DNA from: Pseudomonadota bacterium
Lineage (GTDB): Bacteria > Desulfobacterota > Desulfarculia > Desulfarculales > Desulfarculaceae
Assembly: GCA_018819925.1 (NCBI GenBank)
Contig: JAHJPG010000130.1
Coordinates: 1 to 64,000 of the forward strand
Reading direction: 5' to 3'
DNA: 64,000 nucleotides
Part shown: positions 1-64,000 of the stretch, piece after piece
Layout of the letters: each line of letters begins with the position of its first letter
Numbering within the stretch: position 1 is the first letter of the stretch
Translations under genes and position numbers: made by a program
Notes under the pieces: generated by a model
The model's database searches: none
Seen by the model: only the letters and a program-made list of their open reading frames with translations
Told to the model about the DNA's origin: nothing

Positions 1-139
1 CACTAGGTTTGGTGCTCATCCTGGTGCTCCAGGAGCATCCGCACCGCCCGCTCCTTAACCTCTGGGGAATATCTGATTTGCTTGGACATGACTCCATCCT
101 CTCAAGTAATGGAGTCTCCGGCAATCCCGGGGCGATTCA
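1..139 (-). mobile_element. Truncated end of an IS3-family insertion sequence
   Basis: Read on the minus strand, an ATG at 89 opens 28 codons beginning [18 protein letters not shown], the typical start of an IS3-family OrfA with its helix-turn-helix region. A TAG at 3-5 ends the frame, far short of the roughly 90-100 residues usual for OrfA. Upstream of the ATG, the minus-strand sequence from 139 (TGAATCGCCCCGGGATTGCC...) resembles the terminal inverted repeats of this family, so 139 is probably the outer tip. The rest lies beyond the window edge. The early stop suggests a dead or rearranged copy. Confidence 0.65.
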
Positions 140-342
140 GTATGCGATGATCAAGATGGCTGCTTAACTACGTGTCCACAAAAACGGGGAAAGATTCAGA
201 TCGCTTCGAGTTGAGTTAAAAGCATCTTAAACATGGCCAAATCCATTTCGGCCACCACCCACAGCCATGTTATCATGGCAGCCGACACTGAGGCCTAGCA
301 CCATTTCTTCAAATAATACGGATCAACTGTTAGGGAAAATTC
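140..342. other. Intergenic, no gene recognised
   Basis: Between the IS3-type tip and the decayed flavoprotein gene I see no coding signal. AGGGA lies 6 nt before the ATG at 343 and would be that gene's former ribosome binding site. The stretch is AT-richer than the rest of the window, as expected for relic DNA. Confidence 0.4.
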
Positions 343-648
343 ATGATCAAAGATTTAACAGTGATCGGGCTTGTCGGCAGCCCAAACCCAAAAGGGCATG
401 CTAACCAATTGGTCTCAGTCGGCTTGGAAGGAGCCGCCCTAGCTGGCGCAAACACCGAGTTGGTTCAACTTAAGGATAGTGTGGTGGCCCCATGTAAAGG
501 CTCTTTGCCCTGGGTGTGCAAAGACAATCTAAAACGTCCTTTTAAAGAAGATGCATTAGAATATCTTAGCATATAGAGTACTTAACTGCGGAGCCCTGGT
601 TTTGGCATGCCAGTTTACCGGTTGGGGGTCAGCGGCCTGGTGAAATAG
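343..648 (+). pseudogene. Decayed NADPH-dependent FMN reductase / iron-sulfur flavoprotein
   Basis: The first 77 codons (343-576) start like flavodoxin-fold FMN reductases: a GLVGSPNPKGHANQL phosphate-binding loop at about residues 9-23, then an acidic strand and a Cys-containing stretch (APCKGSLPWVCKDN) like the cluster region of iron-sulfur flavoproteins. The frame ends at a TAG. Homology appears to continue in other frames to the TAG at 646-648: one frame reads CGALVLA and another GMPVYRLGVSGLVK, which matches the second flavin loop of the family (GTPVYWWGVSGLMK-like). Intact members have about 180-200 residues. I read this as a pseudogene with at least one stop and one or two frameshifts. 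Confidence 0.6.
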
Positions 649-694
649 CTCAATAATGGTTAAGCCTGAATCAGCCCATCAATAAGGATAGAGA

Positions 695-1537
695 ATGACG
701 GACCTGTCAAAAACGGCAACCAAGGGCGCTATTATCATTCCCGCCGCCATGGAGAGTGAAGAAGTTTTTGGGTGTCGCACTACCCCGTTGGTTAAGATGG
801 ACACCGGCACAACATCCATCAAATGCCAGATAATACACCACGAGCCGGGCCAAACCTTAGCCGTGCATATTCATCCCCACTCGGACGATATCATGCTGGT
901 ATTCCAGGGCTGCGGCGAAGCTTTTTTAGGCGACGCTTGGTTCGAGGTGGGCGAAGGTGATGTTATTTTCGCCCCGGAGGGCATCAGACATGGAACCAGG
1001 AACCGGACCGGCAGCGATCGTGAATTAGTCTGCTACAACTGGCAAGTGGGAATGGCCCTTCGCAACGGCGCTCTTGGCGCCGCCCCGGATCAGGCATCCG
1101 AGGATCAAAGTCGGCTGGCGACGCCTGCCGATTGCCTGAAGGAGAAAACGCCCCCCCCCGCCAGCGAGGGGATAATCACCAACGTGGAACAAGGTGCGCT
1201 CTTCACCGGTTACGGTGCGGAAATGCGTTTCGTGGTTTGGCCCAAGACCGGCTCCCACAAGATGAGCCTGCACAAGGCGATTCATCCCCCGGGCATGGCT
1301 TTCAGAGAGCACTCCCACCCCGCCTCCGCAGACATGGTTCTGGCTTTTAGGGGGCGGGGGGAGGGTTACTGCTTTGACGGCTGGTACCCAATGAACCAGG
1401 GCGACCTTTTGCTTGCGCCGCGTGGCGTCACACACGGCACCAGACACCCAGGTGGGGGCGATCCGGAGCCGTTCATCTGTGTTGGAGTGGGGGTGCCGCC
1501 CCAGTTGGATCTGTATCGCGCGGCTGGCTACCTGTGA
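695..1537 (+). CDS. Bicupin (two-cupin-domain) protein
   Basis: A 280-residue protein with two cupin domains, about residues 45-115 and 190-260. The first carries a metal-type motif with H58, H60 and H62 and a later H99 (EGIRHGTR); the second has REHSHPASAD followed by GVTHGTRH. These duplicated, similar His motifs suggest two metal sites. Bicupins include ring-cleaving dioxygenases, decarboxylases and non-enzymatic binding proteins; nothing in the sequence selects one of these. It is cytoplasmic by the lack of a signal peptide. It converges with the transhydroxylase operon, so a role with polyhydroxylated aromatics is plausible by location only. ATAAGGATAGAGA precedes the ATG as a weak ribosome binding site. 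Confidence 0.75.
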   Translation: MTDLSKTATKGAIIIPAAMESEEVFGCRTTPLVKMDTGTTSIKCQIIHHEPGQTLAVHIHPHSDDIMLVFQGCGEAFLGDAWFEVGEGDVIFAPEGIRHGTRNRTGSDRELVCYNWQVGMALRNGALGAAPDQASEDQSRLATPADCLKEKTPPPASEGIITNVEQGALFTGYGAEMRFVVWPKTGSHKMSLHKAIHPPGMAFREHSHPASADMVLAFRGRGEGYCFDGWYPMNQGDLLLAPRGVTHGTRHPGGGDPEPFICVGVGVPPQLDLYRAAGYL

Positions 1538-1714
1538 GAGTCCTGTCCACTCCCCCCGTAAAGCAGCAAAGCCACCTATTTGATGATTGCCCACGAAGCC
1601 CTTTTAAGGGGCCTCCTGGGCAATCCAAAAAGATACTCACTAATCAATTCTAGTTTGATCCACTCCTGTCTTGACGGGCCCCTCAAAAGGAACTTTAAAC
1701 GACGCGCATAATCG

Positions 1715-2566
1715 CTACGCTGCGATTTGGACAAGCGTTATTGTGCCCAGGGTGACGCTTTGCTCCAGGTCGATTGCAAGCCCCTTGCTTTGGTAGTCGC
1801 GGTGGGTTATCTCCAGCAGGTAGGTGGCTCCGCCCCTTTCCAGGTTGTCGAACCTGAAGTCGCCGAAACAATCGGTTGTGGTCTCCGTTACCAAAGGGCC
1901 ATTGTTCAGACGCACTTTGGCGCCTTCGGCGCACTCTTCCCGGCCGTTGATCATGACCGCTACGCTGCCACCAAGGAAACACTTGTTGAAGCGGTGCAGA
2001 TTTTTGTAGTAAACACGCGGGGCTGTTCCGTACTCCGGATGCAGCACCTCCAGTCCCTCGGCGGCGGCGGTGGTGCGCATCTCCTCGTCCGTGATGAGCA
2101 GGGCGCGGATGGCCCCGGTGGCGCAGGCTCCCACGCAACGGGGCTCTTTCCAGCCCTCATCCAGCAGGTGGGCGCAAAAAGTGCATTTTTGCGGGATATC
2201 CAGATCCTTGTTCCAGTAGATGGCGCCGTAGGGGCAAGCCCCCAACAGGTCTTTGCGGCCCTTGGCCTTCACCGGATCAATAAGCACAATGCCGTCCTGT
2301 CTCTGATACACCGCGTCGCCGCCCGTCTTTGCCACGCAAGGCGCCTGCTCACAGTGCATGCAGGGCGTGGGCAAGTAAGCCACATCGACCATGGGATACT
2401 TGCCCCGCTCCTTGCGCTGGATGTTGATCCAGCGGTGGCCGTGTCTGGGTTGCGGGGATGAGTAGCCCGGCCAGTCGTTGTCGACGTGCTCGTCCTTGCA
2501 GGCCAAGAAGCAATTGTTGCAGTCTTCGCATTTTTCGACGTCGATGATCAGGTGCCACTTTTTCAT
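1715..2566 (-). CDS. athS: Pyrogallol-phloroglucinol transhydroxylase-type small (beta) subunit
   Basis: 283 residues. The N-terminal two thirds is a polyferredoxin of the DMSO-reductase beta type: CEDCNNCFLAC at 13-23, then PCMHCEQAPC, ACPYGAIYW, CTFCAHLLDEG and CVGACATGAI, enough for three [4Fe-4S] clusters. The C-terminal third (about 195-283) is a beta-rich transthyretin-like domain (VTETTTDCFGDFRFDNLERG), which is the layout of the Pelobacter acidigallici transhydroxylase beta subunit (about 275 residues). It should pair with the molybdopterin subunit ending at 2568, directly upstream. No Tat or Sec signal, so cytoplasmic. It is the last gene of the minus-strand operon. Its paralogue is at 21804-22640. 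Confidence 0.9.
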   Translation of the reverse strand: MKKWHLIIDVEKCEDCNNCFLACKDEHVDNDWPGYSSPQPRHGHRWINIQRKERGKYPMVDVAYLPTPCMHCEQAPCVAKTGGDAVYQRQDGIVLIDPVKAKGRKDLLGACPYGAIYWNKDLDIPQKCTFCAHLLDEGWKEPRCVGACATGAIRALLITDEEMRTTAAAEGLEVLHPEYGTAPRVYYKNLHRFNKCFLGGSVAVMINGREECAEGAKVRLNNGPLVTETTTDCFGDFRFDNLERGGATYLLEITHRDYQSKGLAIDLEQSVTLGTITLVQIAA

Positions 2567-2567
2567 T

Positions 2568-5519
2568 TTAAGCTTGCTCCTTGTCCCACTTGACGACCTG
2601 CACCAGGCAGGAGTTGGAGGCTACCGCGTGCGACTTGTCAATTATGGTCCGCGCGGGGGTCAGTTGGTTGATGCAGCCTCCACGGTCCGGCGAACTTCCA
2701 GGCTCGCCCACTGGGTCGTATACGGCCGATGACTCGTAGGAGTGGATGGTGCCCGGTGACAGGCGCTCGGTTATTTGGGCCGCGCAGATGACCGCGCCCC
2801 GGTCATTGAACACCTTGACCAGTTCGTTGTTTACTATGCCCCGATTTGCGGCGTCCGTGCTGTTGATTCGGACGATCCAGTAGAAGTAGCCGTCGATTAG
2901 TATGCGGTGATCCTTGACGTCGTTAACGATGCTGTCCTTGCCGTCGCCCATGGTGTGGAAGCTGAAGCGGGGGTGTGGGGATATGAGCTGCAAGGGATAG
3001 CGCCGGTACAAATCTTGGGTGTGGTGCCCCTCCCAGGATGGGATGTACTTGGTCATGGTGGGCCGCTGGGGGTCGTCGGGGGCATAGCGCTCCAGGCTGG
3101 AGCACACGAACTCCAGCTTGCCCGACTGGGTCTGAAGGCCATGGCCGAAGCCCTCGCTGTAGTCCGCCGGCAGGGGGCCCAGCTCCGGCACGTCCTTGGG
3201 CCGCCCTTCCGCAAACCAGCGGTAGGAGCAGGGGGCCCTTAGTTCCTCGGGCGGAGCGGGGACCACATAGTACCCTTTGCGCAGGAACTTTTTCCAGGAG
3301 GTGACGCCAGCCAGATCGGTGCCGTCGAAAAGCTGCTTGCACCAGTCCAACTCGGTCATGCCCTCGGAAAAGAGAAGCGCCACCCCCAGCCGCTGAGACA
3401 GTTCCAGGAATATTTGGTAGTCGCTCTTGGATTCGCCCAACGGTTCGATGCATTTGTGCTGCATGGTGATCACCCGGTGGTTGCATTGGGTGAAGCTGTG
3501 GTGAACATAACCCCCGCAGTTGGCAAACTCGCCGATGTCCCAGCGCTCGAAGTTGGTGCAGGCCGGCAGGATGATGTCGGCGAACTTGGCCTCGCCTTCG
3601 AACCATATGGACTGGTTGACCACAAATGGCAGCTTGTCGGTGCGGTAGGATTTGACGTAGCGGTTGGTGTCGCTCATGGTGCCGAAAAAGGAGCCACCGT
3701 ATTTATAGTACATCTGGATGGGCGAGTGGCCCGGAGCAGGGTACTCGTATTTCTGGAATTGGCCCTCAATGGTCTTGGGGTCGGTGGGATAGCCTTCGCA
3801 GTGGCCCTCCAGGATAGCCTCGGGCAGTTTGAGCCTGGGCACCACCTGCTTTGAAGTGTTCATGGAGGGGAGCTGGGGCATGCGCTGGTACATGTTTATG
3901 CTCAGGCCGGTGTTCTCCAGGTCGCCGGACATGCCGCCCTCGGCGTAGCCGGGAAAGAAGAAACGTACGTCCACCGGTGAGCCGCACTGCATGTTGCCGA
4001 TGTTTATCCCCGGCTTGCCCAGCCCCTGCATGGCTATCAAGCACACCATGGCTCGGGCCCACTCGTTGCCGGTGGCGCAACGGGCGGCGCCGCCCACGCC
4101 CGCCGCGCCGCCTCCGCAGGCGAGATAGGTTTTCTTGGCGGCCCACTCCCGGGCCAGGGCCCGGACGTCCTTGGCCGGGACATTGGTTTCCCCCTCCTGC
4201 CACTCCGGGGTCTTGGGGACGCCGTCTTCCTTGCCCAGGACATAATCCTTCCACTGGTCGAAACCGGAGGTGCGTTTGGCCACATACTCCTTGTCATAGA
4301 GGTCTTCGGTGATCCAGACATAGGCTATGGCCAGCGCCATGGCGTTGCCCGTGGCCGGCCGCGGGGCGATCCACTTGCCACCCAACCAGGCGGCGGTGTG
4401 GTTGTAGTATGGGTCGATATGCACCATTTTTATGCCCAAGTCCTTAAGCCACTGCCGCCGGACGGAGCCTTCCATGGCCCCATAGACCCCGGCGGTGGAC
4501 TCCGGGTCGCTGGACCAGAACACAATCATCTCGCATTCCTTGAGGCAGTCCTCCACGGTGCCGTACACCTCCGGCGCCCCCAGCCTCATGCTGTGGCCCC
4601 AGTGGTGCATGGCCCCCCAGTAGAAACCCTCCCAGCTATCGGGGTTGTGCAGCACCGGCGTCCAGCCTATGAGATTCATGAACCGCGTGCGGCAGCTCAG
4701 GTAGTAGCCGATGTTGCCCCAGGTGTGGTGTGAGCCCGAACTGCCGAGGATGGCCCCGGGGCCATAGTCCCGCCTGACGCGCTTAATCTCGCTGGCAACG
4801 ATATCAAGAGCCTCGTCCCAACTTATGCGCTCGTAACCCGAGATGCCCCGCTGTTGGCAGTTGCGCTCGCCATGGGGGTCGAAGTCAACGCGCTTCATGG
4901 GATACAGAATCCGGTTGGGTGAGTAGACCATCGATTTCCAGGCGAAGGAATATGGCGAGAGGGTGGTTTTGCGCTGGGGAGTGAAGCTTTTGCCCCGCGC
5001 CTGGATGGTCCAGGATTTGGCGTCGCTGTCGTCGAAGTCGATGGGGGTGATGCGCAGAATCTTGCCGTCCTTGACATAGACAAACATCGGGCCGCCGGGG
5101 CTACCGTTGGTGTAGCGGATGACCCCACCCCCCATGTCGGTCCCGTATTTCCAACTCAGGGACATCATTTGGCTCATGGTTTCCATGAACCACTGCACCA
5201 ATTCATCGGGGCCCTCGGCGCCCATGTGGAAGTTTTTCATGGCGTTGATGCGCGCCAGCTGGTCGTGAGGCGGCATGAGCAGTTTGGCGGCCAGGGCCGA
5301 TTGGCTGAAAGTAAGGGTGATGTCCGGGTTGGGTCGCACCCCGGAGTGGGAACTCAGCTTGCCATCCCGGAAGACGTAATACCTGCCTTCTGTATGCTCC
5401 AGCACCTTTATTTGGGCGGTGAAGTTCTTTTCGTGCAGGCGGGCGCGGAAGGAGGGGTGCTTGCGCGCGGTGCGCTTGAGCATTTGATAGATGCTGTAAA
5501 GTATCACCGAAAGTTTCAT
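2568..5519 (-). CDS. athL: Transhydroxylase-type molybdopterin large subunit with N-terminal SCP2-like domain
   Basis: Start chosen at the ATG at 5519 ([13 protein letters not shown]); an in-frame ATG at 5582 has its AAGG only 1 nt away. The protein has 983 residues. Residues 1 to about 125 look like an SCP2 sterol-carrier domain ([38 protein letters not shown]). From about 130 ([17 protein letters not shown]) it follows the transhydroxylase alpha subunit to the end. Residues matching the known active site are kept: His in GSHHTWGN, the Asp-Ser of HNPDSWEG (Ser is the Mo ligand in the P. acidigallici enzyme), and Tyr in FPGYAEGG. There is no N-terminal Fe-S cysteine motif, as expected. The family isomerises pyrogallol to phloroglucinol using bis-MGD molybdenum. 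The fusion is unusual; the precise polyphenol substrate is not determinable. Confidence 0.88.
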
Positions 5520-5601
5520 GTTCTCGCCCTGCTTAATTTGGCAGAAGGGGCGGCATGGCTGACAGAAGCTGCCGTCCCGCATCCTTGATTAAAAATGGTT
5601 T

Positions 5602-6528
5602 CTAGTAACTCACCTGATCAATGCCCTTAAGTCCCAGCATCTCCCTGACCTGCCGGGGCCCGGCCAAGGGGCGGTTGTACTCTGATGCCAAACACTTGGC
5701 CTTTTCCACCAATTCGGCGTTGGATTTGGCAAGTTGGCCCGGCTTTATATAGATGTTGTCTTCCAGCCCCACCCGGACGTGGCCGCCCAAGGACAAGGCC
5801 ACCGGGGCCAGGTTGAACTGGGCAGAGCCCACGCCGCAGATGGACCATGTGAACTTGTCTTCGCCGAAGAGGGTGCAGGCCTTCCGGTGCAGGAAGGTGA
5901 GATCTTCGGGCATGGTGCCGATGCCGCCCAGAACGCCCATTACGAATTGCAGGTGTAGGGGCGGCCGCAGCATGTCCTCCTTCACCAGATACGCCAGGTT
6001 GTAGAGGTGGCCAACGTCGTATATCTCCAGCTCGGGCTTGCAGTTGTATTCCCGGACTAGGTTGCAAAGATGCTCGAAGTCGTAAAAGGTGTTTTTAAAC
6101 ACGAAGTCCTTGGACATCTCCAGGTACTCGGGCTCCCATTCATAGCGCCACTTTTTTATTTTCTTGAGCGGCGGATGCAGCGCAAAGTTGATGGAGCCCA
6201 GGTTGAAGGAGCACATCTCCGGAGCAAAGACGCCCACGTTGGCCGCCCGCTCCTGGACCGGCATAGTCGGCGAACCGCCGGTGGTGATGTTGATCACCGC
6301 GTCGCAACGTTCCTTGATGGAAACCAGTATCTCGCGGAAGTGGTCCGGATGGGCCGAGGGCGCTCCGTCCTCGGGTCGGCGGGCGTGGATGTGTACGATG
6401 CCCGCGCCGGCCTGGGCGGCTTCCACGGCCGAGTCGGCGATCTCTTGGGGGGTGTGCGGCAGATAGGGGGTGAGAGTGGGTACCGTAGCCGCGCCTGTGA
6501 TGGCGGCGGTGAGGATCAAAGGTTGCAT
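5602..6528 (-). CDS. Beta-keto acid cleavage enzyme (BKACE, DUF849), candidate triacetate acetoacetate-lyase
   Basis: Start at the ATG at 6528, preceded by GGAGAAGTCAGGC; 308 residues. The fold is the BKACE TIM barrel: MQPLILTAAITGA at the start, the metal-binding H46 and H48 in GIVHIHAR, NITTGG, and GSAQFNLAPVALSLGGHVRVGLEDN near the C-terminus. The family condenses a beta-keto acid with acetyl-CoA, releasing acetoacetate and a new acyl-CoA. Sitting between a 3-hydroxyacyl-dehydrogenase-type enzyme and a transhydroxylase, the attractive assignment is cleavage of 3,5-dioxohexanoate (triacetate) in phloroglucinol fermentation. 3-Keto-5-aminohexanoate or dehydrocarnitine cleavage are alternatives known for the family, but nothing nearby supports them. 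Confidence 0.85.
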   Translation of the reverse strand: MQPLILTAAITGAATVPTLTPYLPHTPQEIADSAVEAAQAGAGIVHIHARRPEDGAPSAHPDHFREILVSIKERCDAVINITTGGSPTMPVQERAANVGVFAPEMCSFNLGSINFALHPPLKKIKKWRYEWEPEYLEMSKDFVFKNTFYDFEHLCNLVREYNCKPELEIYDVGHLYNLAYLVKEDMLRPPLHLQFVMGVLGGIGTMPEDLTFLHRKACTLFGEDKFTWSICGVGSAQFNLAPVALSLGGHVRVGLEDNIYIKPGQLAKSNAELVEKAKCLASEYNRPLAGPRQVREMLGLKGIDQVSY

Positions 6529-6629
6529 GCCTGACTTCTCCGTTTTGCCTCGGGCCGGCCGGGGCCACCCAAGGCTTGTGATGATCGGGTCGGTTTCTTG
6601 GTCAAGAAAGGGATCGCTTCTCTCGGCAG

Positions 6630-7589
6630 TCATCTCTGGGAGGCCCCTTGCTCGCGGTTCCACCGGATCAGGTGCTCCTGTAGGTTGCGCCGAACTTCGG
6701 CTATGGCCTCAGGCGACCACGTTTGAAATCCCACGCCGCTCTTGAAACCCAATTCTCCATGGTCCACCTTTCTTCGCAGAAGGGAGGATGCCTCGGTGGA
6801 ACGATCGAGGTGCTCAAGAATGTAGTCGTGGATGGCCAGGGTGAGGTCCAAACCGGCCAGGTCGGCGTTTTCCAGAGGGCCCAACACCGGCAGCCTGACG
6901 CCGAAGCCGAACTTGATGACCTCGTCCACCACCGCGGGCTCGGCGATGCCGTGCTCCACAATGGAGATCGCTTCGCGCCACAGGGCGTGCTGCAAGCGGT
7001 TGCCCACAAAGCCCGGCACGTCCTTTTCCACCCTCACCGGGTGCTTGCCTACCCGAGCCAAAAATGCCAGGGTGATTCCCATGGTCTGCTCTGAGGTGTC
7101 CCTGGCCCGAATGACTTCCACCAGGGGGACCAGATAGGGCGGGTTCCAGAAGTGTGTCCCCACGATCCTGTCCCGGCCCCGGGCTTTTTCCGCCACCTCA
7201 CTTATGCTGATCACCGAGGTGTTGGTGGCCAGGATAGTCTCGGCGGGGCAGATGCGGTCCAGCCTACGGAATATCATTTGTTTCAGTTCGAGGTTTTCGT
7301 TGACCGCCTCCACTACAAATTGAGCGCCGTCCGCCGCCTCCTCTAGCTCCGTGGTGGTTTGAATCATGGCCAGGGCGGGCTCAATTTCTTCGGCGCGGCC
7401 CAGGCCACCCTGGGCCATGAGACTCATATTGGCGCGAATGCTTTCCCGCGCCAACGCCAGAGCTTCTTGGCGAACGTCCTGCAACCGGACCCGGCAGCCA
7501 TGGGCGGCGAATATCTGGGCCAATCCGTGTCCCATCAAGCCCGCTCCGATTACGGCGACGGAACTGATGTTGTCAAAACTGGGGGCCAT
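6630..7589 (-). CDS. 3-hydroxyacyl-CoA dehydrogenase-family enzyme, candidate 3-hydroxy-5-oxohexanoate dehydrogenase
   Basis: ATG at 7589 follows GAGAGGGAAGAGT; 319 residues. A Rossmann NAD site is at 15-20 (GAGLMG); the catalytic segment reads ATNTSVISISE and THFWNPPYLVPLVEVI, and the C-terminal domain has GFVGNRLQHALWREA. The HFWNPP variant (HFFNP is usual in HAD enzymes) is shared with the paralogue at 39148. The gene lies 101 nt upstream of the BKACE gene, and this pairing fits the phloroglucinol route, where (S)-3-hydroxy-5-oxohexanoate is oxidised before acetyl-CoA-dependent cleavage. Conversion of hydroxyacyl-CoA or carnitine cannot be excluded from sequence alone. Confidence 0.8.
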   Translation of the reverse strand: MAPSFDNISSVAVIGAGLMGHGLAQIFAAHGCRVRLQDVRQEALALARESIRANMSLMAQGGLGRAEEIEPALAMIQTTTELEEAADGAQFVVEAVNENLELKQMIFRRLDRICPAETILATNTSVISISEVAEKARGRDRIVGTHFWNPPYLVPLVEVIRARDTSEQTMGITLAFLARVGKHPVRVEKDVPGFVGNRLQHALWREAISIVEHGIAEPAVVDEVIKFGFGVRLPVLGPLENADLAGLDLTLAIHDYILEHLDRSTEASSLLRRKVDHGELGFKSGVGFQTWSPEAIAEVRRNLQEHLIRWNREQGASQR

Positions 7590-7843
7590 ACTCTTCCCTC
7601 TCGTTGTGCGGGCCACTGTGCTCGTGTCCAAAATGGAGCACTTGGCCGGTGAGCATATCGCTGACCTTTGAGGCCATGTACACGGCAGTTTGGTTACGGT
7701 TGGGGTAGCTGACAGACTCCGCCCAGACCGATCGAAGCAAGGGCTAGTACCGCCACCTCGCCCCCGGGGCTGAACAGCCCTCGACCTAGACGTTGTTCCC
7801 CCCTGCGAATGGTTTCCCCCGTGGCGCCGGCAATTTCCGCCAT
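7573..7843 (-). pseudogene. Probable C-terminal relic of a short-chain dehydrogenase/reductase
   Basis: Minus-strand frames between the OsmC-like gene and the dehydrogenase contain SDR-like fragments. One frame (from 7843, stop at 7694-7696) reads MAEIAGATGETIRRG and GGEVAVLALAS; a shifted frame continues as NQTAVYMASKVSDMLTGQV, which matches the SDR C-terminal signature (FLASD..SYITGQVLHVDGG). The frames are broken by a stop and a shift, and no Rossmann N-terminus is present. Phloroglucinol reductase is an SDR, so this may be what is left of it, but the match is short and could be misjudged. Confidence 0.4.
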
Positions 7844-7896
7844 CGACAGCGAGGCCGCGAGCCCCGGCCCGGTTCAGCAGCGGCGGCGCCTCATGT

Positions 7897-8361
7897 CTAC
7901 ATCTCGCGTATCTCCGCCTGGTGCATAATTTGGATGCAGCCCATGACGCTTTGGGCGGCCGGACAATTTTTCAGATAAGCGGCCATGGTCTGCCGTATCC
8001 CGGCGGAACTGCCCTTGGGAGCCACGATCGTGTAATTCACGCGAATCCGGGTGATCTTGAGCACTCCGCCGATATCCTCGATGTCCCCCTCCACATCCGC
8101 CATATAGGTTTCACTGGTGGTGATGATGCCCTTGCTGGCCAGCGCCGTGGCCAGTGTCCCCATCATTCAAGCGCCGATGGCGCTGACGATGTGGTCCAAG
8201 GTAGCCGGGTGCTCCTCACGTGCCTCCGCTTTGTAGAATTTCTTGATCCCGCCATGCAGTCCGTAACGGACCTCCCCGGAAAACCCTTCAATGGTGGTAA
8301 GTCGGGTGGGGCCCTCCTCGCGAACAATATGGCTGCGTGAGGTGTGGATTACCTTGCGCAT
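7897..8361 (-). CDS. OsmC-like selenoprotein (in-frame UGA read as selenocysteine)
   Basis: Two adjacent minus-strand frames lie in the same phase, separated only by TGA at 8167-8169. Read through, they make one 154-residue OsmC-family protein: ATG at 8361 after GGAGGAAAAA, LDHIVSAIGA just before the TGA, MMGTLATALASKGI just after, and a C-terminal KNCPAAQSVMGC holding the second conserved Cys. The UGA falls where OsmC proteins have their first catalytic Cys. Starting 12 nt after the UGA is a 7-bp hairpin (8135-8154) with loop CGGCGC, beginning 19 nt from the UGA and with G in the second position, as in bacterial SECIS elements. OsmC-like proteins are a known Sec family in deltaproteobacteria. 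Role: thiol/selenol peroxidase-type detoxification, cytoplasmic. Confidence 0.85.
8135..8154 (-). promoter_or_regulatory. Predicted bacterial SECIS hairpin
   Basis: On the mRNA the order is UGA, 12 nt, CUGGCCA, loop CGGCGC, UGGCCAG. The stem is 7 perfect pairs. The loop starts 19 nt after the UGA and has G within its first two bases, which fits the published bacterial SECIS pattern. It lies inside the OsmC-like coding region. Confidence 0.75.
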
Positions 8362-8441
8362 TTTTTCCTCCGGGCCGCGGTGTGCCGCCGCCCTGTCTTG
8401 GCCATGGTTAGCGCGCAACGCCCAGCAGGCGATAGCCCCGC

Positions 8442-9386
8442 CTATTTGCGGCGAGGCGAAAGTATTTCGAAACCTAGCTTTGCCTGCAGGGTACCCATGA
8501 TGCCTTTGGGGGCCAGCAGAATCACGGCAATGGCTATGGCCCCCAGGATGAGCAGGCTCACCGAAAAGTAGTCGGCCAGGACCTGGGACAGGAACACCAA
8601 GATAAGCGCCCCCACTATGGGACCTTCAATGGTGCCGATGCCCCCGATGATAACGATGAACACCAGCTTGACCGTCCAGTCTATGGAGAAAGCCTTGTAG
8701 GGCTGCACAAAAACCTGAAAGATGTAGAAGACGCCGGCCGCCATGCCGGTTATGAAGGCGGCGATCAGAAAACAGTAGAGCTTGTAGCGGAAGACCTGTA
8801 CTCCCATGGTTTCGGAGACGTCCTCGTTGTCGCGCATGGCCATAAGGCCCAGACCCAGCCGGGAGCGCATGATGAAGTAGACCAGCGCCACCGAGCCCAC
8901 GCCCAGCACAAAGGCGATGTAGAAAGTCTCGTTCGTGGAAAGCGGTGGGTTCGTCTTGATGAACAAGCCGGTGCCGTACTTGACAAAGCTCCAGTTGCTG
9001 AACCATATCATCAGGATCTCGGCGAATATCCAGGTGCCGATGGAGAAGTAGACTCCCTTCATCCTAAAGATGAACAGGGACATGAACAGGGCCAGCAGCA
9101 CGGAGAAAAAGCCACCGGCAAGTATGCTCAACAAAACGTTGAGCCCGTAATAGTTGCCCATAACGGCCACGGAGTAGCCGCCGATGCCCAAAAACACCTG
9201 CTGGCCCAGGGAAATGAGCCCGGAATAGCCGGCCAGGAGGTTCCACATCTGCGCGACGGTGAGATATAGGCAAAAAAGGAAGAAAAACAAAACCAGGTAA
9301 TCGGAGCCCCATAGGGGTACAGTGCCCAGAGCCGCTGTCAAAACCCCCATCCAGACCAACCTGGACCGGCAAATAACATCCTTCAT
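8442..9386 (-). CDS. livM: Branched-chain amino acid-type ABC transporter permease LivM
   Basis: 314 residues from the ATG at 9386 (MKDVICRSRL); a TTG at 9407 is an alternative start. It is very hydrophobic, about nine to ten membrane spans, with the LivM hallmarks QMWNLLAGYSGLISLGQQVFLGIGGY split over the N-terminal third and the EAA-like loop RSRLGLGLMAMRDNEDVSETMG. It forms the inner-membrane channel with LivH. The ATG is 8 nt past the livH stop, so translation is probably coupled. Located in one operon with transhydroxylase and ring-product enzymes, it probably carries an aromatic substrate, as Liv homologues do in other aromatic degraders, instead of amino acids. Confidence 0.92.
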   Translation of the reverse strand: MKDVICRSRLVWMGVLTAALGTVPLWGSDYLVLFFFLFCLYLTVAQMWNLLAGYSGLISLGQQVFLGIGGYSVAVMGNYYGLNVLLSILAGGFFSVLLALFMSLFIFRMKGVYFSIGTWIFAEILMIWFSNWSFVKYGTGLFIKTNPPLSTNETFYIAFVLGVGSVALVYFIMRSRLGLGLMAMRDNEDVSETMGVQVFRYKLYCFLIAAFITGMAAGVFYIFQVFVQPYKAFSIDWTVKLVFIVIIGGIGTIEGPIVGALILVFLSQVLADYFSVSLLILGAIAIAVILLAPKGIMGTLQAKLGFEILSPRRK

Positions 9387-9393
9387 AATGGGT

Positions 9394-10254
9394 TTATGCC
9401 TTTCCAAAGATGCCGTTCGGCCTAATTGCCAAGACGATGAGCAACACCATGTAGCCGCACAGGAGTTGGTAGCCCGGCCCGAAGAAATGAGCTCCCAGCA
9501 ATTGGGCCATGGCCAGGATGAACCCTCCGACCAAGGTGCCCTTTATGCTGCCCAGGCCGCCGATGATCACCACCCCGAAGGCGATGATCAAGTATTGGGG
9601 GCCTGTGTGAGGATAGAAGATGAAGGTCATGCCCACCAATACTCCGGCCACCGCAGCGGTGAGCGCGGCGATTCCCATGGCGTAGGCATAGATGCTGGAG
9701 GTGTTGGCCCCTACCAATTTAGCGGCCACGACGTCGTCGGATGCCGCCCGAATGGCTCGACCCAGGAAGGTCTTGCGGAAAAATTGCCTAAGCCCCAAGA
9801 TCACGGCCAATCCGATGAGGAAGTTCAACAGATATAAGAGCGAGATGTTTATCTCACCGAGCGAAATGGTCATCATGCTTAGGTCGGATTTTAGGGCGCG
9901 GGCATCGCTGGTGAATACCAAGAGCAGAAAGTTCTGAACAATGATGGATATCCCAAAGGCCATCAACAGCGGCGGCTCCATGCCCTTACCCAGTACCCGG
10001 TTGAACAGCACGCTCTGGATCAAGAAGCCGACGCAGAACATGATCGGCGCGACCAGCAAGATGGTCCACAGGGGATTAAGGCCCAGCCACATGCAGAAGG
10101 CCAGGCTAAGGTAGCTCCCCAGGATCACCATGTCGCCGTGGGCCAGGTTCACTACCCTGACGATTCCGAAAATCGTGGACAGGCCCAAGGCGATAACGGC
10201 GTACAAACCGCCCAACAAGAGCCCATTAATTATTGGTTGCGCGAGGTCTATCAT
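9394..10254 (-). CDS. livH: Branched-chain amino acid-type ABC transporter permease LivH
   Basis: 286 residues, LivH family: N-terminal NGLLLGGLYAVIALGLSTIFGIVRVVNLAHGD region, EAA loop LGRAIRAASDDVVAAKLVGA, and GGLGSIKGTLVGGF near the end. About eight membrane segments. It pairs with LivM at 8442 to form the translocation pore. The gene lies 48 nt after livF in the order livG-livF-livH-livM. No binding protein is encoded in this operon; the three candidates are at 15485, 22784 and 29142. Confidence 0.93.
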   Translation of the reverse strand: MIDLAQPIINGLLLGGLYAVIALGLSTIFGIVRVVNLAHGDMVILGSYLSLAFCMWLGLNPLWTILLVAPIMFCVGFLIQSVLFNRVLGKGMEPPLLMAFGISIIVQNFLLLVFTSDARALKSDLSMMTISLGEINISLLYLLNFLIGLAVILGLRQFFRKTFLGRAIRAASDDVVAAKLVGANTSSIYAYAMGIAALTAAVAGVLVGMTFIFYPHTGPQYLIIAFGVVIIGGLGSIKGTLVGGFILAMAQLLGAHFFGPGYQLLCGYMVLLIVLAIRPNGIFGKA

Positions 10255-10302
10255 AATTCTTCCAGTGGCTGTGGAGCCCGATGGCGGCCCCGCTGCAGCG
10301 TA

Positions 10303-11018
<716 letters not shown>

Positions 11019-11019
<1 letters not shown>

Positions 11020-11744
11020 TAGTCTTCCTCCGATCCCAGGTAGCATTCCATCACATCTTGTGAGTTCATGACGTGACGAGGGTCGCCGCATTGCAGACGG
11101 CGGCCCCCGTCCAGGACCAAAAGACGATCCACGCCCTCCGACAGCATCATCAGGATGTGTTCGATCCAAACGATGGAGACGCCTCTGTGTTGGATCTCCT
11201 TGACGACCTTCAGCAACATCTCCACTTCATTTTCAGTTAGACCGCCGGCCACCTCGTCAATGAGAAGCAGGCGCGGCTGGGTGGCCAGGGCTCTGCCCAA
11301 CTCAAGCCTTTTGCGGTCCAACAGACATAGTCCTCCTGCCAATTTGTCCTTCTCTGGCAACAGGCGAATCAACTCCAGCACCTCCATCGCAAACGGTGCG
11401 GCATGCTTTTCCCTCATGCCGGCCCCGTGTACCGCCCCCACCAGCAGGTTTTCATATACGGTCATGTTCTCGAAGGGACGTGGTATCTGGTAGGTGCGCC
11501 CGATGCCCTGGCGACAGCGCCGGGCGGGAGACTCGCGGGTGATGTCCACACCGTTAAAGATTATGGAGCCACCGTCAGCCTTGAGGGTTCCTGTGATGAG
11601 ATTGAACATGGTCGTCTTGCCCGCCCCGTTGGGGCCTAACACGCCCAGTATCTCGCCTTGCCTCACTTCAAAAGATAGTTGGCTGACCACCAAGAGATGG
11701 CCGAAATACTTTTCCAGGCTTTTAACAACCAGAATGTCAGGCAT
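11019..11744 (-). CDS. livG: Liv ABC transporter ATP-binding protein LivG
   Basis: 241 residues; Walker A GPNGAGKTT, Walker B RLLLIDEVAGGL, and the H-loop His in IVWIEHIL. The helical insert (ENLLVGAVHGAGMREK) is typical of LivG. The usual LSGGQ signature reads LDRKRLELGRAL, the variant common in LivG proteins that use the LSYGQ/LDRKRLE form. It is the first gene of the minus-strand operon that runs down to the small transhydroxylase subunit at 1715, with GGGAAAC before the ATG. Confidence 0.93.
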
Positions 11745-11962
11745 GTTTCCCAGTTCCCGCGGGTGTAATTGTCTGTCTAGATGAATGCAGCCGGACGTAA
11801 CTGCCGGGGAAACCCCGGGATGCCCGCTGCGGGCCGCGATTGGCGGCTAGTCCAACCGGCGCGCCTAGGCCTTTGGTCATACAGAATCCGCCAAAGGCCA
11901 TGCTCGAGCCAAATGCCATCCTACAAAAGATCATTAGGTCAGCTCAAAGTTAATATCGCTAG
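11745..11962. other. Upstream region of the Liv-transhydroxylase operon
   Basis: No gene recognised. The promoter of the long minus-strand operon must lie here or within the adjacent relic, but I could not pick out a convincing -35/-10 pair. The right edge is the CTAG target duplicate of the IS relic. Confidence 0.4.
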
Positions 11963-12337
11963 CAGACTGTTGAAAAACAGAGCGCCGGGCCTTGGCTTGG
12001 CGTTTTTTGCTAGAGTCCTATCAGCCGTGCCGGCGGCCTGGGCAGCCCTGAAATCAACCAGGTCTTTCAGGCAGTAGGAACGCTTGGCATCCTTGCCCCT
12101 ACCCTTGCGCATCAGCCGCGCCTCGCGATCGGTGGCCGAACGTTCGTGTAATCGCAATGCTTCTCGCCCCGGGCGCGGCCGACCACTTGCGAAAACTTCA
12201 CGGGAGAAACCCGCTGGTCAGGCGGCAACAAACACGGCAGGCTTCCCTGTTTTTGTTCTACTCCGCGCATCCGGCCCTCCTCGGTTGAACCGATTTAATG
12301 TGAAGCAGCTAAAATCGGTGACTTTCTCAACAATCTG
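11963..12337 (-). mobile_element. Internally deleted IS5-type element flanked by CTAG
   Basis: The left end begins CAGACTGTTGAAAAAC at 11963 and the right end is its imperfect inverse, closing at 12337 (CAGATTGTTGAGAAAGTC on the minus strand). Both are bordered by CTAG (11959-11962 and 12338-12341), the 4-bp target duplication typical of IS5. Inside, the minus strand encodes RSATDREARLMRKGRGKDA, close to the TDPDARL.RKGKGKEAK segment of IS5-type DDE transposases. At 375 bp it is a non-autonomous remnant. It sits upstream of livG and could affect its promoter. Confidence 0.65.
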
Positions 12338-12341
12338 CTAG

Positions 12342-12627
12342 TGATTTTGATGCATTTTTTAACGTTGGTTCTGCAATTTCCATCATCGTTTTTGTTGCCA
12401 ATCAGCGTTACCGTCTTGCACAAATGTATGCGGCTGAATATTTTTAATTCTTGGGCTAATTAATCGATACCTGGGCTTAACACCGTTTCTAAATTTGCGG
12501 CAACCAGCCAGCCTTGCCTCGTGGCCCCGAAACAAGGCCAACATAAACATTTCAAATGCCCTGTCGCGCGTGCGGACAGGCCCCCCAATAGAGGCCGCTG
12601 GCCGGTTGCCGCTAAAAAGCTGCCTTC
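12342..12627. other. Intergenic, no gene recognised
   Basis: Sequence between the IS5-type relic and the end of the outer-membrane protein gene. It is AT-rich near 12345-12470 and has no convincing frame or hairpin. Confidence 0.4.
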
Positions 12628-13539
12628 CTAGAAAGACTTGGTTACGGTCACAACGAACTGTTGGCACTCGGCTTCGTTCTCGACACCGAAGTCTTGTACA
12701 AAAGCGAAGTTGATCTGTAGCAGGTGAGTCAACCAAAAGAAGTTGATCTCGGGCCCGATTCCGAATGCGCGGCTCAAATTGTCCGTGGCGTTGGCACCAT
12801 CGTCCTCGCTCAATTGCATGTAAACGTGGCCTCGGACGCCGGGGGTGATAATCAGGCTGTCGCTGGCCTTAAGGTCCTTGCCCACACCCCATTCGGCCAC
12901 CCACTCCACACCAGGCGTGATGTTGGTGTCCTCTTGAACGCTGTTCCAAGTCAAGCGGTTGAGGAGTGAGGCCGACCAGGTTCTCGCATCGTCAAAGTAA
13001 TAGGTGCCGCCGAAAGTCAACAGGCCGGTCCAGTATCCCAGGCCAGGAGAGGCGGGGTTGTCAGTATCGTAGTCGCCGGTGGGCAGGACTACGGCCAAGG
13101 CAAAGGAGCCGTCATAGCGGGCTCCATGCCATCCCAGGACAAACGGCTCGACGACGATGTCGCCCAACCCGCAATGACTTTCATCAATGCCCGCCGCCGC
13201 AATCTCAATGTTTGTGTTGGCAGTCGGTATGAGTACATGCACGCCGAAGTCGGCGCCCAGGATCTTGACGTCAGTTATGTACACGAATCTGTTGACCCAC
13301 ACGAACTTGTTTAGGTCAAAGCCAATCTTCATTTCGTCGCCGTTGTTATCCATCAATTTGTCGGAATTGACGAATACACCGTAAGTCCGGTAGTGGAAAC
13401 CGGGCGGTGGCACGGTGGCCGCCCTTACGCCCTCACCGCCTGGGGGATAATGGCCCATGGCCCCTGCAGGCAACGCCCCCAAGACCACAACGCACGCGAG
13501 AAGCACCCCCGAAATTAGCATTTGTTTCAACTTGCCCAC
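12628..13539 (-). CDS. SphA-type outer-membrane protein (MetA-pathway of phenol degradation family)
   Basis: GTG start at 13539 after GGAGGAGAAAAGCAA; 303 residues. A Sec signal peptide (KLKQMLISGVLLACVVVLGA, cleavage near AGA) precedes a beta-rich region with alternating aromatic strands ending in the C-terminal Phe usual for outer-membrane barrels (VTVTKSF). Sequence such as PPPGFHYRTYGVFVNSDKL and VVEPFVLGWH fits the SphA/PF13557 family, whose members lie beside phenol, sphingolipid or aromatic catabolism genes and probably act as uptake channels. It is divergent from the IclR gene at 14447, so it may be co-regulated with the aromatic operons and provide outer-membrane entry for their substrates. 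Confidence 0.75.
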   Translation of the reverse strand: MGKLKQMLISGVLLACVVVLGALPAGAMGHYPPGGEGVRAATVPPPGFHYRTYGVFVNSDKLMDNNGDEMKIGFDLNKFVWVNRFVYITDVKILGADFGVHVLIPTANTNIEIAAAGIDESHCGLGDIVVEPFVLGWHGARYDGSFALAVVLPTGDYDTDNPASPGLGYWTGLLTFGGTYYFDDARTWSASLLNRLTWNSVQEDTNITPGVEWVAEWGVGKDLKASDSLIITPGVRGHVYMQLSEDDGANATDNLSRAFGIGPEINFFWLTHLLQINFAFVQDFGVENEAECQQFVVTVTKSF

Positions 13540-14446
13540 TTGCTTTTCTCCTCCCTCTTTTTCCAGCCCGTCACTAAATTGCAAAGATTGACAAACATTG
13601 GCCCCTGGCGAAACCGGGCGGCTATCCGCGGCGACAACTGCATCGTCTCAACGCTAGCGGGCCGCAAGGCTTCCAATAGTTGTTTCGCCAGCGATAGTTT
13701 TAGGTTGCTGGCGGTTGCGCCTAGACAATCTGCCCGGCAAACCCAAAAACGCCTAGGGGCTGACAAACGCGCTCCTTTTAGGCCCCAGGTTCATCTCCTT
13801 AACCTGGAAGACAGGTTAAGCTGGAGGTTGCGCCTTGCCGGCGGTGCTAAAGCGCGGCCCCTGGCTTTGCCAAGCGGGGGTGGAGCGTAACCCCTGCTTA
13901 TTGGTTCACATATATGAACTAACGTCTCGCTATATAAACTAATCCGCCGGCTTTTAAGATGTCAAGTATAAAATATGGCATTTTGAGGCTGGCGGAGCGG
14001 CTGGCGGCCGAGGTGGCTCGGCGGGGGATAGGACTGGCTAGGTTTTATGCTGGCATATAAATGAGCTCGTGGCTATTAAATATATACAAAACAAATAGAT
14101 GACAATGATGCTCTAGACTGGGCCCAGGGGATGACTTCCTGGCGGGGCATCCGGTTCCTGGGATGTTAGGCAGGCGGGCCAGGCCTGACTGCTGGGCCAG
14201 CACCCCTTGCCACGAAAGAGGCGCCAAAAGCGTCTACGCGGAGATTTGTGATATATTTATAATTATAATCTATAGTTGTAAAACAATAAAAGATGGCGTT
14301 TCTTTTTCGCTGTCGGCACCTGCCTCCGGGTGTGTATCCGGGAACGGCCCGCCCCCTTTTTTCTTGACAACTGAATGAGGCGGAATGTAGGTTCTATACA
14401 GAGATGTAAGTTCGCATATGAGAATTTTACAGGTTGGCAGGGAGCC
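13540..14446. promoter_or_regulatory. Long divergent intergenic region with repeat motifs
   Basis: About 900 bp with no convincing gene between the outer-membrane protein and the IclR gene. It holds a perfect inverted repeat CTTAACCTG-GAAGA-CAGGTTAAG (13798-13820), a direct repeat ATATATGAACTAA / CTATATAAACTAA starting at 13910 and 13930 (20 bp apart, so on the same helix face), and an AT-rich stretch at 14245-14300. TTGACA at 14364-14369 and TAGGTT at 14388-14393 (18-bp spacing) make a candidate promoter for the IclR gene. Confidence 0.5.
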
Positions 14447-15199
14447 ATGGTTAAATCAGCAGACAGGGCCATAGACATATTAGAAGCGGTGGGAGATGCC
14501 CGCGAAGGTCTCACTCACGCGGAGATCGCGGCCAAGCTAAACATTCCAAAGAGCAGCCTGTCGGCCTTGCTGGTCAACTTGGTTAAGCGTCAGTACCTCG
14601 CTTTCCACGAGGAGGGAAAACGCTATAGCCTGGGTCCACAGTTGCTGGTTTTGGCCGGCCGCTACCGCGCCGGGTTGGATGTAGTTAGCCTGGGGCAGCC
14701 TTTTTTACGGCAGGTAACTATTGACACCCAAGAATCATCTGCCTTGGCGGTGCTAAACCAACGCTACCAAATCATTGTGGGGAGGGAGAACAGCCCGCAA
14801 TCGCTCATGCGGGCCATGCAGATTGGTGAAAGAAACCACCTCTATGCCACGGCGGCCGGCAAGGCCTTGTTGGCCCACCGTTCGGAGGAGGAGATAAACA
14901 CCTATCTCGGCTCGGTGGAGATGATTCCGGTTACCAAATACACCCTCACCTCGCCGGAGGCACTGCGCCTAGAGCTAAAAAATATACGCAACGGGGCCAT
15001 CGCCTATAGCCGCCAGGAACTGCAAGAGGGCATTGTCGCCATGGCCGCGCCGATATTCGATTTCACGGAGGTGGCCATCGCGGCCATTGTGGTGGGTATC
15101 CCATCGGTTCGCTTTGACGAGAAAAAGGAAAAGTGCGTCGAGGAATCTCTGAGATACCTGACGGCAAAATTTTCTCGCCAGTTGGGCTACGACGGATGA
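14447..15199 (+). CDS. IclR-family transcriptional regulator
   Basis: ATG at 14447 after GGCAGGGAGCC; 250 residues. The N-terminal winged helix (VKSADRAIDILEAVGDAREGLTHAEIAAKLNIPKSSL region, about residues 1-65) is followed by the IclR effector domain, with the characteristic ATAAGKALLAH near 145 and YSRQELQEGIVAMAAPIFD near 190. IclR proteins of this type sense aromatic acids or their products and control adjacent catabolic genes. It lies 285 bp upstream of the binding-protein/transhydroxylase operon on the same strand and divergent from the SphA-type gene; both are the likely targets. Confidence 0.9.
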   Translation: MVKSADRAIDILEAVGDAREGLTHAEIAAKLNIPKSSLSALLVNLVKRQYLAFHEEGKRYSLGPQLLVLAGRYRAGLDVVSLGQPFLRQVTIDTQESSALAVLNQRYQIIVGRENSPQSLMRAMQIGERNHLYATAAGKALLAHRSEEEINTYLGSVEMIPVTKYTLTSPEALRLELKNIRNGAIAYSRQELQEGIVAMAAPIFDFTEVAIAAIVVGIPSVRFDEKKEKCVEESLRYLTAKFSRQLGYDG

Positions 15200-15484
15200 C
15201 AGGGGTGGGGGGGCATCCGGTAGGGGTTTTGGGGGGAATTTTTTCTACTATTCCCAAAGGTAAAATCGGTCGCCTTGCCGCTGTGGGTTGACTAGGGCGG
15301 GGAGATGCGGATCAAAACACAGCCCATGGTTTTGGGCAAAGACAGCGCGCTCCAGGAGCCCAATCGCCCGCCGGTCCGGGGGGCAAAGAGAGGCCCATAA
15401 CCGTTGTTTGTACCGCCCGAAGCCGGGCACCAAACCAAGTGTAAAAAGGTGAAGATGCCATTAATGGGGGAAGAAGGGGATATT

Positions 15485-16786
15485 ATGCGCGATGTCAACA
15501 AAAAGGAACCAAAGCGAGAAGGCTTAAACAGAAGATCATTCATTAAAAAAGCCGCTCTGGGGGCCGCCGTTGCTGCGGGTTCTGCCACAGGGCTGACCGG
15601 CTTGGCCAGCCGGGCCCGTGCCTCCGGCCGTGACTACATCCTAGTGGGCCGGCCCAATCCATCCACCGGCCCCATCGCTCCATTTGGGGAGGCTTCGCCC
15701 TGGGTCGAAGAGAGGGTGCTGGCCGAAATCAACAAGGACGGCGGCATCTATATCGAGGAGGCGGGCAAGAAGCTTCCCATAAAAATTAAAATGGTGGACA
15801 CCGAAAGTGACCCCACCAAGGCTGCGGAAGCAGCCTCGCGGCTCATCGTCCACGACAAGGTGGACCTGATGATCGCCCTGCACACGCCCAACACCGTGAA
15901 TCCGGTGACGGCCATCTGCGAAAGGTACCAGATTCCCTGCATAGCCTTGGACGCGCCGTTGGAAAATTGGTTGGAAGGCGGCCCCTACAAATGGTCCTTC
16001 CACTCTTTTTGGTCCACAAAACTGGACTTCGCCCCCGTCTATATAGGTATGTGGGAGCAGATCCCCACCAACAAGGTGGTGGGTTTCGTCATGAACAACG
16101 ACCCCGATGGAGTCTCCTTCACCAATATCTTCGGCAGCATGCTGCCCGGCATGGGCTACAAGGTGGTGGACCTGGGGCGTTTCCCATACGGCCACCAGGA
16201 CTTCAGCTCCTTTATCAGCGCCTGGAAACGGGAAAAGGTGGAGATTCTGTTGGGCAACGTCATACCGCCCGACTGGATCACCTGCTGGCGCCAATCCCAC
16301 CAGATGGGTTTTGCCCCCAAGGTGGCCACCATCGGCAGGGCCACTCTTTTCCCCTCGGCCGTGGAGGCCCTGGGCGGCAACCTGGCCAATCATTTGGCGA
16401 CCGAGGTGTGGTGGAGCCCCTACCACCCCTTCAAGTCTTCGCTCACCGGGGAGAGCGCCAAAGGGCTTTGCGATGCCTGGACCAAGGCCACCGGCAGGCA
16501 ATGGACCCAACCGATAGGGTTTAAATACGCAGCGCTCGAAATTGCGGCCAACGCCCTGAAGCGGGCGCGCTCGCTGGAAAAAAATAAGCTGCGCCGGGCC
16601 ATCGCGGCCACCGATTTGGCGACCATGGTCGGACCCATCAAATTCAACCAGAAAAACTACAGCCGCACCCCGCTGGTGGGGGGCCAGTGGGTCAAGGGCA
16701 AGCAGTTTCCCTGGGCCTTGGACATCGTTTACAACAGACAGCATCCCAATATCCCCCTAACCGGGGCAATTCAACCCATTTCCTAG
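15485..16786 (+). CDS. Tat-exported Liv-type substrate-binding protein 1
   Basis: Start at the ATG at 15485, preceded by AAGAAGGGGATATT; 433 residues. A twin-arginine signal is clear: NRRSFIKKAALGAAVAAG, ending near SRARAS. The mature part (RDYILVGRPNPSTGPIAPFG) has the type-I periplasmic binding fold of the LivK/aromatic-binding group. It is about 60% alike by eye to the proteins at 22784 and 29142. Export in folded form through Tat is not the usual route for LivK proteins. It probably hands its ligand to the LivHMFG complex encoded at 8442-11744. First gene of the operon with DUF362, cyclase and transhydroxylase genes. Confidence 0.85.
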   Translation: MRDVNKKEPKREGLNRRSFIKKAALGAAVAAGSATGLTGLASRARASGRDYILVGRPNPSTGPIAPFGEASPWVEERVLAEINKDGGIYIEEAGKKLPIKIKMVDTESDPTKAAEAASRLIVHDKVDLMIALHTPNTVNPVTAICERYQIPCIALDAPLENWLEGGPYKWSFHSFWSTKLDFAPVYIGMWEQIPTNKVVGFVMNNDPDGVSFTNIFGSMLPGMGYKVVDLGRFPYGHQDFSSFISAWKREKVEILLGNVIPPDWITCWRQSHQMGFAPKVATIGRATLFPSAVEALGGNLANHLATEVWWSPYHPFKSSLTGESAKGLCDAWTKATGRQWTQPIGFKYAALEIAANALKRARSLEKNKLRRAIAATDLATMVGPIKFNQKNYSRTPLVGGQWVKGKQFPWALDIVYNRQHPNIPLTGAIQPIS

Positions 16787-16948
16787 GCTTCGGCGGTGAG
16801 CCGGGAAAATGATAGGCCGCTGCCAGGGGTTGTTGGCGGACGGAGAATGGATAGGTGAGGCATGCCCCCCTCCATTCCATCTGAACCAGCGGTCCAAACG
16901 CGCCATCTCTGTCCATCGTGAGGTGCGTGAAACACAAGGAGTTTAGCT

Positions 16949-18208
16949 TTGCCTAAGAGTATCGTTTCCATCGCTAAAGGCGTCGATGTGGAGAAAATGG
17001 TCCACGAGGTTCTGGCGCCGTTTGGCGGGGTGAAAAATATCATCAAGCCAAAATCCACCGTGGTGCTCAAGCCCAACGCCGGGCATGATGCGCCGCCCGA
17101 ATCAAGTGTTAACACCAATCCCGAACTGGTCGCCGCAGTGATCAGGGAAGTCCGCAGGGCCAACCCCAAGGAGATCATTCTGGCCGAGGCGTCGGCCATC
17201 GGATGCGACACCATGGAGTGCTTCGAAGTAAGCGGCATTCTCAAGGCCGCCGAAGATGCGGGCGTGGACAAGGTCATTGACATCAAGCAGGATAAAGACC
17301 TGATCAAGATGCCCATCCGGGACGCCAGATCCGACATATCCCGCATGCTGCTGCCGCGTTTTCTGGTGGAGGCCGAGCACATCATCAACATGCCCATATT
17401 CAAGTCGCATTGCAGCATGGTCTTCACCTGCGCTTTGAAGAACATGAAGGGTGTGGTGCAGGACAAGGTCCACTACCAAATGCACCAGACCGACTTGGCC
17501 GCGGCCATGATGGATTTGTGGTCCATCATCAGGCCCGACCTGCAATTGGCCGACCTCATCCGCCCGTCCGAGGGCTTTGGGCCCCACGCCACCCTGCCGA
17601 CAGACTTCGGCTGCTTGGTGGCTGGCAGAGACCCAGTGGCGGTGGACGCCACGGTTTGCCGCATGGTGGGCCTGGATGTGAACAGGGTGGCCTACTTCGA
17701 GCCTGCCCGCGAAAGGGGCATCGGTGTCTCCGACCCGGATCAGATCGAGATTCACGGCCCGAGCATCGAGGATGTCTACAAAGAACTGTGGCTGCCGTAT
17801 CTGGAGGGCTTTGACAAGTATCCGGAGTACACGTTGGACACCGAGGGCGCTTGCAGCAGTTGCCTGGGCCTGGTGCAGTTGACCCTGGAGAAACTCAAAT
17901 CATTGGATGAGTACGACAAGAACAGTGACGTGACTATCCTGGTGGGCCGCAAAAGCGGAATACCTGAGGGGGTGGAGCATGACAAGCTCATCCTGCACGG
18001 CGATTGCCTGAAAAAGTACCGTAAGCATGGCGTATTCGTGGGGGGATGCCCCCCGGCGGAGCCTCATCCGGTCTGGGCCATTGTGGACCGCAAGGACTAC
18101 ACCGAAATAGGCCCCGGCCTGCGCGAGAGAATGGCCGTAGAGGGGCCGTTGTTCGAAAAGCACATGCACAAATTGAAGCAGCAGCGCGACAAGGACCGTC
18201 AGAATTAG
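16949..18208 (+). CDS. DUF362-domain protein of unknown function
   Basis: TTG start at 16949 after AAGGAGTTTAGC; 419 residues. The DUF362 core covers about residues 35-290 (VVLKPNAGHDAPPESSVNTNP, IINMPIFKSHCSMVFTCALKNMKG, LVAGRDPVAVDATVCRMVGLD). A C-terminal part of about 130 residues adds paired cysteines: GACSSCLG, then GDCLKKY and VGGCPP. The cysteines could hold an Fe-S cluster, as in some relatives, but the spacing is not the ferredoxin pattern. No established reaction. It lies between a binding protein and the ring-opening candidate in the transhydroxylase operon, which suggests a role in the same pathway. Confidence 0.8.
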   Translation: MPKSIVSIAKGVDVEKMVHEVLAPFGGVKNIIKPKSTVVLKPNAGHDAPPESSVNTNPELVAAVIREVRRANPKEIILAEASAIGCDTMECFEVSGILKAAEDAGVDKVIDIKQDKDLIKMPIRDARSDISRMLLPRFLVEAEHIINMPIFKSHCSMVFTCALKNMKGVVQDKVHYQMHQTDLAAAMMDLWSIIRPDLQLADLIRPSEGFGPHATLPTDFGCLVAGRDPVAVDATVCRMVGLDVNRVAYFEPARERGIGVSDPDQIEIHGPSIEDVYKELWLPYLEGFDKYPEYTLDTEGACSSCLGLVQLTLEKLKSLDEYDKNSDVTILVGRKSGIPEGVEHDKLILHGDCLKKYRKHGVFVGGCPPAEPHPVWAIVDRKDYTEIGPGLRERMAVEGPLFEKHMHKLKQQRDKDRQN

Positions 18209-18264
18209 GACCCGGCCGGAGTGCCCAAGCAAATTTATTGCGCAAAAGGAAGGAGATTTAAAAA

Positions 18265-19023
18265 ATGAGCAAGGGTTACAAGCTGGTTGATTTGAGCCAG
18301 CCTTTTGGAGACAAAACGCCCCTGTGGCCTTATTTCCCCGACATCAGGATCGAACGCACCCACTATCATTCCCGGAATGGGGTGCTCACCCAGTGGATCA
18401 CAGCTCCCATGCATTGCTCCACGCACGCCGATTCGCCCATCCATGTGCTGCCGGGGCTGCGATATACCGATGAACTCCCCCTGGAAGGATATTACGGTAC
18501 CGGGGTGGTGGTGGATATCCCCAAGGGAAAGTGGGGGGTCATCACCCCCGAGGACCTGGAAAACGCCACTCCCAAAATCGAAAAGGGCGACATCGTCATC
18601 ATCCACACCGGTTGGTACAAGCACTTCGGGGATAACGACGACTACTTCTGCTACTCCCCCGGCCTCTACAAGGAGGCGGGAGAATGGCTGGTGGAAAAGG
18701 GTGTCAAGGCGGTGGGAGTGGATCAGCAGGCCCTGGATCATCCCCTGGCCACGGCGATCGGCCCGCACGGCGCCGGTCCCCTGCGTCCCGATATTTGCGC
18801 TGAATACAAGGCGGAGATCGGCCGGGAAGTGATCGAGGACTTCCCGCTGTGGGAGCCTTGCCACAAGATCCTGCTGGGCAACGGCGTCATGGGTTGGGAG
18901 AACGTGGGTGGCGACATCGCCGAGGTGGTTGGCAAAAGAGTGACCATCGCCGGCTTCCCCATCAGATGGGTGAAAGGCGACGGTTCCATGGTGAGGCTGG
19001 TGGCCATAGTTGACGAGGAATAG
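18265..19023 (+). CDS. Cyclase-family metal-dependent hydrolase (PF04199), candidate dihydrophloroglucinol cyclohydrolase
   Basis: ATG preceded by GGAAGGAGATTTAAAA; 252 residues. The kynurenine-formamidase-type metal motif HxxTHxDxPxH is at 50-60 (MHCSTHADSPIH), followed by YYGTGVVVDIP and a late GVDQQALDHPLA. This family includes hydrolases that open amide or cyclic beta-diketone rings. Since transhydroxylase follows directly and a BKACE enzyme is in the sister operon, ring opening of dihydrophloroglucinol to 3-hydroxy-5-oxohexanoate is the best guess. Direct evidence for that substrate is absent; a generic lactone or amide hydrolase remains possible. Confidence 0.8.
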   Translation: MSKGYKLVDLSQPFGDKTPLWPYFPDIRIERTHYHSRNGVLTQWITAPMHCSTHADSPIHVLPGLRYTDELPLEGYYGTGVVVDIPKGKWGVITPEDLENATPKIEKGDIVIIHTGWYKHFGDNDDYFCYSPGLYKEAGEWLVEKGVKAVGVDQQALDHPLATAIGPHGAGPLRPDICAEYKAEIGREVIEDFPLWEPCHKILLGNGVMGWENVGGDIAEVVGKRVTIAGFPIRWVKGDGSMVRLVAIVDEE

Positions 19024-19107
19024 GCAAGCGCGCCCCAACTCGGACCGGAGTTTTTCTCTCGTCCTTCTGCGGGACTGACCGGCGGCGTTTTGTTTTTAGA
19101 GTGAACC

Positions 19108-19141
19108 CAAGGTGGTCGGCCGGCCAGCCGGCCGGCCGCCT
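19108..19141 (+). promoter_or_regulatory. GC-rich intergenic hairpin upstream of athL-2
   Basis: AAGGTGGTCGGCCGGC, CA, GCCGGCCGGCCGCCTT: on RNA all 16 positions can pair, two of them G-U. No T-run follows, so a processing or mRNA-stability element between cyclase and transhydroxylase cistrons is more likely than a terminator. Confidence 0.4.
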
Positions 19142-19221
19142 TGGCCGCCGCAATGGGGCCGCGAGACCACAGAGGGGCAGCTAAGGTGCGGCCGGAAATA
19201 GACTCGAAAGAAGGAGCGAAC

Positions 19222-21807
19222 GTGGGTGAAATCAAAAAACTGACCAATGGCACTACGGGCGGGCCGGTCTTCGTCTATGTAAAGGATGGCCGCATCGTTC
19301 GTTTGACGCCGATAGAGTTCGATTCCAGCGACGCCGGGTCCTGGGTCATCAGGGCCAGGGGCAAGGATTTCTCACCTCCCCGCAAGACCACCATCTCCCC
19401 CTACTCGCTGAACCTCAGGTCAACTATCTACTCGCCCAAAAGGCTGCTACACCCCATGAAGCGGGTGGATTTCGACCCCAACGGCAAGCGCAACTGCACC
19501 CGGCGGGGCGAGTCTGGCTACGAACGGATCAGCTGGGACGAGGCGGCGGATATCGTCACCTCCGAGATTAAGCGCATCAAGCGGGAGTATGGTCCGGCCG
19601 CCATCCTAACCACCCCCGGCTCGCACCACATGTGGGGCAACATCGGCTATCGGATCAGCACTTATCAGAGGTTTTGGGACTTGGTCGGATATACCTACGC
19701 CGATCACAATCCCGATAGCTGGGAGGGCTGGCACTGGGGAGCCATGCACAACTGGGGCTTCAGCCACCGTTTGGGCATACCAGAGCAGTACGATCTGCTG
19801 TCGGACGCAATGCAAAACAGCGAAATGATCGTCTTCTGGTCCGCCGACCCGGAAGCCACAAGCGGGGTGTACTCGGCCTTCGAAAGCACCGTGCGGCGCC
19901 AGTGGCTCCAGGAACTCGGCGTGAAGATGGTCCACATCGATCCTTTCATGAACCACACCGCCGCCCTCTACGGCGGCAAATGGTTCGCCCCCCGGCCGGA
20001 CTCGGGCAACGCCATGGCCTGCGCCATTGCCTATGTTTGGATCACCGAAGACCTCTACGACAAGGAGTATATTGCAACCCGCACCCAGGGCTTCGACAAG
20101 TGGCGGGATTACATCTTGGGCAAGGAAGACGGCCAGCCCAAGACCCCCAAGTGGGCCGAAAAGGAAACCACCATACCGGCCCGGGATATCCGAGCCCTGG
20201 CCAGGGAATGGGCTTCAAAAAAAACCATGCTGGCCGCAGGTGGCCCCGGCGGCATGGGCAGCGCTTGCCGTTCGGCTACCGGCGCGGAGTGGGCGCGCCT
20301 TATGGTCTGCCTCATCGCCATGCAGGGGCTAGGCAAGCCCGGGATAAATCTCTGGGGCACCACGCAGGGCGGGCCAAGCAACACCGGCTTCCTCTTTCCG
20401 GGCTACGCCGAGGGAGGCATCGCCTGCAACGTGGACAACTCGGCGGCCGGCTACCGCTGGGCCAAGATCATGAACTGCCGGCCCACCCGCTCCAACATCA
20501 ATGCGCCCATGGGGCAGCACATCCCGCGCCTGCGCATCCCCGAGTGCATCCTGGATGGCAAATACGAATGGCGCGGCAAGGGCTTCTGCGGACCCTCCAT
20601 CGAGTCCCAGTTCCATCAATACAAGTACCCCGCTGAAGGCTACCCCGAGATTCAGATGTATTACCGTTACGGCGGATCCTTCATAGGCACCATGAACGAG
20701 ACCAACCGCTACGTAAAGGCTTACCGCACTGACCGGCTGCCCTTTGCCGTGAACCAATCCATATGGTTCGAGGGCGAGGCCAAGTTCGCCGACATCATCC
20801 TTCCTGCCTGCACCAACTTCGAGCGCTGGGACATCAGCGAATTCGCCAACTGCTCGGGTTACATCGCCGATTCCTACACCCAGGTGAACCACCGGGTGGT
20901 TACCATGCAGCACAAGTGCATCGAGCCTCTGGGAGAGTCAAAATCCGATTATGACATCTTCTGCCTGCTGGCCCAGCGGCTGGGGCTGTATGAGGCCTTC
21001 AGCGAGGGCGGCCTGAGCGATTTGGACTGGGTCAAGAGGTATTTCGACTGCACGGACCTGCCTAAACACATCTCATGGGATGATTTCTTTAACAAGGGCT
21101 ACTTCGTGGTGCCCATGCCGGAGGACTACAAGCCCACCCCGGCCCTTCGGTGGTTCGCCGAGGACAGGTCGAAGGACACCCCGGATTGGGGGCCTCATCC
21201 CGAAACCCAAGACCAGTTCGGGCGTGGACTGCAGACCACCTCGGGCCTGATCGAGTTCGAGTCCTCCAGCCTCAAGAAGTTCGACCCCCAGGACCAGGAG
21301 CGAGCGCCCATTCCGCGCTACGTACCCTCTTGGGAAGGGCACCACACCACAGAACTAAAGGCCAAGTACCCGCTGCAATTGATCTCCCCCCACCCCCGCT
21401 TCAGCTTCCACACCATGGGCGACTCCAAACAATGCTGGAGCGATGACATCAAGGACCACCGGGTATTGAAGGAAGACGGCTATTACTACTGGATCATAAG
21501 GATCAATTCCCAGGATGCCACCGATAGGGGCATCAAAAACCACGATCTGGTGAAGGCTTTCAATGATCGGGGCGCGGTGATTCTGGCCGCACGGGTAACG
21601 GAACGGGTTCCGCCGGGAACGGTGCACTCTTATGAATCCTGCGCCGATTACGATCCCGTAGGGGTTCCCGGGGAGTCGGCTGACCGGGCGGGATGCATTA
21701 ACATCCTCACACCGGGGCGCTACATCAGCAAGAACGCCTGCGGGCAGGCGCCCAATTCCTGTCTCGTGGAAATCGAGAAGATTAAGAATGGGGGGCCGGC
21801 ATCATGA
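19222..21807 (+). CDS. athL: Pyrogallol-phloroglucinol transhydroxylase, large (alpha) subunit
   Basis: GTG start at 19222 after AAGGAGCGAAC gives MGEIKKLTNGTTGGPVFVYV, the same N-terminus style as the P. acidigallici enzyme; 861 residues against 875 there. The active-site residues described for that enzyme align with a constant offset of nine: His144 is H135 (SHHMWG), Asp174-Ser175 is D165-S166 (NPDSWEG; Ser ligates Mo), Tyr404 is Y395 (FPGYAEGG). No N-terminal Fe-S motif, as in the archetype. It binds bis-MGD molybdenum, is cytoplasmic, and converts pyrogallol to phloroglucinol without net electron transfer. The small subunit overlaps its stop (ATGA). Unlike the copy at 2568, it has no SCP2-like extension. 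Confidence 0.93.
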   Translation: MGEIKKLTNGTTGGPVFVYVKDGRIVRLTPIEFDSSDAGSWVIRARGKDFSPPRKTTISPYSLNLRSTIYSPKRLLHPMKRVDFDPNGKRNCTRRGESGYERISWDEAADIVTSEIKRIKREYGPAAILTTPGSHHMWGNIGYRISTYQRFWDLVGYTYADHNPDSWEGWHWGAMHNWGFSHRLGIPEQYDLLSDAMQNSEMIVFWSADPEATSGVYSAFESTVRRQWLQELGVKMVHIDPFMNHTAALYGGKWFAPRPDSGNAMACAIAYVWITEDLYDKEYIATRTQGFDKWRDYILGKEDGQPKTPKWAEKETTIPARDIRALAREWASKKTMLAAGGPGGMGSACRSATGAEWARLMVCLIAMQGLGKPGINLWGTTQGGPSNTGFLFPGYAEGGIACNVDNSAAGYRWAKIMNCRPTRSNINAPMGQHIPRLRIPECILDGKYEWRGKGFCGPSIESQFHQYKYPAEGYPEIQMYYRYGGSFIGTMNETNRYVKAYRTDRLPFAVNQSIWFEGEAKFADIILPACTNFERWDISEFANCSGYIADSYTQVNHRVVTMQHKCIEPLGESKSDYDIFCLLAQRLGLYEAFSEGGLSDLDWVKRYFDCTDLPKHISWDDFFNKGYFVVPMPEDYKPTPALRWFAEDRSKDTPDWGPHPETQDQFGRGLQTTSGLIEFESSSLKKFDPQDQERAPIPRYVPSWEGHHTTELKAKYPLQLISPHPRFSFHTMGDSKQCWSDDIKDHRVLKEDGYYYWIIRINSQDATDRGIKNHDLVKAFNDRGAVILAARVTERVPPGTVHSYESCADYDPVGVPGESADRAGCINILTPGRYISKNACGQAPNSCLVEIEKIKNGGPAS

Positions 21808-22640
21808 AAAAGTGGGGCCTAGTGATCGATGTCGCCAAGTGCAGCGACTGCAACAACTGCTATATGGCTTGCAAGGACGAGTTCGTGGATAACGACTGGC
21901 CGCCCTATGCGGCAGCCCAGCCCGCCCGGGGGCATAGGTGGATGAACATCCTGTCCAAGGAGCGCGGCCAGTATCCCAAGGTGGAAGTGGCCTACTTGCC
22001 CCAGCCCTGCCAGCATTGCCAGAACGCGCCTTGCTTGGCCGCGGACCAAGACGGGGCGGTGCGGCGGCGTGAGGACGGCATCATAATCATTGACCCGGAT
22101 AAGGCCAAAGGGAGAAAGGATCTGCTCAAGAGTTGCCCCTACGGCGCCATATTCTGGAACGCGGACAAAAATCTGCCCCAGAAGTGCATCCTCTGCGCTC
22201 ATCTGCTGGATGAGGGCTGGGAAAAACCCCGTTGCGTGCAGGTCTGCCCCACTGGCGCCTTGCAGGTGGAGCAGTTGGACGACCAGGAGTGGGCCGAACT
22301 TAAACAGGCGCAGGGGCTTCAGGCCCACCGAGAGCAGTTAGGCACCGACCCGCGCGTACTCTACAAAAGCTTGAACCTCTACACCAAGGGCTTCATAGCC
22401 GGCAACGTGGCCTTCGGCGACAGCGACGAGTGCGCCGAAGGCGTGGAGGTAACCCTTCGCGGCGATTCGGGCCAGGAGTTGAACAAGGCCCTCACTGACA
22501 ACTACGGTGAATTCGTCCTTAGGGGGCTAGAGGAGAATGGCGACAGCTACCAGTTGGAGTTCGTACTCCCCGGCAGGACCAAACAAACCAAGACTGTGCA
22601 ACTTAAAGAGAGTCTCAACTTGGGGACCATCTTTATGTAA
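21804..22640 (+). CDS. athS: Pyrogallol-phloroglucinol transhydroxylase, small (beta) subunit
   Basis: 278 residues, start overlapping the large-subunit stop by 4 nt. Four-cysteine sets for three [4Fe-4S] clusters: C13, C16, C19, C23 (CSDCNNCYMAC), then PCQHCQNAPC, SCPYGAIFW, CILCAHLLDEG and CVQVCPTGAL. The C-terminal domain (about 200-278; EVTLRGDSG, NYGEFVLRGLEENGDSYQLEF) is the transthyretin-like barrel of the transhydroxylase beta subunit. Close to the copy at 1715. Works with the molybdenum subunit encoded just upstream. Confidence 0.93.
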   Translation: MKKWGLVIDVAKCSDCNNCYMACKDEFVDNDWPPYAAAQPARGHRWMNILSKERGQYPKVEVAYLPQPCQHCQNAPCLAADQDGAVRRREDGIIIIDPDKAKGRKDLLKSCPYGAIFWNADKNLPQKCILCAHLLDEGWEKPRCVQVCPTGALQVEQLDDQEWAELKQAQGLQAHREQLGTDPRVLYKSLNLYTKGFIAGNVAFGDSDECAEGVEVTLRGDSGQELNKALTDNYGEFVLRGLEENGDSYQLEFVLPGRTKQTKTVQLKESLNLGTIFM

Positions 22641-22783
22641 CCGCGGCTTTTGCGGGACCGGCGGACCGCAAACCGCCTGCCAGACGCCTCCGTGGGGGGC
22701 AAACGCCAGAGGAGTCCGGAAGGACTACATGGGCGAGTACGGCTGTGATGACGAAAACCTGAAAAAGAAAGGGATTCGTGGAT

Positions 22784-24082
22784 ATGGCTAAGGATAAAAA
22801 TCAAGACAAAGCCGCGCGGTTGAACCGGCGCGACTTCATGAAAAAAGTCGGCCAAGCCGCCGCCTTGGCCGGGGCCGCGACGGTAATGCCCCACATGGTA
22901 AGACCCGCCGCTGCGGCCAAGCGGGACTATATTTTGGTGGGCTACCTCAACCCCTCCACAGGGCCGGTGGCGGCTTTTGGCGAACCGACGCCCTGGAGTG
23001 ATGACCATTGCCTTGCGGCCATCAACAAGGACGGCGGCATCTATGTCGAGGAGTATGGGAAAAAGGTTCCGGTGAAGGTCAAGATCGTGGACTCGGAGAG
23101 CAGCGGTACCAAGTCGGCCGAACTGGCCGCCCGGCTCATCCTCCACGACAAGGTAGACCTCTTGATGCCCTGCCACACGCCCGGCCTGGTCAACCCGGCC
23201 TGCGCGATTGCCGAACGCTACAAGGTGCCCTGCATCGCAGTGGACGCGCCCTTTGAGGACTGGATGCCCGGTGGGCCCTATCATTGGTCTTTCCTGCACT
23301 TCTGGTCACTGAAGGACAACCTCACCGACGTGTTTTTCGGTATGTGGGACCAGCTCGACACCAACCGGGTGGTTGGCGCCCTGTGGCCCAACGACGTGGA
23401 CGGCACGCTGTTCGCCGAGTACTTCACCGGAATGGCCAAGGAGCGTGGTTACAAGTTTATCGATCAGGGGCGCTTCCCTTTCTTCCAAAAGGACTTCGGC
23501 TCCCAGATCAGCGCTTTTAAAAAGGCCAAGGTGGAGATTGTCACCGGCGCCTTAATTCCGCCCGACTTCGCCACCTTCCTGATGCAGGCCAAGCAACTGG
23601 GCCTCAAGCCCAAGGCGATCACCGTGGCCAAAGGCCTGATGTTCCCCTCGTCCATCGAGGCCCTGGGCGGAGATATGGGCAAGGGCGTGACCACCGAGTT
23701 GTGGTGGAGCCCGCACCACCCCTTCAAGTCTTCTCTCACCGGCGCGACCGCCAAGCAGCTGTGCGATGCCTATGAGAAGGCAAAGAACAAGCAGTGGACG
23801 CCGCCGTTGGGCTTCAAGCATTCCGGCTGGGAGTTGGTGGCCGACGCGTTCACCCGGGCCCGTAGCGTAAACAAGGAAAAGGTGCGCAACGCCCTGGCGC
23901 AGACAGATCTGAACACCATCGTGGGCCCGGTCAAGTACAACAAGCAAAACTGGAGCCCCACCCCCCTGGTTGGCGCCCAGTGGGTAAAGGGCAAAAAGTG
24001 GCCCTGGGTGCAGGAGATTGTTTACAACAAACCCGCCCCCATGATTCCGGTCGGTGCCAAGCAGCGGCCCATGAACGGCTGA
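22784..24082 (+). CDS. Tat-exported Liv-type substrate-binding protein 2
   Basis: The ATG at 22784 has AAGAAAGGGA 9 nt upstream and is preferred to the GTG at 22778; 432 residues. Twin-arginine signal NRRDFMKKVGQAAALAG, cleavage near PAAAAK, then RDYILVGYLNPSTGPVAAFG, the same opening as the paralogues at 15485 and 29142. Type-I periplasmic binding fold. It closes the operon that carries athLS, so its ligand is probably a trihydroxybenzene or a carboxylated or methylated precursor, delivered to the LivHMFG transporter. Confidence 0.85.
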   Translation: MAKDKNQDKAARLNRRDFMKKVGQAAALAGAATVMPHMVRPAAAAKRDYILVGYLNPSTGPVAAFGEPTPWSDDHCLAAINKDGGIYVEEYGKKVPVKVKIVDSESSGTKSAELAARLILHDKVDLLMPCHTPGLVNPACAIAERYKVPCIAVDAPFEDWMPGGPYHWSFLHFWSLKDNLTDVFFGMWDQLDTNRVVGALWPNDVDGTLFAEYFTGMAKERGYKFIDQGRFPFFQKDFGSQISAFKKAKVEIVTGALIPPDFATFLMQAKQLGLKPKAITVAKGLMFPSSIEALGGDMGKGVTTELWWSPHHPFKSSLTGATAKQLCDAYEKAKNKQWTPPLGFKHSGWELVADAFTRARSVNKEKVRNALAQTDLNTIVGPVKYNKQNWSPTPLVGAQWVKGKKWPWVQEIVYNKPAPMIPVGAKQRPMNG

Positions 24083-24149
24083 GGCCAGGCCGGCTCCTGG
24101 CAAAACCAGCCCTGCCCATCGGAGAGCAGGGCAATCTTGGGAATAACGC

Positions 24150-24190
24150 ATTCCGCCGGCCGGGTATGGACCCGGCCGGCGGAATTTCTT
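24150..24190 (+). terminator. Strong hairpin terminator
   Basis: A perfect 16-bp stem, ATTCCGCCGGCCGGGT with its complement, loop ATGG, ends at 24185 and is followed by TTCTT. It lies between the convergent binding-protein and corrinoid-protein genes and may work in both directions, though the T-run is short. Confidence 0.7.
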
Positions 24191-24247
24191 CTAATCAGCT
24201 TTCTTTACCAGGACCGGTCGCCCGGCGCGGCCGAGCGCTCCGCATGG

Positions 24248-24901
24248 CTAATGCTCTTCCACGATTCGCCGGCATATGTGCAGGCCATCCACGGCATTTG
24301 TGGCCCAGTAATCAGCACCCACGAATTGGCACACCCGGTCGTCTATGTAACTGCCCCCGATGAGAATGGAGCACCCGGGCAGGGAATCCCCTGACTCGGC
24401 CTTTAACAGGGCGATGGTTTCCCGCATCGCCTCGTGTGACAGGGTCAACAGGCCGGACATGCCCACAATATGCGGTTTGACCTCCAGGGCCCGCTTCAGG
24501 AAGGTCTCCGGTGGTACGTCCACGCCCAAATCCACAACGCTAAAGCCATAACAGCCCAGCAGTATCTTCACCAGATTCTTGCCGATATCGTGCAAATCGC
24601 CTTGCACCGTACCCAGCAATACTCGCCCGGAAGAGTTGTCGGAAAACTCCGTCTTCAAGAAGGGCAGCACCAGGGCCATAACTTGGCGCAAGATTTCCCC
24701 GGCCATGATCAGCCCGGAAATAAAGTAGCGGCCGTCCTGATAGCGCTCACCCACCAAGCGCATACCAGCGTCGCAAGCATTTATTATGTGCATGGGGGGG
24801 TCGCCAGCGGCGATGCAACGGCGCACAATCTCCATTGCGCCGTTTTCGTCAAGATCACCCAGCAGGTTTATCAACTGGGACTTTTCGTCTTTCAAACTCA
24901 T
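24248..24901 (-). CDS. Corrinoid (B12-binding) methyl-carrier protein
   Basis: 217 residues; ATG follows GTGAGGGCAT. The N-terminal helical B12-binding cap (about 1-90) is followed by the Rossmann-like domain with the lower-ligand motif DLHDIG (D102, H104, G107) and GMSGLLTLSHEAM, SILIGGS. MtbC/MtvC-type protein that carries a methyl group on cobalt between a substrate methyltransferase and a pterin methyltransferase. It is on the opposite strand from the rest of the methyl-transfer genes, with the GntR gene upstream. About half identical by eye to the protein at 27025, so it may serve a different methyl donor. Confidence 0.9.
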   Translation of the reverse strand: MSLKDEKSQLINLLGDLDENGAMEIVRRCIAAGDPPMHIINACDAGMRLVGERYQDGRYFISGLIMAGEILRQVMALVLPFLKTEFSDNSSGRVLLGTVQGDLHDIGKNLVKILLGCYGFSVVDLGVDVPPETFLKRALEVKPHIVGMSGLLTLSHEAMRETIALLKAESGDSLPGCSILIGGSYIDDRVCQFVGADYWATNAVDGLHICRRIVEEH

Positions 24902-25026
24902 ATGCCCTCACCCGCACCCAATGTATCGGCCAACTCCGCGCCTGGCCAAGGGTTAGCCGTAAATCCAGGCCGCACGGTCCATGGATAGCCGCCCCAAGGC
25001 TGCGGGCGGCCTACCCGCCAAAAATG

Positions 25027-25764
25027 CTAAATCCCCACCATGGTGCTGAAACGCAGGTGATCCCCTCTGCAAATGAAACGGCCCCAACTCACCGGGTTGT
25101 CATCGAAGTCGTAGAATACATGCTCCAGGCGGAAAGCGGGCAAGTTAGGCGGCGCGTGCAGCAGGGCCGCCTCCTCTTCGTTGAGCACCGAGGCAATCAG
25201 GTCCACCTTGCCCTTTTTAAAATAGGATTCTCTGGCTCCCACGAGCAACCCCAGCAACGAAGTCACTTCCATTTCCGCCTCCACGATGGGGCGTCCTGGG
25301 TCATAGATCAACGACTCCTTGTGATAAATGATCGGCTCTCCGTTTTTCAAAATAAGGCGGCGGAGAAATATAGTTCGCTCCCCTGGGGCTATGTTCAGTT
25401 CGTCCGCCACATCCTGGCATGCTGAAACGATCCGCACCTCCAGCAAGTTGACAGTCGTTTCCTTTTTGTCGGTAAACAGGGCCTTGAAATTACGGAGGTT
25501 GAACGTGGCGTTGCCCAATTCTGGCGGTTTGACAAAGGTGCCGCGCCCTTGGACGGTGCTGACGACCTCTTGATCTATAAGGATGTTTATGGCCCGCCGC
25601 ACCGTCATGGGGCTTATTTTGTACCGGCGGCAAAGCTCCGCCTCCGAAGGCAGAACGTTGGCTGGCCTAAACAGCCCTGCGGCGATCTGACGCCGCAGGA
25701 TGTTAACCAACTGAGAATAGGCCGGTTCGTAGGATTCGGAATCTATTTGTTCTGCCTGTTCCAC
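25027..25764 (-). CDS. GntR-family regulator with UTRA ligand domain (HutC/FarR type)
   Basis: GTG start at 25764; 245 residues. Winged helix at about 15-80 (LPSEAELCRRYKISPMTVRRA, VSTVQGRGTFV), then a UTRA domain (ERTIFLRRLILKNGEPIIYH, RLEHVFYDFDDNPVSWGRFI). UTRA regulators bind small acidic or aromatic effectors. It lies upstream of, and on the same strand as, the corrinoid gene at 24248 and divergent from the O-demethylation operon, so both are probable targets. The palindrome TACCTATAGGTA at 25860 is a candidate autoregulatory site. Confidence 0.88.
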   Translation of the reverse strand: MEQAEQIDSESYEPAYSQLVNILRRQIAAGLFRPANVLPSEAELCRRYKISPMTVRRAINILIDQEVVSTVQGRGTFVKPPELGNATFNLRNFKALFTDKKETTVNLLEVRIVSACQDVADELNIAPGERTIFLRRLILKNGEPIIYHKESLIYDPGRPIVEAEMEVTSLLGLLVGARESYFKKGKVDLIASVLNEEEAALLHAPPNLPAFRLEHVFYDFDDNPVSWGRFICRGDHLRFSTMVGI

Positions 25765-25859
25765 GAAGGGCTTTTTTCCTTCCTACGGCCTGCTGCCATG
25801 ATGCGTGGTGCATCCCTGCCGTGGATTTTGTTTACACATGCAGCCTAATAATTAATATT

Positions 25860-25871
25860 TACCTATAGGTA
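25860..25871. promoter_or_regulatory. Palindrome TACCTATAGGTA, candidate GntR operator
   Basis: A perfect 12-bp palindrome, 96 bp upstream of the GntR start. Size and place suit a GntR-family operator; binding is inferred only. Confidence 0.4.
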
Positions 25872-26101
25872 TGTATGTGTCAACCCCTCAACAAATAGTA
25901 AATATTTTTGATGGGCTGGCCGTTCCTGGTTCGGGCGAGAACTGCTTCCTGGCCAGACCGGCACAATCGGCTGTAGTGCCGCAGCTAACCCACCGGATAC
26001 CGGCCATTTATTTCAGCTGTCCTCTCCAGGCCAGCAAGACGGCTAGCTTGGGTTGTAAACACCCATTGCCCGCCAAATTTTGAACAACTGCGCTTTCGTG
26101 C

Positions 26102-26132
26102 TTGACTAGTTATATATATAACATGTTATTAT
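26102..26132 (+). promoter_or_regulatory. Promoter with embedded palindrome upstream of the DUF1638 operon
   Basis: TTGACT at 26102-26107 and TATTAT at 26127-26132 (19-bp spacer). The spacer contains the perfect 14-bp palindrome GTTATATATATAAC (26109-26122), well placed for a repressor that would block RNA polymerase. Confidence 0.5.
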
Positions 26133-26219
26133 CCGCTCATAAATATCGAAGATGAGGGCCCGACGGCGAAACACTAGTAGGGTTTGGCGGTTAACGCCCT
26201 GTCACCCACGGGGTCGACT

Positions 26220-26897
26220 ATGAGCACAACACTTCTTCGGAACACCATGATTATTGCTTGCCAGGTGATAACGGAAGAACTACTGCCTCTGCTGCAGCCG
26301 GGGGTGACATGCCAGACCCTTGACTTTGGCCTGCACACCAACCCTGCGGCCCTGCGGAAAGCGCTCCAGGAAGCCATCGACTCCGCCGCCTCGGAGATAG
26401 ACACAATCATCCTGGGTTACGGCCTTTGTTCGCGAGCGGTGGAGGGATTGAGTTCTCCCTCCTGCACTCTGGTGATTCCCAAGATGGATGATTGCATCGG
26501 GATATTTCTAGGCTCACACGCGGCGTATCGCCAACAGGTGTATGGCGAGCCTGGAACCTACTACCTCACCAAGGGATGGATAGAGGCCGCGGGCAATGAG
26601 TTTTGCGAGTATGACACCCTGGTGAAACGCTACGGCCAAGCGCGCGCCGAGCGCGTTCTCGGCCTTATGCTCAAGCACTACACCCGTTTGTGCTACATCA
26701 ACACCGGCCAGTACAACGTCGACGAATACCTCAATTATTCGCGGGAGGCAGCAAACCGTTTCGGCCTGCGCTTTGAGGAAATCAAGGGAGACAACACTAT
26801 ATTAAAAAAAGCGGTCAGCGGATTGTGGGACGACGACTTCGTGTTGATATCACCCGGGGAAACCGTTGGTTACAACGATTTCCTGCGAGCCGAATGA
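26220..26897 (+). CDS. DUF1638 protein associated with corrinoid methyltransferases
   Basis: Start at ATG 26220 or ATG 26247; the upstream TTG at 26184 is less likely. About 225 residues. DUF1638 hallmarks: IDTIILGYGLCSRAVEGLSS region, LVIPKMDDCIGIFLGS, PGTYYLTKGWIE and a C-terminal FVLISPGE. Genes of this family are regularly found with MtbC-type corrinoid proteins and their methyltransferases, and are thought to take part in corrinoid or methyl-group handling; no reaction is proven. It is the first gene of the plus-strand methyl-transfer operon here. Confidence 0.82.
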   Translation: MSTTLLRNTMIIACQVITEELLPLLQPGVTCQTLDFGLHTNPAALRKALQEAIDSAASEIDTIILGYGLCSRAVEGLSSPSCTLVIPKMDDCIGIFLGSHAAYRQQVYGEPGTYYLTKGWIEAAGNEFCEYDTLVKRYGQARAERVLGLMLKHYTRLCYINTGQYNVDEYLNYSREAANRFGLRFEEIKGDNTILKKAVSGLWDDDFVLISPGETVGYNDFLRAE

Positions 26898-27024
26898 GCG
26901 GGGCGCATATCTTATAAACTGGGAATTTTATCTGTTTTACCGGCCTGATTCCGCAAAAATTGATTGCAGCGGTCATGGCTCGGCGCAAGGAAACAATCAA
27001 AATATACGGGGATAAGGAGGCATC

Positions 27025-27654
27025 ATGAATGAAGAGTTGGTTGCGAAGATATCGGACCTTCAGGAAGAAGACGCCCTAAGGCTGGCAGGCAATATCATCA
27101 AGCAAGGTGGAGACCCCAATGATGTATTGGCGGCCGCCCGAAAAGCCATGGAGGAGGTCGGGCAACGGTTCGCCGTTGGTGACTATTTCATACCCGACCT
27201 GATTTACTCGGGGACCATTTTAAAAGGCATCGTGTCAATCATCAAGCCACACCTAAAACAGGAAGAAGCGCCGAAAAAAAAGGGCGCTGTCATCATCGGG
27301 ACCGTGGCAGGCGATGTGCATGATATAGGCAAGGATATCGTGGTCTTCATGCTGGATTGCAATGGCTTTGAGGTGTTTGACCTAGGGATTGACGTACCCA
27401 AGCAGGTATTCATAGACAAAATCATTGAAACCAACGCCAAGGTCGTGGGCCTCAGCGGCTTTTTGACCTTGGCGTTCGAGGCCATGAAGGAGACCGTGGA
27501 CGCCATAAAGGAAGCGGGTTTGCGGGACGAGATAAAAATCATGATCGGCGGCGGACAAATTGACGAAAAAATCATGAACTACACCGGCGCTGATGCCTAT
27601 GGAAACGATGCCTTGGATGCCGTGAATCTAGCCAGGGATTGGTTGATGCAGTAA
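27025..27654 (+). CDS. Corrinoid methyl-carrier protein of the O-demethylation operon
   Basis: 209 residues; ATG after GATAAGGAGGCATC. Helical cap at 1-85 (DDVLAAARKAMEEVG-type helices) and B12 domain with DVHDIG (D97, H99, G102), VVGLSGFLTLAFEAMK and IMIGGGQ. Carries methyl on Co between the UroD-type methyltransferase at 27750 and the pterin methyltransferase at 30580, matching the MtvC/MtoC role in methoxydotrophs. Its cobalt is presumably reactivated by the RACE protein at 31943. Confidence 0.92.
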   Translation: MNEELVAKISDLQEEDALRLAGNIIKQGGDPNDVLAAARKAMEEVGQRFAVGDYFIPDLIYSGTILKGIVSIIKPHLKQEEAPKKKGAVIIGTVAGDVHDIGKDIVVFMLDCNGFEVFDLGIDVPKQVFIDKIIETNAKVVGLSGFLTLAFEAMKETVDAIKEAGLRDEIKIMIGGGQIDEKIMNYTGADAYGNDALDAVNLARDWLMQ

Positions 27655-27749
27655 GACAGGCCGTTAGCTGGCGATTTGCATAAAAAACACATACATAATA
27701 ATTAACCAAGGCCCATGGGAACGGTTGAAAAAGCTATAAGGAGTGGCGG

Positions 27750-29087
27750 ATGGCTAAGAATTGGAAGGAGATGAATTCTGGCGAAAAGCTGGAAGCCAGG
27801 TTTGAAAAATGGCTTTCGCCAGAGGGTCTGGACTTTAAAAGCCTGGAGGCCAAATCGTCTTATCAAAGAAAAATCATCCGGTTCAGGGACGCCGTCCAGC
27901 TGGACAAGACCCCCGATCGGGTGCCCATTTTCCCCTTCTACACCTTCCTGCCCGCAGACATATACGGCGTTACCAACGAGCAGGTGATGTACGATCCGGA
28001 GAAGCTGGCCTCCACTTGGATGCGATACCTGGAGGATTACCGCCCAGATTACTACCTCAGCCCGGCCCTGGTTTCCACGGGTCAGGCTTTGGATGCTCTT
28101 GACTACAAGCTATATAAGTGGCCCGGCCACGGGGTGCCGCCCACCTCCCCTTATCAGTGCGTCGAAAAAGAATATATGAAGGAAGACGAATACGACGCGC
28201 TCATCGAAGACCCCTCGGGCTTCTGGACCACGCGCTATCTTCCCCGTATCTGCGGAGCGCTGGACGGCCTCAAATTCCTGGGGTCGGCGGTCGAGAATTG
28301 CGAGTTGCCTCTGCTGGCGCCGATGTTGATCCCCTACGGTCTGCCGGAGGTGCAAAGCGCCCTGAAGGCCTTGATGAAGGCTGGCAACGCGGCTCTGAGT
28401 TGGGTGCAACACATAGGAGCTTTTGAAAAAGAAGCACAGGAAAGAGGTTTCGTAAATGGCGCGGGTGGTGTTGCCAAAGCGCCTTTTGATGTACTGGGAG
28501 ACACCTTGCGGGGGACCCAGGGCATGATGATTGACATGTATCGTCATCCGGAAAAGATAGTAAAGGCCCAGGAAAGATTAGTGCCCATTTTGATAAAGAT
28601 GGGCATCAAGGCCAGTGAGATGTCGGGCAATCCCATCGTGTTCATGCCGCTGCATAAAGGCGCGGACGGTTTTATGTCCGATGAGCAGTTCAAGAAATTT
28701 TATTGGCCCTTCCTGAAGGAAGTCGTCATGGGACTCATCGAGGAGGGCTGCCTGCCTCTGCTGTTTGCGGAGGGCGGCTACAACACCCGCCTGGAATATC
28801 TCAAGGAGATTCCCCGGGGCCGCAGTATTTGGCTTTTCGACAGAACGGACATGTGCAAGGCCAAAGAGATAGTTGGCGACACGATTTGCATGGCCGGCAA
28901 TGTTCCGGCCAGTTTGCTGGTGACGGGCACTGCCCGGGAGGTGGAGGGGTATTGCAAGGAGCTCATAGACACGATCGGCAAGAACGGCGGATTCATAATG
29001 TCCAGTGGAACATCTTTGGATGAAGCTAGGCCCGAGTCTTTACGCGCAATGATCGAGGTGACCAGGGAATACGGTGTTTATAAATAA
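27750..29087 (+). CDS. UroD-family methyltransferase, candidate aromatic O-demethylase (methyltransferase I)
   Basis: 445 residues; ATG after ATAAGGAGTGGCGG. Uroporphyrinogen-decarboxylase superfamily barrel, as in MtaA, CmuA and the aryl-O-demethylase MtvB/MtoB group. The C-terminal half has LPLLFAEGGYNTRLEYL, TICMAGNVPASLLVTG and GGFIMSSGTSLDEARPE, the metal/substrate-loop region in this superfamily. With a corrinoid protein before it and a pterin methyltransferase and RACE after it, the expected reaction is transfer of the O-methyl group of a methoxylated aromatic to cob(I)amide. Substrate could also be another methyl donor; the aromatic setting favours syringate- or methoxyphenol-like compounds. 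Confidence 0.8.
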   Translation: MAKNWKEMNSGEKLEARFEKWLSPEGLDFKSLEAKSSYQRKIIRFRDAVQLDKTPDRVPIFPFYTFLPADIYGVTNEQVMYDPEKLASTWMRYLEDYRPDYYLSPALVSTGQALDALDYKLYKWPGHGVPPTSPYQCVEKEYMKEDEYDALIEDPSGFWTTRYLPRICGALDGLKFLGSAVENCELPLLAPMLIPYGLPEVQSALKALMKAGNAALSWVQHIGAFEKEAQERGFVNGAGGVAKAPFDVLGDTLRGTQGMMIDMYRHPEKIVKAQERLVPILIKMGIKASEMSGNPIVFMPLHKGADGFMSDEQFKKFYWPFLKEVVMGLIEEGCLPLLFAEGGYNTRLEYLKEIPRGRSIWLFDRTDMCKAKEIVGDTICMAGNVPASLLVTGTAREVEGYCKELIDTIGKNGGFIMSSGTSLDEARPESLRAMIEVTREYGVYK

Positions 29088-29141
29088 TATTTTTGCCTTA
29101 TTTCAGGGCAGAGGGTGAAACCAACATATTAGGAGGCGGTA

Positions 29142-30449
29142 ATGAAAGGGGATCCCACGGACAAGGCCGGGCAACGCCTGACCAGGCGTCAGTTCATAAA
29201 AACGGGCACAGCGGCAGCGGCGGTTGCCGCTGTTTCCCTGGGGGGGCTGCCAAAGCTGACGGGCAGGGCCCACGCGGCTAAACGCGACTATATTTTAATC
29301 GGCCGGCCCAACCCGTTCACCGGCCCCCTGTCCGTTTTCGGCGACAACTCGCCCTGGACCGACGACCGAGCCATCGCGGCCATGAACAAGGACGGCGGCT
29401 TTTATATTGAGGAGCTTGGGAAAAAAATCCCCGTAAAGATCAAGATCGTGGACACCCAGAGTGACCCGACAAAGACCGCCGAAGTGACCGCCAGGCTGAT
29501 CACCAAGGACAAGGTGGACTTCATAATCGCCAACAGTTCGCCGCTGACGGTCAACCCCGCCAGCGCCATTTGCGAAAAATACCAGGTGCCCTGCATCGCC
29601 ATGGAGGTGCCGGCCGAGCCTTGGCTCACGGGCGGTCCTTATAAATGGTCCTACCTGGCCTGCTTCGACTTGGAGAGCCTGGCCGACCTTTATATTGAAT
29701 TTTGGGATTCAAAGGCGCAGCAGACCAACAAGGTCGTGGGGGCCTTGTGGCCCAACGATGCCGATGGAATCTCTTTTACGGAAATATTCACCAGAAAGTT
29801 GGCGGCCAAGAACTATAAACTGATCGACCCGGGGAGATTCCCTTTCTTCAGTAAGGATTTCAGCACCATAATTAATCTCTTCAAGAAAAACAAAGTGGAG
29901 ATACTCACAGGCGCCCTGCTTCCCCCGGACTGGACCACGGTTTGGCGGCAATGCCACCAGATGGGCTTTATCCCCAAGTTCGCCACCATTGGCAAGGCCC
30001 TCCTCTTGCCTGGAGCGGTTGAGGCTCTGGGAGGCGACTTGGGCAATGGCCTAAGCACTGAGTGCTGGTGGAGCCCGTATCACCCCTTCAAATCTTCGTT
30101 GAGCGGGGAAAGCTGCATGGATTTGGCCAAGGCCTGGACAAAGGACACCGGCAAGGAGTGGACTCAGCCCTTGGGGTTCAAGTATGCCGGTTTTGAGATA
30201 CTGGCGGACGTATTGAAGCGGTGCAAGACCTTGGACAAGCATAAATTCATGAAGGCGTTTGGCGAAACCAACATGACCACCATGATGGGCCCAATCAAAT
30301 ACAACAAGCAGCATTACGCGCCGACCCCCCTGGTGGGCGGGCAGTGGCTCAAGGGCAAAAAATTTCCGTGGAACTTAGAGGTGGTTTACAACAAATCATA
30401 TCCCTCCATCCCCACCACGGCAAAGATGCTTTTCCCGATTACCCAATAG
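29142..30449 (+). CDS. Tat-exported Liv-type substrate-binding protein 3
   Basis: 435 residues; ATG after AGGAGGCGGTA. Twin-arginine signal TRRQFIKTGTAAAAVAAV, cleavage near AHAAKR, then RDYILIGRPNPFTGPLSVFG. Close paralogue of the proteins at 15485 and 22784. Being inside the O-demethylation operon, right after the methyltransferase, it probably binds a methoxylated aromatic and delivers it to the shared LivHMFG transporter, since no transporter membrane genes lie here. Confidence 0.85.
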   Translation: MKGDPTDKAGQRLTRRQFIKTGTAAAAVAAVSLGGLPKLTGRAHAAKRDYILIGRPNPFTGPLSVFGDNSPWTDDRAIAAMNKDGGFYIEELGKKIPVKIKIVDTQSDPTKTAEVTARLITKDKVDFIIANSSPLTVNPASAICEKYQVPCIAMEVPAEPWLTGGPYKWSYLACFDLESLADLYIEFWDSKAQQTNKVVGALWPNDADGISFTEIFTRKLAAKNYKLIDPGRFPFFSKDFSTIINLFKKNKVEILTGALLPPDWTTVWRQCHQMGFIPKFATIGKALLLPGAVEALGGDLGNGLSTECWWSPYHPFKSSLSGESCMDLAKAWTKDTGKEWTQPLGFKYAGFEILADVLKRCKTLDKHKFMKAFGETNMTTMMGPIKYNKQHYAPTPLVGGQWLKGKKFPWNLEVVYNKSYPSIPTTAKMLFPITQ

Positions 30450-30474
30450 CATCTGCCCATAACCCATAACTGCG

Positions 30475-30526
30475 AAAAACGATCCGCCGCGCTGATTTTC
30501 TTGTTGAGGCGCGGGGGGTCGTTTTT
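30475..30526 (+). terminator. Rho-independent terminator after binding protein 3
   Basis: AACGA-TCCG-CCGCGC, a loop rich in T, then GCGCGG-GGGG-TCGTTTTTA. The paired arms followed by five Ts make a typical terminator. It may lower expression of the downstream pterin methyltransferase relative to the binding protein. Confidence 0.65.
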
Positions 30527-30579
30527 ATCCTCCCACGGTTGGATCGGCGAAACGAAAAACAATTGCTTGGAGCACAGTG

Positions 30580-31380
30580 ATGTTTGAGGTCATCGGTGAA
30601 AGAATCAACACCACCCGCAAAGACGTCAACGAGGCGGTGTCCAACCGCGACGCCAACTATATTCAAGAGGACGTAAAGGCTCAACAAGCGGGGGGGGCCA
30701 CCTACATAGATGTGAACGCCGGGTCCAGGGCGGGCAGCGAGAAGGAGGATATGGCTTGGCTGTTGAAAGTCGTCCAGCAGGCGGCCGAGGTGCCGCTTTG
30801 CCTTGACAGCCCGAGCACCGAAGTTCTGGAGATAGCCTATAGCATGGTCCAGCAGCGGCCCATGGTCAACTCCATCAGCCTTGAGACCAGCCGCTACGAG
30901 CCCATGCTTTCCTTTCTCCGGGGAAAGGACTGTGATGTGGTGGCCCTGTGCATGGACGATTCGGGAACGCCGTCCAACCCCCAGGAGGTCGTGGCGCGAG
31001 CCGTCCGCTTGACGCGGGGGCTGGAATCGGTTGGCATCAAGCAAGAGTCCATACGCATCGACCCCGTGATACAACCCATCAGCACAGGCGACAATAACAG
31101 CGTTCTGGCTATGGAGTCGGTTCGGGGCATCATGGAGGCTCTGCCGGGTGTACACACTATTTGCGGTCTCTCCAACGTATCCTTCGGCCTACCTCAGAGA
31201 AAGGGAATTAACCGTATATTCCTGACGCTCCTGTTGGCCAGCGGGCTGGATGGCGCCATTCTAGACCCCTTGGATGTCAAGATTATGTCAACGTTGCGGG
31301 CCACTCGCATGCTGCTTGGGCAAGACTGCTATTGCAGAAATTTTCTCTCGGCCGTGCGGGCCGGCAATATATCCTTATAG
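30580..31380 (+). CDS. Methyltetrahydrofolate:corrinoid methyltransferase (pterin-binding, MtvA/AcsE type)
   Basis: ATG at 30580 after GGAGCACAGTG; 266 residues. Pterin-binding TIM barrel: FEVIGERINTTRKDV at the start, GATYIDVNAG, the Asp of CLDSPS, RIDPVIQPISTG, and the Asn of GLSNVSFGLP. As methyltransferase II it moves the methyl group from the corrinoid protein to tetrahydrofolate, feeding the Wood-Ljungdahl route in either direction. Single-domain size matches AcsE/MtgA. Acts with the proteins at 27025 and 27750. Confidence 0.9.
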   Translation: MFEVIGERINTTRKDVNEAVSNRDANYIQEDVKAQQAGGATYIDVNAGSRAGSEKEDMAWLLKVVQQAAEVPLCLDSPSTEVLEIAYSMVQQRPMVNSISLETSRYEPMLSFLRGKDCDVVALCMDDSGTPSNPQEVVARAVRLTRGLESVGIKQESIRIDPVIQPISTGDNNSVLAMESVRGIMEALPGVHTICGLSNVSFGLPQRKGINRIFLTLLLASGLDGAILDPLDVKIMSTLRATRMLLGQDCYCRNFLSAVRAGNISL

Positions 31381-31942
31381 CCGGATGCCGCTACTGGCTA
31401 ATAATAAATGGGTAAATCCCGGCCCTGTGCCGTGGGGATGCTAATCTTTGACATACCCGGAAGTGCAAGAAAGAGGTCAAGTCAACCCAAACTATGCGGC
31501 GAGATCAGTCAAAATTCGCTTCAGCAGAGCCCAATATGTTTATATGGTGTTCAAAAGTAAGATTGGCCGGAGGTTTTGGAGTGTCCGGTTATAGTGAAGG
31601 CCAGAAAGAGACCATAAGACCGGATTTCAACCGGTCGATCGTGATGTATTGCCAAAGCGCCAAACTTTCATCTGTGCCTTATATGACGCATCGCCTTGGC
31701 GGATGGGTCATGAGTCCTTTCGGTGTTGCCCAATTGGATCATGGCATGCACTCTAGGCACCAGAAGGCCCAAAACAAGGTTAGGCGCGGCAATGCTGCAT
31801 AATCATGGTTAAATTATTTGCCAAGGGCCAACGATATTGATTTGTTTCACCCGGCCTCGCATACAGCGAAGCAATCGCATTTTGGTGTGTATATACGACA
31901 TTTTTCAAAGTTGATTCCTTTTTTTCTTGAGAGCAGCCAAAC
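31381..31942. other. Gap with an IS1380-like relic, otherwise empty
   Basis: About 560 bp between the pterin methyltransferase and the RACE gene. A plus-strand frame at 31494-31802 contains GQKETIRPDFNRSIVM and AKLSS, like the N-terminus of IS1380-type transposases (IRPDFNRSI...F.GAKLSSDTG), but degenerates afterwards. I see no functional gene; the promoter for RACE probably lies near 31800-31930. Confidence 0.4.
31494..31802 (+). pseudogene. Degenerate IS1380-family transposase fragment
   Basis: The segment IRPDFNRSIVM...AKLSS is the only recognisable part. The following residues do not match the family, and no terminal repeats were found. It separates RACE from the rest of the methyl-transfer operon. 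Confidence 0.35.
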
Positions 31943-33865
31943 ATGAATGATTGCGAGATCATGGTAAGGGTCGGCGGCCGAGAGGTCCCGGCCGCCGCAG
32001 GCGAGTTGTTGGGTGATGCCTTGCTTCGGGCAAAGATTCAACTGCCAACCGATTGCGGCGGCATGGGACTGTGCGGACAGTGTCAGGTCAAGTTGCGCCC
32101 GATCGCGGCCGCCTCACCCCCCAGCGAGGCAGAGCGCGCCGTTTTAAGCGCGGATCAATTGGCCTCGGGTTACAGGCTGGCCTGCCAGGCAACTGTCCTA
32201 GACTCACTGGAGGCGGAGCCTTTGCGGGTGGATAAAGACGGCGGGCAGGCCCAGGCCTTCAAGTCCAGGCTCGAAGGCAAGTTCGCGGTGAGCCACGGGC
32301 TGCGGCGAATCATCCTGACAGGCGACGATTGGAAGGCGGCCGGTACGGCGTGGAGGGCTTCCAGCCTGATTTCCCAGGTTGGCGCCCGGGCGGGAGAAGC
32401 GGGCCTTGATTTTTCCGCCAGCGCCATCCACCAGCTAGCTGAAATGGGTTCCCCCAGGGGAGACATCACCCTGGTGGCGGATAGCACGGAGGTGTTTTCG
32501 GTGCTGCCCGGCAAACGCTCCCAGAGTCTGGGGCTTGCCGTTGATCTTGGCACCACCACCATCGGGGCATATCTGTGCGACATGGTTTCCGGGCAAATCC
32601 TGGTTTCGGATTCCACGGTAAACCCCCAGAGGCGCTTTGGCGAAGATGTCATCAGCCGGATCAGTGTGGCAAGCGCCAAGCCCTCCTTGGTGCCCGAGAT
32701 AAAGCAACTGGCCGTGTCGGCCATAAACCATTTGATCAATTCGGTATGCGCCCAAGCCCAGTGCTCGGCAGATGACATCGACGAGGTGTGCCTGGTGGGT
32801 AACCCCACCATGCAGACGCTGTTTTTGGGCTTGAATCCCCGGAGCCTGGGCCTTGCTCCCTATTTGCCGGTCACCAATGAATCCCTGACCATTGACGGCC
32901 GGTCTTTGGGACTGAAGGTTAACGGTGGAACCAGGGTGCATATCCTGCCCATGGTGTCCGGCTTCATCGGCGGCGACGCCATCGCCATGGCCCTTCGCAT
33001 AGAGCAAGACAAGCCCGACGGGCCGGTGCTGGCCCTGGACCTGGGCACCAACGGCGAGTTGGTCCTGCTTAACGACGGCCAGGCCTGGGCGGCCAGCGCC
33101 GCCACCGGGCCCGCCTTTGAGGGAGCCAACATCGAGCGGGGCATGCGGGCGGCTCCCGGCGCGGTGGACCGGATGTGGTGGGACCAGGCCTCATCGGGTT
33201 TCGGCTATCTGCTGTCGCCGGGGCTGGAGCATAACGGCAAGGCCCTGGGCCTGTGCGGGTCCGGCCTGATCGACGCGGTGGCGGTGCTGCTCGAACAGGG
33301 AGCCATGGACCCCAGCGGACGCCTGGTGACCGGGGCGCCCGGGGTGGTCAGCGCCCCGGACACAAAAACCTGTGCAGCGCAGCTGTTGCCTCCCGAAGCT
33401 TGCGCCGACGGCAAACCGCTGTACCTGACCCAACAGGACATTCGCCAGGTGCAACTGGCCAAGGCCGCGCTACGGGTGGGCCAGGATTACCTTATGGAGT
33501 TGTCCGGCTGCAGCCGGGTGGCCCACACGGTGATAACAGGCGCTTTCGGGGTGGGTTTTCATTGGCCCAGCGCCATGGCCCTGGGCATGCTGCCCGACGA
33601 AAAACGGCTGGGCGTCATCGAGGCCTTGCCCAACGCGGCGGGAGCCGGAGCGGTGATGGCCCTTTTGGATGCTGGCAAACGCCGGCGGGCCAGGGAGTTG
33701 GGGCGAGGCATGCGGGTAATCGAGCTCAACCGGCAGGCCGACTTCAACGACCGCTTCATCCAGGCGTTGAATTTCCCCCCCAGACCAGGAAGCAATAATG
33801 GCGTCGCTGGGAATCCCAAAGCCGGACCTCGACCCCGTTCAGTTGGCCTTGGCCATCAATCATGA
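31943..33865 (+). CDS. Corrinoid activation protein RACE (2Fe-2S plus ASKHA, RamA type)
   Basis: 640 residues. N-terminal plant-type [2Fe-2S] domain with C38, C44, C47 and C81 (DCGGMGLCGQC, then LAC), a linker of about 110 residues, then the ASKHA nucleotide-binding fold (GLAVDLGTTTIGAYL near 195; GPVLALDLGTNGELVLL near 360; GLCGSGLIDA). It reduces inactive cob(II)amide to cob(I)amide using electrons from reduced ferredoxin or NADH and ATP hydrolysis, keeping the methyl-carrier proteins active. The last codons overlap the truncated gene at 33798. Confidence 0.9.
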   Translation: MNDCEIMVRVGGREVPAAAGELLGDALLRAKIQLPTDCGGMGLCGQCQVKLRPIAAASPPSEAERAVLSADQLASGYRLACQATVLDSLEAEPLRVDKDGGQAQAFKSRLEGKFAVSHGLRRIILTGDDWKAAGTAWRASSLISQVGARAGEAGLDFSASAIHQLAEMGSPRGDITLVADSTEVFSVLPGKRSQSLGLAVDLGTTTIGAYLCDMVSGQILVSDSTVNPQRRFGEDVISRISVASAKPSLVPEIKQLAVSAINHLINSVCAQAQCSADDIDEVCLVGNPTMQTLFLGLNPRSLGLAPYLPVTNESLTIDGRSLGLKVNGGTRVHILPMVSGFIGGDAIAMALRIEQDKPDGPVLALDLGTNGELVLLNDGQAWAASAATGPAFEGANIERGMRAAPGAVDRMWWDQASSGFGYLLSPGLEHNGKALGLCGSGLIDAVAVLLEQGAMDPSGRLVTGAPGVVSAPDTKTCAAQLLPPEACADGKPLYLTQQDIRQVQLAKAALRVGQDYLMELSGCSRVAHTVITGAFGVGFHWPSAMALGMLPDEKRLGVIEALPNAAGAGAVMALLDAGKRRRARELGRGMRVIELNRQADFNDRFIQALNFPPRPGSNNGVAGNPKAGPRPRSVGLGHQS

Positions 33866-34088
33866 CCGCCCCAACGAACAGTTGGGACAGTCCGTAAGGG
33901 ATTGCCTGGCCCAAGCCCGGGAGTTGATCGCGCCGCGGGCGGTTTATGAACTCTTGACGGTGGTGGGGCGGGGGCCGGACTGGATCGAGGATGTCTTGAT
34001 CCGAGCACTGCGGAGCATATCTGGCGTGATCGTAGCTTGGGTCGAGGATTATCGGTTTGAACTCGGCAGAGTGCGCGAAGCCACCTGA
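33798..34088 (+). pseudogene. Truncated vitamin-B12-dependent methionine-synthase-activation-like protein
   Basis: ATG inside the end of RACE. The first 75 or so residues (DPVQLALAINHDRPNEQLG, LAQARELIAPRAVYELL, WIEDVLIRALRS) look like the N-terminus of the small activation-domain protein often found next to RACE, which has about 220 residues. After about position 34005 the sequence turns into the antisense of an unrelated opposite-strand reading frame, so the gene is cut by a rearrangement. Confidence 0.5.
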
Positions 34089-34157
34089 AAGCGCCAGGGC
34101 CAAGGCGACAACTAGACCCAGCAACATTGCAGGGCGCGAAGCCCTACGGTTCCTCAT
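34005..34157 (-). pseudogene. N-terminal fragment of a secreted protein
   Basis: On the minus strand from 34157 a clear Sec signal peptide is read (MRNRRASRPAMLLGLVVALA, cleavage near AHSAE), followed by FKPIILDPSYDHARYAPQ. This resembles the mature start of some secreted DNA/RNA non-specific endonucleases, but the match is short. After about 50 residues it runs into the antisense of the truncated activation gene. Probably a relic of a deletion or inversion. Confidence 0.4.
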
Positions 34158-34263
34158 CGCGCTCCTTAGTCCAAGCCGGTGTAGCCCACACCGCCCAATA
34201 GCCCTCTATTACCCGTCTGGTTTTGCTAGAATACCACCGTGACCACAGCAAGGGAGCGATGCC

Positions 34264-34596
34264 ATGCCTAAGAAAATGGTCTTCTTTTTGATCCTGCTGG
34301 CCATGGTGGCTGGGTTTATCGGCGGAACTTTCAGCTCTCAGCTAGTCCTGGCCAAGGCCAAAGTACATAAAGTGCTCAAAGCCCAGGAGTTCCATATAAC
34401 CGATCAGCAGGGAGTCACTCGGGCGAGCATCTACCTGACCAGCAAGGGTGATCTCTACGTTGCCCTCTACGACGCCAAAGGCAAGGCAATTGACTCCATG
34501 GTGGTAACGCCCAAGCTGATTGCGGCATCTAAGAAGACAGCGGCTACTGTGCAGAAGTTGGAGCGGATGTTTTCGGGGATTTTGCCTGGAAAGTAG
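34264..34596 (+). CDS. Small membrane-anchored or exported protein of unknown function
   Basis: 110 residues; ATG after GGGAGCGATGCC. A single hydrophobic segment at 5-29 (MVFFLILLAMVAGFIGGTFS) acts as signal or anchor. The rest (EFHITDQQGVTRASIYLTSKGDLYVALYDAKGKAI) matches a widespread beta-rich repeat-like segment seen in many short exported proteins, without a known role. It stands alone on the plus strand, facing the Kor operon. Confidence 0.65.
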   Translation: MPKKMVFFLILLAMVAGFIGGTFSSQLVLAKAKVHKVLKAQEFHITDQQGVTRASIYLTSKGDLYVALYDAKGKAIDSMVVTPKLIAASKKTAATVQKLERMFSGILPGK

Positions 34597-34716
34597 GAAT
34601 GGTCTAGAAATACCGGCCGAGGGCCGGTCGTCGTGAAAAAGGCCGCTACCGCTGTCTCTGCCCACCAAACAGGGAAGAACTGAACGGCAACGGCCTTCCG
34701 GGTAAAATTAAAGGGT

Positions 34717-34730
34717 TAGGCCGTTTGGCC
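34717..34730 (-). terminator. Weak hairpin at the end of the Kor operon
   Basis: AGGCC-AAAC-GGCCT on the minus strand, overlapping the ferredoxin stop and followed by AACCCTTTAATTTT. The stem is only 5 bp, so termination may be partial. Confidence 0.35.
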
Positions 34731-35008
34731 TAGGCCTGATCCAGTTCCATGGTGATGGCCCCCTTGGGGCAGACGTTGGCGCAAAGCCCGCAGCCCTTGC
34801 AAAAGGCCAGGTCGATCACCGGCCGGCCGGTGTCCGGGTTTTTGGTCACGGCCAGGTCCGGGCAGATCAACAGGCAAAGTTCGCAACCCTGGCAGGAGTG
34901 GCCCGACAAGCAGCGGGCCGCTTCGGCCTGGGCTTGCCCCAAAGTCATCTCCCCTTCCCCGGCCATGGGCTCGGAAACCGGCAGGGAGCACGGCGGACGC
35001 AGGCTCAT
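34730..35008 (-). CDS. 2[4Fe-4S] ferredoxin, delta-type subunit of a 2-oxoacid:ferredoxin oxidoreductase
   Basis: 92 residues. Two cluster motifs: CQGCELCLLICPD and CKGCGLCANVCPKGAI. The protein ends the minus-strand operon alpha-beta-gamma-GltD-like-ferredoxin and overlaps the preceding gene by 4 nt. It presumably takes electrons from the TPP subunit and passes them on to soluble ferredoxin or the flavoprotein at 35005. Confidence 0.9.
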   Translation of the reverse strand: MSLRPPCSLPVSEPMAGEGEMTLGQAQAEAARCLSGHSCQGCELCLLICPDLAVTKNPDTGRPVIDLAFCKGCGLCANVCPKGAITMELDQA

Positions 35009-36348
35009 GATCGCACCTCATCCATGATGGCTCGGGCGGCCTTGATGCCTCCGGCCATGGCATCCACCACCGTGGCCGGGCCAGTGACCAGGTCGCCGGC
35101 CACGTAAAGCCCCGGGGCCAGACGCCCCTGGGCGTCGCTTTCCAGGCTGGCCAGGCCCAGTCCCCGGGCCCAGGCCCCGGCCTCGCTCTCCTGACCCAAG
35201 GCCAGAATCACGCTGCCCGCCTCCAAACTGCCCTCGTCGCCTGGGTCAGGCAAGAAGGCCACCCGCCCGTCCGGGGCGGGACGCCCGGGAGTCGTGCCCT
35301 GCAACTTGAGGAAGGCCACACCTCCCTGGCCACCGGCTTCCAGGGCCACCGGCTGCACCCGGAAAATAAATTCCACTCCTTCGGCCTCGGCCGCCTGTAT
35401 CTCCTCGGCATAGGCCGGCATCTGCTCGCGATCGCGGCGATAGGCCAGGGTCACCTGGTCCACCAAACCCTTGGCCACCCGGGCCGCGTCCAAGGCCACG
35501 TTGCCGCCGCCCACCACAACCACCGGAGCGGTGAGTCGGGGCTGGTTGCCCAAAGCGCTCTCCCGCAAAAAGTCCAGGCCCTGCCATACGCCCGGCAGGT
35601 CCTCGCCGGGCAACCCGGCGCGTTTGGCGCGGGGCGCGCCGCAGGCCAGGATCACCGCGTCATACTCTTTGCGCAATTCGGCAACCTGTTGCGGGCTCAG
35701 GGTTTGGCCCAGCTTTAGCTCCACCCCGTGGCCCAATACGTAGTCGAGGTCCCTGGCCAGGGCCTCTCGGGGCAGGCGGAAATCGGGTATGGCCCAGGCC
35801 AGCAGGCCGCCGGCCACGGGCTGGGCGTCATACAGGACCGCCTGGCCGCCCTGGCGGGCAAGCTCCCAGGCGGCGGCCAGGCCGGCCGGTCCGGTGCCCA
35901 CCACCGCCACTCTGGCCACGGGTCGGCCCTGGCGCGGCGAGGGCGCGGGGCGCGGGGCCTGGGCCGCGAAGCGCTTGAGTTCGCGGATGGCTGGCGGCGT
36001 TTGCACCGGGCCCGAGAGGCAGGCCTTTTGGCAGGGATGGTGGCACACGTGGCCCAGCACCGAGGGCAGGGGGTTGTCCCTGAGAATGATCTCCAGGGCT
36101 CCGTCCTGGTCGCCCTGGGCCAGGCGGCCCAGGTAGCCATTGATGTCCTGGCCAAGGGGGCAGGCCTCGCGGCAGGGGGGCAAGCCACCTCTGCCTTGGG
36201 AGGCGTGAGGGGCCAGAGCGGCCCGCACGGTGTCGGTTTCTCCTGTTGCCAAATCGGGGCTGACCAGGGCCGGACAAGCGCCGCGGCAAATGCCGCACAC
36301 GCCGCAAAGCGCCTCGTCAACCCGGGGCACATGAGTTCTGCCCTCCAT
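35005..36348 (-). CDS. GltD-like NAD(P)/FAD oxidoreductase with N-terminal Fe-S domain
   Basis: ATG at 36348 after GGGGAGGGGCCTGAG; 447 residues. N-terminal cysteines CGVCGICRGAC and PPCREACPLGQDINGYL, HVCHHPCQKAC fit the Fe-S domain of glutamate-synthase small-subunit relatives. FAD site AVVGTGPAGLAAAWELA, second nucleotide site VVVGGGNVALDAARVA, and C-terminal GLYVAGDLVTGPATVVDAMAGG. Placed between the gamma and ferredoxin subunits of the 2-oxoacid oxidoreductase, it probably links ferredoxin to NAD(P)H, instead of making glutamate. Confidence 0.87.
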   Translation of the reverse strand: MEGRTHVPRVDEALCGVCGICRGACPALVSPDLATGETDTVRAALAPHASQGRGGLPPCREACPLGQDINGYLGRLAQGDQDGALEIILRDNPLPSVLGHVCHHPCQKACLSGPVQTPPAIRELKRFAAQAPRPAPSPRQGRPVARVAVVGTGPAGLAAAWELARQGGQAVLYDAQPVAGGLLAWAIPDFRLPREALARDLDYVLGHGVELKLGQTLSPQQVAELRKEYDAVILACGAPRAKRAGLPGEDLPGVWQGLDFLRESALGNQPRLTAPVVVVGGGNVALDAARVAKGLVDQVTLAYRRDREQMPAYAEEIQAAEAEGVEFIFRVQPVALEAGGQGGVAFLKLQGTTPGRPAPDGRVAFLPDPGDEGSLEAGSVILALGQESEAGAWARGLGLASLESDAQGRLAPGLYVAGDLVTGPATVVDAMAGGIKAARAIMDEVRS

Positions 36349-36349
36349 C

Positions 36350-36892
36350 TCAGGCCCCTCCCCAGGCACGGCCCAACTCCAGCCCCCGGGCCAAAGCCGC
36401 CTTGTTCAACTCCGCGAATCGCTCGGGCACCAAGTTCACCAGAGTCCGCTCCAATACCTCGGTCTGGAACCAGCCGGTGACGCCGGCCACCAGGCCCACC
36501 CAGATCACGTTGGCCACCTGGCGGTTTTTGAACTCCTCCAGGGACATGGCGGTCACCTTGGCCCCATAGCGGTCATGGGGGGCTTTGGGCTCCACCAGGC
36601 CGGAGTCAAAGAGCACCTTGCCCCCTGGGGCCACGCCCGAGGCGTAGGTGTCATAAGCCCCCTGGCTCATGGCCACCAACAGATCGGGCAGTTCCACGTG
36701 GGGGTAGTCGATCTCCTGCTGGTCCAAGACCAGATCGGCCCTGGCGGCCGAGCCCCTGGCCTGGGCTCCGTAGGAGTTGGAACCGGCCGCGTACAGGCCC
36801 TGGTCCACCGCGGCCTGGCCCAGCAGCACCCCGGCCAAGACCACGCCCTGCCCTCCAAGTCCGGCCAGGCGGATTTCCCTTCGCTCAGTCAT
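36350..36892 (-). CDS. korC: 2-oxoacid:ferredoxin oxidoreductase, gamma subunit
   Basis: 180 residues; ATG at 36892 overlaps the beta-subunit end by 8 nt. Typical gamma start REIRLAGLGGQGVVLAGVLL and SYGAQARGSAARADLVL. Forms the alpha-beta-gamma core of a Kor/Vor-type enzyme with the genes at 36885 and 37640. Confidence 0.92.
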   Translation of the reverse strand: MTERREIRLAGLGGQGVVLAGVLLGQAAVDQGLYAAGSNSYGAQARGSAARADLVLDQQEIDYPHVELPDLLVAMSQGAYDTYASGVAPGGKVLFDSGLVEPKAPHDRYGAKVTAMSLEEFKNRQVANVIWVGLVAGVTGWFQTEVLERTLVNLVPERFAELNKAALARGLELGRAWGGA

Positions 36893-37640
36893 TGAACTCA
36901 CCCAAGAGCAATGCGTCCTCCGGGGGGAAGCACGCGGGATCATTACCAGCCTCGGTACGGCACAGTTGCCCTAGACGGTCGTACATGGCCCCCGGCGAGT
37001 CCAGCTTGTTGCGGCGTCCATACTGGGTGGGACAGGGGCTCAAGACCTCCACAAAGGCGAAGTCCGGCGAGGCGATGGCCTTTTTCAGATAGCCGATCAA
37101 GTCGTACGGCCGGACAACCGACCCCCGGGCCACGTATGGCGCGCCGGCCCCCTTGACCAGCTTCACCAAGTCAAAGGCCCGGTAGGGGTTGCCCTGGACG
37201 CTGGTGGCGGTCAGGTGCCCCTGGGGGGTGGTGGGGGCCATCTGGCCGCCGGTCATGCCGTAGATCATGTTGTTGGCGCAAATGACCGTAAGCTCCTGGT
37301 TGCGCCGGGCCGCGTGAATAAGATGGTTGCCCCCGATGGAAGTCAGGTCGCCGTCTCCGGAGATGACGATCACCTTCAAATCGGGATTCGCGGCCTTGAC
37401 TCCGCTGGCGAAAGCCACCGCCCGGCCGTGCAGGGTGTGCAGGGTGTCCGCCGCGAAATTGGGGCTGGGAATCCAGGCCGCGCAGCCGATTCCCGAAACG
37501 AACACGGTTTTTTCCATGTCCAGTTGCAACTGGTCCATGGCCCGTAGCAGGGCCCCCATCAGCACCCCGTGGCCGCATCCTGGGCAGAAGGGCGTGGTCT
37601 TCACTTCGGGCCGCAGGTATTTCTCCATGGAGCGGGCCAT
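36885..37640 (-). CDS. korB: 2-oxoacid:ferredoxin oxidoreductase, beta (TPP) subunit
   Basis: 251 residues. CPGCGHG at about 19-25, TPP-binding motif GDGDLTSIGGNH with NNMIYGMTGGQ after it, and a C-terminal SPCPTQYGRRN. Binds thiamine diphosphate and oxidatively decarboxylates a 2-oxoacid to acyl-CoA. The gene starts at the alpha-subunit stop, so the two are translationally coupled. Confidence 0.93.
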   Translation of the reverse strand: MARSMEKYLRPEVKTTPFCPGCGHGVLMGALLRAMDQLQLDMEKTVFVSGIGCAAWIPSPNFAADTLHTLHGRAVAFASGVKAANPDLKVIVISGDGDLTSIGGNHLIHAARRNQELTVICANNMIYGMTGGQMAPTTPQGHLTATSVQGNPYRAFDLVKLVKGAGAPYVARGSVVRPYDLIGYLKKAIASPDFAFVEVLSPCPTQYGRRNKLDSPGAMYDRLGQLCRTEAGNDPACFPPEDALLLGEFND

Positions 37641-38785
37641 CAGCGCATCTCCCCCAGCGCGGCGAGGATGCTCGCCGGGCTGATGGTGCTGCCGTTGACC
37701 TGGGTCAACGACTTCACCGGCGTGTCTCCGGCGGCGGAGCGCACCAAGCCGTCCACCTGGCCCAGGTTCATCTCCGGCACCAAAAAGCCCCGCGCCCCCT
37801 GAGCCACCCGAGAGATCAACTCGCCGTCAAAGGGCCAAATGGTTATCAGGCGCAGCAGGCCCACGGCCATGCCATCCTGGCGGGCCTGGCGCACCGCGCG
37901 CAGGGCCGAACGGGCAGTAAAACCGTAGGCCACCACCACCACCTCGGCGTCATCGAGGTAATAACCCTCGTGGCGGCATATCTCGGCCTTGCGGTCGAGC
38001 ACCTTCCGGCTCAGGCGGCGCACCAAACGGTCGTGAAACTCCGGGCCCTCGGTTTTGCGGAATCCCCACTGGTCGTGGGTGGAGCCGGTGACCATCAGCT
38101 TTTCACCGGCCCCGAAACATGGCATGGAAGGTATCCCGTCCGCCTCGGCGCAGCCGAAGACCGGCTGACCCGGGGTGTAATCGCGGTTGTAAATCTCTAT
38201 GGTTTCGGGCAGGTCAACCCGCTCCCTCAGATGGCCGGTGGCCTCCTCGGCCAACAGGAAGGCCGGCACCCTAAGCCTCTCCGAAAGGTTGAAGGCCTCC
38301 ACGGTGAGGCTGAACATCTCCTGCACCGACCAGGGCGACAGGGCCACCACCTGGTAGTCGCCGTGAGAGCCCCACTTCACGGCCATGATGTCCCCAGCCC
38401 CCACCTTGGTGGCCTGGCCGGTGCAGGGCCCGGCCCGCTGGACGTCCACCACCACCACGGGGGTTTCGGTGAAGGCAGCGTACCCCAGGCACTCCTGCAT
38501 GAGGCTCAGGCCCGGGCCGCTGGTGGCGGTCATGGCCTTGGCCCCGGACCAGGAAGCGCCCACCACCGAGGAGATGGAAGCGATCTCATCCTCCATCTGC
38601 AAAAAGGCGCCGCCCCGGGGAACCATTTCCCGGCTCATGTATTCCATGATTTCCGAAGAAGGGGTGATGGGATAACCGCCATAGAAGCGGCATCCGGCGG
38701 CGATGGCGCCCTCGGCGGCGGCATCGTTACCCGACAAGTAGCGCGAGCCCGCTTTCACGGGATTGGTCACTGTGGTCAGTGGCAT
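37640..38785 (-). CDS. korA: 2-oxoacid:ferredoxin oxidoreductase, alpha subunit
   Basis: ATG at 38785 after GGAAGAGGTCCGGCC; 381 residues. KorA/VorB features: FYGGYPITPSSEIMEYM, QMEDEIASISSVVGASWSGAKAMTATSGPG, and a C-terminal FLVPEMNLGQ. The alpha/gamma/beta/delta split is the archaeal-type Kor/Vor layout. Substrate (2-oxoglutarate or branched-chain 2-oxoacid) cannot be told from sequence. First gene of the operon, with a good promoter at 38926-38954. Confidence 0.93.
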   Translation of the reverse strand: MPLTTVTNPVKAGSRYLSGNDAAAEGAIAAGCRFYGGYPITPSSEIMEYMSREMVPRGGAFLQMEDEIASISSVVGASWSGAKAMTATSGPGLSLMQECLGYAAFTETPVVVVDVQRAGPCTGQATKVGAGDIMAVKWGSHGDYQVVALSPWSVQEMFSLTVEAFNLSERLRVPAFLLAEEATGHLRERVDLPETIEIYNRDYTPGQPVFGCAEADGIPSMPCFGAGEKLMVTGSTHDQWGFRKTEGPEFHDRLVRRLSRKVLDRKAEICRHEGYYLDDAEVVVVAYGFTARSALRAVRQARQDGMAVGLLRLITIWPFDGELISRVAQGARGFLVPEMNLGQVDGLVRSAAGDTPVKSLTQVNGSTISPASILAALGEMR

Positions 38786-39147
38786 GGCCGGACCTCTTCC
38801 CTCTTGTAAGAGCCGCCAGGCCCGCGAGGGGCCTTCCGCTGGCCTGGTCAGCAAACCGCCCACCCAGCCAGCCGCTTATGTTAATTAAATCATAATATTA
38901 CGACCACCAACATTAAACAATATATTTTATAACATTTCTCATAAAAAGTTGCAACGCCTGTTTGGCTGGCAGCGTTCGGGCCGCCATCATTGTAGAAGGA
39001 GATGCCGTGGGAACATCCCGCCGGCAGGCAATTACCAGGAGCGGCGCGGCGTCCCCGGTGATGAACGCCTGGCCCAGGGGCCACCGGACCCTCCTGCCCG
39101 TCGGACTTGGCCAGGAAACGCCCGCCACCGTGAGGCCGGAACGAGGC
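38786..39147. other. Upstream region of the Kor operon
   Basis: About 360 bp with an AT-rich core (38879-38950) that carries the minus-strand promoter and TTAATTAAATCATAATATTACG in the leader. Nothing coding recognised between 38960 and 39147. Confidence 0.5.
38926..38954 (-). promoter_or_regulatory. Sigma-70-type promoter of the Kor operon
   Basis: Minus strand: TTGCAA at 38954-38949, 17-bp spacer, TATAAA at 38931-38926. Predicted start near 38919, leaving a leader of about 130 nt before korA. Confidence 0.6.
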
Positions 39148-40128
39148 TCAGGCTTCTTCAATATCCCGGGTCAGTTTGATTATCTCCAGCAGGGCCCGAT
39201 CCCGCTGGGCCTGACGCTTGGCTGCCTTTTCTTGGGGCCAGTCGTAGAATCCGCCGCCGGTCTTGACCCCCAGCCGTCCTTGCTCCACCTGATCCACCAA
39301 GGGCCGCGAGGGGCCGGTGCGGTTGTCCAGCATGGGCAGCAGATAGCGCTGCACCGCCAGGGTGGTGTCCAGCCCGCCCAGGTCGGCCCGCTCCAGGGGG
39401 CCCATCAGGGCCAGGCGCAGGCCGAATCCGTAACGCACCACCCGGTCCACGTCCTCGGGCTCGGCCACGCCCTGCTCCACCAGGGCCAGGGCTTCCCGTT
39501 GCAGGGCGTGCTGCAAGCGGTTGCCCAAAAAGCCGGGGATGTCCTGCTTAAGGCGCACCGGCTCCTTGCCCGCGCCCTTGAGCAAGTCCACCACCCGGTC
39601 ACACACCTCCGGTTCGGTTCGCTCGCCGGGTATCACCTCCACGCAGGGTATGACCTGCGGCGGGTTCCAAAAGTGGACTCCCAGGAAACGGCCCGGCTCG
39701 GCCAGGCCCTCCCCCACCCTGCTGATGGCCAGGGCCGAGGTGTTGCTGGCCAGGACGGCCTCCCGCCCCACCAGGGGCTCGATCTGGGCGAACAGGTCCT
39801 GCTTGAGCTGCATCTTCTCCGGGGCGGCCTCGATCACCAAGCCCGCCCCTTGGCAGGCCGAGGCCAACTCCGGATGCGGGATGATGTTATCCAGGCAGCG
39901 TCTGGCGTCGGGTTCGGTCACCATCCCTACCTGAACGAAGCTATCCAGGCTGGAGCGCACCCGCTGCTTGGCCAAGGCCAGGACCTCGGGGTTGGGATCG
40001 AACAGCCTGACCTGGTGGCCGGCCAGGGCGAAGACCTGGGCTATGCCATGGCCCATGATGCCGGCCCCGATCACGGCCACTGGGATCGCCTCACGCCGGG
40101 TGTTGTTCAAGATTCCATCCTTATCCAT
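39148..40128 (-). CDS. 3-hydroxyacyl-CoA dehydrogenase-family enzyme (HFWNPP type), second copy
   Basis: 326 residues. NAD site GAGIMGHGIAQVF, catalytic ASNTSALAISR and VHFWNPPQVIPCVEVI, C-terminal GFLGNRLQHALQREALALVEQG. It shares the HFWNPP signature and GFxGNRLQHALxREA with the enzyme at 6630, more than with the HHFFNPVPMM-type enzyme at 40578. So it may oxidise a free hydroxy-acid or unusual hydroxyacyl-CoA. It sits alone between the Kor operon and an IS fragment. Confidence 0.85.
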   Translation of the reverse strand: MDKDGILNNTRREAIPVAVIGAGIMGHGIAQVFALAGHQVRLFDPNPEVLALAKQRVRSSLDSFVQVGMVTEPDARRCLDNIIPHPELASACQGAGLVIEAAPEKMQLKQDLFAQIEPLVGREAVLASNTSALAISRVGEGLAEPGRFLGVHFWNPPQVIPCVEVIPGERTEPEVCDRVVDLLKGAGKEPVRLKQDIPGFLGNRLQHALQREALALVEQGVAEPEDVDRVVRYGFGLRLALMGPLERADLGGLDTTLAVQRYLLPMLDNRTGPSRPLVDQVEQGRLGVKTGGGFYDWPQEKAAKRQAQRDRALLEIIKLTRDIEEA

Positions 40129-40378
40129 ATAAACCGCCCCATGTTTGCCGAAAAATATTGATCACCGCCCCGCCGCCCGCTTGGCCGAGTGAATTTCCCG
40201 CGCGCGGGCCGCCCCGGGACGGCGGCGAAGCCAGGGGCCGATTGTAATACATCGGGCCTGGCCTGGTCGATGACGTTTCGGGGGGTGGGCAGAGCCGGCC
40301 TGGCGTGGGCAGGTTACAACCACCCGCATTGGCTCATGGTGATTAGGTGTCTTGCTTTGCTTACCGGAAGAGGCATGT

Positions 40379-40564
40379 ATGGCGCGGCGCTTGACTGAGG
40401 CCGTGAAGACAACGATTTTATCTCTTGCCGCGCAGTGCTGGCCCTACCGAAACATACATGCACAACACACAAAACTTGATGCACCCTTGAGGCCTTTGGC
40501 GCAGGTCCAGAGGCCTCAAGGGTGCGCGAGCGTTCTTAACGCCTTAATCCCGGCAACCCGGTGA
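40379..40564 (+). pseudogene. Transposase N-terminal fragment
   Basis: About 25 residues (MARRLTEAVKTTILSLAAQ and a few more) look like a transposase DNA-binding N-terminus, possibly IS21-type. The remaining codons read through the terminator hairpin and are not meaningful. Confidence 0.3.
40471..40525 (-). terminator. Terminator of the beta-oxidation operon
   Basis: On the minus strand GCACCCTTGAGGCCT pairs perfectly over 15 bp with AGGCCTCAAGGGTGC across a 15-nt loop, followed by ATCAAGTTTTG. It lies about 50 nt beyond the stop at 40578. Confidence 0.7.
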
Positions 40565-40577
40565 AGGAATCGATTTG

Positions 40578-41450
40578 TTAACCGATGCGCTTGCCGTCCT
40601 TGTCATAGTCGTACCAGCCCTTGCCGGTCTTGCGGCCCAGCTGGCCGGCCTCCACCTTGCGCCGCAGTATGGACGGCGGATAGAAGCGCTGGTCCTTTTC
40701 CTCTTCGTACACGTTGGTGTAGGCCATGAGCTGCACGTCCAGACCCACCAGGTCGGAAGTCTCCAGGGGGCCCATCTTGCGGCCAAAGGCCAGGCGGAAG
40801 CCGGTGTCTATGTCCTCGGGCGTGGCCACCTTCTGCTCCACCAGGCGATAGGCCTCCATGTTGGTGAGCATGTTGCAGCGGTTCAGGATGAAGCCGGCGA
40901 TGTCCGAGTCCACCCTGATGGGGTGCTTGCCGATGAAGCGGATGAACTCCATGCCCGCCTCCATGGTCTCCTCGCTGGTGGATATGCCCTTGATCACCTC
41001 CACAGCGTCCATCATGGGCACGGGGTTGAAGAAATGCAGGCCCAGCACGCGCTGGGGGCGCTGCGTGGCCCCGCCGATGGCGCTTATGGGGATGGCCGAG
41101 GTGTTGGAGGCCAAAAGGGTGTCCGGGCCCACGGTATTCTCCAGCCTGGCGAAGACCTCCTTTTTCACATCGAGGCTCTCGAAGACCGCCTCGATCACCA
41201 GGTCGGCATCGGCGCCCGGGGCGTAGTCCTCGCTGGCGGTGATGCGCGCCATCACCGTGTCCTTGTCGTCGGTGAGCTTGCCCTTGTCGGCCAATTTGCC
41301 CACCGACCAGGCGATGCTCTTAAGCGCCTTGTCCAGCATCTCCTGGGAAAGGTCGGTCATCACCACCTGCAATCCGCTCTGGGCGCAAACCTGCACGATG
41401 CCGGCGCCCATTGTGCCGCAGCCCACCACCATCACTTTCTTGATATTCAT
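40578..41450 (-). CDS. hbd: 3-hydroxybutyryl-CoA dehydrogenase type enzyme
   Basis: ATG at 41450 after GGAGGGTCTGTG; 290 residues. NAD site KVMVVGCGTMGAGIVQVCA, catalytic ASNTSAIPISAIG and LHFFNPVPMMDAVEVI, C-terminal GFILNRCNMLTNMEAYRLVE, and FGRKMGPLETSDLVGLD. This is the standard Hbd/PaaH class, acting on (S)-3-hydroxyacyl-CoA. Last gene of the operon that begins at 49799. Confidence 0.93.
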   Translation of the reverse strand: MNIKKVMVVGCGTMGAGIVQVCAQSGLQVVMTDLSQEMLDKALKSIAWSVGKLADKGKLTDDKDTVMARITASEDYAPGADADLVIEAVFESLDVKKEVFARLENTVGPDTLLASNTSAIPISAIGGATQRPQRVLGLHFFNPVPMMDAVEVIKGISTSEETMEAGMEFIRFIGKHPIRVDSDIAGFILNRCNMLTNMEAYRLVEQKVATPEDIDTGFRLAFGRKMGPLETSDLVGLDVQLMAYTNVYEEEKDQRFYPPSILRRKVEAGQLGRKTGKGWYDYDKDGKRIG

Positions 41451-41494
41451 CACAGACCCTCCGACGGTCTAAATTATGGTTTTGTCCAAAAGCC

Positions 41495-42682
41495 CTAGCC
41501 TTTTTCGTTGCCCAGGATGGCCACCGCGCTTATCTGGGGCGGGCCGCCAAAGGTGTGAGACAGGCCCAGGCGGGGGTTCTTCACCTGGCGCTCGGGATTG
41601 TCCACCTTCTGCTGCAACTGCTTGTATATCTCATAGGTCATGCGCAGGCCGCTGGCCCCGATGGGATGGCCGAAGCACTTGAGCCCGCCATCGATGTTGA
41701 CCGGCAGGCCGCCGCCTATCTCGAAGAAGCCGGACCTGATGTCCTCGATGGCCCCGCCGGGCTTGCTGAACCCGAAGTTCTCGTAGATGGCCAACTCGGT
41801 GATGGTGAAGCAGTCATGCACCTCGGCCAGGTCCAGCTCCTCGCGGGGGTTGGTGATACCGGCCATTTCATAGGCCTTCCTGGAGGAGTTCATCAAAGCC
41901 CCGAAGTGAATCCAATCGAAGTTTGGCCGCAGGTGAGGCATGGTGGAGTCCATGGCCACGCCCACGCCCTTCAGGTAGATGGGGTCGTCCCTGAAGTTCT
42001 TGGCCATGTCCGCCCGGGTGACGATGGCGCAAGCCGCGCCGTCGCTGTTGCCGCAGCAGTCGAACAGGCCCAGGGGCCAGGCGATCACCGGGGCGGAGAG
42101 CACCTTGTCCAAGGTCACCTTGTTATGAAAATGGGCCTTGGGAGTGCGGCTGCCGTTGTCGTGGTTCTTCACCGCGATGCGGCCGATAAGCTCCTTGCCT
42201 TGCTCGTTGGTCAGCCCGTAGGTGTCGAAATAGCGTTTGGCGATCAGGGCGAAGGAGCCGGGCGCGGTGCGCCGCGCCTCCAGGACCGGGTTCATGCCCC
42301 GGCCCATGCCCAGGCCGGGATAGCCGGTGTCCTTGAGCTTTTCCACTCCCAAGGCCATGACAACGTCATACATGCCGCTGGCCACGGCCATGCAGGCCTC
42401 GAACAGGGCGATGTGCCCGCTGGTGCACCAGTTTTCGTTGCGGATGATGGGGATGTCCCTGAGCTTGAGGGCATCGGCCGCCGCAGAGGAGCCGGTGCCG
42501 CCCATGGGCGCGTACACCGTGCTAAAAAAGCAGGCTTCGATGTCCTCGATGCCCACGCCAGCGTCCTTGAAGGCCTCGCTGGAGGCCTCGATGGCCAGAT
42601 CGCTCATGCCGGCGTCCCAGCGTTCGCCGAACTGGCTGCACCCCATGCCGATTATCGCTACTTTGTCCTTTATGCTACCCAT
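41495..42682 (-). CDS. SCP-x-type thiolase (acyl-CoA acetyltransferase)
   Basis: ATG at 42682 after GCGGGGAGATAATC; 395 residues. Nucleophilic C86 in NENWCTSGH, catalytic HDCFTITE and CFGHPIGASG. Belongs to the SCP-2/thiolase-like group that often needs a DUF35 partner protein; the gene before it encodes an HMG-CoA-synthase-like protein fused to DUF35, so the two probably form a complex. Role: thiolysis of a 3-ketoacyl-CoA. Confidence 0.88.
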   Translation of the reverse strand: MGSIKDKVAIIGMGCSQFGERWDAGMSDLAIEASSEAFKDAGVGIEDIEACFFSTVYAPMGGTGSSAAADALKLRDIPIIRNENWCTSGHIALFEACMAVASGMYDVVMALGVEKLKDTGYPGLGMGRGMNPVLEARRTAPGSFALIAKRYFDTYGLTNEQGKELIGRIAVKNHDNGSRTPKAHFHNKVTLDKVLSAPVIAWPLGLFDCCGNSDGAACAIVTRADMAKNFRDDPIYLKGVGVAMDSTMPHLRPNFDWIHFGALMNSSRKAYEMAGITNPREELDLAEVHDCFTITELAIYENFGFSKPGGAIEDIRSGFFEIGGGLPVNIDGGLKCFGHPIGASGLRMTYEIYKQLQQKVDNPERQVKNPRLGLSHTFGGPPQISAVAILGNEKG

Positions 42683-42695
42683 GATTATCTCCCCG

Positions 42696-44102
42696 CTACC
42701 TGACCAGCCGGCACTTCCAGAAGTAGTTGTGGAACCCACCCAAGTCGTGCATGCGGCGTAGGGTGAGGCGCACCGGCGTGCCCAGCTCCACCTGGGTGGG
42801 GTCGGCGTCGGTCATCAGACCGTAGAAACGGGCCCCGTTTTCCATCTGCACCACGGTCTGCACTACCACCGGGTCGTCGGGCCTTCCGGCCAGGTTATCC
42901 CGGCTGAAGGTGAAGACCTCTCCGGCCATGCCGCTCAGGCGCACCGTCTCAAACTGGTCCACGCTACGGCAGTTGTCGCAGATGCGCTGGATGGGAAAGG
43001 CCGCCGTGCCGCAGGCCTGGCATTTGCTGCCCCGGCAGCGCAACAGGGAATCGCGCTCCCGCCAGGTCACGGTAGCCGAGGGCACCAGGCGGAAAGGTTC
43101 GCCCGGCTGAGGCTCAACCAGCCCGTTGAAGCTGAGGAAGCGTGCATAGGAGTTGATGGCGCGGCGGTTCTCCAATTGCTGGGCCAGGCTCACCGCGGGC
43201 AGGACCGGCTGGGCCTTCACCTCGAACAACAGGGCCTGGGCCCCATCGCCGTAGGCGGCCAGCAATATCTTTTCGCCGGGCTGGGCCTGCTCCAGAACTG
43301 CGGCCAGCATCACCAATGGATGGGCCGCGCCGCAGAAGCCAACTTGCTCCAACATAGAGTCCACGGCCTGCCCGGCTTCGGTCAAGCCGGTCTTTTTCAA
43401 AATCCCCATGGCGGAACGGGGGTCCGGCGCGGGGATAATCGCCTTGTTGATATCCTCGGGTTTAAGCCCCATTTGTGACAGCAGGCCCTTGATGGCCTGG
43501 GCGGTCACCCGCAGATAGCCTTCGCCGGTGACGAAGCGCCCTTCCCAGGACTGCACGTAGGTGTCCTCCTGGGTGCGCCATACGTCAGTGATCTCATCAC
43601 TAACCGCATAGCCGCCCAAATAGGCCACCGGCGCATCGCCGCCACCCACCAAGACCGCCGCCCCGGCGTCGCCGAAGAGCTGTTCCTGGTCGGAGCGGGG
43701 ATAGGCCAGGCGTTTCTCTCCGCTGGCCACCAACACCTTGCCGCCATCGGCGGCCGTGTCCAGGGCCAGCTTTAACGCGCTTAGGCCCGAACGCAGGGAA
43801 TTGCCCAGGTCCAGGGTCTCCATGGCGCTGTCCAGGTCCAAAACCGTGGCCAGCATCGCCGCGCTGGCCTTTTCCTTGTAGGGAGCGGTGGTGGAGGCGA
43901 AATAGAGCCCCCGCACCGCCTCGCGTCCGGCGGCCTCCAAGCATGCCCCGGCGGCCTCGGCGGCCATGGTCAGGGAGTCCTCGTCGCTGCCCGCCACGCT
44001 GCGGCAACCGGCCAGGGAGCCCCGCTCCCAGGCCCCTCCAATGGCTTTGCGTTCCATCTTCAGATAGGGAATATGCGCAGCGGCTGAAAAAATGCCCGCC
44101 AT
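42696..44102 (-). CDS. HMG-CoA synthase-like protein fused to zinc-ribbon/OB-fold (DUF35)
   Basis: ATG after GGAGGATTATATA; 468 residues. Residues 1 to about 310 have the HMG-CoA synthase thiolase fold (VRGLYFASTTAPYKEKASA, GDAGAAVLVG, FCGAAHP with H261). Residues 345-465 are a zinc ribbon (C361, C364, C375, C378) and OB-fold. Where HMG-CoA synthase has its nucleophilic Cys (N-A-C-Y), this protein reads N101-S-L103-R, so the Cys is missing and synthase activity is doubtful. In archaea thiolase, HMG-CoA synthase and DUF35 form one complex; here two of the three are fused next to the thiolase gene. Likely a structural or substrate-channelling partner. Confidence 0.82.
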   Translation of the reverse strand: MAGIFSAAAHIPYLKMERKAIGGAWERGSLAGCRSVAGSDEDSLTMAAEAAGACLEAAGREAVRGLYFASTTAPYKEKASAAMLATVLDLDSAMETLDLGNSLRSGLSALKLALDTAADGGKVLVASGEKRLAYPRSDQEQLFGDAGAAVLVGGGDAPVAYLGGYAVSDEITDVWRTQEDTYVQSWEGRFVTGEGYLRVTAQAIKGLLSQMGLKPEDINKAIIPAPDPRSAMGILKKTGLTEAGQAVDSMLEQVGFCGAAHPLVMLAAVLEQAQPGEKILLAAYGDGAQALLFEVKAQPVLPAVSLAQQLENRRAINSYARFLSFNGLVEPQPGEPFRLVPSATVTWRERDSLLRCRGSKCQACGTAAFPIQRICDNCRSVDQFETVRLSGMAGEVFTFSRDNLAGRPDDPVVVQTVVQMENGARFYGLMTDADPTQVELGTPVRLTLRRMHDLGGFHNYFWKCRLVR

Positions 44103-44149
44103 TATATAATCCTCCTGCTCAATTTAAGGCCAACCAGGCCCGATGGGGC

Positions 44150-45805
44150 CTAGATGGTTCTAACCGGCTGATACTCGCCGAACACCTCGCGCAACACACC
44201 GCAAATCTCGCCCAGGCTGGCATAGGCCTCCACCGCCGCGATTATAATCGGCATGAGATTGCCGTCTCCCTGGGCCGTCTGGCGAAGGGCCGCGAGAGCC
44301 TGATCCACCTGGTCCTGACTGCGCCGGCTCCTGAGGGCCTGCAACCGCTGTATCTGTTCCTGTTCGGCCTGGGGGTTGGCCTCGGCCAGGACATCTTTTT
44401 CCTCTTCATCGATGGCGTATTTGTTCACCCCCACCACCACCTGTTCGCCTCGCTCGACTTCCTTCTGAGTCTCGTAGGCGCGGCGCTCGATCTCCTTTTG
44501 CACGAACCCGTTCTCAATAGCCTCCACCGCGCCGCCCATTTCCTCTACCTCGGCCATCAATTCCTTAATGCGCGCGTAGAGCTGGTTGGTCAGAGCTTCC
44601 ATGTAATAGGAGCCGCCCATGGGGTCGATGGTGTCGGTGACCCCGGTTTCCTCGCGCAAAATCTGCTGGGTGCGCAGGCTGGTGCGCACCGACTCCTCGG
44701 TGGGCAGGCTGAGAGCCTCGTCATAGGAGCAGGCGGCGATGGACTGGGCCCCGGCCAGCACAGCGGCCAGGGTCTGGTAAGCCACCCGCACCACGTTGTT
44801 CAGGGGCTGCTGAGCGGTTAGGCTGGCCCCGCTGGTCTGGGTGTGAAAACGCAGCATGCACGAGCGCGGATCTTTGGCACCAAAGCGGTCCCGGAGCAGC
44901 TCGGCCCAGATGCGCCGGGCTGCCCGATATTTGGCCACTTCTTCGAAAATCTTGTTGTTGGTGTTGAAAATCCAGCTTATGCGCGGAGCGAACTTGTCGA
45001 TATCCAAACCCGCCTCGAGACCGGCCTCGATGTAGGCAATGGCGTTGCTGAAGGCAAAGGCTATTTCCTGCACCGCCGAGCAACCCGCCTCTCGCATATG
45101 GTAGCCGGCCACGTTGATGGTGTTGAAGCGCGGCACGTTCTTGCTGCAATATTCGAAGATGTCGGTGACCAGCCGGATGGACGGCTTGGGCGGGAAAATG
45201 TAGGTGCCCCGCACCGTGTACTCCTTGAGCACGTCGTTTTGCAGGGTGCCCCGCAGCACCTTGGGCTCCAGGCCCTGCTTCTTGCCGATGCTCACGTACA
45301 TGGCCAACATGATGGCCGAGGGCGCGTTGATGGTCATGGAGGTGGAGAGCTTGTCCAAGGGCAGGCCCTCGAAGATCACCTCCATGTCCTCCAGGGTGTC
45401 CACCGGCACCCCCACCTTGCCCACCTCGCCGGCGGACATGGGATGGTCCGAGTCATAGCCGATCTGGGTTGGCAGGTCAAAGGCCACGCTCAGGCCGGTC
45501 TGGCCCTGCTCCAGCAGATAGCGGAAGCGGGCGTTGGTGTCTTTGGGCGAGTCATAGCCCGAATACTGGCGCACCGTCCAGGGGCGGCCCAGGTACATGC
45601 TGGGGTAGACCCCGCGCGCAAAGGGATGTTCGCCGGGGAATCCCAACTGCTCCAGGTAGTCCTGCTCCGACACGTCGGCCGGGGTGTAGAGTTTTTCCAC
45701 CGGGTCGCCCCAGTCGGTGTGACGGGGAGCCACTTTGGCCAGACCGGGGTCGCTTTGGGCCCACTTGGTTTTTGCTTCTTTTATCTTGCTCTGGTCCATG
45801 GACAC
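44150..45805 (-). CDS. Methylmalonyl-CoA mutase, catalytic (large) subunit
   Basis: GTG at 45805 (or ATG at 45799) after GGGAGGGTGGAGCC; 551 residues, substrate-barrel part only, as in two-subunit mutases. TVRQYSGYD keeps the Tyr (Y89 in P. shermanii numbering) that marks methylmalonyl-CoA mutases, and [20 protein letters not shown] keeps Q197 and R207; isobutyryl-CoA and 2-hydroxyisobutyryl-CoA mutases differ there. [11 protein letters not shown] follows. Interconverts succinyl-CoA and (R)-methylmalonyl-CoA with the B12 subunit at 45825. A branched alkyl- or arylsuccinyl-CoA as substrate is not excluded. Confidence 0.9.
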
Positions 45806-45824
45806 GGCTCCACCCTCCCGGTTA

Positions 45825-46223
45825 TCAGCTCAGGGACACGTTGGCCCTGATGAACTCGGCGATTTGAGTCATGGTGGTCCCGGGCCCGAAGACTTCCTTG
45901 ACCCCCTGTTGTTTGAGGGTGGCGCGGTCCTGGGGGGGCACGATGCCCCCGGCCACCAGAAGGATATGCTGCGCGTCTTTTTCCCGCAGAAGTTGAGCCA
46001 CCAGGGGCAGGTGTTGGTTGTGAGCCCCGGACAGGGTGCTCAGGGCGATGACATCCACGTCTTCCTGCAGGGCGGTGGCGACGATGGCCGCTGGAGTCTG
46101 ACGCAGGCCGGTGTAAATCACCTCCATGCCCGCGTCCTTGAGGCCGGCGCAAACCACCTTTATGCCCCGGTCGTGGCCGTCCAGACCGGGCTTGGCCGCC
46201 AGGACCCGAATACGCTTACTCAT
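45825..46223 (-). CDS. Methylmalonyl-CoA mutase, B12-binding small subunit
   Basis: ATG at 46223 after AAAGGAGCGTGACAGTC; 132 residues. RVLAAKPGLDGHDRGIKVV carries the base-off DxHxxG cobalamin motif; IALSTLSGAHNQHLP and VAGGIVPPQD complete the fold. Lies 19 nt upstream of the large subunit. No MeaB-type chaperone gene is nearby. Confidence 0.93.
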   Translation of the reverse strand: MSKRIRVLAAKPGLDGHDRGIKVVCAGLKDAGMEVIYTGLRQTPAAIVATALQEDVDVIALSTLSGAHNQHLPLVAQLLREKDAQHILLVAGGIVPPQDRATLKQQGVKEVFGPGTTMTQIAEFIRANVSLS

Positions 46224-46256
46224 GACTGTCACGCTCCTTTTGCCGGCAAGCGCGGC

Positions 46257-47798
46257 TTACAGTGGTACGTTGCCGTGCTTGCGCCACGGTTTGGGTTCCT
46301 GCTTGTCCTCCAGGGCCTGGAGGGCCTGCACCAGGTAGCGCCGGGTGTCGCCGGGCAGGATCACCGCATCCACATGCAGCTTTTTGGCCACGTTGTAGGG
46401 GTTGGCGAACTTTTCCCGGTACTCCTCGATCTTGGCCTGGCGGGTGGCCTCGGGGTCGTCCGCCTTGGCTATGTCCTTGGCGTAGACGATATCCACCGCG
46501 CCCTCGGCCCCCATCACCGCCACCTCGGCCGAGGGCCAGGCCCAGACCTGGTCCGCGCCCAATTGCTTGGAGCACATGGCCTGGTAGGCTCCGCCATAGG
46601 CCTTGCGCAGGATGATGGTGATCTTGGGAACCGTGGCCTCGGAGTAGGCGTAGATCATCTTGGCCCCGTGGCGGATGATGCCGCTGTACTCATGCTTGAC
46701 CCCAGGCAGATAGCCCGGCACGTCCACCAGGTTCACCAGGGGGACGTTGAAGGCGTCGCAGGTGCGCACGAAACGGGCGGCCTTGTCCGAGGCGTCGCTG
46801 TCCAGGGCCCCGCCCAGGCAGCGCGACTGGTTGGCGATGATGCCCACCGAGCGCCCGGCCACCCGGCCGAAGCCGACCACTATATTGGGTGCGTACAGGG
46901 CCTTGACCTCCATGAAGTCTTCGCCATCCACCAGGCGGCGGATCACCTCGCGCACGTCGAAGAATTTTTTGCGATCTTCAGGGATGAACTGGTGAATCTC
47001 ATCGTCAAAGGGCGCTTCTTCCGAGGCGTCCAAGCGCGGAGGAACGTTCCTGGCGTTGCTGGGCAAGAAGGAGAGCAGGCGCTTTGCCTGCTCCAGACAA
47101 TCATTGTCGTCCTTGGCGGCCAGGTCGCAGTTGCCCGAAATCTTGGTGTGGATGCGTGGTCCGCCCAGCTTTTCCATGGTCACATCTTCGCCGGTGACCG
47201 ACATAATGACCTTGGGGCCGGTGATGAACATGTAGGAGGTCTTTTTGACCATGAACACGAAGTCGGTCATGGCCGGGGAATAGACCGCCCCACCGGCGCA
47301 GTTGCCCATGATCAACGAGATCTGGGGCACCACCCCGCTGGCGTTGACGTTGCGCTTGAAGATGAGGCCGTACCCGGCCAGGCCCTCGGCGCCTTCCTGA
47401 ACCCTGGCCCCGGCCGAATCGTTGATGCCCACGATGGGGGCCCCGGCCTTCACCGCCAGGTCCATTATGGTGCAGATCTTCTGGGAGTGCATGTCACCCA
47501 GGCTGCCGCCCATTACCGTGGCGTCCTGGGCAAAGGCGAAGACCGTGCGGCCGTCCACCTTGCCGTAGCCGGTCACCACGCCGTCGCCGGGCATATGCTG
47601 CTTTTCCAGCCCGAAGTCGCGGCAGGTGTGGTCGGTCAACAAGCCCACCTCGATGAAGGTGTCCTTGTCGAACAGGAAATCCAGGCGCTCCCGGGCGGTG
47701 AGCTTGCCTTTGGCGTGCTCCCGCTCGATGCGCTTGGCCCCGCCCCCCAGGCGGTGCTCATGGTTCTTCTGCTCAAGCTGCTTGATGAAATTATCCAT
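46257..47798 (-). CDS. Propionyl-CoA carboxylase-type carboxyltransferase (beta) subunit
   Basis: ATG at 47798 after AGGAGCAGAGACGGCA; 513 residues. Carboxyltransferase family: AKGKLTARERLDFLFD, DATVMGGSLG, INDSAGARVQEG, LVDVPGYLPGVKHEYSGIIRHGAK and KAYGGAYQAM. No biotin carboxylase or biotin carrier gene is found in the window, so those subunits are encoded elsewhere, or the protein belongs to a transcarboxylase or decarboxylase. Adjacent mutase genes make propionyl-CoA/methylmalonyl-CoA the natural substrate pair. Confidence 0.9.
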   Translation of the reverse strand: MDNFIKQLEQKNHEHRLGGGAKRIEREHAKGKLTARERLDFLFDKDTFIEVGLLTDHTCRDFGLEKQHMPGDGVVTGYGKVDGRTVFAFAQDATVMGGSLGDMHSQKICTIMDLAVKAGAPIVGINDSAGARVQEGAEGLAGYGLIFKRNVNASGVVPQISLIMGNCAGGAVYSPAMTDFVFMVKKTSYMFITGPKVIMSVTGEDVTMEKLGGPRIHTKISGNCDLAAKDDNDCLEQAKRLLSFLPSNARNVPPRLDASEEAPFDDEIHQFIPEDRKKFFDVREVIRRLVDGEDFMEVKALYAPNIVVGFGRVAGRSVGIIANQSRCLGGALDSDASDKAARFVRTCDAFNVPLVNLVDVPGYLPGVKHEYSGIIRHGAKMIYAYSEATVPKITIILRKAYGGAYQAMCSKQLGADQVWAWPSAEVAVMGAEGAVDIVYAKDIAKADDPEATRQAKIEEYREKFANPYNVAKKLHVDAVILPGDTRRYLVQALQALEDKQEPKPWRKHGNVPL

Positions 47799-47812
47799 TG
47801 CCGTCTCTGCTC

Positions 47813-48964
47813 CTAAAATCCGCACTCACGGGAAATGACGATGCGCTGAACCTCGGAGGTGCCCTCGGTCACCGTGTACAGGCGGCCGTCGCGCCAGTGA
47901 CGCTGGATGGGGTACTCCATCATGTAGCCGTAGCCGCCGTGGATCTGCATGCCGGTGTTGGTGATGTTCTGCAGCAACTCGGCGCAGAACAGCTTGACCA
48001 TGGAGGATTCCTTCTTCATGTTGGCCCCGGCCTCGTACAAGCGGGCCACCCGCCATACGTAGGTGCGCATCACGTCGATATAGGTGGCCATCTCAGCCAG
48101 CTTGAAGGAAGTGTTCTGGAACTTGATGATGGGCTTGCCGAACTGCACCCGCTGCTTGGCGTACTCCACACTGAGGTCGTAGGCCGCTTGGGCGGTGCCC
48201 AGGCAGCGGGCCCCGTAGGTGATGCGCCCGGAGATCAGAATGTCCTCCAGTTGCTGGAAGCCGCCGCACTCTTTGCCTCCGATGAGGTTTTCGGCGGGGA
48301 CCCGGCAGTCCTCGAACACCAGTTCGCCGGTCTCGGCGGCGTGGTTGCCAACCTTGTCCAACTTCTTGCTCACCGTGAAACCGGGGGTACCCTTGTCCAC
48401 CAGGAACAGGTTGATGCCCAGGCCCCGTTTGTCCGGCTGGGTGTAGGCGGCCACGATCACGTAGTCGCAGATGGGCGCGTTGGTGATGAACATCTTGGTG
48501 CCGTTGATGACGTAGTCGTCGCCGTCGCGCACCGCGCGGGTTTGTATGGAGGCGGCATCGGAGCCCACGTTGGGCTCGGTTAGGCCGAAGGCGGCGATTT
48601 TTTTGCCCTGGATGGCCGGGATCAGGTACTTCTGTTTTTGTTCGTCCGAACCGTGCAGAAAGATGGGCATGGTGCCCAGGCCGCTATGGGCCACGATGGC
48701 CCCGCAAAAGCCGGCGTTTATCCGGCAAACCTGCTCGATCATGATGCACTCGCTGAGCTTGTCAGCCCCGCCGCCGCCCAACTCTTCGGGGTAGCGGGGG
48801 CACAAAAAGCCCATCTCAGCCATCTTGGTGAACAGGGCCAGAGGAGTGTGGCCCGTCTCTTCAGCCTCGTCTACCATGGGGGCCAATACCTCGTCGGCGA
48901 AGTCGGCCATCATATCCTGGAATATTCTCTGCTCTTCGGTGAGCTCGGAGGTGTTGTATTGCAT
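47813..48964 (-). CDS. Acyl-CoA dehydrogenase
   Basis: ATG at 48964; 383 residues. FAD/substrate signatures AFGLTEPNVGSDAASIQT, INGTKMFITNA, QIHGGYGYMMEYPIQRHWRD, and catalytic Glu in TVTEGTSEVQR, as in short- and medium-chain enzymes. Oxidises an acyl-CoA to enoyl-CoA, with electrons going to ETF (not encoded here). In the operon after enoyl-CoA hydratase at 49014 and before the carboxyltransferase. Confidence 0.93.
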   Translation of the reverse strand: MQYNTSELTEEQRIFQDMMADFADEVLAPMVDEAEETGHTPLALFTKMAEMGFLCPRYPEELGGGGADKLSECIMIEQVCRINAGFCGAIVAHSGLGTMPIFLHGSDEQKQKYLIPAIQGKKIAAFGLTEPNVGSDAASIQTRAVRDGDDYVINGTKMFITNAPICDYVIVAAYTQPDKRGLGINLFLVDKGTPGFTVSKKLDKVGNHAAETGELVFEDCRVPAENLIGGKECGGFQQLEDILISGRITYGARCLGTAQAAYDLSVEYAKQRVQFGKPIIKFQNTSFKLAEMATYIDVMRTYVWRVARLYEAGANMKKESSMVKLFCAELLQNITNTGMQIHGGYGYMMEYPIQRHWRDGRLYTVTEGTSEVQRIVISRECGF

Positions 48965-49013
48965 CACTGCCTCACTTGGTTTTTAAATAGTCGTATGTCT
49001 GGGGCAAGGTGCT

Positions 49014-49799
49014 TTACTTGCCCTGGAAGTTCGGCTCACGTTTTTCAAACAGCGCCTTGATGCCCTCTTGGCGGTCCTCGCTGGTGAACAGGAGACACTC
49101 CACCATGGCCTCGTAGTCCAACCCGGCCCTGAGGCCGGTTTCCTGGGAGGCATTGATGGCCTTCTTGGCCCACTTAAGGGCCAAGCTGCTTTTGGCCGAG
49201 ATTTTTTTGGCCACGGCCATGACCTGCTCCTCAAGCTCATCCGCCGGGTAGACCTGGTTGACGATGCCCAACCGCAGGGCCTCGTCGGCCTTTATGAGCT
49301 CCCCGGTGAAGATGAGTTCCTTAGTCTTGGCCACCCCCACCAGGCGGGGCAGACGCTGGGTGCCCCCGCCCCCAGGCATGATGCCCAGGCGTATCTCGGG
49401 CAGACCCAGCAGGGAGCGGTCCGAGGCATAGCGCAGATCGCAGGCCAGAGCGAACTCCAGTCCGCCCCCGAGGCACAGGCCGTCGATCATGGCTATTACC
49501 GGCCGGTCGAGCCGCTCGAAGCGGGAGTAGAAGCCCTGGGCCAGGGTGTCCATGAAGTGCTCCATGTCCAGGGCGCTGTACTGGCTGAGTTCCTTGACGT
49601 CCGAGCCGGCCACGAAAGCCTTGTCCCCTGCCCCGGACACCACCAAGACCTTCACCCGCGGGTCTTGTTCCACCCGGGCCAGCACATCGGCCATTTCCAG
49701 GCGGGCGGCCCGGTTCAGTGCATTGCGCGCCTCCGGGCGGTTGATAATGAGGTGTCCGATGCCATCGTTAACCTCAAAAATGATGCTTTGGTACTCCAT
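49014..49799 (-). CDS. Enoyl-CoA hydratase/isomerase family protein
   Basis: ATG at 49799 after GGGAAGCAGACCA; 261 residues. Crotonase fold: NRPEARNALN, oxyanion loop KAFVAGSDVKEL, IDGLCLGGGLEFALACDLRYAS, LPEIRLGIMPGGGGTQRLPRLVG with the Glu of PEIRLG. Both catalytic glutamates can be matched (GGLE is a slight change from the usual GGGCE). First gene of the minus-strand operon down to 40578. It ends in EKREPNFQGK, the same C-terminus as the protein at 52648. Confidence 0.92.
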   Translation of the reverse strand: MEYQSIIFEVNDGIGHLIINRPEARNALNRAARLEMADVLARVEQDPRVKVLVVSGAGDKAFVAGSDVKELSQYSALDMEHFMDTLAQGFYSRFERLDRPVIAMIDGLCLGGGLEFALACDLRYASDRSLLGLPEIRLGIMPGGGGTQRLPRLVGVAKTKELIFTGELIKADEALRLGIVNQVYPADELEEQVMAVAKKISAKSSLALKWAKKAINASQETGLRAGLDYEAMVECLLFTSEDRQEGIKALFEKREPNFQGK

Positions 49800-50022
49800 T
49801 GGTCTGCTTCCCCGATATTGGCTAGTCAGGTTTCGGGCTTTGCCGTTCCCCCTGTTATTCATCCCAATGCTGCAAGGCCATGGTTTTTATTTATCATAAA
49901 TTTGATTTTATATTAAATTACATTAATCCGCCGCATTGGCAAGAAAAAATTAGGCCGTTTTTTGTTTTGCTATGGTTTTAGGTGGTTATCCACGCAGATG
50001 ACCGAGGGGAGCCCTGCCGTGG

Positions 50023-50727
50023 CTACTGGCGGTAGAACCCGGTTTCCTGGCGATAATGTAGGGCGCGGGTTATTCGCTCTTTGCTGGCCGCGATGTGCCT
50101 GCTGGTGGTGGCGATGGCCGTTTGCGCGTCTCCCCTACCCAGGGCGGCCAATATCTGCCGGTGCTCGGCGGCCACTTCCCTCACCTGGGGCGCCTCCAAG
50201 TATTCGGGGCGATACTTGAGGTATAGCTTTTCAAATATTTCTCTGAGCATCGTGTTGACCACTTCGTTGCCCGAATACTCTGCCAGGCTCAGGTGGAACT
50301 GAGCGTCCACCAAAATAATCTTGCGGCTGGGCCCCCCATCTGCCTCCTCGTTGTATTTGCGGAAAAGGGCCTTGATATCCTTGATTGCCGGCGGGGTGAT
50401 GTTCTGGATGATCTTGGGGATGATGTATATCTCCAAGGCCTCACGGGCCTCGTAGAGTTCCATGGCCTCCTCCTGGGTTATCTCGCCCACGAAGTAGCCC
50501 TTATTGGGGATATAGGTGACAAAGCCGTTGGCTTCCAGGCGGTTCAGGGCCTGAATCACCGGGGTCACGCTGGTGTTGAGGCGTTTGCTTAGATCGCTGT
50601 AAATTATTTTTTGTCCGGGTGCCAGTTGGTTGAGGTAAATCATATTTTTAATGCGGCTGTGGGCTTCCTCGATGGCCATGCCACGTTTTCCCGCCGCCCC
50701 CCCTCGTCCCGTGGTTTTTTTAGCCAT
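50023..50727 (-). CDS. GntR-family regulator with FCD domain
   Basis: ATG at 50727 after GAAGGTGATAATAGAA; 234 residues. Winged helix at about 20-85 (NQLAPGQKIIYSDLSKRLNTSVTPVIQ region, YIPNKGYFVGEI), then an FCD domain with its metal-type residues (DAQFHLSLAEYSGNE, EHRQILAALGRGD). Probably represses the neighbouring operon starting at 49799 and its own gene. The partial protein at 63477 is a close paralogue with almost the same linker and FCD start. Confidence 0.9.
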   Translation of the reverse strand: MAKKTTGRGGAAGKRGMAIEEAHSRIKNMIYLNQLAPGQKIIYSDLSKRLNTSVTPVIQALNRLEANGFVTYIPNKGYFVGEITQEEAMELYEAREALEIYIIPKIIQNITPPAIKDIKALFRKYNEEADGGPSRKIILVDAQFHLSLAEYSGNEVVNTMLREIFEKLYLKYRPEYLEAPQVREVAAEHRQILAALGRGDAQTAIATTSRHIAASKERITRALHYRQETGFYRQ

Positions 50728-51127
50728 TTCTATTATCACCTTCAGGCCGTGCTTAATTTCATCGTTTATTTAATCATCAATATAATTTATTAATGCGCGC
50801 CCAGCCAGCAATTAATGGCTAAATTTAATTAATTTGATTTATTATTACTAATTACAACTATTTCCAAGGAGTGCCGGGATCCATCCACGCCCAGGCCGAG
50901 TCTTTCCCTAAACCGATTTTACTCAAAAAAAGGTTGACATGCTGGCCCAGTTAATTGAAATATTATGTAACGCAATGCATATTGCTATTCCGCATTGCGT
51001 TATTTGATGTTAGTTCCCGGCAGAGATGGCCAGCCCTGGAGTGCAGCGCCGTTCTAAGGTGAGCAGTGAAAGGGTTGGTCAACCGGGGAATTCATGGACA
51101 TTGTGAACAGTTGAAAAGGAGCTAACT
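50728..51127. promoter_or_regulatory. Divergent control region, ligase side with IclR-type operator
   Basis: 400 bp without a gene. It is AT-rich at 50750-50860 (runs such as AAATTTAATTAATTTGATTT). TTGACA at 50934-50939 is a candidate -35 for the ligase gene. The inverted repeat at 50968-51002 lies just downstream. Confidence 0.5.
50968..51002. promoter_or_regulatory. Inverted repeat TAACGCAATGC-N13-GCATTGCGTTA
   Basis: Both 11-bp arms match perfectly. The same half-sites with the same 13-nt gap, less perfect, recur at 58061-58095 over the start of the IclR gene, so this is a probable IclR operator that controls the ligase gene at 51128. Confidence 0.6.
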
Positions 51128-52330
51128 GTGACGGTTCTAGAGCGGTTGCAGGCTCAGTTGAAACATTTGAACGGGATTGATTTCTATCGCCGCAAATTCC
51201 AAGGGGCGTCCATGGATGTCGGTGACATAGCCTCTTTGGATGACTTTCAAAAAATCCCTTTCACCGCGGCAAAAGAGTTCCAGGAAGAGATTAAAAAGCC
51301 TCCCGCCCAATGCTCCCTGTATAACCCCCAGGTCACTAGGGTCAACTTCTCCCCTTCCGGGCAGGACCTTTATCCGGTTTACCAAACCAATCAAGACCTG
51401 GAGGTCATGCACCGGGTCTGCGCCCGCTCCCTGGAATCGGCCGGAGTTACTCCCCAAGACATGGTGGCGGTCACTTTTGGCTATCACCTTTTCATAGCTG
51501 GCCTCTTTTACCAGGGGCAGTTCGAATACTACGGCTCCAAGGTCATCCCCCTGGGGCCCGGCGAGTCGGCCCGGGCGGTGCAGCTCATCAACGACTACAA
51601 GATCGGCGTGCTGGTGTCCAACCCCACCTTTGCCATGAAACTGGCCGAGCAAGGCATTCCCTCGGTGCACACCATCTTCGTGGGCGGCGAACCCTTCACC
51701 TCGGTGCAGGGCTACTCCGAAAAGGTGCGCGCCGCCTTTGAGCGGGACATAACCATCATCGACTCCTACAGCATGGCCCTGTGCATGCCCATAGCCCGCT
51801 CCTGCGGCCACAACACCGGCCTGCACATCATGGACGATTTCGTCTACGCCGAGGTTATCGACCCGGTCACCGGAAGCCCGCTTCCCCTGGGCGAAAAGGG
51901 CGAGCTGGTGCTTACCCACTTGCACAAACAGGCCGCCCCCCTTCTCCGCTACCGCACAGGCGACCTCACCGTGCTGCAGCGCACCTCCTGCGCCTGCGGC
52001 CGGGAGCTCACCATGCCTCAGAGCGTCATCGGGCGCACCGACGAGATGCTCAAGATCAAGGGCGTAAAGTTCTGGCCCAGCCAGATAGCCACCATTTTGC
52101 GCAGCTACCCCCAACTCTCCTCCCGTTACCGAGTTGAGGTTGACTCACTCGAAGGCGTGGACACCTTGAGTTTGGTGATCGAGGGCACGCCGGACAGCGC
52201 GATGGTGCTGGATAAGCTGGCCTCGCACCTTAAGACCGAGACCTTGCTCAAGTTCAATGAGATCAGGATCACCGAAAAGCTAGAAGGCGGCCCCAGCGTT
52301 GTGGACAAGCGCAAGGGACGGTCATTTTAA
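51128..52330 (+). CDS. Phenylacetate-CoA ligase-like AMP-forming enzyme (PaaK family)
   Basis: GTG start after AAGGAGCTAACT; 400 residues, shorter than PaaK (about 430). PaaK signatures: LDDFQKIPFTAAKEFQEEI, NFSPSGQDLYPVYQTN (where PaaK has the SSGTTG-like loop, here degenerate), FVGGEPFT, YRTGDLT, CACGRELTMP and a C-terminal IGRTDEMLKIKGVKFWPSQI. It should activate an aromatic or other carboxylic acid to its CoA thioester with ATP. The altered P-loop-like segment makes the activity less certain. Confidence 0.8.
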   Translation: MTVLERLQAQLKHLNGIDFYRRKFQGASMDVGDIASLDDFQKIPFTAAKEFQEEIKKPPAQCSLYNPQVTRVNFSPSGQDLYPVYQTNQDLEVMHRVCARSLESAGVTPQDMVAVTFGYHLFIAGLFYQGQFEYYGSKVIPLGPGESARAVQLINDYKIGVLVSNPTFAMKLAEQGIPSVHTIFVGGEPFTSVQGYSEKVRAAFERDITIIDSYSMALCMPIARSCGHNTGLHIMDDFVYAEVIDPVTGSPLPLGEKGELVLTHLHKQAAPLLRYRTGDLTVLQRTSCACGRELTMPQSVIGRTDEMLKIKGVKFWPSQIATILRSYPQLSSRYRVEVDSLEGVDTLSLVIEGTPDSAMVLDKLASHLKTETLLKFNEIRITEKLEGGPSVVDKRKGRSF

Positions 52331-52466
52331 CCGTAGCTATAAAGACCGGAGACTTTAGCCTTGGATAAGCCACTAAACACCTCAAGTTCCCTAGCCCTGG
52401 AGCCAGGGCGCTAGGCTCCGGTGGCAAGGCGGGTTTTTCATATATTTTTTGAGATTTTTTGATTAA

Positions 52467-52488
52467 TTATATATATGACTATATATAA
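52467..52488. promoter_or_regulatory. Palindrome TTATATATA-TGAC-TATATATAA
   Basis: Perfect 9-bp arms around TGAC, upstream of the enoyl-CoA hydratase. Similar in composition to the GTTATATATATAAC palindrome at 26109. May be an operator, or merely an AT-rich promoter. Confidence 0.35.
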
Positions 52489-52500
52489 CATTCGCTTTTC

Positions 52501-52558
52501 GCGGGCGGAGGCCTCTGGCCAACCAATAAAATTTTTCGGTTGGAGGCCTCTTGCCCGC
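52501..52558 (+). promoter_or_regulatory. Leader hairpin before the enoyl-CoA hydratase gene
   Basis: GCGGGC, GAGGCCTC and CAACC on the left pair with GGTTG, GAGGCCTC and GCCCGC on the right around an AT-rich loop. No U-run follows, so it is more likely an mRNA leader structure or regulatory site than a terminator. Confidence 0.4.
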
Positions 52559-52647
52559 ACTAAAACAACTTCTGCCGCGACTGGCATAACCAGCCAATGT
52601 GATTTGGCGGCACTCACCCAACACCATGCCGGAAGGAGCAGAACAAT

Positions 52648-53448
52648 ATGTCCAGGACGGTAGACAACCGTGGCTACGCCAAACTTCTCTTTGAGCAAGA
52701 AGATGCGGTGCTCAAAGTAATGATCAATATTCCTGAAAAACGCAACGCCCTGGACATGGAGATCAGGCCTGAGTTGATCGATGTGTTCCAGAAGCTCCAA
52801 GGCGACTCCTCGGTCAGGGCGGTCATCCTGGCCGGGGCCGGAGAGCATTTTAGTGGCGGCGGCGACCTGCGCTCCATGCAGGAGGTTTCCGGCCCGGTGG
52901 CCGCTTACGACCGTCTGAAAAGCGGCCAACGGCTGGTTCGCAGCATGGTTGAGCTGCCCAAGCCCATCATCGCCTCGGTGGACGGAGTAGCCGCCGGAGC
53001 GGGGGTGAGTTTGGTGTTGGCCTCGGATCTGGTGATCGCCTCGGATCGGGCAAAATTCCTCTTCTCCTTCGTCAAGGTAGGCCTGGCTCCGGACTGGGGG
53101 CAGTATTTCTTCTTGCCCCTGAGGGTGGGAATGGCCCGTTGCAAGCAATTGATGATGGAGGGTGGTTCACTCACATCCCAGGAGGCTCTGGAGGCGGGCA
53201 TGATAAACCGGATCGCCCCTGCGGCAGAACTGGAAGCGCAGACCTGGGATTGGGCCCAGAGCCTGGCCCGAGGGGCCACCAGGGCCCAAGCCAGCATCAA
53301 GGCCGCCCTCAACTGCTGGCCCATGAACCTGGCCAGCTACTTGGAGTTGGAGGCCAACATCCAGGCGGTGGTTCTGTCCAGCGACGACCACCGGGAAGGC
53401 CGAGACGCCTTTTTGGAGAAACGCAAGCCCAACTTCCAGGGCAAGTAA
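52648..53448 (+). CDS. Enoyl-CoA hydratase/isomerase family protein
   Basis: 266 residues; ATG after GGAAGGAGCAGAACAAT. NIPEKRNALDMEIRPELID, oxyanion loop HFSGGGDLRSM, VDGVAAGAGVSLVLASDLVIAS, then FVKVGLAPDWGQYFFLPLRVG: the position of the usual second catalytic Glu (PEVxLGL/G) reads Val-Gly-Leu-Ala-Pro-Asp, so it may be an isomerase or hydrolase and not a hydratase. C-terminus EKRKPNFQGK. Lies between ligase and lipoate-ligase-like genes on the same strand. Confidence 0.88.
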   Translation: MSRTVDNRGYAKLLFEQEDAVLKVMINIPEKRNALDMEIRPELIDVFQKLQGDSSVRAVILAGAGEHFSGGGDLRSMQEVSGPVAAYDRLKSGQRLVRSMVELPKPIIASVDGVAAGAGVSLVLASDLVIASDRAKFLFSFVKVGLAPDWGQYFFLPLRVGMARCKQLMMEGGSLTSQEALEAGMINRIAPAAELEAQTWDWAQSLARGATRAQASIKAALNCWPMNLASYLELEANIQAVVLSSDDHREGRDAFLEKRKPNFQGK

Positions 53449-53542
53449 GTCCGGCTCAGGTAAATGCCGCTACGGCGGAGTCCATCGAAAATTAGTGAAA
53501 TGCAGATTTGCGGGCGCTCCAAATTTATTTGCGGAGGTTGGT

Positions 53543-54649
53543 ATGAAGCAATTGCGGCTTATCAAATGTGATTATTCTTACGCCGATTTTTCCACCAGCA
53601 TTTCTCCGGCGGTTGAAAAGGGCTTGGACAGCGGCGTCGCGCCCAACACGGTTCTTCTTAATGTGTTCAGCACCGACAGCATCACCTCGGGCTACCTGGA
53701 CGATCCGGAAAAGGCCATTGACCTGGATTACTGCCGCCAGACTGGAATCGTCGTGCGCCGCCGCCAAAACACCGGGGGCGCGGTGTTCGGCCCCAAGGGC
53801 GGCGCCTTCCTTTGCTTCTACCTGAATCCCAGGGCGTTGGGGGTTCCCCTGACCAACATCAAGGACGCCTTCCGCATATCCCTGACCGCCATGGCCGAGG
53901 CCCTAAGGGAGCTTTGGGGTCTGGACGCCCGCTATCGCCCCCTTAACGACGTGGAGGTGGAGGGCCGCAAGGTGGTGCCCAGCTCGGCTCGCCTGGAAAA
54001 CGGCATACTTACCCTGCGTCTGCTGATAAACGTGGTCAACACCGACCGGGATGTGCTGCGCAAGGCCATAATAACCAACCCGGTAAAAGTCCAGGACAAG
54101 GCCATCAAGGACATCGGCCAGCGCTTCACCAGCCTGGAAGACGAGTTGGGCCGCCAGATCACCCAAGAGGACCTGGAGGAGCTTTCCCGCCTGACCATCC
54201 GCAAGATGTTTGGCGGCGAAATCACCCTGACTCCCGGAGAGTTGACCGCGCAGGAAGAAGGCTATCTCAGGGATTACCAGGCCACCTACAACTCGGAAGA
54301 TTGGTTCCACGGCAACTCCGAGCGCCTGCGCTTCAGCCAGGCCCCTGGCGATGCCCTTAAAAGCGAAGGCTGCCAAAAGGCCCTGGCCGGGCTCTTGCGG
54401 GTCACCCTGCTGCGCAAGGAAGACCAAATCCAGGACCTTATCGTTACCGGCGACTTCCACCCCTCCCCCTACCGGGTGACCCAGGACATCGAGGACGCCC
54501 TGCGGGGAAAGCCCTGCGACCTGGATGTCGTCCGCCGGGAGTTGGAGCTTATCTACGCCCGTCCTGATGTGGAGATGACCGGCATTGAAATCGAGGACTT
54601 CGCGGCCGCCTTTTCCAAGGCCTTTGGCCAGGAGGCGAACGGCCTTTAA
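53543..54649 (+). CDS. Lipoate-protein ligase A-like protein, copy 1
   Basis: ATG at 53543 after GCGGAGGTTGGT; 368 residues. BirA/LplA fold: VRRRQNTGGAVF at 71-82 (LplA consensus RRxxGGGxVxHD) and catalytic-type Lys K143 in NDVEVEGRKVVPSSARLENG. The C-terminal part (about 200-368) is longer than in typical LplA and includes an accessory-domain-like segment (GLLRVTLLRKEDQIQDLIVTGDFH). Could attach lipoate or octanoate to carrier domains, but no lipoyl acceptor is encoded here. A partner copy is at 55637. Confidence 0.75.
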   Translation: MKQLRLIKCDYSYADFSTSISPAVEKGLDSGVAPNTVLLNVFSTDSITSGYLDDPEKAIDLDYCRQTGIVVRRRQNTGGAVFGPKGGAFLCFYLNPRALGVPLTNIKDAFRISLTAMAEALRELWGLDARYRPLNDVEVEGRKVVPSSARLENGILTLRLLINVVNTDRDVLRKAIITNPVKVQDKAIKDIGQRFTSLEDELGRQITQEDLEELSRLTIRKMFGGEITLTPGELTAQEEGYLRDYQATYNSEDWFHGNSERLRFSQAPGDALKSEGCQKALAGLLRVTLLRKEDQIQDLIVTGDFHPSPYRVTQDIEDALRGKPCDLDVVRRELELIYARPDVEMTGIEIEDFAAAFSKAFGQEANGL

Positions 54650-54744
54650 GCCGTATCGGCGGCGCGGGGGCGGGAGTCTACGAGTAAACAGGAAATATCT
54701 AAATCATTCGCTTAGACATGTCTGGATATTGGAGGTTGAATCCC

Positions 54745-55140
54745 GTGAGTGACAAATATGCCAAATACATTGTGGCCGAGCCCAAAATTATCGATGTATT
54801 CGCGGCTCACGCCGAGGGCAAATACCAGATTCTAATGGACGGCGAGATGGTGCCAGGAGCCGATTTCTTCATCGCCGGCGGCATCCACAAAAAAATCCAC
54901 CAGGCCGAGCCCATAACCGTCAAGCACCATCATGACGCCAGTGAAGCCTATTTGTTCATCAGCAAAAAAGGCGACGCGGAGATAGAGATAGAGTTGGAAG
55001 ACGAAACCTACACCGCCACCACCCCTTGCTCGGTGTACATACCGGCTGGTATGAAGCACACCTACCGCTACAAAAGGATCGACGGTCCCCTTACGGTAGT
55101 GGCCATCGTACAGAGCGGGGAATACGTTCCCATCGGTTAA
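54745..55140 (+). CDS. Small single-domain cupin
   Basis: GTG at 54745 with GGAGG 9 nt upstream is preferred to the ATG at 54718; 131 residues. Cupin core: VKHHHDASEAYLFIS with a His cluster and Glu, later CSVYIPAGMKHTYRYK with the second-motif His. Metal-binding is likely; function unknown. Lies between the two lipoate-ligase-like genes and is followed by a strong terminator. Confidence 0.75.
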   Translation: MSDKYAKYIVAEPKIIDVFAAHAEGKYQILMDGEMVPGADFFIAGGIHKKIHQAEPITVKHHHDASEAYLFISKKGDAEIEIELEDETYTATTPCSVYIPAGMKHTYRYKRIDGPLTVVAIVQSGEYVPIG

Positions 55141-55155
55141 GCACTCCCCGGCCTC

Positions 55156-55196
55156 TCCGGCCCCCGCCTCTCCCCGCTGGCGGGGCCATTTTTTTG
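55156..55196 (+). terminator. Rho-independent terminator after the small cupin
   Basis: CCCCG-CTGG-CGGGG (55172-55185), with GGCCCC further upstream able to extend it, followed by ATTTTTTT at 55188-55195. Convergent with the IscU-like gene. Confidence 0.75.
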
Positions 55197-55197
55197 C

Positions 55198-55590
55198 TTA
55201 ACCAGTCCCCTTCCTACTTCCCGTTTCCCCTCTGCGTTGCCAATCGCGCACCGCACGGTGCAGGGCCAGGGTCACCAGGCGGGCGCAAGGCCATTTGTCA
55301 TCCGGAAGCCCCGCCTCCTCGCGAGCCAATGTTTCGCCGTCCAACTCCAGGGCTTCCCGGGGGGTGAGCCCCATGACCATCTCGGTGATCCATGAAGCCA
55401 TGGCCACCGCCGCCCAGCAGCCATGGGTGGTGAAGGCGGCCCGGTTTATGCGGCCCCCGGTGATTTTGAGATACAGCACCACCTGGTCACCGCAGGCCGG
55501 GCCCACCACCTCCCCCACTCCATCGGCCCCGGGGATCACCCCCTGGTTGCGGGGTGAGATGATATGCTTCTTTATCAACTCCGATAGCAT
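55198..55590 (-). CDS. IscU/NifU-type Fe-S scaffold protein
   Basis: 130 residues. The three scaffold cysteines are present in the normal context: GPACGDQV (with the following Asp), THGCWAAVAMASWITEMV and KWPCARLVTLALHRAV. Serves as an assembly platform for [2Fe-2S]/[4Fe-4S] clusters in IscU family members. No cysteine desulfurase is adjacent. In the minus-strand group with the second lipoate-ligase-like gene and an acyl-CoA dehydrogenase, suggesting Fe-S supply for lipoyl synthesis or a related pathway. Confidence 0.85.
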   Translation of the reverse strand: MLSELIKKHIISPRNQGVIPGADGVGEVVGPACGDQVVLYLKITGGRINRAAFTTHGCWAAVAMASWITEMVMGLTPREALELDGETLAREEAGLPDDKWPCARLVTLALHRAVRDWQRRGETGSRKGTG

Positions 55591-55636
55591 ATCCCCGCCC
55601 TTGGCCCACTCCGGCTCCGGCCCATCGCCGCCACGC

Positions 55637-56731
55637 CTAAAGCTGCTTCAACGCCTTGTCCAGCAACGCGGCGAAGTCGCTTAACTCGGTGCCGGGTATC
55701 TCCACCCCGGGCGCGTTGTACACCGGGTCTATCCTGGCCATGAGGGTGTCCAACTCCAGGGGCTGGCCGCGCATGGCATCTTCCAGGCGGCCCATCACCG
55801 AAAAGGGGCTGGGGTGGAAGTCCGCCAAAAGGATCAGGTCGTGGACCTTCCCCTCGTGGGCCAACAGGGCCAAGCCCATGAGCCCGGCGGGAGCCTTGTG
55901 AAAAGCCTCCACCTTGCGGGCCGCGGGATTCGCGTTTGCAAAGCGCGTGCGTTCGCTGTTGGCGTAATACCACTCGTCGGAGCTGTATTGCTCCTGATAT
56001 TCCTCCAGGTACTGCTGCTCCAGGGGGCTCAACTCGCCTTGGGAGATTTCCAAGTCAGGGCCGAAGACCTTTTGCATGGTCTTGGCGGCCAGGGCGTATA
56101 TCTCCTCGCGCTCAATGGGACGGCCCACTTCTTCTTGGAAGCAAGTGAAACGGCTACCCCCGTCCTTTTGCTTCTTGTCCTTGAATTTCTCCGGCCGGGC
56201 GATGATGGCCCCGGACATCAAGGAGCGGTCCACGGGGGGGACGTTGATAACGCTGCGCAGGGTCAGCACCCCGTTTTCCAGGCGGGCCGAGGTGGCCACC
56301 AGTTTGCGGCCATTGACCTCGACATCGTTCACGGGGCGATAGCGGGCGTCCAGGCCGAACAGTTCGCTGGCCACCTCCGCCATGCGCCCCAAAAAGTATG
56401 GAAAGGCCTCACGGATGGTTTTAAAGGGCACCCAAGGCTGGGTCAGGTCCAGATAAAGACAGCTCATCACCGAGCCCTTGTTGGCAAAAACCGCGCCACC
56501 CGGGTTTTGCCGCCGGCGCACCACTATGCCCTGTTCGCGGCAGAAATCCAGGTTCAGGGACTTTTCGGGGTCTTCCAGCACCCCGGTGGTAATGCTGTCG
56601 GCGCTGAAAAAGTTCACCACCAGGGTGCTGGAAGCCTGGCGCTCCTCCAGGCATTTTTCCAGGGCCGGCGAGAGGCTGGTGGATAACTCGGCGTAGGTGT
56701 AGTCGGTCTTGAGCAGTCTTAGTCGCCCCAT
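55637..56731 (-). CDS. Lipoate-protein ligase A-like protein, copy 2
   Basis: 364 residues; ATG after GGGAGAAACA. VRRRQNPGGAVF and K143 in NDVEVNGRKLVATSARLENG align with copy 1 at exactly the same residue numbers, and the two proteins share their full length. Copy 2 is on the opposite strand, 46 nt upstream of the IscU-like gene. The two-copy arrangement in an aromatic/acyl-CoA region is unusual; a role other than plain lipoylation is possible. Confidence 0.75.
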   Translation of the reverse strand: MGRLRLLKTDYTYAELSTSLSPALEKCLEERQASSTLVVNFFSADSITTGVLEDPEKSLNLDFCREQGIVVRRRQNPGGAVFANKGSVMSCLYLDLTQPWVPFKTIREAFPYFLGRMAEVASELFGLDARYRPVNDVEVNGRKLVATSARLENGVLTLRSVINVPPVDRSLMSGAIIARPEKFKDKKQKDGGSRFTCFQEEVGRPIEREEIYALAAKTMQKVFGPDLEISQGELSPLEQQYLEEYQEQYSSDEWYYANSERTRFANANPAARKVEAFHKAPAGLMGLALLAHEGKVHDLILLADFHPSPFSVMGRLEDAMRGQPLELDTLMARIDPVYNAPGVEIPGTELSDFAALLDKALKQL

Positions 56732-56746
56732 TGTTTCTCCCGATGT

Positions 56747-57922
56747 TCAGCTGGCGGAATCTTGCGCCTGAGCGAACTCTTGGTAGTGTTCTCGTTGTAC
56801 CACCAGGCGCATGATCTCGTTGGTCCCCACCGCGACCATGCCACCTCGTATGTCGCGGAAGTGCCGTTCGATATCATGCTTGGTAGTGTATCCGATGCCT
56901 CCCATGACCTGTAGGGCCTCGTTGGCGATCCAGTATGCGTTTTCCGCAGCGAATCCCTTGGCCATGGCCGCTATCTTGGTCACATCCTGGCCTAGGTCCA
57001 GCATACGGGCGGCCTTGGTGCGAAGCAAGCTCGCCGCCTCCAAGCGGGTGGCCATCTCGGCCACCTTGAAGCTCACGCCCTCGAAATTGCGGATGGGCCG
57101 GTGGAAGGCCTCGCGCTCCATGGTGTAGGCGGTGGCGATCTCCAGGCAGGTGCGCGCGGTGCCCAGAAGCCCGCTGGCCACCAGGATGCGCTCGCTGTTG
57201 AGCATGTCCATGAGGATGGGGAAGCCCTGACCCGGTTCGCCGATGAGGTTGGCGGCCGGTATCGCCACCTGGTCGAAGATCAGCTCGGAGACGATGCGCA
57301 GGCCCCGCCAACCCATGGTGTCGAACTCCTCCATGGCCACGATGCCCGGCGTGCCCTTTTCCACCGCAAACACGCTCATGCCCTTGGTGGGGTGCACGTC
57401 GGGGTCGGTGATGGCGAAAACCACGAAAAGGTCGGCCACCGCCCCGGAAGCCTGGAAGCGCTTCTCACCGGTTATTACCCATTGGTCACCCCGGCGCTGG
57501 GCCTTGGTCTTCATGCGGGCGGCGTCCGAGCCTCCGGTGGGCTCGGTGATGCACTCGGCGGTGAGGACGTCCGCGGTGAAGATGCCGGGCAGCCATTTTA
57601 GCTTCTGCTCTTCGCTGCCGTAATTGGCGATGATAAAGGCGCAGTGATGAGGCACGCTACGGGCGCAGGCCAGGGCATAGGATTGGGCGGCGGTTTCCTC
57701 GTTGACCAGGGCCTCATGCATCATGTTCAGCCCGCCGCCGCCGTAACGGGCCGGAAAACGGACCCCAATATATCCCTGCCTACCCATTTTCTTCAGCAAT
57801 TCAAAGGGATATTCATTGTCCCTATCCATGGCCAAGACGTGGGGGCGAGCCTCTCGCTTGAAAAACTCCCTTGCCTGGTGGGCGTAGGCCTGCTCCTGCT
57901 CCGACAAAAATATTGATACCAT
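56747..57922 (-). CDS. Acyl-CoA dehydrogenase with relocated catalytic base
   Basis: ATG at 57922 with GGAGG 9 nt away, preferred to the ATG at 57928; 391 residues. TAECITEPTGGSDAARM, ITGEKRFQASGAVADLF, QVMGGIGYTTKHDIERHFRD. At the normal catalytic place the sequence is MVAVGTNEIMR, with Val where other enzymes have Glu (TEGTSE at 47813). But LNSERILVASGLLGTA offers a Glu at the position used by isovaleryl- and long-chain acyl-CoA dehydrogenases, so it is probably active on a branched or bulky substrate. Confidence 0.88.
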   Translation of the reverse strand: MVSIFLSEQEQAYAHQAREFFKREARPHVLAMDRDNEYPFELLKKMGRQGYIGVRFPARYGGGGLNMMHEALVNEETAAQSYALACARSVPHHCAFIIANYGSEEQKLKWLPGIFTADVLTAECITEPTGGSDAARMKTKAQRRGDQWVITGEKRFQASGAVADLFVVFAITDPDVHPTKGMSVFAVEKGTPGIVAMEEFDTMGWRGLRIVSELIFDQVAIPAANLIGEPGQGFPILMDMLNSERILVASGLLGTARTCLEIATAYTMEREAFHRPIRNFEGVSFKVAEMATRLEAASLLRTKAARMLDLGQDVTKIAAMAKGFAAENAYWIANEALQVMGGIGYTTKHDIERHFRDIRGGMVAVGTNEIMRLVVQREHYQEFAQAQDSAS

Positions 57923-58031
57923 CTGCATCTTCCTCCTGCGACTCTTCTTGATGCGTTGCGCCGCGGAAAAACCCGGCGGATACCGATCCGGACCACGGCC
58001 AACAAACCGCCTCCGAATACCAAAAAGAAAC

Positions 58032-58095
58032 TTGACTTTAAATTAAATTAAATTTTAGAATAACGCAAGATATTACGAGGTACCGCATTGAGTGA
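58032..58095 (+). promoter_or_regulatory. Promoter and IclR-type operator of the second IclR gene
   Basis: TTGACT (58032-58037), 18 bp, TAGAAT (58056-58061). TAACGCAAGAT at 58061-58071 and GCATTGAGTGA at 58085-58095, 13 nt apart, copy the inverted repeat at 50968. The right arm covers the TTG start at 58088, as expected for autoregulation. Confidence 0.6.
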
Positions 58096-58876
58096 CAGAA
58101 AATTCATTAAATCGTTAGGCAAGGGCATCGCCATCATGGAGCTTCTGGGCAACTCGCCCGAGCCCCTATCCCTGACCCAGATCGCCGAGCGCATGGAGAC
58201 CAACAAGACCACGGCACAGCGGTTCCTCTACACCTTGATGGAGTTGGGCTATATCCGCATTGTGACGGGCAAGCGCTACATGCTGGGCAACAAGGTGCTC
58301 AGCATGGCCTTCCAGTTCCTGCACAGCGAGGGCGTGTTCAGCATCGCCCGGCCCTTCCTGGAGGATTTGTCCAACGATCTTGAGCGTAGCGTGAGCATGG
58401 GGGTGCTGGACGGCACAGAGGTCTTGGTGATCTTCCGCAAGGAGCGCACCCGCTTCTACCCGTTCGCGGTGTATGTGGGTTCCCGGGTGCCTGCCCATTG
58501 CTCCACCATGGGCAAGGTTCTGTTGGCCAGTTTGCCCCTGGAGCGTTCAAGGGAACTCCTTGACCAGATGAACCTGATCAAGGTCACCACCAAGACGGTT
58601 GTCAACAAAAACGAGATCCTCAAAGACCTGAAAATCACCAGGTCCAGGGGCTACGCCATTTCAGATCAAGAATTTTCCTTGGATTTGTATTCCATCGGAG
58701 TCCCTCTGCTTAATCACGAAGGTCAGGTGGTGGCCTCGGTGGCCCTTTCCCTCAACGTGCGGGACAAGGGAAACAAAAAAACTGTAGAGGAAGCCTTAGG
58801 AAAACTTTTCAAGGTGGGACAGGGGATATCCCAAGGCTTGGGATATAAAGGCTCTTATCCGGCAATTCCATCTTAG
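58088..58876 (+). CDS. IclR-family transcriptional regulator
   Basis: TTG start with GAGG upstream; 262 residues. Winged helix at 5-75 (FIKSLGKGIAIMELLGNSPEPLSLTQIAERM region, TNKTTAQRFLYTLMELGY), effector domain with VPAHCSTMGKVLLASLP and YAISDQEFSLDLYSIGVPLLNHEGQVVASVALS. PcaR/PcaU-like. Probably controls the ligase/hydratase genes at 51128-54649, the divergent acyl-CoA dehydrogenase group, and itself, given the shared operator. Confidence 0.9.
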   Translation: MSDRKFIKSLGKGIAIMELLGNSPEPLSLTQIAERMETNKTTAQRFLYTLMELGYIRIVTGKRYMLGNKVLSMAFQFLHSEGVFSIARPFLEDLSNDLERSVSMGVLDGTEVLVIFRKERTRFYPFAVYVGSRVPAHCSTMGKVLLASLPLERSRELLDQMNLIKVTTKTVVNKNEILKDLKITRSRGYAISDQEFSLDLYSIGVPLLNHEGQVVASVALSLNVRDKGNKKTVEEALGKLFKVGQGISQGLGYKGSYPAIPS

Positions 58877-59232
58877 AATATCCATCGACTGACAGCCTAA
58901 TCAGCTTTTCAAGCCCAAAAACTGGTCCCGCCCAGGGATATAAATTTTGAAGGCTGTGATTTCCGACTCTAGTTGCGCGTTTTGTAACAACTTGCTGAAC
59001 ATTCTTCACGCCCACGCACAACAGAGATGTTTGGGTCATTCCGCACCCGGGGCCGCAACCGACGTTCAAGCAGGCGCCAGTTCCTGCGGTTTTTTTCGCG
59101 CCCTAGTTGGCGTTCACCCATCCATACAAGTGTTCGGTCAAACCTTAGTTACGGGTTCCTTATAGGGGCGAAGCCGGTACCCACGCAAAGGTGAGACATG
59201 GGTTTTGTTTCAATAATCAGGAGGAATTAACC
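58877..59232. other. Upstream region of the TRAP transporter
   Basis: About 355 bp with no gene. AGTTGCGCGTTTTGTAACAACT (58969-58990) has short inverted ends AGTTG/CAACT; otherwise nothing recognisable. CAGGAGGAATTAACC ends it as ribosome binding site of the receptor gene. Confidence 0.4.
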
Positions 59233-60387
59233 ATGCGCGATCTGATTAAAAATAAAATTTTTTTAGTGGTGGGCGCAGTCATCGCCTTAGCTTTGACCGC
59301 CGCGCCGGGAGCCTGGGCGGACGCCAAGACCGGCCTGCCCAAGACCATGGTATGGAGCTGTTATGACGTGGGCGCCTCGGGCTACATGCAGGCCTCGGCC
59401 ATAGCCGACGCCTTTGGCAAGAAGTTCGGCCTTCGCATCCGTCTGTTGCCTTCCGGCACTTCCATCGGCCGTTTGATGCCCCTTACAGCCAACCGCGTGG
59501 CCTGCGGTTTCTTGGCCAACGAGGTGTACTTCGCGGCGGAAGGTCTTTATGACTTCGCCACCGTGGAATGGGGCCCCCAGGACCTCCGGGTGGTCTTGGC
59601 CCATCCCTCCACCATTGCCCTGGCCACCACCAAGGACTCGGGCGTAAAGGAGCTCAAGGACCTCAAAGGCAAGCGAGTGTCCTACATCCCCGGCGCGCCC
59701 ACTCTAAATGTGAAGATGGATGCCTTTTTGGCCTTCGCCGGCCTGAGCTGGAACGATGTAAAACGCGTGGAGTTCCCCAGCTATGGCGCCGCCTGCAAGG
59801 CTTTGATCGAGGGCAAGACCGACGCCTCGGTGGTTTCCGCCAGTTCCTCGATCATGTACGAGCTGGAAACCTCGGCCCGCGGCTTGTATTGGCCCCAGTT
59901 CCGGCCCGATGACAAGGCCGCCTGGAAGCGCATGAACAAGGTCGCCCCCTTCCTGGCGCCCTTCCAGGAGACCATCGGCGCGGGCATCTCCAAGGAAAAA
60001 CCCGCCTGGTTGCCCGAGTACCGCTACCCCATGATCACCGTCTACGCCGACAAGGACCCGCAGTGGGTTTACGACATGGCCAAGGCCATGGACGAAACCT
60101 TTGACTTGTACAAGGGCGCCCACAAGGTGATGCCCCTTTGGAGCATCAAAAAGTCCGGCATCCCTCCGGCTGACGCCCCCTTCCACAAAGGCGCCATTCG
60201 CTACCTGAAGGAAAAGGGCGTTTGGACCGCCGAGGCCGAGGCCTGGAACAACGAGCGCATAGCCCACATGAAGAAGCTCCAGGCCGCCTGGGAAAAGGCC
60301 CTGGAGGAAAAGGTGGCCAAGAAAATCAAGGAGAAGGCTTTCTCTGAATTCTGGCTCAAGATCCGCGCTGAAGCCGTGGGCGATTAA
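59233..60387 (+). CDS. TRAP transporter TAXI-family solute receptor
   Basis: ATG at 59233 after CAGGAGGAATTAACC; 384 residues. Sec signal (FLVVGAVIALALTAAPGAWA), then the TAXI receptor fold: SGYMQASAIADAFGKKFG, LPSGTSIGRLMPLTANRV, ELKDLKGKRVSYIPG. TAXI receptors bind small organic acids and deliver them to the fused membrane protein that follows. The hairpin at 60396-60440 separates receptor from permease. Confidence 0.88.
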   Translation: MRDLIKNKIFLVVGAVIALALTAAPGAWADAKTGLPKTMVWSCYDVGASGYMQASAIADAFGKKFGLRIRLLPSGTSIGRLMPLTANRVACGFLANEVYFAAEGLYDFATVEWGPQDLRVVLAHPSTIALATTKDSGVKELKDLKGKRVSYIPGAPTLNVKMDAFLAFAGLSWNDVKRVEFPSYGAACKALIEGKTDASVVSASSSIMYELETSARGLYWPQFRPDDKAAWKRMNKVAPFLAPFQETIGAGISKEKPAWLPEYRYPMITVYADKDPQWVYDMAKAMDETFDLYKGAHKVMPLWSIKKSGIPPADAPFHKGAIRYLKEKGVWTAEAEAWNNERIAHMKKLQAAWEKALEEKVAKKIKEKAFSEFWLKIRAEAVGD

Positions 60388-60395
60388 GCAATAAG

Positions 60396-60440
60396 AGAAG
60401 GTTGGCCGGCGTCCTTGGTGGCGCCGGCCAACCTTCTTTT
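60396..60440 (+). terminator. Hairpin between TRAP receptor and permease
   Basis: AGAAGGTTGGCCGGCG pairs perfectly over 16 bp with CGCCGGCCAACCTTCT across a 10-nt loop, followed by TTT. Probably a partial terminator giving more receptor than permease. Confidence 0.7.
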
Positions 60441-60498
60441 CGCGCCACCCGTGATGAACAAAGTCAAACAAGGGCACGCGCCAATAAGGTAAAAAAAC

Positions 60499-62448
60499 AT
60501 GTCCGAAACACCGCGCGAAAATATTAAACCCCTACGGGTCAGATCCTCCCGGGTGGTGTACCTGGTGGCGGCAGTTATATCCGTCCTGGGCACCTTGCTG
60601 TGTATAAATCAGATATTCCACCTCAAAATCGCCGGTTTCATGCCCATAGGCAACGCCTACTATTATTATATTTTGGCCATGTATCTCTCGCTGGTCTTCC
60701 TGCTCTTTCCGGGCAGCAAGGCGGGCAACGCCAAGGTCATGTGGTACGACTGGGTGCTGTTCGTCCTGTGCATGTCCATAAACCTTTTTCTGGCGGCAAA
60801 CGCTTATAACATTTTGACCAAGGGCTGGGAGTACGCCGCTCCCATTCTGCCCACCGCGGCCGGAGGCATTCTTTGGCTTCTGGCCTTGGAGGCGGTCCGG
60901 CGCGCCGGCGGAGGCTCCCTGTTCTGGATCTGCCTGGGATTTTCGGTCTATCCCCTTTTCGCCGGATACATGCCCGGCTTCCTCTGGGGCAATGAACTAA
61001 ACCTGATGGAAACGATGCGCTACCATTCCATGGGGGTGGAGAGCATCATCGGCATACCCACCCGGGTGGTGGGCAACCTGCTGGTGGGCTTCATAATCTT
61101 TGGCGTGGCCCTGGTCTCCACCGGGGGGGGCAAATTTTTCATGGACTTCGCCATGTCCCTGATGGGAAACAGCCGGGGCGGCGCGGCCAAGGTCTCGGTT
61201 ATCTCCAGCGCCTTCATGGCCAGCCTGAGCGGCAGCGTCATCTCCAACGTGGTGACCACCGGCTCCATGACCATCCCGGCCATGAAAAAGACCGGCTACA
61301 GCCCCACCTGGGCCGCGGCGGTGGAGGCCTGCTCCTCCACCGGCGGTTCCATCATGCCGCCAGTCATGGGCGCGGCCGGCTTTTTGATCGCCTCTTTTTT
61401 GAACGTGCCCTACGCCGAGGTGATGCTGGCAGCTTTTTTCCCGGCCTTTTTGTATTACTTCACCCTGCTGTTGCAGGTGGACCTGCACGCCGTTGCCCAC
61501 GACATGAGCGGCATCCCCCGCGACCAGCTTCCCCAGTTCGGCAAGACCGTAAAACAAGGCTGGTTCTTCCTGGGCACCATCGTCATGCTGGTGTTCATAC
61601 TTTTCTACATGCGCACGGAAGCCTGGGCGCCATTCTTTGTCATGATCTTCCTGTTCAGCTGCTCCATGCTGCGCCGCTCCACCCGCCTCAACTTGCGCGG
61701 GTTCGTGGGCTTCCTGGTGGATTCGGGCCGCCTGCTGGCCCAAATCGCCGGCATCCTGGCCGGCGTCGGCTTGATCATCGGAGCCTTGTCTTGCACCGGG
61801 GTGGCCAACTCCTTTAGCCGGGAGTTGGTGCTCTATGCCGGCGGCAACGTTGCCTTGCTGCTGGTCTTCGGCGCACTCACCAGCTTCGTCCTGGGCATCG
61901 GCATGACCGTGACCGCCTGCTACGTGTTCCTGGCCATCGTGCTGGTGCCGGCTCTGGTTGGCGTGGGGCTCAACGAAATGGGAGCCCACTTGTTCGTGCT
62001 CTACTGGGGCTGCCTTTCCTACATAACCCCGCCGGTGGCCCTGGGAGCCATCACCGCCGCGGCCATCGCCGGCTCCGACCCCATGCGCACCGGCTTTTTG
62101 TCCATGCGTCTGGGCTCGGCCAAGTACATCGTGCCCTTCTTGTTCGTGCTAAACCCGGCCATGATCCTTCACGGGACGCCGGGAGAAGTGATAATCACGG
62201 TCATCTCCGCCCTGGTGGGCTGCATTATTTTGGCCGGGAGCCTGGAAGGATACCTTTATGGCTTTGGCAAGCTGCCCTGGATGTACAGGGGACTGTTCTT
62301 CTGCACGGCCTTCTTGTTTCTGGTCCCCCACCTGCCAACCGACCTGGCCGGCATTGGAGTGCTGATCGCACTTTACTTCTTGGCCAAATTTGGACCCTTT
62401 AAACTTGATCGGAGCCTGGGAAGCCCTCAAAATACCGGCCAGGCTTAA
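60499..62448 (+). CDS. TRAP transporter fused permease (DctMQ type)
   Basis: 649 residues; ATG after AAGGTAAAAAAAC. About 16 or more membrane segments: an N-terminal four-span part (about 1-160, DctQ-like) followed by a DctM-like large domain with LVGFIIFGVALVSTGGGKFF, ISSAFMASLSGSVISNVVTTG and VEACSSTGGSIMPPVMGAAG motifs, typical of the 4TM/12TM TAXI-TRAP fusions. Sodium- or proton-driven uptake of an organic acid supplied by the receptor at 59233. Confidence 0.92.
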   Translation: MSETPRENIKPLRVRSSRVVYLVAAVISVLGTLLCINQIFHLKIAGFMPIGNAYYYYILAMYLSLVFLLFPGSKAGNAKVMWYDWVLFVLCMSINLFLAANAYNILTKGWEYAAPILPTAAGGILWLLALEAVRRAGGGSLFWICLGFSVYPLFAGYMPGFLWGNELNLMETMRYHSMGVESIIGIPTRVVGNLLVGFIIFGVALVSTGGGKFFMDFAMSLMGNSRGGAAKVSVISSAFMASLSGSVISNVVTTGSMTIPAMKKTGYSPTWAAAVEACSSTGGSIMPPVMGAAGFLIASFLNVPYAEVMLAAFFPAFLYYFTLLLQVDLHAVAHDMSGIPRDQLPQFGKTVKQGWFFLGTIVMLVFILFYMRTEAWAPFFVMIFLFSCSMLRRSTRLNLRGFVGFLVDSGRLLAQIAGILAGVGLIIGALSCTGVANSFSRELVLYAGGNVALLLVFGALTSFVLGIGMTVTACYVFLAIVLVPALVGVGLNEMGAHLFVLYWGCLSYITPPVALGAITAAAIAGSDPMRTGFLSMRLGSAKYIVPFLFVLNPAMILHGTPGEVIITVISALVGCIILAGSLEGYLYGFGKLPWMYRGLFFCTAFLFLVPHLPTDLAGIGVLIALYFLAKFGPFKLDRSLGSPQNTGQA

Positions 62449-62487
62449 AAAGTTCTGTCCTTCGTTTAATCGCCAGGAGAACACTTC

Positions 62488-63450
62488 ATGCTATCAACCG
62501 ACTTGACCAAACGCTTGGGAATTGAACACCCCATCCAATGCGGCACCATGCAATGGCTTTCCCGGGCCGAATTGGTGGGGCCGGCGGCCGAGGCCGGAGC
62601 CCTGGCCTGCCTTGCCTCGGCCATCACCCCCGATCCCGTGGCCCTTCGCGAAGAGATAGACAAGACCCGCTCCATCACCGGGCGCCCCTTTGGGGTGAAC
62701 GTCTCCCTTTTCCCCAGCCTGGAGGCCAGCGACATAGGTAGGCTCATACAAACCGTCGCCGAGTGCGGAGTGGGCATATTGGAAACCGCCGGCCGCAGCC
62801 CCGAGCCCTACCGCGACCAGATCAAGGAAGCGGGCCTTTTCCATATCCACAAGTGCGCCCGGATGCGCGACGCCGTCAAGGCCCAGACCCTAGGGGTGGA
62901 CGCGATTTCAGTGGTGGGGGCGGAGTGCGGCGGCCATCCCGGCGAGACGGGCCAGGGGTCGCTGGTGTTGATCCCCCAAATAGTGGACACGGTTTCCCGG
63001 CCGGTGATCGCCGGCGGCGGCTTTTGCGACGGCCGCGGCCTGGCCGCCGGCCTGGCCCTGGGCGCCCAGTGCATAAACATGGGCACCCGCTTTATCCTGA
63101 CCCAGGAATGCCCGGCCCATGGCAAACTCAAGGAGTTCTACCTGAAGTCATCGGCTGACGACACCATGCTCATCATGGGTTCGCTCAAAAACACGGGGCG
63201 GGTCTTGCGCACCACCTGGACCGAAGAGATTGACCGCCTGGAAAAGGAGGGAGCCGGCCTGGAAAAGCTGGCTCCGTTCATCTCCGGTCAACTGGCGCGC
63301 CATGGATGGACCGAAGGCATCGTGGACAAAGGGATTTATTACGCGGGCCAAGTGGTGGGGCGCTGCAACGACTTGCCAAGCGTGCGCGAACTCGTCGCGC
63401 GGATAGTTGCGGAGGCGCAAAAGGCGATTTCGCGCTTGACCGGAACCTGA
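62488..63450 (+). CDS. Nitronate monooxygenase / FabK-like flavin enzyme
   Basis: 320 residues; ATG after CAGGAGAACACTTC. TIM barrel of the NMO/FabK group: LTKRLGIEHPIQCGTMQWLS at the start, DAISVVGAECGGHPGETG (the GGHxG flavin loop), RPVIAGGGFCDGRGLAAGLALGAQCINMGTRF. In anaerobes proteins of this kind often act as enoyl reductases and not as oxygenases. Follows the TRAP permease by 39 nt, so probably co-transcribed; substrate unknown. Confidence 0.85.
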   Translation: MLSTDLTKRLGIEHPIQCGTMQWLSRAELVGPAAEAGALACLASAITPDPVALREEIDKTRSITGRPFGVNVSLFPSLEASDIGRLIQTVAECGVGILETAGRSPEPYRDQIKEAGLFHIHKCARMRDAVKAQTLGVDAISVVGAECGGHPGETGQGSLVLIPQIVDTVSRPVIAGGGFCDGRGLAAGLALGAQCINMGTRFILTQECPAHGKLKEFYLKSSADDTMLIMGSLKNTGRVLRTTWTEEIDRLEKEGAGLEKLAPFISGQLARHGWTEGIVDKGIYYAGQVVGRCNDLPSVRELVARIVAEAQKAISRLTGT

Positions 63451-63476
63451 GGCCCGGCCGGGCGAATACGGGGACG

Positions 63477-64000
63477 CTACAGATCCACGCCGAGCATTGA
63501 GTCGCCTTCGGATTGGGCGCGCAGGCTTTCAACAATTCTCTTGGCTCCCGCCGCCAAATGGAGCCGGGTGGTTTCCTTTGCCTTTTCCACGTCCCGCTGA
63601 CGTAGCGCGTCCAAAAGCTCTTTGTGCTCCCGGTAGATGCCTTGGAAGGTGTCGGTGTGCAAATATTCCGGCCGATACTTCAGGAATATTTTTTCGAAAA
63701 CGTCCTTGAGTAAACGGCAGATCACCTCATTGCCCGAAATTTTGGCTATGCGCAGGTGGAACTCGGCGTCCACTAGGATGAATTGCCGCCGGGCCTGGTC
63801 GCTATGCTCAACCCGTTGGCGGGCAAAGGTCTTGCGGACCTCATCCAGTTTCTTGTTGGTAAGGTTGGCCACGACCTTGGGGACCAGGTACAACTCCAGG
63901 GCCTCGCGCGCCTCGTATAGCTCCTTGGCCTCCTGCTCGTTTATCTCGCCGAGAAAGTAGCCCTTGTTGGGCACATACTCGACCAAGCCCGAGGCCTCCA
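63477..64000 (-). CDS. GntR-family regulator with FCD domain (partial, cut by the window edge)
   Basis: The reading frame continues to base 64000 (EASGLVEYVPNKGYFLGEI at the open end), so about 65 N-terminal residues with most of the winged helix are missing. The FCD domain is complete: EAKELYEAREALELYLVPKV, DAEFHLRIAKISGNEV, EHKELLDALRQRDVEKAKE. Close to the regulator at 50023. Convergent with the nitronate-monooxygenase-like gene. Confidence 0.88.
   Translation of the reverse strand, partial: EASGLVEYVPNKGYFLGEINEQEAKELYEAREALELYLVPKVVANLTNKKLDEVRKTFARQRVEHSDQARRQFILVDAEFHLRIAKISGNEVICRLLKDVFEKIFLKYRPEYLHTDTFQGIYREHKELLDALRQRDVEKAKETTRLHLAAGAKRIVESLRAQSEGDSMLGVDL

Follow-up and report, generated by a model that had tools for sequence, protein, structure and literature searches.

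A probable OsmC-family selenoprotein gene belonging to a UxxG branch seen in two bacterial phyla

Introduction

An OsmC-like selenoprotein with the motif UxxT was described from the Sargasso Sea in 2005 (COG1765/PF02566; PMC1088965), and OsmC-like selenoproteins were recorded again in the GOS survey (PMC2398784). They also appear in recent reviews and have an NCBIfam model, NF041052 (OsmC_like_Se). In the Ohr peroxidases of the same family, the peroxidatic Cys is activated by an Arg/Glu pair, Arg19 and Glu51 (PMC5962072).

The gene described here lies in a window of 64,000 nucleotides (the whole stretch of DNA that was analyzed) from assembly GCA_018819925.1. Like the UxxT proteins and those of NF041052, it belongs to the OsmC family, has a predicted selenocysteine (Sec) redox motif, and carries a putative SECIS element right downstream of the UGA. 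It differs from them in that its branch has UxxG (UMMGT, UMTGT, UMYGT, or ULTGN) instead of UxxT, and it is told apart by motif and by model score: three branch members score 16.1, 13.9, and 14.5 bits with NF041052, whose domain cut-off is 95. With the OsmC/Ohr peroxidases (TIGR03562 and TIGR03561; structures 1nye/1qwi; X. fastidiosa Ohr) it shares the fold and the two catalytic positions, but Sec would replace the peroxidatic Cys and identity in structure alignments is about 10 to 18%. By the cut-offs, the protein stands outside NF041052 and the OsmC/Ohr subfamilies, and it probably works as their members do.

The window's phylum has the UxxG branch in common with the Rokubacteria phylum, and the branch appears to be distinct from the one already described. 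In the part of the literature on Rokubacteria/Methylomirabilota selenoproteins that we covered, nothing concerns a UxxG OsmC family, and an earlier notice is possible; a review mentions 63 predicted selenoprotein genes in one Methylomirabilota MAG (PMC13188914). Since NCBI's current models miss the branch, annotation likely splits the gene or calls it a pseudogene, and this misannotation likely concerns about a hundred sampled genomes in two environmental phyla.

Protein family and likely activity

Read directly on the minus strand, the gene is a single frame of 154 codons whose sole interruption is a UGA (Table 1), in agreement with the earlier note, which had described two same-phase frames joined by this TGA. 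The note had also expected an annotation pipeline to see two fragments or a pseudogene, and two fragments are what the mechanical list of open reading frames gives.

Table 1. Features of the predicted selenoprotein gene and its flanks (window positions)
Feature	Position	Strand	Remarks
Predicted selenoprotein gene, OsmC family	7897..8361	-	154 codons + TAG; same-length homologues, start/stop at matching places
Start codon ATG	8361-8359	-	
Shine-Dalgarno-like GGAGG	8367..8371	-	5 nt upstream of the ATG; direct reading
UGA, predicted selenocysteine, residue 65	8167..8169	-	Aligned with first catalytic Cys of OsmC; same column in full-length homologues read
Putative SECIS hairpin	8135..8154	-	bSECIS fit; frozen synonymous stem sites; C-G/U-A double changes
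Cys133, CP motif, likely resolving thiol	7963..7965	-	Invariant in full-length members; aligns with second Cys of E. coli OsmC
Stop codon TAG	7899-7897	-	
Branched-chain-type ABC transporter	8442-11744		
3-Hydroxyacyl-CoA dehydrogenase	6630-7631		
BKACE enzyme	5602-6663		
Pyrogallol hydroxytransferase-like molybdoenzyme + Fe-S subunit	1715-5582		

The read-through protein (154 amino acids, with TGA as U) matches PF02566 with an E value of 2e-10 and 41.4 bits, above the gathering cut-off of 27.5, and this match, together with an OsmC fold, places it in the OsmC superfamily. U65 aligns with the first Cys of E. coli OsmC (1qwi/1nye) and C133 with the second, so that both catalytic Cys positions of the OsmC/Ohr peroxidases are filled. 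The alignment with E. coli OsmC is weak alone (E about 0.4), but the Pfam match and the fold back up the placement of the Cys column, and homologues carry their UGA there as well; the proposal that the UGA stands at the first conserved Cys of OsmC proteins thus held.

The fold was taken from an AlphaFold2 model (mean pLDDT 84, pTM 0.81) built on a three-row alignment of the window protein with those of a relative within the class (L024) and a Rokubacteria MAG (L022, the first Rokubacteria relative seen). In the PDB fold comparison the first 32 rows are all OsmC/Ohr structures; the best match is 3cje, an OsmC-like hydroperoxide resistance protein from Jannaschia (Z score of 12.7 over 123 residues at 2.4 A), yet its sequence identity is 8%. 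The high Foldseek rmsd probably arises because the N-terminal part is placed differently in a single-chain model of a dimeric fold. The selenoprotein conclusion is independent of the structural evidence and stands without it.

By analogy with the family, the protein would most likely be a peroxidase or redox enzyme of the OsmC/Ohr type that works through a selenol, with Sec65 and Cys133 as its reactive residues and a substrate that we infer. In the alignment, Sec65 takes the position of the peroxidatic Cys and Cys133 that of the resolving Cys of OsmC/Ohr, which argues for a selenol and a thiol acting together much as Cp and Cr do in Ohr (PMC5962072). The Sec65 selenolate would reduce an organic hydroperoxide or similar electrophile, the oxidized selenium would then form an Se-S bond to Cys133, and the enzyme would be regenerated by a cellular dithiol, a part played for Ohr by lipoylated proteins. 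We give this peroxidase cycle roughly an even chance.

The strongest competing account accepts the selenoprotein and gives it another task, such as a different thiol exchange, sulfur transfer, or electrophile scavenging. Among the homologues E50 and D56 never vary and R14 hardly does, but none is a certain counterpart of Arg19 or Glu51 of Ohr, and peroxidase activity is therefore not assured. The subfamily models point the same way: all OsmC, Ohr, and OsmC-Se models score 12 to 22 bits versus cut-offs of at least 85 (TIGR03562 gives 18 bits versus 85.8), and TIGR03561 gave no match for the window protein. The neighboring genes, moreover, are varied and indicate no pathway. Against this account stands the Sec/Cys pair itself, which occupies both catalytic positions of the family's peroxidases, and we regard a nonperoxidase role as a serious contender that falls a little short of evenly balanced.

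Recoding of the UGA

Under either activity, we consider the gene very probably a selenoprotein gene of the OsmC family in which UGA is read as Sec, as the earlier note had proposed; the PF02566 match, the UGA shared with homologues, and the Sec machinery of the genome all argue for this reading. SelB, bound to a hairpin 12 nt past the UGA, would deliver Sec-tRNA(UCA) and place Sec at residue 65.

In this hairpin CTGGCCA (8154-8148) pairs with TGGCCAG (8141-8135) around the loop CGGCGC (8147-8142), giving 7 bp and a 6-nt loop that starts 19 nt past the UGA and has G at its second position; the earlier note had given the stem length, the loop size with its G, and both distances exactly. The hairpin falls within all the bSECIS limits set out in PMC13188914 (loop of 3 to 9 nt, stem of 4 to 16 bp, a G within the first two positions of the loop, a distance of 16 to 37 nt from the UGA to the loop, and energy of -7.5 kcal/mol or lower); the 45 nt that follow the UGA reach -17.8 kcal/mol.

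Codon usage among 31 homologues from the window's phylum bears the same mark. Relative synonymous entropy is 0.33, 0.26, 0.30, and 0.35 at stem codons L70, A71, L74, and A75, which are nearly fixed as CTG/TTG and GCC, and the gene-wide median is 0.92 over 79 columns. Leu and Ala codons off the stem give 0.89 to 1.14 and 0.87 to 1.13, respectively, and G68 and T69, between the UGA and the stem, vary (0.92 and 0.84). Low values outside the stem occur at S138 (AGC; 0.16), which can be explained by the split Ser codon family, and at I39 (0.39). Stem cells are paired in 97.1% of cases over 25 distinct sequences, and slid partners reach about 50% or less. Five sequences have U-A in place of C-G at the outermost pair, which is the sole pair with double changes, probably because most of the others are held fixed by the coding sequence; in one homologue (L051) the stem is weakened. 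Versus synonymous shuffles the window copy alone gives 0.017 by stem score and 0.04 by energy, a modest result for single sequences, so that the strength of the case lies in the comparison among homologues. In the Rokubacteria phylum the same span holds different hairpins, CGCTAGC-CGTGGC-GCTAGCG and GCGCGC-TGGAT-GCGCGC, with loops 17 to 26 nt past the UGA, which suggests that the element has altered in sequence and place and is still present. Judged by the codon test, the hairpin is real, and its fit to the bSECIS limits and conserved pairing support the prediction that it works as a SECIS. Compared among relatives, the gene shows clearly how a SECIS can be recognized from codon positions that hardly vary.

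The same region could be read as two polypeptides, an N-terminal part ending at the UGA and a second restarting at the ATG right behind it (TGAATGATG). Such an ATG (at 8166 in the window) is found in most homologues too, and stop-start coupling is common in bacteria. However, the codon after the UGA is CTG or CTC, instead of ATG, GTG, or TTG, in a Rokubacteria branch and in L111 (L022, L066, L072, and L082 were among those read), the ATG at 8166 has no Shine-Dalgarno-like ribosome-binding site in front of it, the conserved OsmC domain covers both halves, and the frozen hairpin would be left without a role. We consider two polypeptides very improbable.

Decoding as Sec further requires a machinery, and the components that had been named as a check are all in the assembly, which is 4.03 Mb in size and 96% complete: SelA (621 bits; cut-off, 268), SelB (389.5 bits; cut-off, 242), SelD (369.5 bits; cut-off, 125), and tRNA-Sec (73 bits; gathering cut-off, 47), to which ARAGORN assigns the anticodon TCA. 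The selD gene (L018; G000:C9:7683-8606) has an in-frame UGA of its own, in the motif GUAAK, at the usual Sec/Cys place of SelD, a sign that the host genome makes use of Sec decoding. SelB was found also in the Rokubacteria genome that carries L022. An Rfam search of the 64-kb window gave no match.

Any tRNA that reads through the UGA would give an identical open frame, and the codon might accordingly specify another amino acid, by general reassignment (e.g., to Trp) or by near-cognate read-through. Yet many homologous genes use UGA as their own terminal stop, the Sec machinery of the genome is complete, and Cys occupies this column both in E. coli OsmC and in a distant relative (L131). Another amino acid at this codon is thus highly improbable.

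Relatives in two phyla

A single-sequence search of 395 genomes of the window's phylum found matches in 37, the window's own included, and a 12-row profile run against 95 Rokubacteria-phylum genomes found them in 59; searches of plasmids and of PHROGs gave none. There is one close relative within the class (G062; 61%). The gene was not found in the other seven genomes of the genus, although SelB matches occur in all seven (one of them partial).

Every full-length member read, from both phyla, has the UGA at one column with conserved protein on either side. That this column coincides in full-length homologues of two phyla excludes chance, and the same UGA in relatives shows that it is not a sequencing error, which counters the objection that resequencing might reveal another codon. 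In a single genome a UGA at a Cys codon looks just like a pseudogene, the more so when the frame is listed as two fragments, but we give almost no weight to an ordinary Cys OsmC gene whose Cys codon was changed to TGA by decay or error, as the homologues sharing the UGA are 44 to 62% identical and the C-terminal part is conserved as protein.

The motif following Sec is MMGT (once MTGT), MTGT, MYGT, or LTGN/LTGT. The Cys of the CP motif never varies in full-length members, and a third Cys, C142, does. In the tree, the window copy and its class relative L024 fall within the clade of their phylum (support of 100/59; next fork, 99/87), the window copy on a long branch of 0.59.

No Cys version was found in the 63 genomes of the class, a profile search included, or in the 395 genomes of the phylum by single-sequence search; the sole Cys sequence encountered is the remote OsmC L131 (G456, in the Rokubacteria set), which has Cys on the UGA column. 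We suggest, tentatively and with the balance leaning somewhat against it, that this is a separate, Sec-only OsmC branch in two phyla in which selenium would be indispensable and the chemistry unlike that of ordinary OsmC/Ohr. A branch with no close Cys version would be a good test case for the contribution of selenium.

A second paralogue, shorter and likewise with a UGA, occurs in several genomes of the Rokubacteria phylum (motif UMYGT; in G441 and others, e.g., L127-L130); its hairpin loop lies about 26 nt past the UGA. L111 (G086:C19:52149-52589) is very divergent, with 27% identity to the window protein and a very long branch, and it has the UGA at the column in the motif ULTG. A copy from a genome assigned to the Rokubacteria phylum (L062/L112; G461) falls among the sequences of the window's phylum in the tree, by transfer or contamination. 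The apparent exceptions to the shared UGA are two remnants, one truncated at the UGA column with Cys there (L142; G465:C204) and one N-terminal and decayed past about 46 codons (L143; G248:C20).

Genomic context

The osmC gene is flanked by catabolic and transporter genes on the same strand (Table 1), and to this extent the earlier placement in an aromatic-degradation operon stood. The link drawn from it, between selenium and the detoxification of quinones or peroxides, is not supported: the neighbors differ in relatives, and the genus is otherwise without the gene in the genomes searched. A conserved operon was considered and rejected, as about 40 loci, examined with flanks of as much as 10 kb in either direction, have no recurring neighbor family. 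The best neighbor cluster comprises four loci with generic ABC ATPases, and among 76 codirectional neighbors each Pfam family occurs in at most two members; the calling of neighbor open reading frames was mechanical, so that small genes may be missed. In relatives' loci the gene is often alone on its own strand. Among the matches listed for same-family genomes, none covers the osmC stretch in synteny, and those present are to separate generic dehydrogenase, BKACE, and ABC genes. The want of a recurring neighbor makes polyphenol detoxification no more than a local possibility.

In the molybdoenzyme frame on the minus strand (2568-5582), about 160 residues precede the first recognized domain (PF21423, from residue 164), and this N-terminal stretch is perhaps an extra domain or the product of a wrong start.

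What the first reader, a model, noticed from the sequence alone, without database searches (positions are those of the whole stretch)
42696..44102. HMG-CoA-synthase-like/DUF35 fusion without its nucleophilic Cys
The position of the synthase Cys reads N101-S-L103-R, while the fold, H261 and the four zinc-ribbon cysteines remain. It lies next to an SCP-x thiolase, echoing the archaeal thiolase-HMG-CoA synthase-DUF35 complex. Perhaps it is a non-catalytic subunit that passes acyl-CoA to the thiolase.
Basis: partly seen in the sequence, partly recalled or inferred. Interest (0 to 1): 0.55.

Follow-up and report, generated by a model that had tools for sequence, protein, structure and literature searches.

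The report
Catalytically dead HMG-CoA-synthase scaffold for thiolase
This gene looks like HMG-CoA synthase but has lost the enzyme's whole catalytic centre, and it sits beside an intact thiolase in a fat-breakdown operon, so it is probably a structural partner that holds and serves that thiolase; the same partner pair is common in bacteria, including in steroid-hormone-degrading clusters where its role had puzzled authors.

Summary
Window 42696-44102 (minus) encodes a 468-aa HMG-CoA-synthase-like domain fused to a DUF35 zinc-ribbon/OB domain. Compared with the archaeal enzyme (6ESQ), Cys114 is Leu103, Glu82 is Thr71 and the catalytic-position His is Pro224. None of 158 readable family rows has Cys there. 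In the same columns, 15 of 15 stand-alone Chloroflexota homologs keep Glu/Cys/His, which validates the alignment. The fused proteins form one well-supported branch. A thiolase gene follows directly in 153 of 160 frames; its catalytic residues are intact in 142 of 142 pairs. Fused-protein genomes mostly lack HMG-CoA reductase (32 of 35). Surroundings are beta-oxidation genes; some members carry a C-terminal SDR dehydrogenase. A fused copy lies in an estradiol-type cluster of Novosphingobium ES2-1. PhlA of the PhlACB acyltransferase is a solved precedent. Most likely this is a non-catalytic scaffold/CoA-site subunit of a degradative thiolase complex. The complex itself, and any handing over of acyl-CoA, remain untested.

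The parts
42696..44102 (-). Fused pseudo-HMG-CoA-synthase/DUF35 protein, 468 aa
   Evidence: ORF and translation; profile matches; AF2 model pLDDT 83.9, pTM 0.88; best match 6esq_I Z 42.8
43113..44102 (-). HMGCS-like domain (residues about 1-330)
   Evidence: VIA-align range 1-330 on 6esq_I
43794..43796 (-). Leu103, column of the nucleophilic Cys114 of 6ESQ HMGCS
43890..43892 (-). Thr71, column of catalytic Glu82; Thr in 152 of 160 rows
43431..43433 (-). Pro224, column of the catalytic-position His (FHQPN)
42699..43070 (-). DUF35 (zinc ribbon plus OB fold) domain, residues about 345-468
   Evidence: matches to 6esq_E, 5m3k_B and 7pxp_A in the profile search; Pfam OB_ChsH2_C at 24 bits, under its 27.1 cut-off
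42969..43022 (-). Four zinc cysteines C361, C364, C375, C378
   Evidence: invariant in 24 rows, 99% in 160 rows
41495..42682 (-). SCP-x type thiolase, partner gene (ORF open to 42739; ATG at 42682 follows a GGGGAG box, start inferred)
   Evidence: (6esq_A E 1.2e-60)
42425..42427 (-). Thiolase nucleophile Cys (C105 counted from the 42739 ORF start)
41810..41818 (-). Thiolase HDC of the HDCF motif
41666..41668 (-). Thiolase His of the GHP motif
40578..41453 (-). 3-hydroxyacyl-CoA dehydrogenase next to the thiolase
   Evidence: Pfam 3HCDH_N and 3HCDH
44150..45805 (-). Methylmalonyl-CoA-mutase-type large subunit
   Evidence: Pfam MM_CoA_mutase, NCBIfam acid_CoA_mut_N
45825..46232 (-). B12-binding small subunit
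   Evidence: Pfam B12-binding
46257..47825 (-). Carboxyltransferase (mmdA/PccB-like)
47813..48967 (-). Acyl-CoA dehydrogenase
49014..49862 (-). Enoyl-CoA hydratase

Best explanation
It is a pseudoenzyme subunit. An HMG-CoA-synthase fold with its catalytic centre removed is fused to DUF35 and assembles with the adjacent SCP-x thiolase, much as PhlA+PhlB assemble with PhlC, or HMGCS+DUF35 with the archaeal thiolase. The thiolase alone does the chemistry: thiolytic cleavage of a 3-oxoacyl-CoA, the last step of a beta-oxidation round. The dead HMGCS fold and DUF35 build the complex and the shared CoA/pantetheine entry, probably also room for the acyl part. Shown: loss of all three catalytic positions family-wide, intact thiolase partner, tight gene pairing, beta-oxidation setting, and a fold closest to the known complex subunits. 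Inferred: the physical complex, the CoA-site role, and the substrate. For this operon a 2-methyl-branched or odd-chain 3-oxoacyl-CoA giving acetyl-CoA and propionyl-CoA is a guess from the neighbouring carboxyltransferase and mutase genes.
For: Active-site columns: L103/T71/P224 against C114/E82/His of 6ESQ; no Cys at column 103 in 158 readable rows of 160; 15 of 15 stand-alone Chloroflexota rows L201-L215 keep E/C/H in the same columns. Thiolase gene directly downstream: 151 of 160 frames by rule plus L011 and L109 on inspection. Thiolase Cys, HDC and GHP residues intact in 142 of 142 pairs. Distances of the two proteins correlate at r 0.833; swapping thiolases among paralogs of one genome gave at most 0.654 in 1000 draws. 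Named plasmids: in 6 of 6 regions read (of 32 records matched) the fused gene is followed by acetyl-CoA acetyltransferase; acyl-CoA dehydrogenase, hydratase/MaoC or SDR genes lie near in all 6, sparsely in L232 and L236. HMG-CoA reductase absent in 32 of 35 fused-protein genomes but present in 16 of 16 genomes with stand-alone HMGCS matches; DXP reductoisomerase the reverse, 33 of 35 and 0 of 16. SDR or SDR-SCP2 at the C-terminus in 2 of 2 scanned of 12 long frames. Structure: 6esq_I Z 42.8, CsATase PhlA 41.6, PpATase PhlA 40.2, MucABC 37.8. PhlA lacks Cys and Glu (Gly115, Cys83) and only PhlC residues act, yet all three subunits are needed for a functional enzyme (PMC6392133, passages; PMC12955522, passages).
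Against: No interaction was measured or modelled; co-linear inheritance of an operon would by itself give the distance correlation. The benzoylsuccinyl-CoA thiolase BbsAB works with DUF35 and no HMGCS-like part, so the HMGCS fold may be dispensable. Three genomes (G001, G058, G092) have both a fused protein and HMG-CoA reductase. Three frames (L051, L071, L130) have no directly adjacent thiolase. The dead pocket is not drifting freely: T71 is fixed in 152 of 160 rows and R/K104 in 159 of 160, which could mean an unknown activity.
Confidence: 0.7

Rival explanations
1. The HMGCS fold is a silent passenger: DUF35 alone serves the thiolase, as in BbsAB, and the HMGCS part only adds bulk or dimer contacts.
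For: DUF35 of the protein matches BbsA weakly; the benzoylsuccinyl-CoA thiolase is DUF35 plus thiolase (PMC12329534 and PMC10818641, passages).
Against: The HMGCS fold is kept at full length and as well conserved as DUF35 (mean 2.45 against 2.48 bits), with strongly fixed pocket residues T71 and R/K104.
Confidence: 0.15
2. The HMGCS fold has a new catalytic activity that does not need the old Cys/Glu/His, for example a lyase, hydrolase or acyl carrier step.
For: Fixed T71 and basic residue 104; authors of the estradiol work suggested other activities for their HMG-CoA synthase homolog (PMC7793797, passages).
Against: No new conserved Cys, and none of the three catalytic columns carries a shared acid or thiol; the solved PhlA precedent is non-catalytic.
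Confidence: 0.08
3. The complex is a PhlACB-like C-acyltransferase rather than a thiolase.
For: PhlA and MucABC are among the closest structures.
Against: The partner thiolase is closest to archaeal acetoacetyl-CoA thiolase (6esq_A 1.2e-60 against PhlC 2.4e-22), and the genes around are beta-oxidation genes.
Confidence: 0.07
4. It is a working HMG-CoA synthase of the mevalonate route with an unusual active site.
For: NCBIfam TIGR00748 and PRK04262 match with good E-values.
Against: Scores 110 and 146 bits, far under the cut-offs 353 and 244; Cys, Glu and His gone; no HMG-CoA reductase but a DXP reductoisomerase in the window's genome G000.
Confidence: 0.02

Closest known systems
PhlACB (PpATase, CsATase) acyltransferase, PDB 5M3K/9SKH
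   Same: HMGCS-like PhlA without catalytic Cys and Glu, DUF35 PhlB, thiolase-like PhlC with the only acting Cys; structural match Z 40-42
   Different: Three separate genes, C-acylation of phenols without added CoA; here HMGCS and DUF35 are fused and the setting is CoA-dependent beta-oxidation
[quoted passage not shown]
   Same: Same three folds; closest structure for the HMGCS part (Z 42.8) and closest solved sequence for the thiolase
   Different: HMGCS there is active (Cys114, Glu82) and serves mevalonate synthesis; here it is dead and the genome has no HMG-CoA reductase
Benzoylsuccinyl-CoA thiolase BbsAB, PDB 7PXP
   Same: DUF35 plus SCP-x-type thiolase acting at the end of an anaerobic beta-oxidation
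   Different: No HMGCS-like part; DUF35 there is a separate small subunit
HMG-CoA synthase homolog EGO55_13555 of the estradiol edc cluster, Novosphingobium tardaugens
   Same: Next to a thiolase, 3-hydroxyacyl-CoA dehydrogenase and acyl-CoA dehydrogenase; the matching gene in strain ES2-1 plasmid p3 is a fused protein with T/L/F in place of E/C/H
   Different: Aerobic steroid pathway; its sequence was not read here, equivalence rests on gene order
ChsH2-Ltp2 and Shy-Sal steroid aldolase complexes
   Same: DUF35 domain docks a thiolase-fold enzyme to the preceding enzyme of the pathway (PMC12329534, passages)
   Different: Aldolases with YDxF or YDxY instead of HDCF; a hydratase, not an HMGCS fold, is attached

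Membership tests
Archaeal-type HMG-CoA synthase (TIGR00748) | Model score over the curated cut-off | tested here: not met
   110.4 bits against 353.35
Archaeal-type HMG-CoA synthase (TIGR00748) | Nucleophilic Cys | tested here: not met
   Leu103; 0 of 158 readable family rows
Archaeal-type HMG-CoA synthase (TIGR00748) | Catalytic Glu and His | tested here: not met
   Thr71 and Pro224
Archaeal-type HMG-CoA synthase (TIGR00748) | Fold | tested here: met
   Z 42.8, rmsd 2.0 over 327 residues of 6esq_I
Archaeal-type HMG-CoA synthase (TIGR00748) | Mevalonate route in the genome (HMG-CoA reductase) | tested here: not met
   No PF00368 match in G000 at E 1e-10
DUF35 / ChsH2 C-terminal OB and zinc ribbon | Four-Cys zinc ribbon C-x2-C-x10-C-x2-C | tested here: met
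   C361, C364, C375, C378
DUF35 / ChsH2 C-terminal OB and zinc ribbon | Pfam OB_ChsH2_C over gathering score | tested here: inconclusive
   24 bits against 27.1 for this protein; 31.6 for homolog L060
Thiolase/HMGCS/DUF35 complex (6ESQ, PhlACB type) | All three components encoded together | tested here: met
   Fusion plus adjacent thiolase
Thiolase/HMGCS/DUF35 complex (6ESQ, PhlACB type) | Physical complex | not testable with these tools
   Only single chains could be folded
PhlA-type non-catalytic HMGCS-like subunit | Cys and Glu both missing | tested here: met
   L103 and T71; PhlA Gly115 and Cys83
PhlA-type non-catalytic HMGCS-like subunit | Groups with PhlA in a tree | tested here: not met
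   Fused proteins form their own side of a branch, SH-aLRT 100; PhlA and MucA fall outside
SCP-2/SCP-x thiolase (partner gene) | Cys nucleophile, HDCF, GHP | tested here: met
   142 of 142 partner genes incl. the window's
BbsAB benzoylsuccinyl-CoA thiolase | NCBIfam BbsA/BbsB over cut-off | tested here: not met
   21.3 against 250 and 158.6 against 750 bits

The most novel reading that the evidence does not exclude
The dead HMGCS fold is a substrate vault and docking hub: its emptied pocket, still lined by fixed Thr71 and a basic residue 104, holds the acyl or pantetheine part of the 3-oxoacyl-CoA, while the DUF35/C-terminal side docks the preceding dehydrogenase (literally fused as SDR or SDR-SCP2 in some members), so that the last two steps of beta-oxidation of bulky or branched acyl-CoAs are channelled. 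A condensing enzyme of biosynthesis would have been turned into a catabolic channelling platform across several phyla.
Probability: 0.25. Interest if true: 0.75.

Novelty: new variant of a known kind. Interest (0 to 1): 0.52.

Why it matters
Models and annotations tie these proteins to HMG-CoA synthase, which puts a biosynthetic mevalonate enzyme into catabolic operons where it makes no sense; the estradiol-degradation authors met exactly that puzzle (PMC7793797). Recognising a widespread dead-HMGCS/DUF35 partner of SCP-x thiolases corrects the annotation, would explain the puzzle, and offers many natural cases of a pseudoenzyme kept only to serve another enzyme. It also makes a clear test possible: does the thiolase need it, and for which substrates?

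Tried and rejected
Rejected: H261 as retained catalytic His (wrong column; 72 of 160 rows have His there). Rejected: another conserved Cys as nucleophile (only C54 above 50% in the HMGCS part). Tried and dropped: an idea that residues 171-197, poorly modelled in the monomer, are an unusually conserved interface; over 160 rows this stretch is below the domain mean. Tried and corrected: a first tree test rejected one fused branch because two incomplete rows, L198 (contig end) and L025:3548 (HMGCS and thiolase in one frame, DUF35 missing), had been labelled split; relabelled as fused after seeing the tree, the fused rows need one change, SH-aLRT 100. The frames over 800 aa were first taken for HMGCS-thiolase fusions; the two scanned are HMGCS-DUF35-SDR. 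The tree is unrooted, so whether Cys was lost once cannot be said; it needs one change of state. Four of the 16 stand-alone genomes used as controls (G511, G332, G309, G322) were not read at the active site. Literature searches for the family as such gave no paper that describes it; the library lacks most subscription journals.

Full report
What is there. Window 42696-44102 on the minus strand is an ATG-started frame of 468 aa behind an AGGAGG box. Residues 1-330 match HMG-CoA synthases and ketoacyl synthase III, residues 345-468 match DUF35 proteins. An AlphaFold2 model from 24 related rows has mean pLDDT 83.9 and pTM 0.88. Its closest solved structures are HMGCS of the archaeal thiolase/HMGCS/DUF35 complex (6esq_I, Z 42.8, rmsd 2.0 over 327 residues), PhlA of two PhlACB acyltransferases (Z 41.6 and 40.2) and MucABC (Z 37.8), ahead of the ordinary HMG-CoA synthases (Z 36.5 and lower).

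Catalytic residues. PMC6392133 (passages) names Cys114 and Glu82 for the archaeal HMGCS. Counting along the printed alignment these fall on Leu103 and Thr71; the His of the FHQPN motif falls on Pro224. That this His is catalytic is established knowledge of HMG-CoA synthases, recalled. In 160 aligned rows (window protein plus 159, mostly Desulfobacterota) column 103 holds L 99, V 17, T 12, I 10, Q 9, M 6, A 3, F 1, S 1, gap 2; no Cys. Column 71 is T in 152; column 224 has no His. Thr71 and a basic residue at 104 (159 of 160) are fixed, so the site is not simply decaying. No Cys of the HMGCS part is conserved above half of the rows except C54 at 79% on an N-terminal helix.

A natural control. 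Searches in Chloroflexota and Bacillota with the family profile brought stand-alone HMGCS genes with frames of 350-445 aa. 15 of 15 Chloroflexota rows (L201-L215) read GSESHPY, FACKAG and FHQPN in the same columns, that is Glu, Cys and His in place. Seven Bacillota loci (L224-L230; five kept in the tree) are split but Cys-less, with separate DUF35 and thiolase genes. All fused rows that cover the column lack Cys. In a tree of 104 rows the fused proteins form one side of a branch (SH-aLRT 100), the Cys-bearing stand-alone rows group with 6ESQ, and PhlA/MucA lie outside the fused group (two incomplete rows were relabelled after the first run).

Mevalonate or not. Of 56 genomes searched, HMG-CoA reductase (PF00368) is in 16 of 16 with stand-alone HMGCS matches (12 of these read at the active site), in 3 of 35 with fused proteins (G001, G058, G092) and 0 of 5 with split Cys-less proteins. 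DXP reductoisomerase is in 0 of 16, 33 of 35 and 5 of 5. The window's genome has the latter and not the former. So the fused protein is not part of a mevalonate route there.

Spread. A match at E 1e-20 or better was found in 92 of 297 genomes of the window's phylum, up to five per genome. In the Chloroflexota (65 of 251) most matches are the stand-alone type; in the Bacillota (14 of 249) nine genomes have the fused type.

The partner. In 158 loci, 160 frames hold the fused protein; 151 have a thiolase gene directly downstream by rule, two more (L011, L109) on inspection, one shares a frame with it (L025, probably a deletion or assembly fault), three end at the locus edge, and L051, L071 and L130 have none adjacent. 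In 142 pairs long enough to compare, the thiolase keeps Cys, His and Cys of HDCF, and His of GHP in 142 of 142. Aldolase relatives have a Tyr at the HDCF His (PMC12329534, passages), so this is a thiolase. Distance matrices of the two proteins agree (r 0.833); shuffling thiolases among paralogs within the 26 genomes with more than one pair gave at most 0.654 in 1000 draws. This shows that pairs stay together, which operon inheritance also explains; it is not proof of contact.

Setting. The window operon reads enoyl-CoA hydratase, acyl-CoA dehydrogenase, carboxyltransferase, B12-binding subunit, methylmalonyl-CoA-mutase-type subunit, fused protein, thiolase, 3-hydroxyacyl-CoA dehydrogenase, then a second such dehydrogenase and 2-oxoacid:ferredoxin oxidoreductase subunits. 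Of 23 loci L006-L028, 18 carry a hydratase, acyl-CoA dehydrogenase or 3-hydroxyacyl-CoA dehydrogenase similar to the window's (BLAST to window genes only, so a minimum). L012 has a mutase and MeaB; L023 a CoA-transferase; L021 nothing telling. Twelve of the 160 frames have 300 or more extra residues after DUF35; 2 of these 12 were scanned, both carry a short-chain dehydrogenase and one also an SCP2 domain. That puts a candidate for the step before thiolysis on the same chain. On plasmids 32 records match; 6 were read: the fused gene is followed by acetyl-CoA acetyltransferase in 6 of 6, column 103 is L, L, A, Q, R, Q, and the thiolase motifs are intact in 6 of 6; one (L235) has lost the zinc cysteines and keeps a His at column 224.

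A known puzzle. Novosphingobium sp. ES2-1 plasmid p3 has acyl-CoA dehydrogenase, SDR, fused protein, acetyl-CoA acetyltransferase, two hydratase-like genes, a small hypothetical gene, lipid-transfer protein, OB-fold protein and cytochrome P450 in a row. This matches the gene order that PMC7793797 (section 6 read, other passages) gives for the estradiol operon OpA of N. tardaugens, where EGO55_13555 is an HMG-CoA synthase homolog that the authors could not place because condensation makes no sense there. Deleting the whole operon stops growth on estrogens. By gene order, that gene is very likely a member of this family; its sequence was not read here.

How it works. The nearest tested precedent is PhlACB: all three subunits are needed for a functional enzyme, but only PhlC residues act, and a continuous cavity is lined by all three; C88S in PhlC kills activity. 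In the archaeal complex a shared CoA site lies between the subunits (PMC12329534 and PMC6392133, passages; the original paper was not held). By analogy the fused protein here should be a non-catalytic scaffold that completes the thiolase's CoA and substrate site. The claim that it passes acyl-CoA to the thiolase goes further than the evidence. The substrate in this operon is a guess.

Verdict. Observation confirmed and enlarged; interpretation partly supported; new variant of a known kind (a fused, catabolic, dead-HMGCS form of the thiolase/HMGCS/DUF35 complexes). Searches in the open library found no description of it.

Noticed in passing
L059-L070: Twelve homologs carry 300-430 residues after DUF35; the two scanned hold a short-chain dehydrogenase, one with an SCP2 domain, reminiscent of peroxisomal MFE-2 parts (the comparison is recalled).
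   Followed up: partly
L224-L230: Bacillota have an unfused, Cys-less HMGCS-like gene next to a thiolase and a separate DUF35 gene, in genomes without HMG-CoA reductase (5 of 5 tested); a third type beside the fused and the mevalonate forms.
   Followed up: partly
L022, L024, L027: Chloroflexota loci with two fused-protein/thiolase pairs in tandem.
   Followed up: no
L235:5980-7410: A plasmid-borne member (Sphingopyxis macrogoltabida) that has lost the four zinc cysteines too.
   Followed up: no
window 44150-47825: Mutase large and small subunits and a carboxyltransferase in the same operon, so the pathway probably makes or uses a methylmalonyl-type CoA ester.
   Followed up: partly
L231 (Novosphingobium sp. 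ES2-1 plasmid p3): An estradiol-type edc cluster on a plasmid typed as conjugative.
   Followed up: no
L025:3548-5221: HMGCS part and thiolase in one frame with DUF35 missing; likely a deletion or assembly fault.
   Followed up: no
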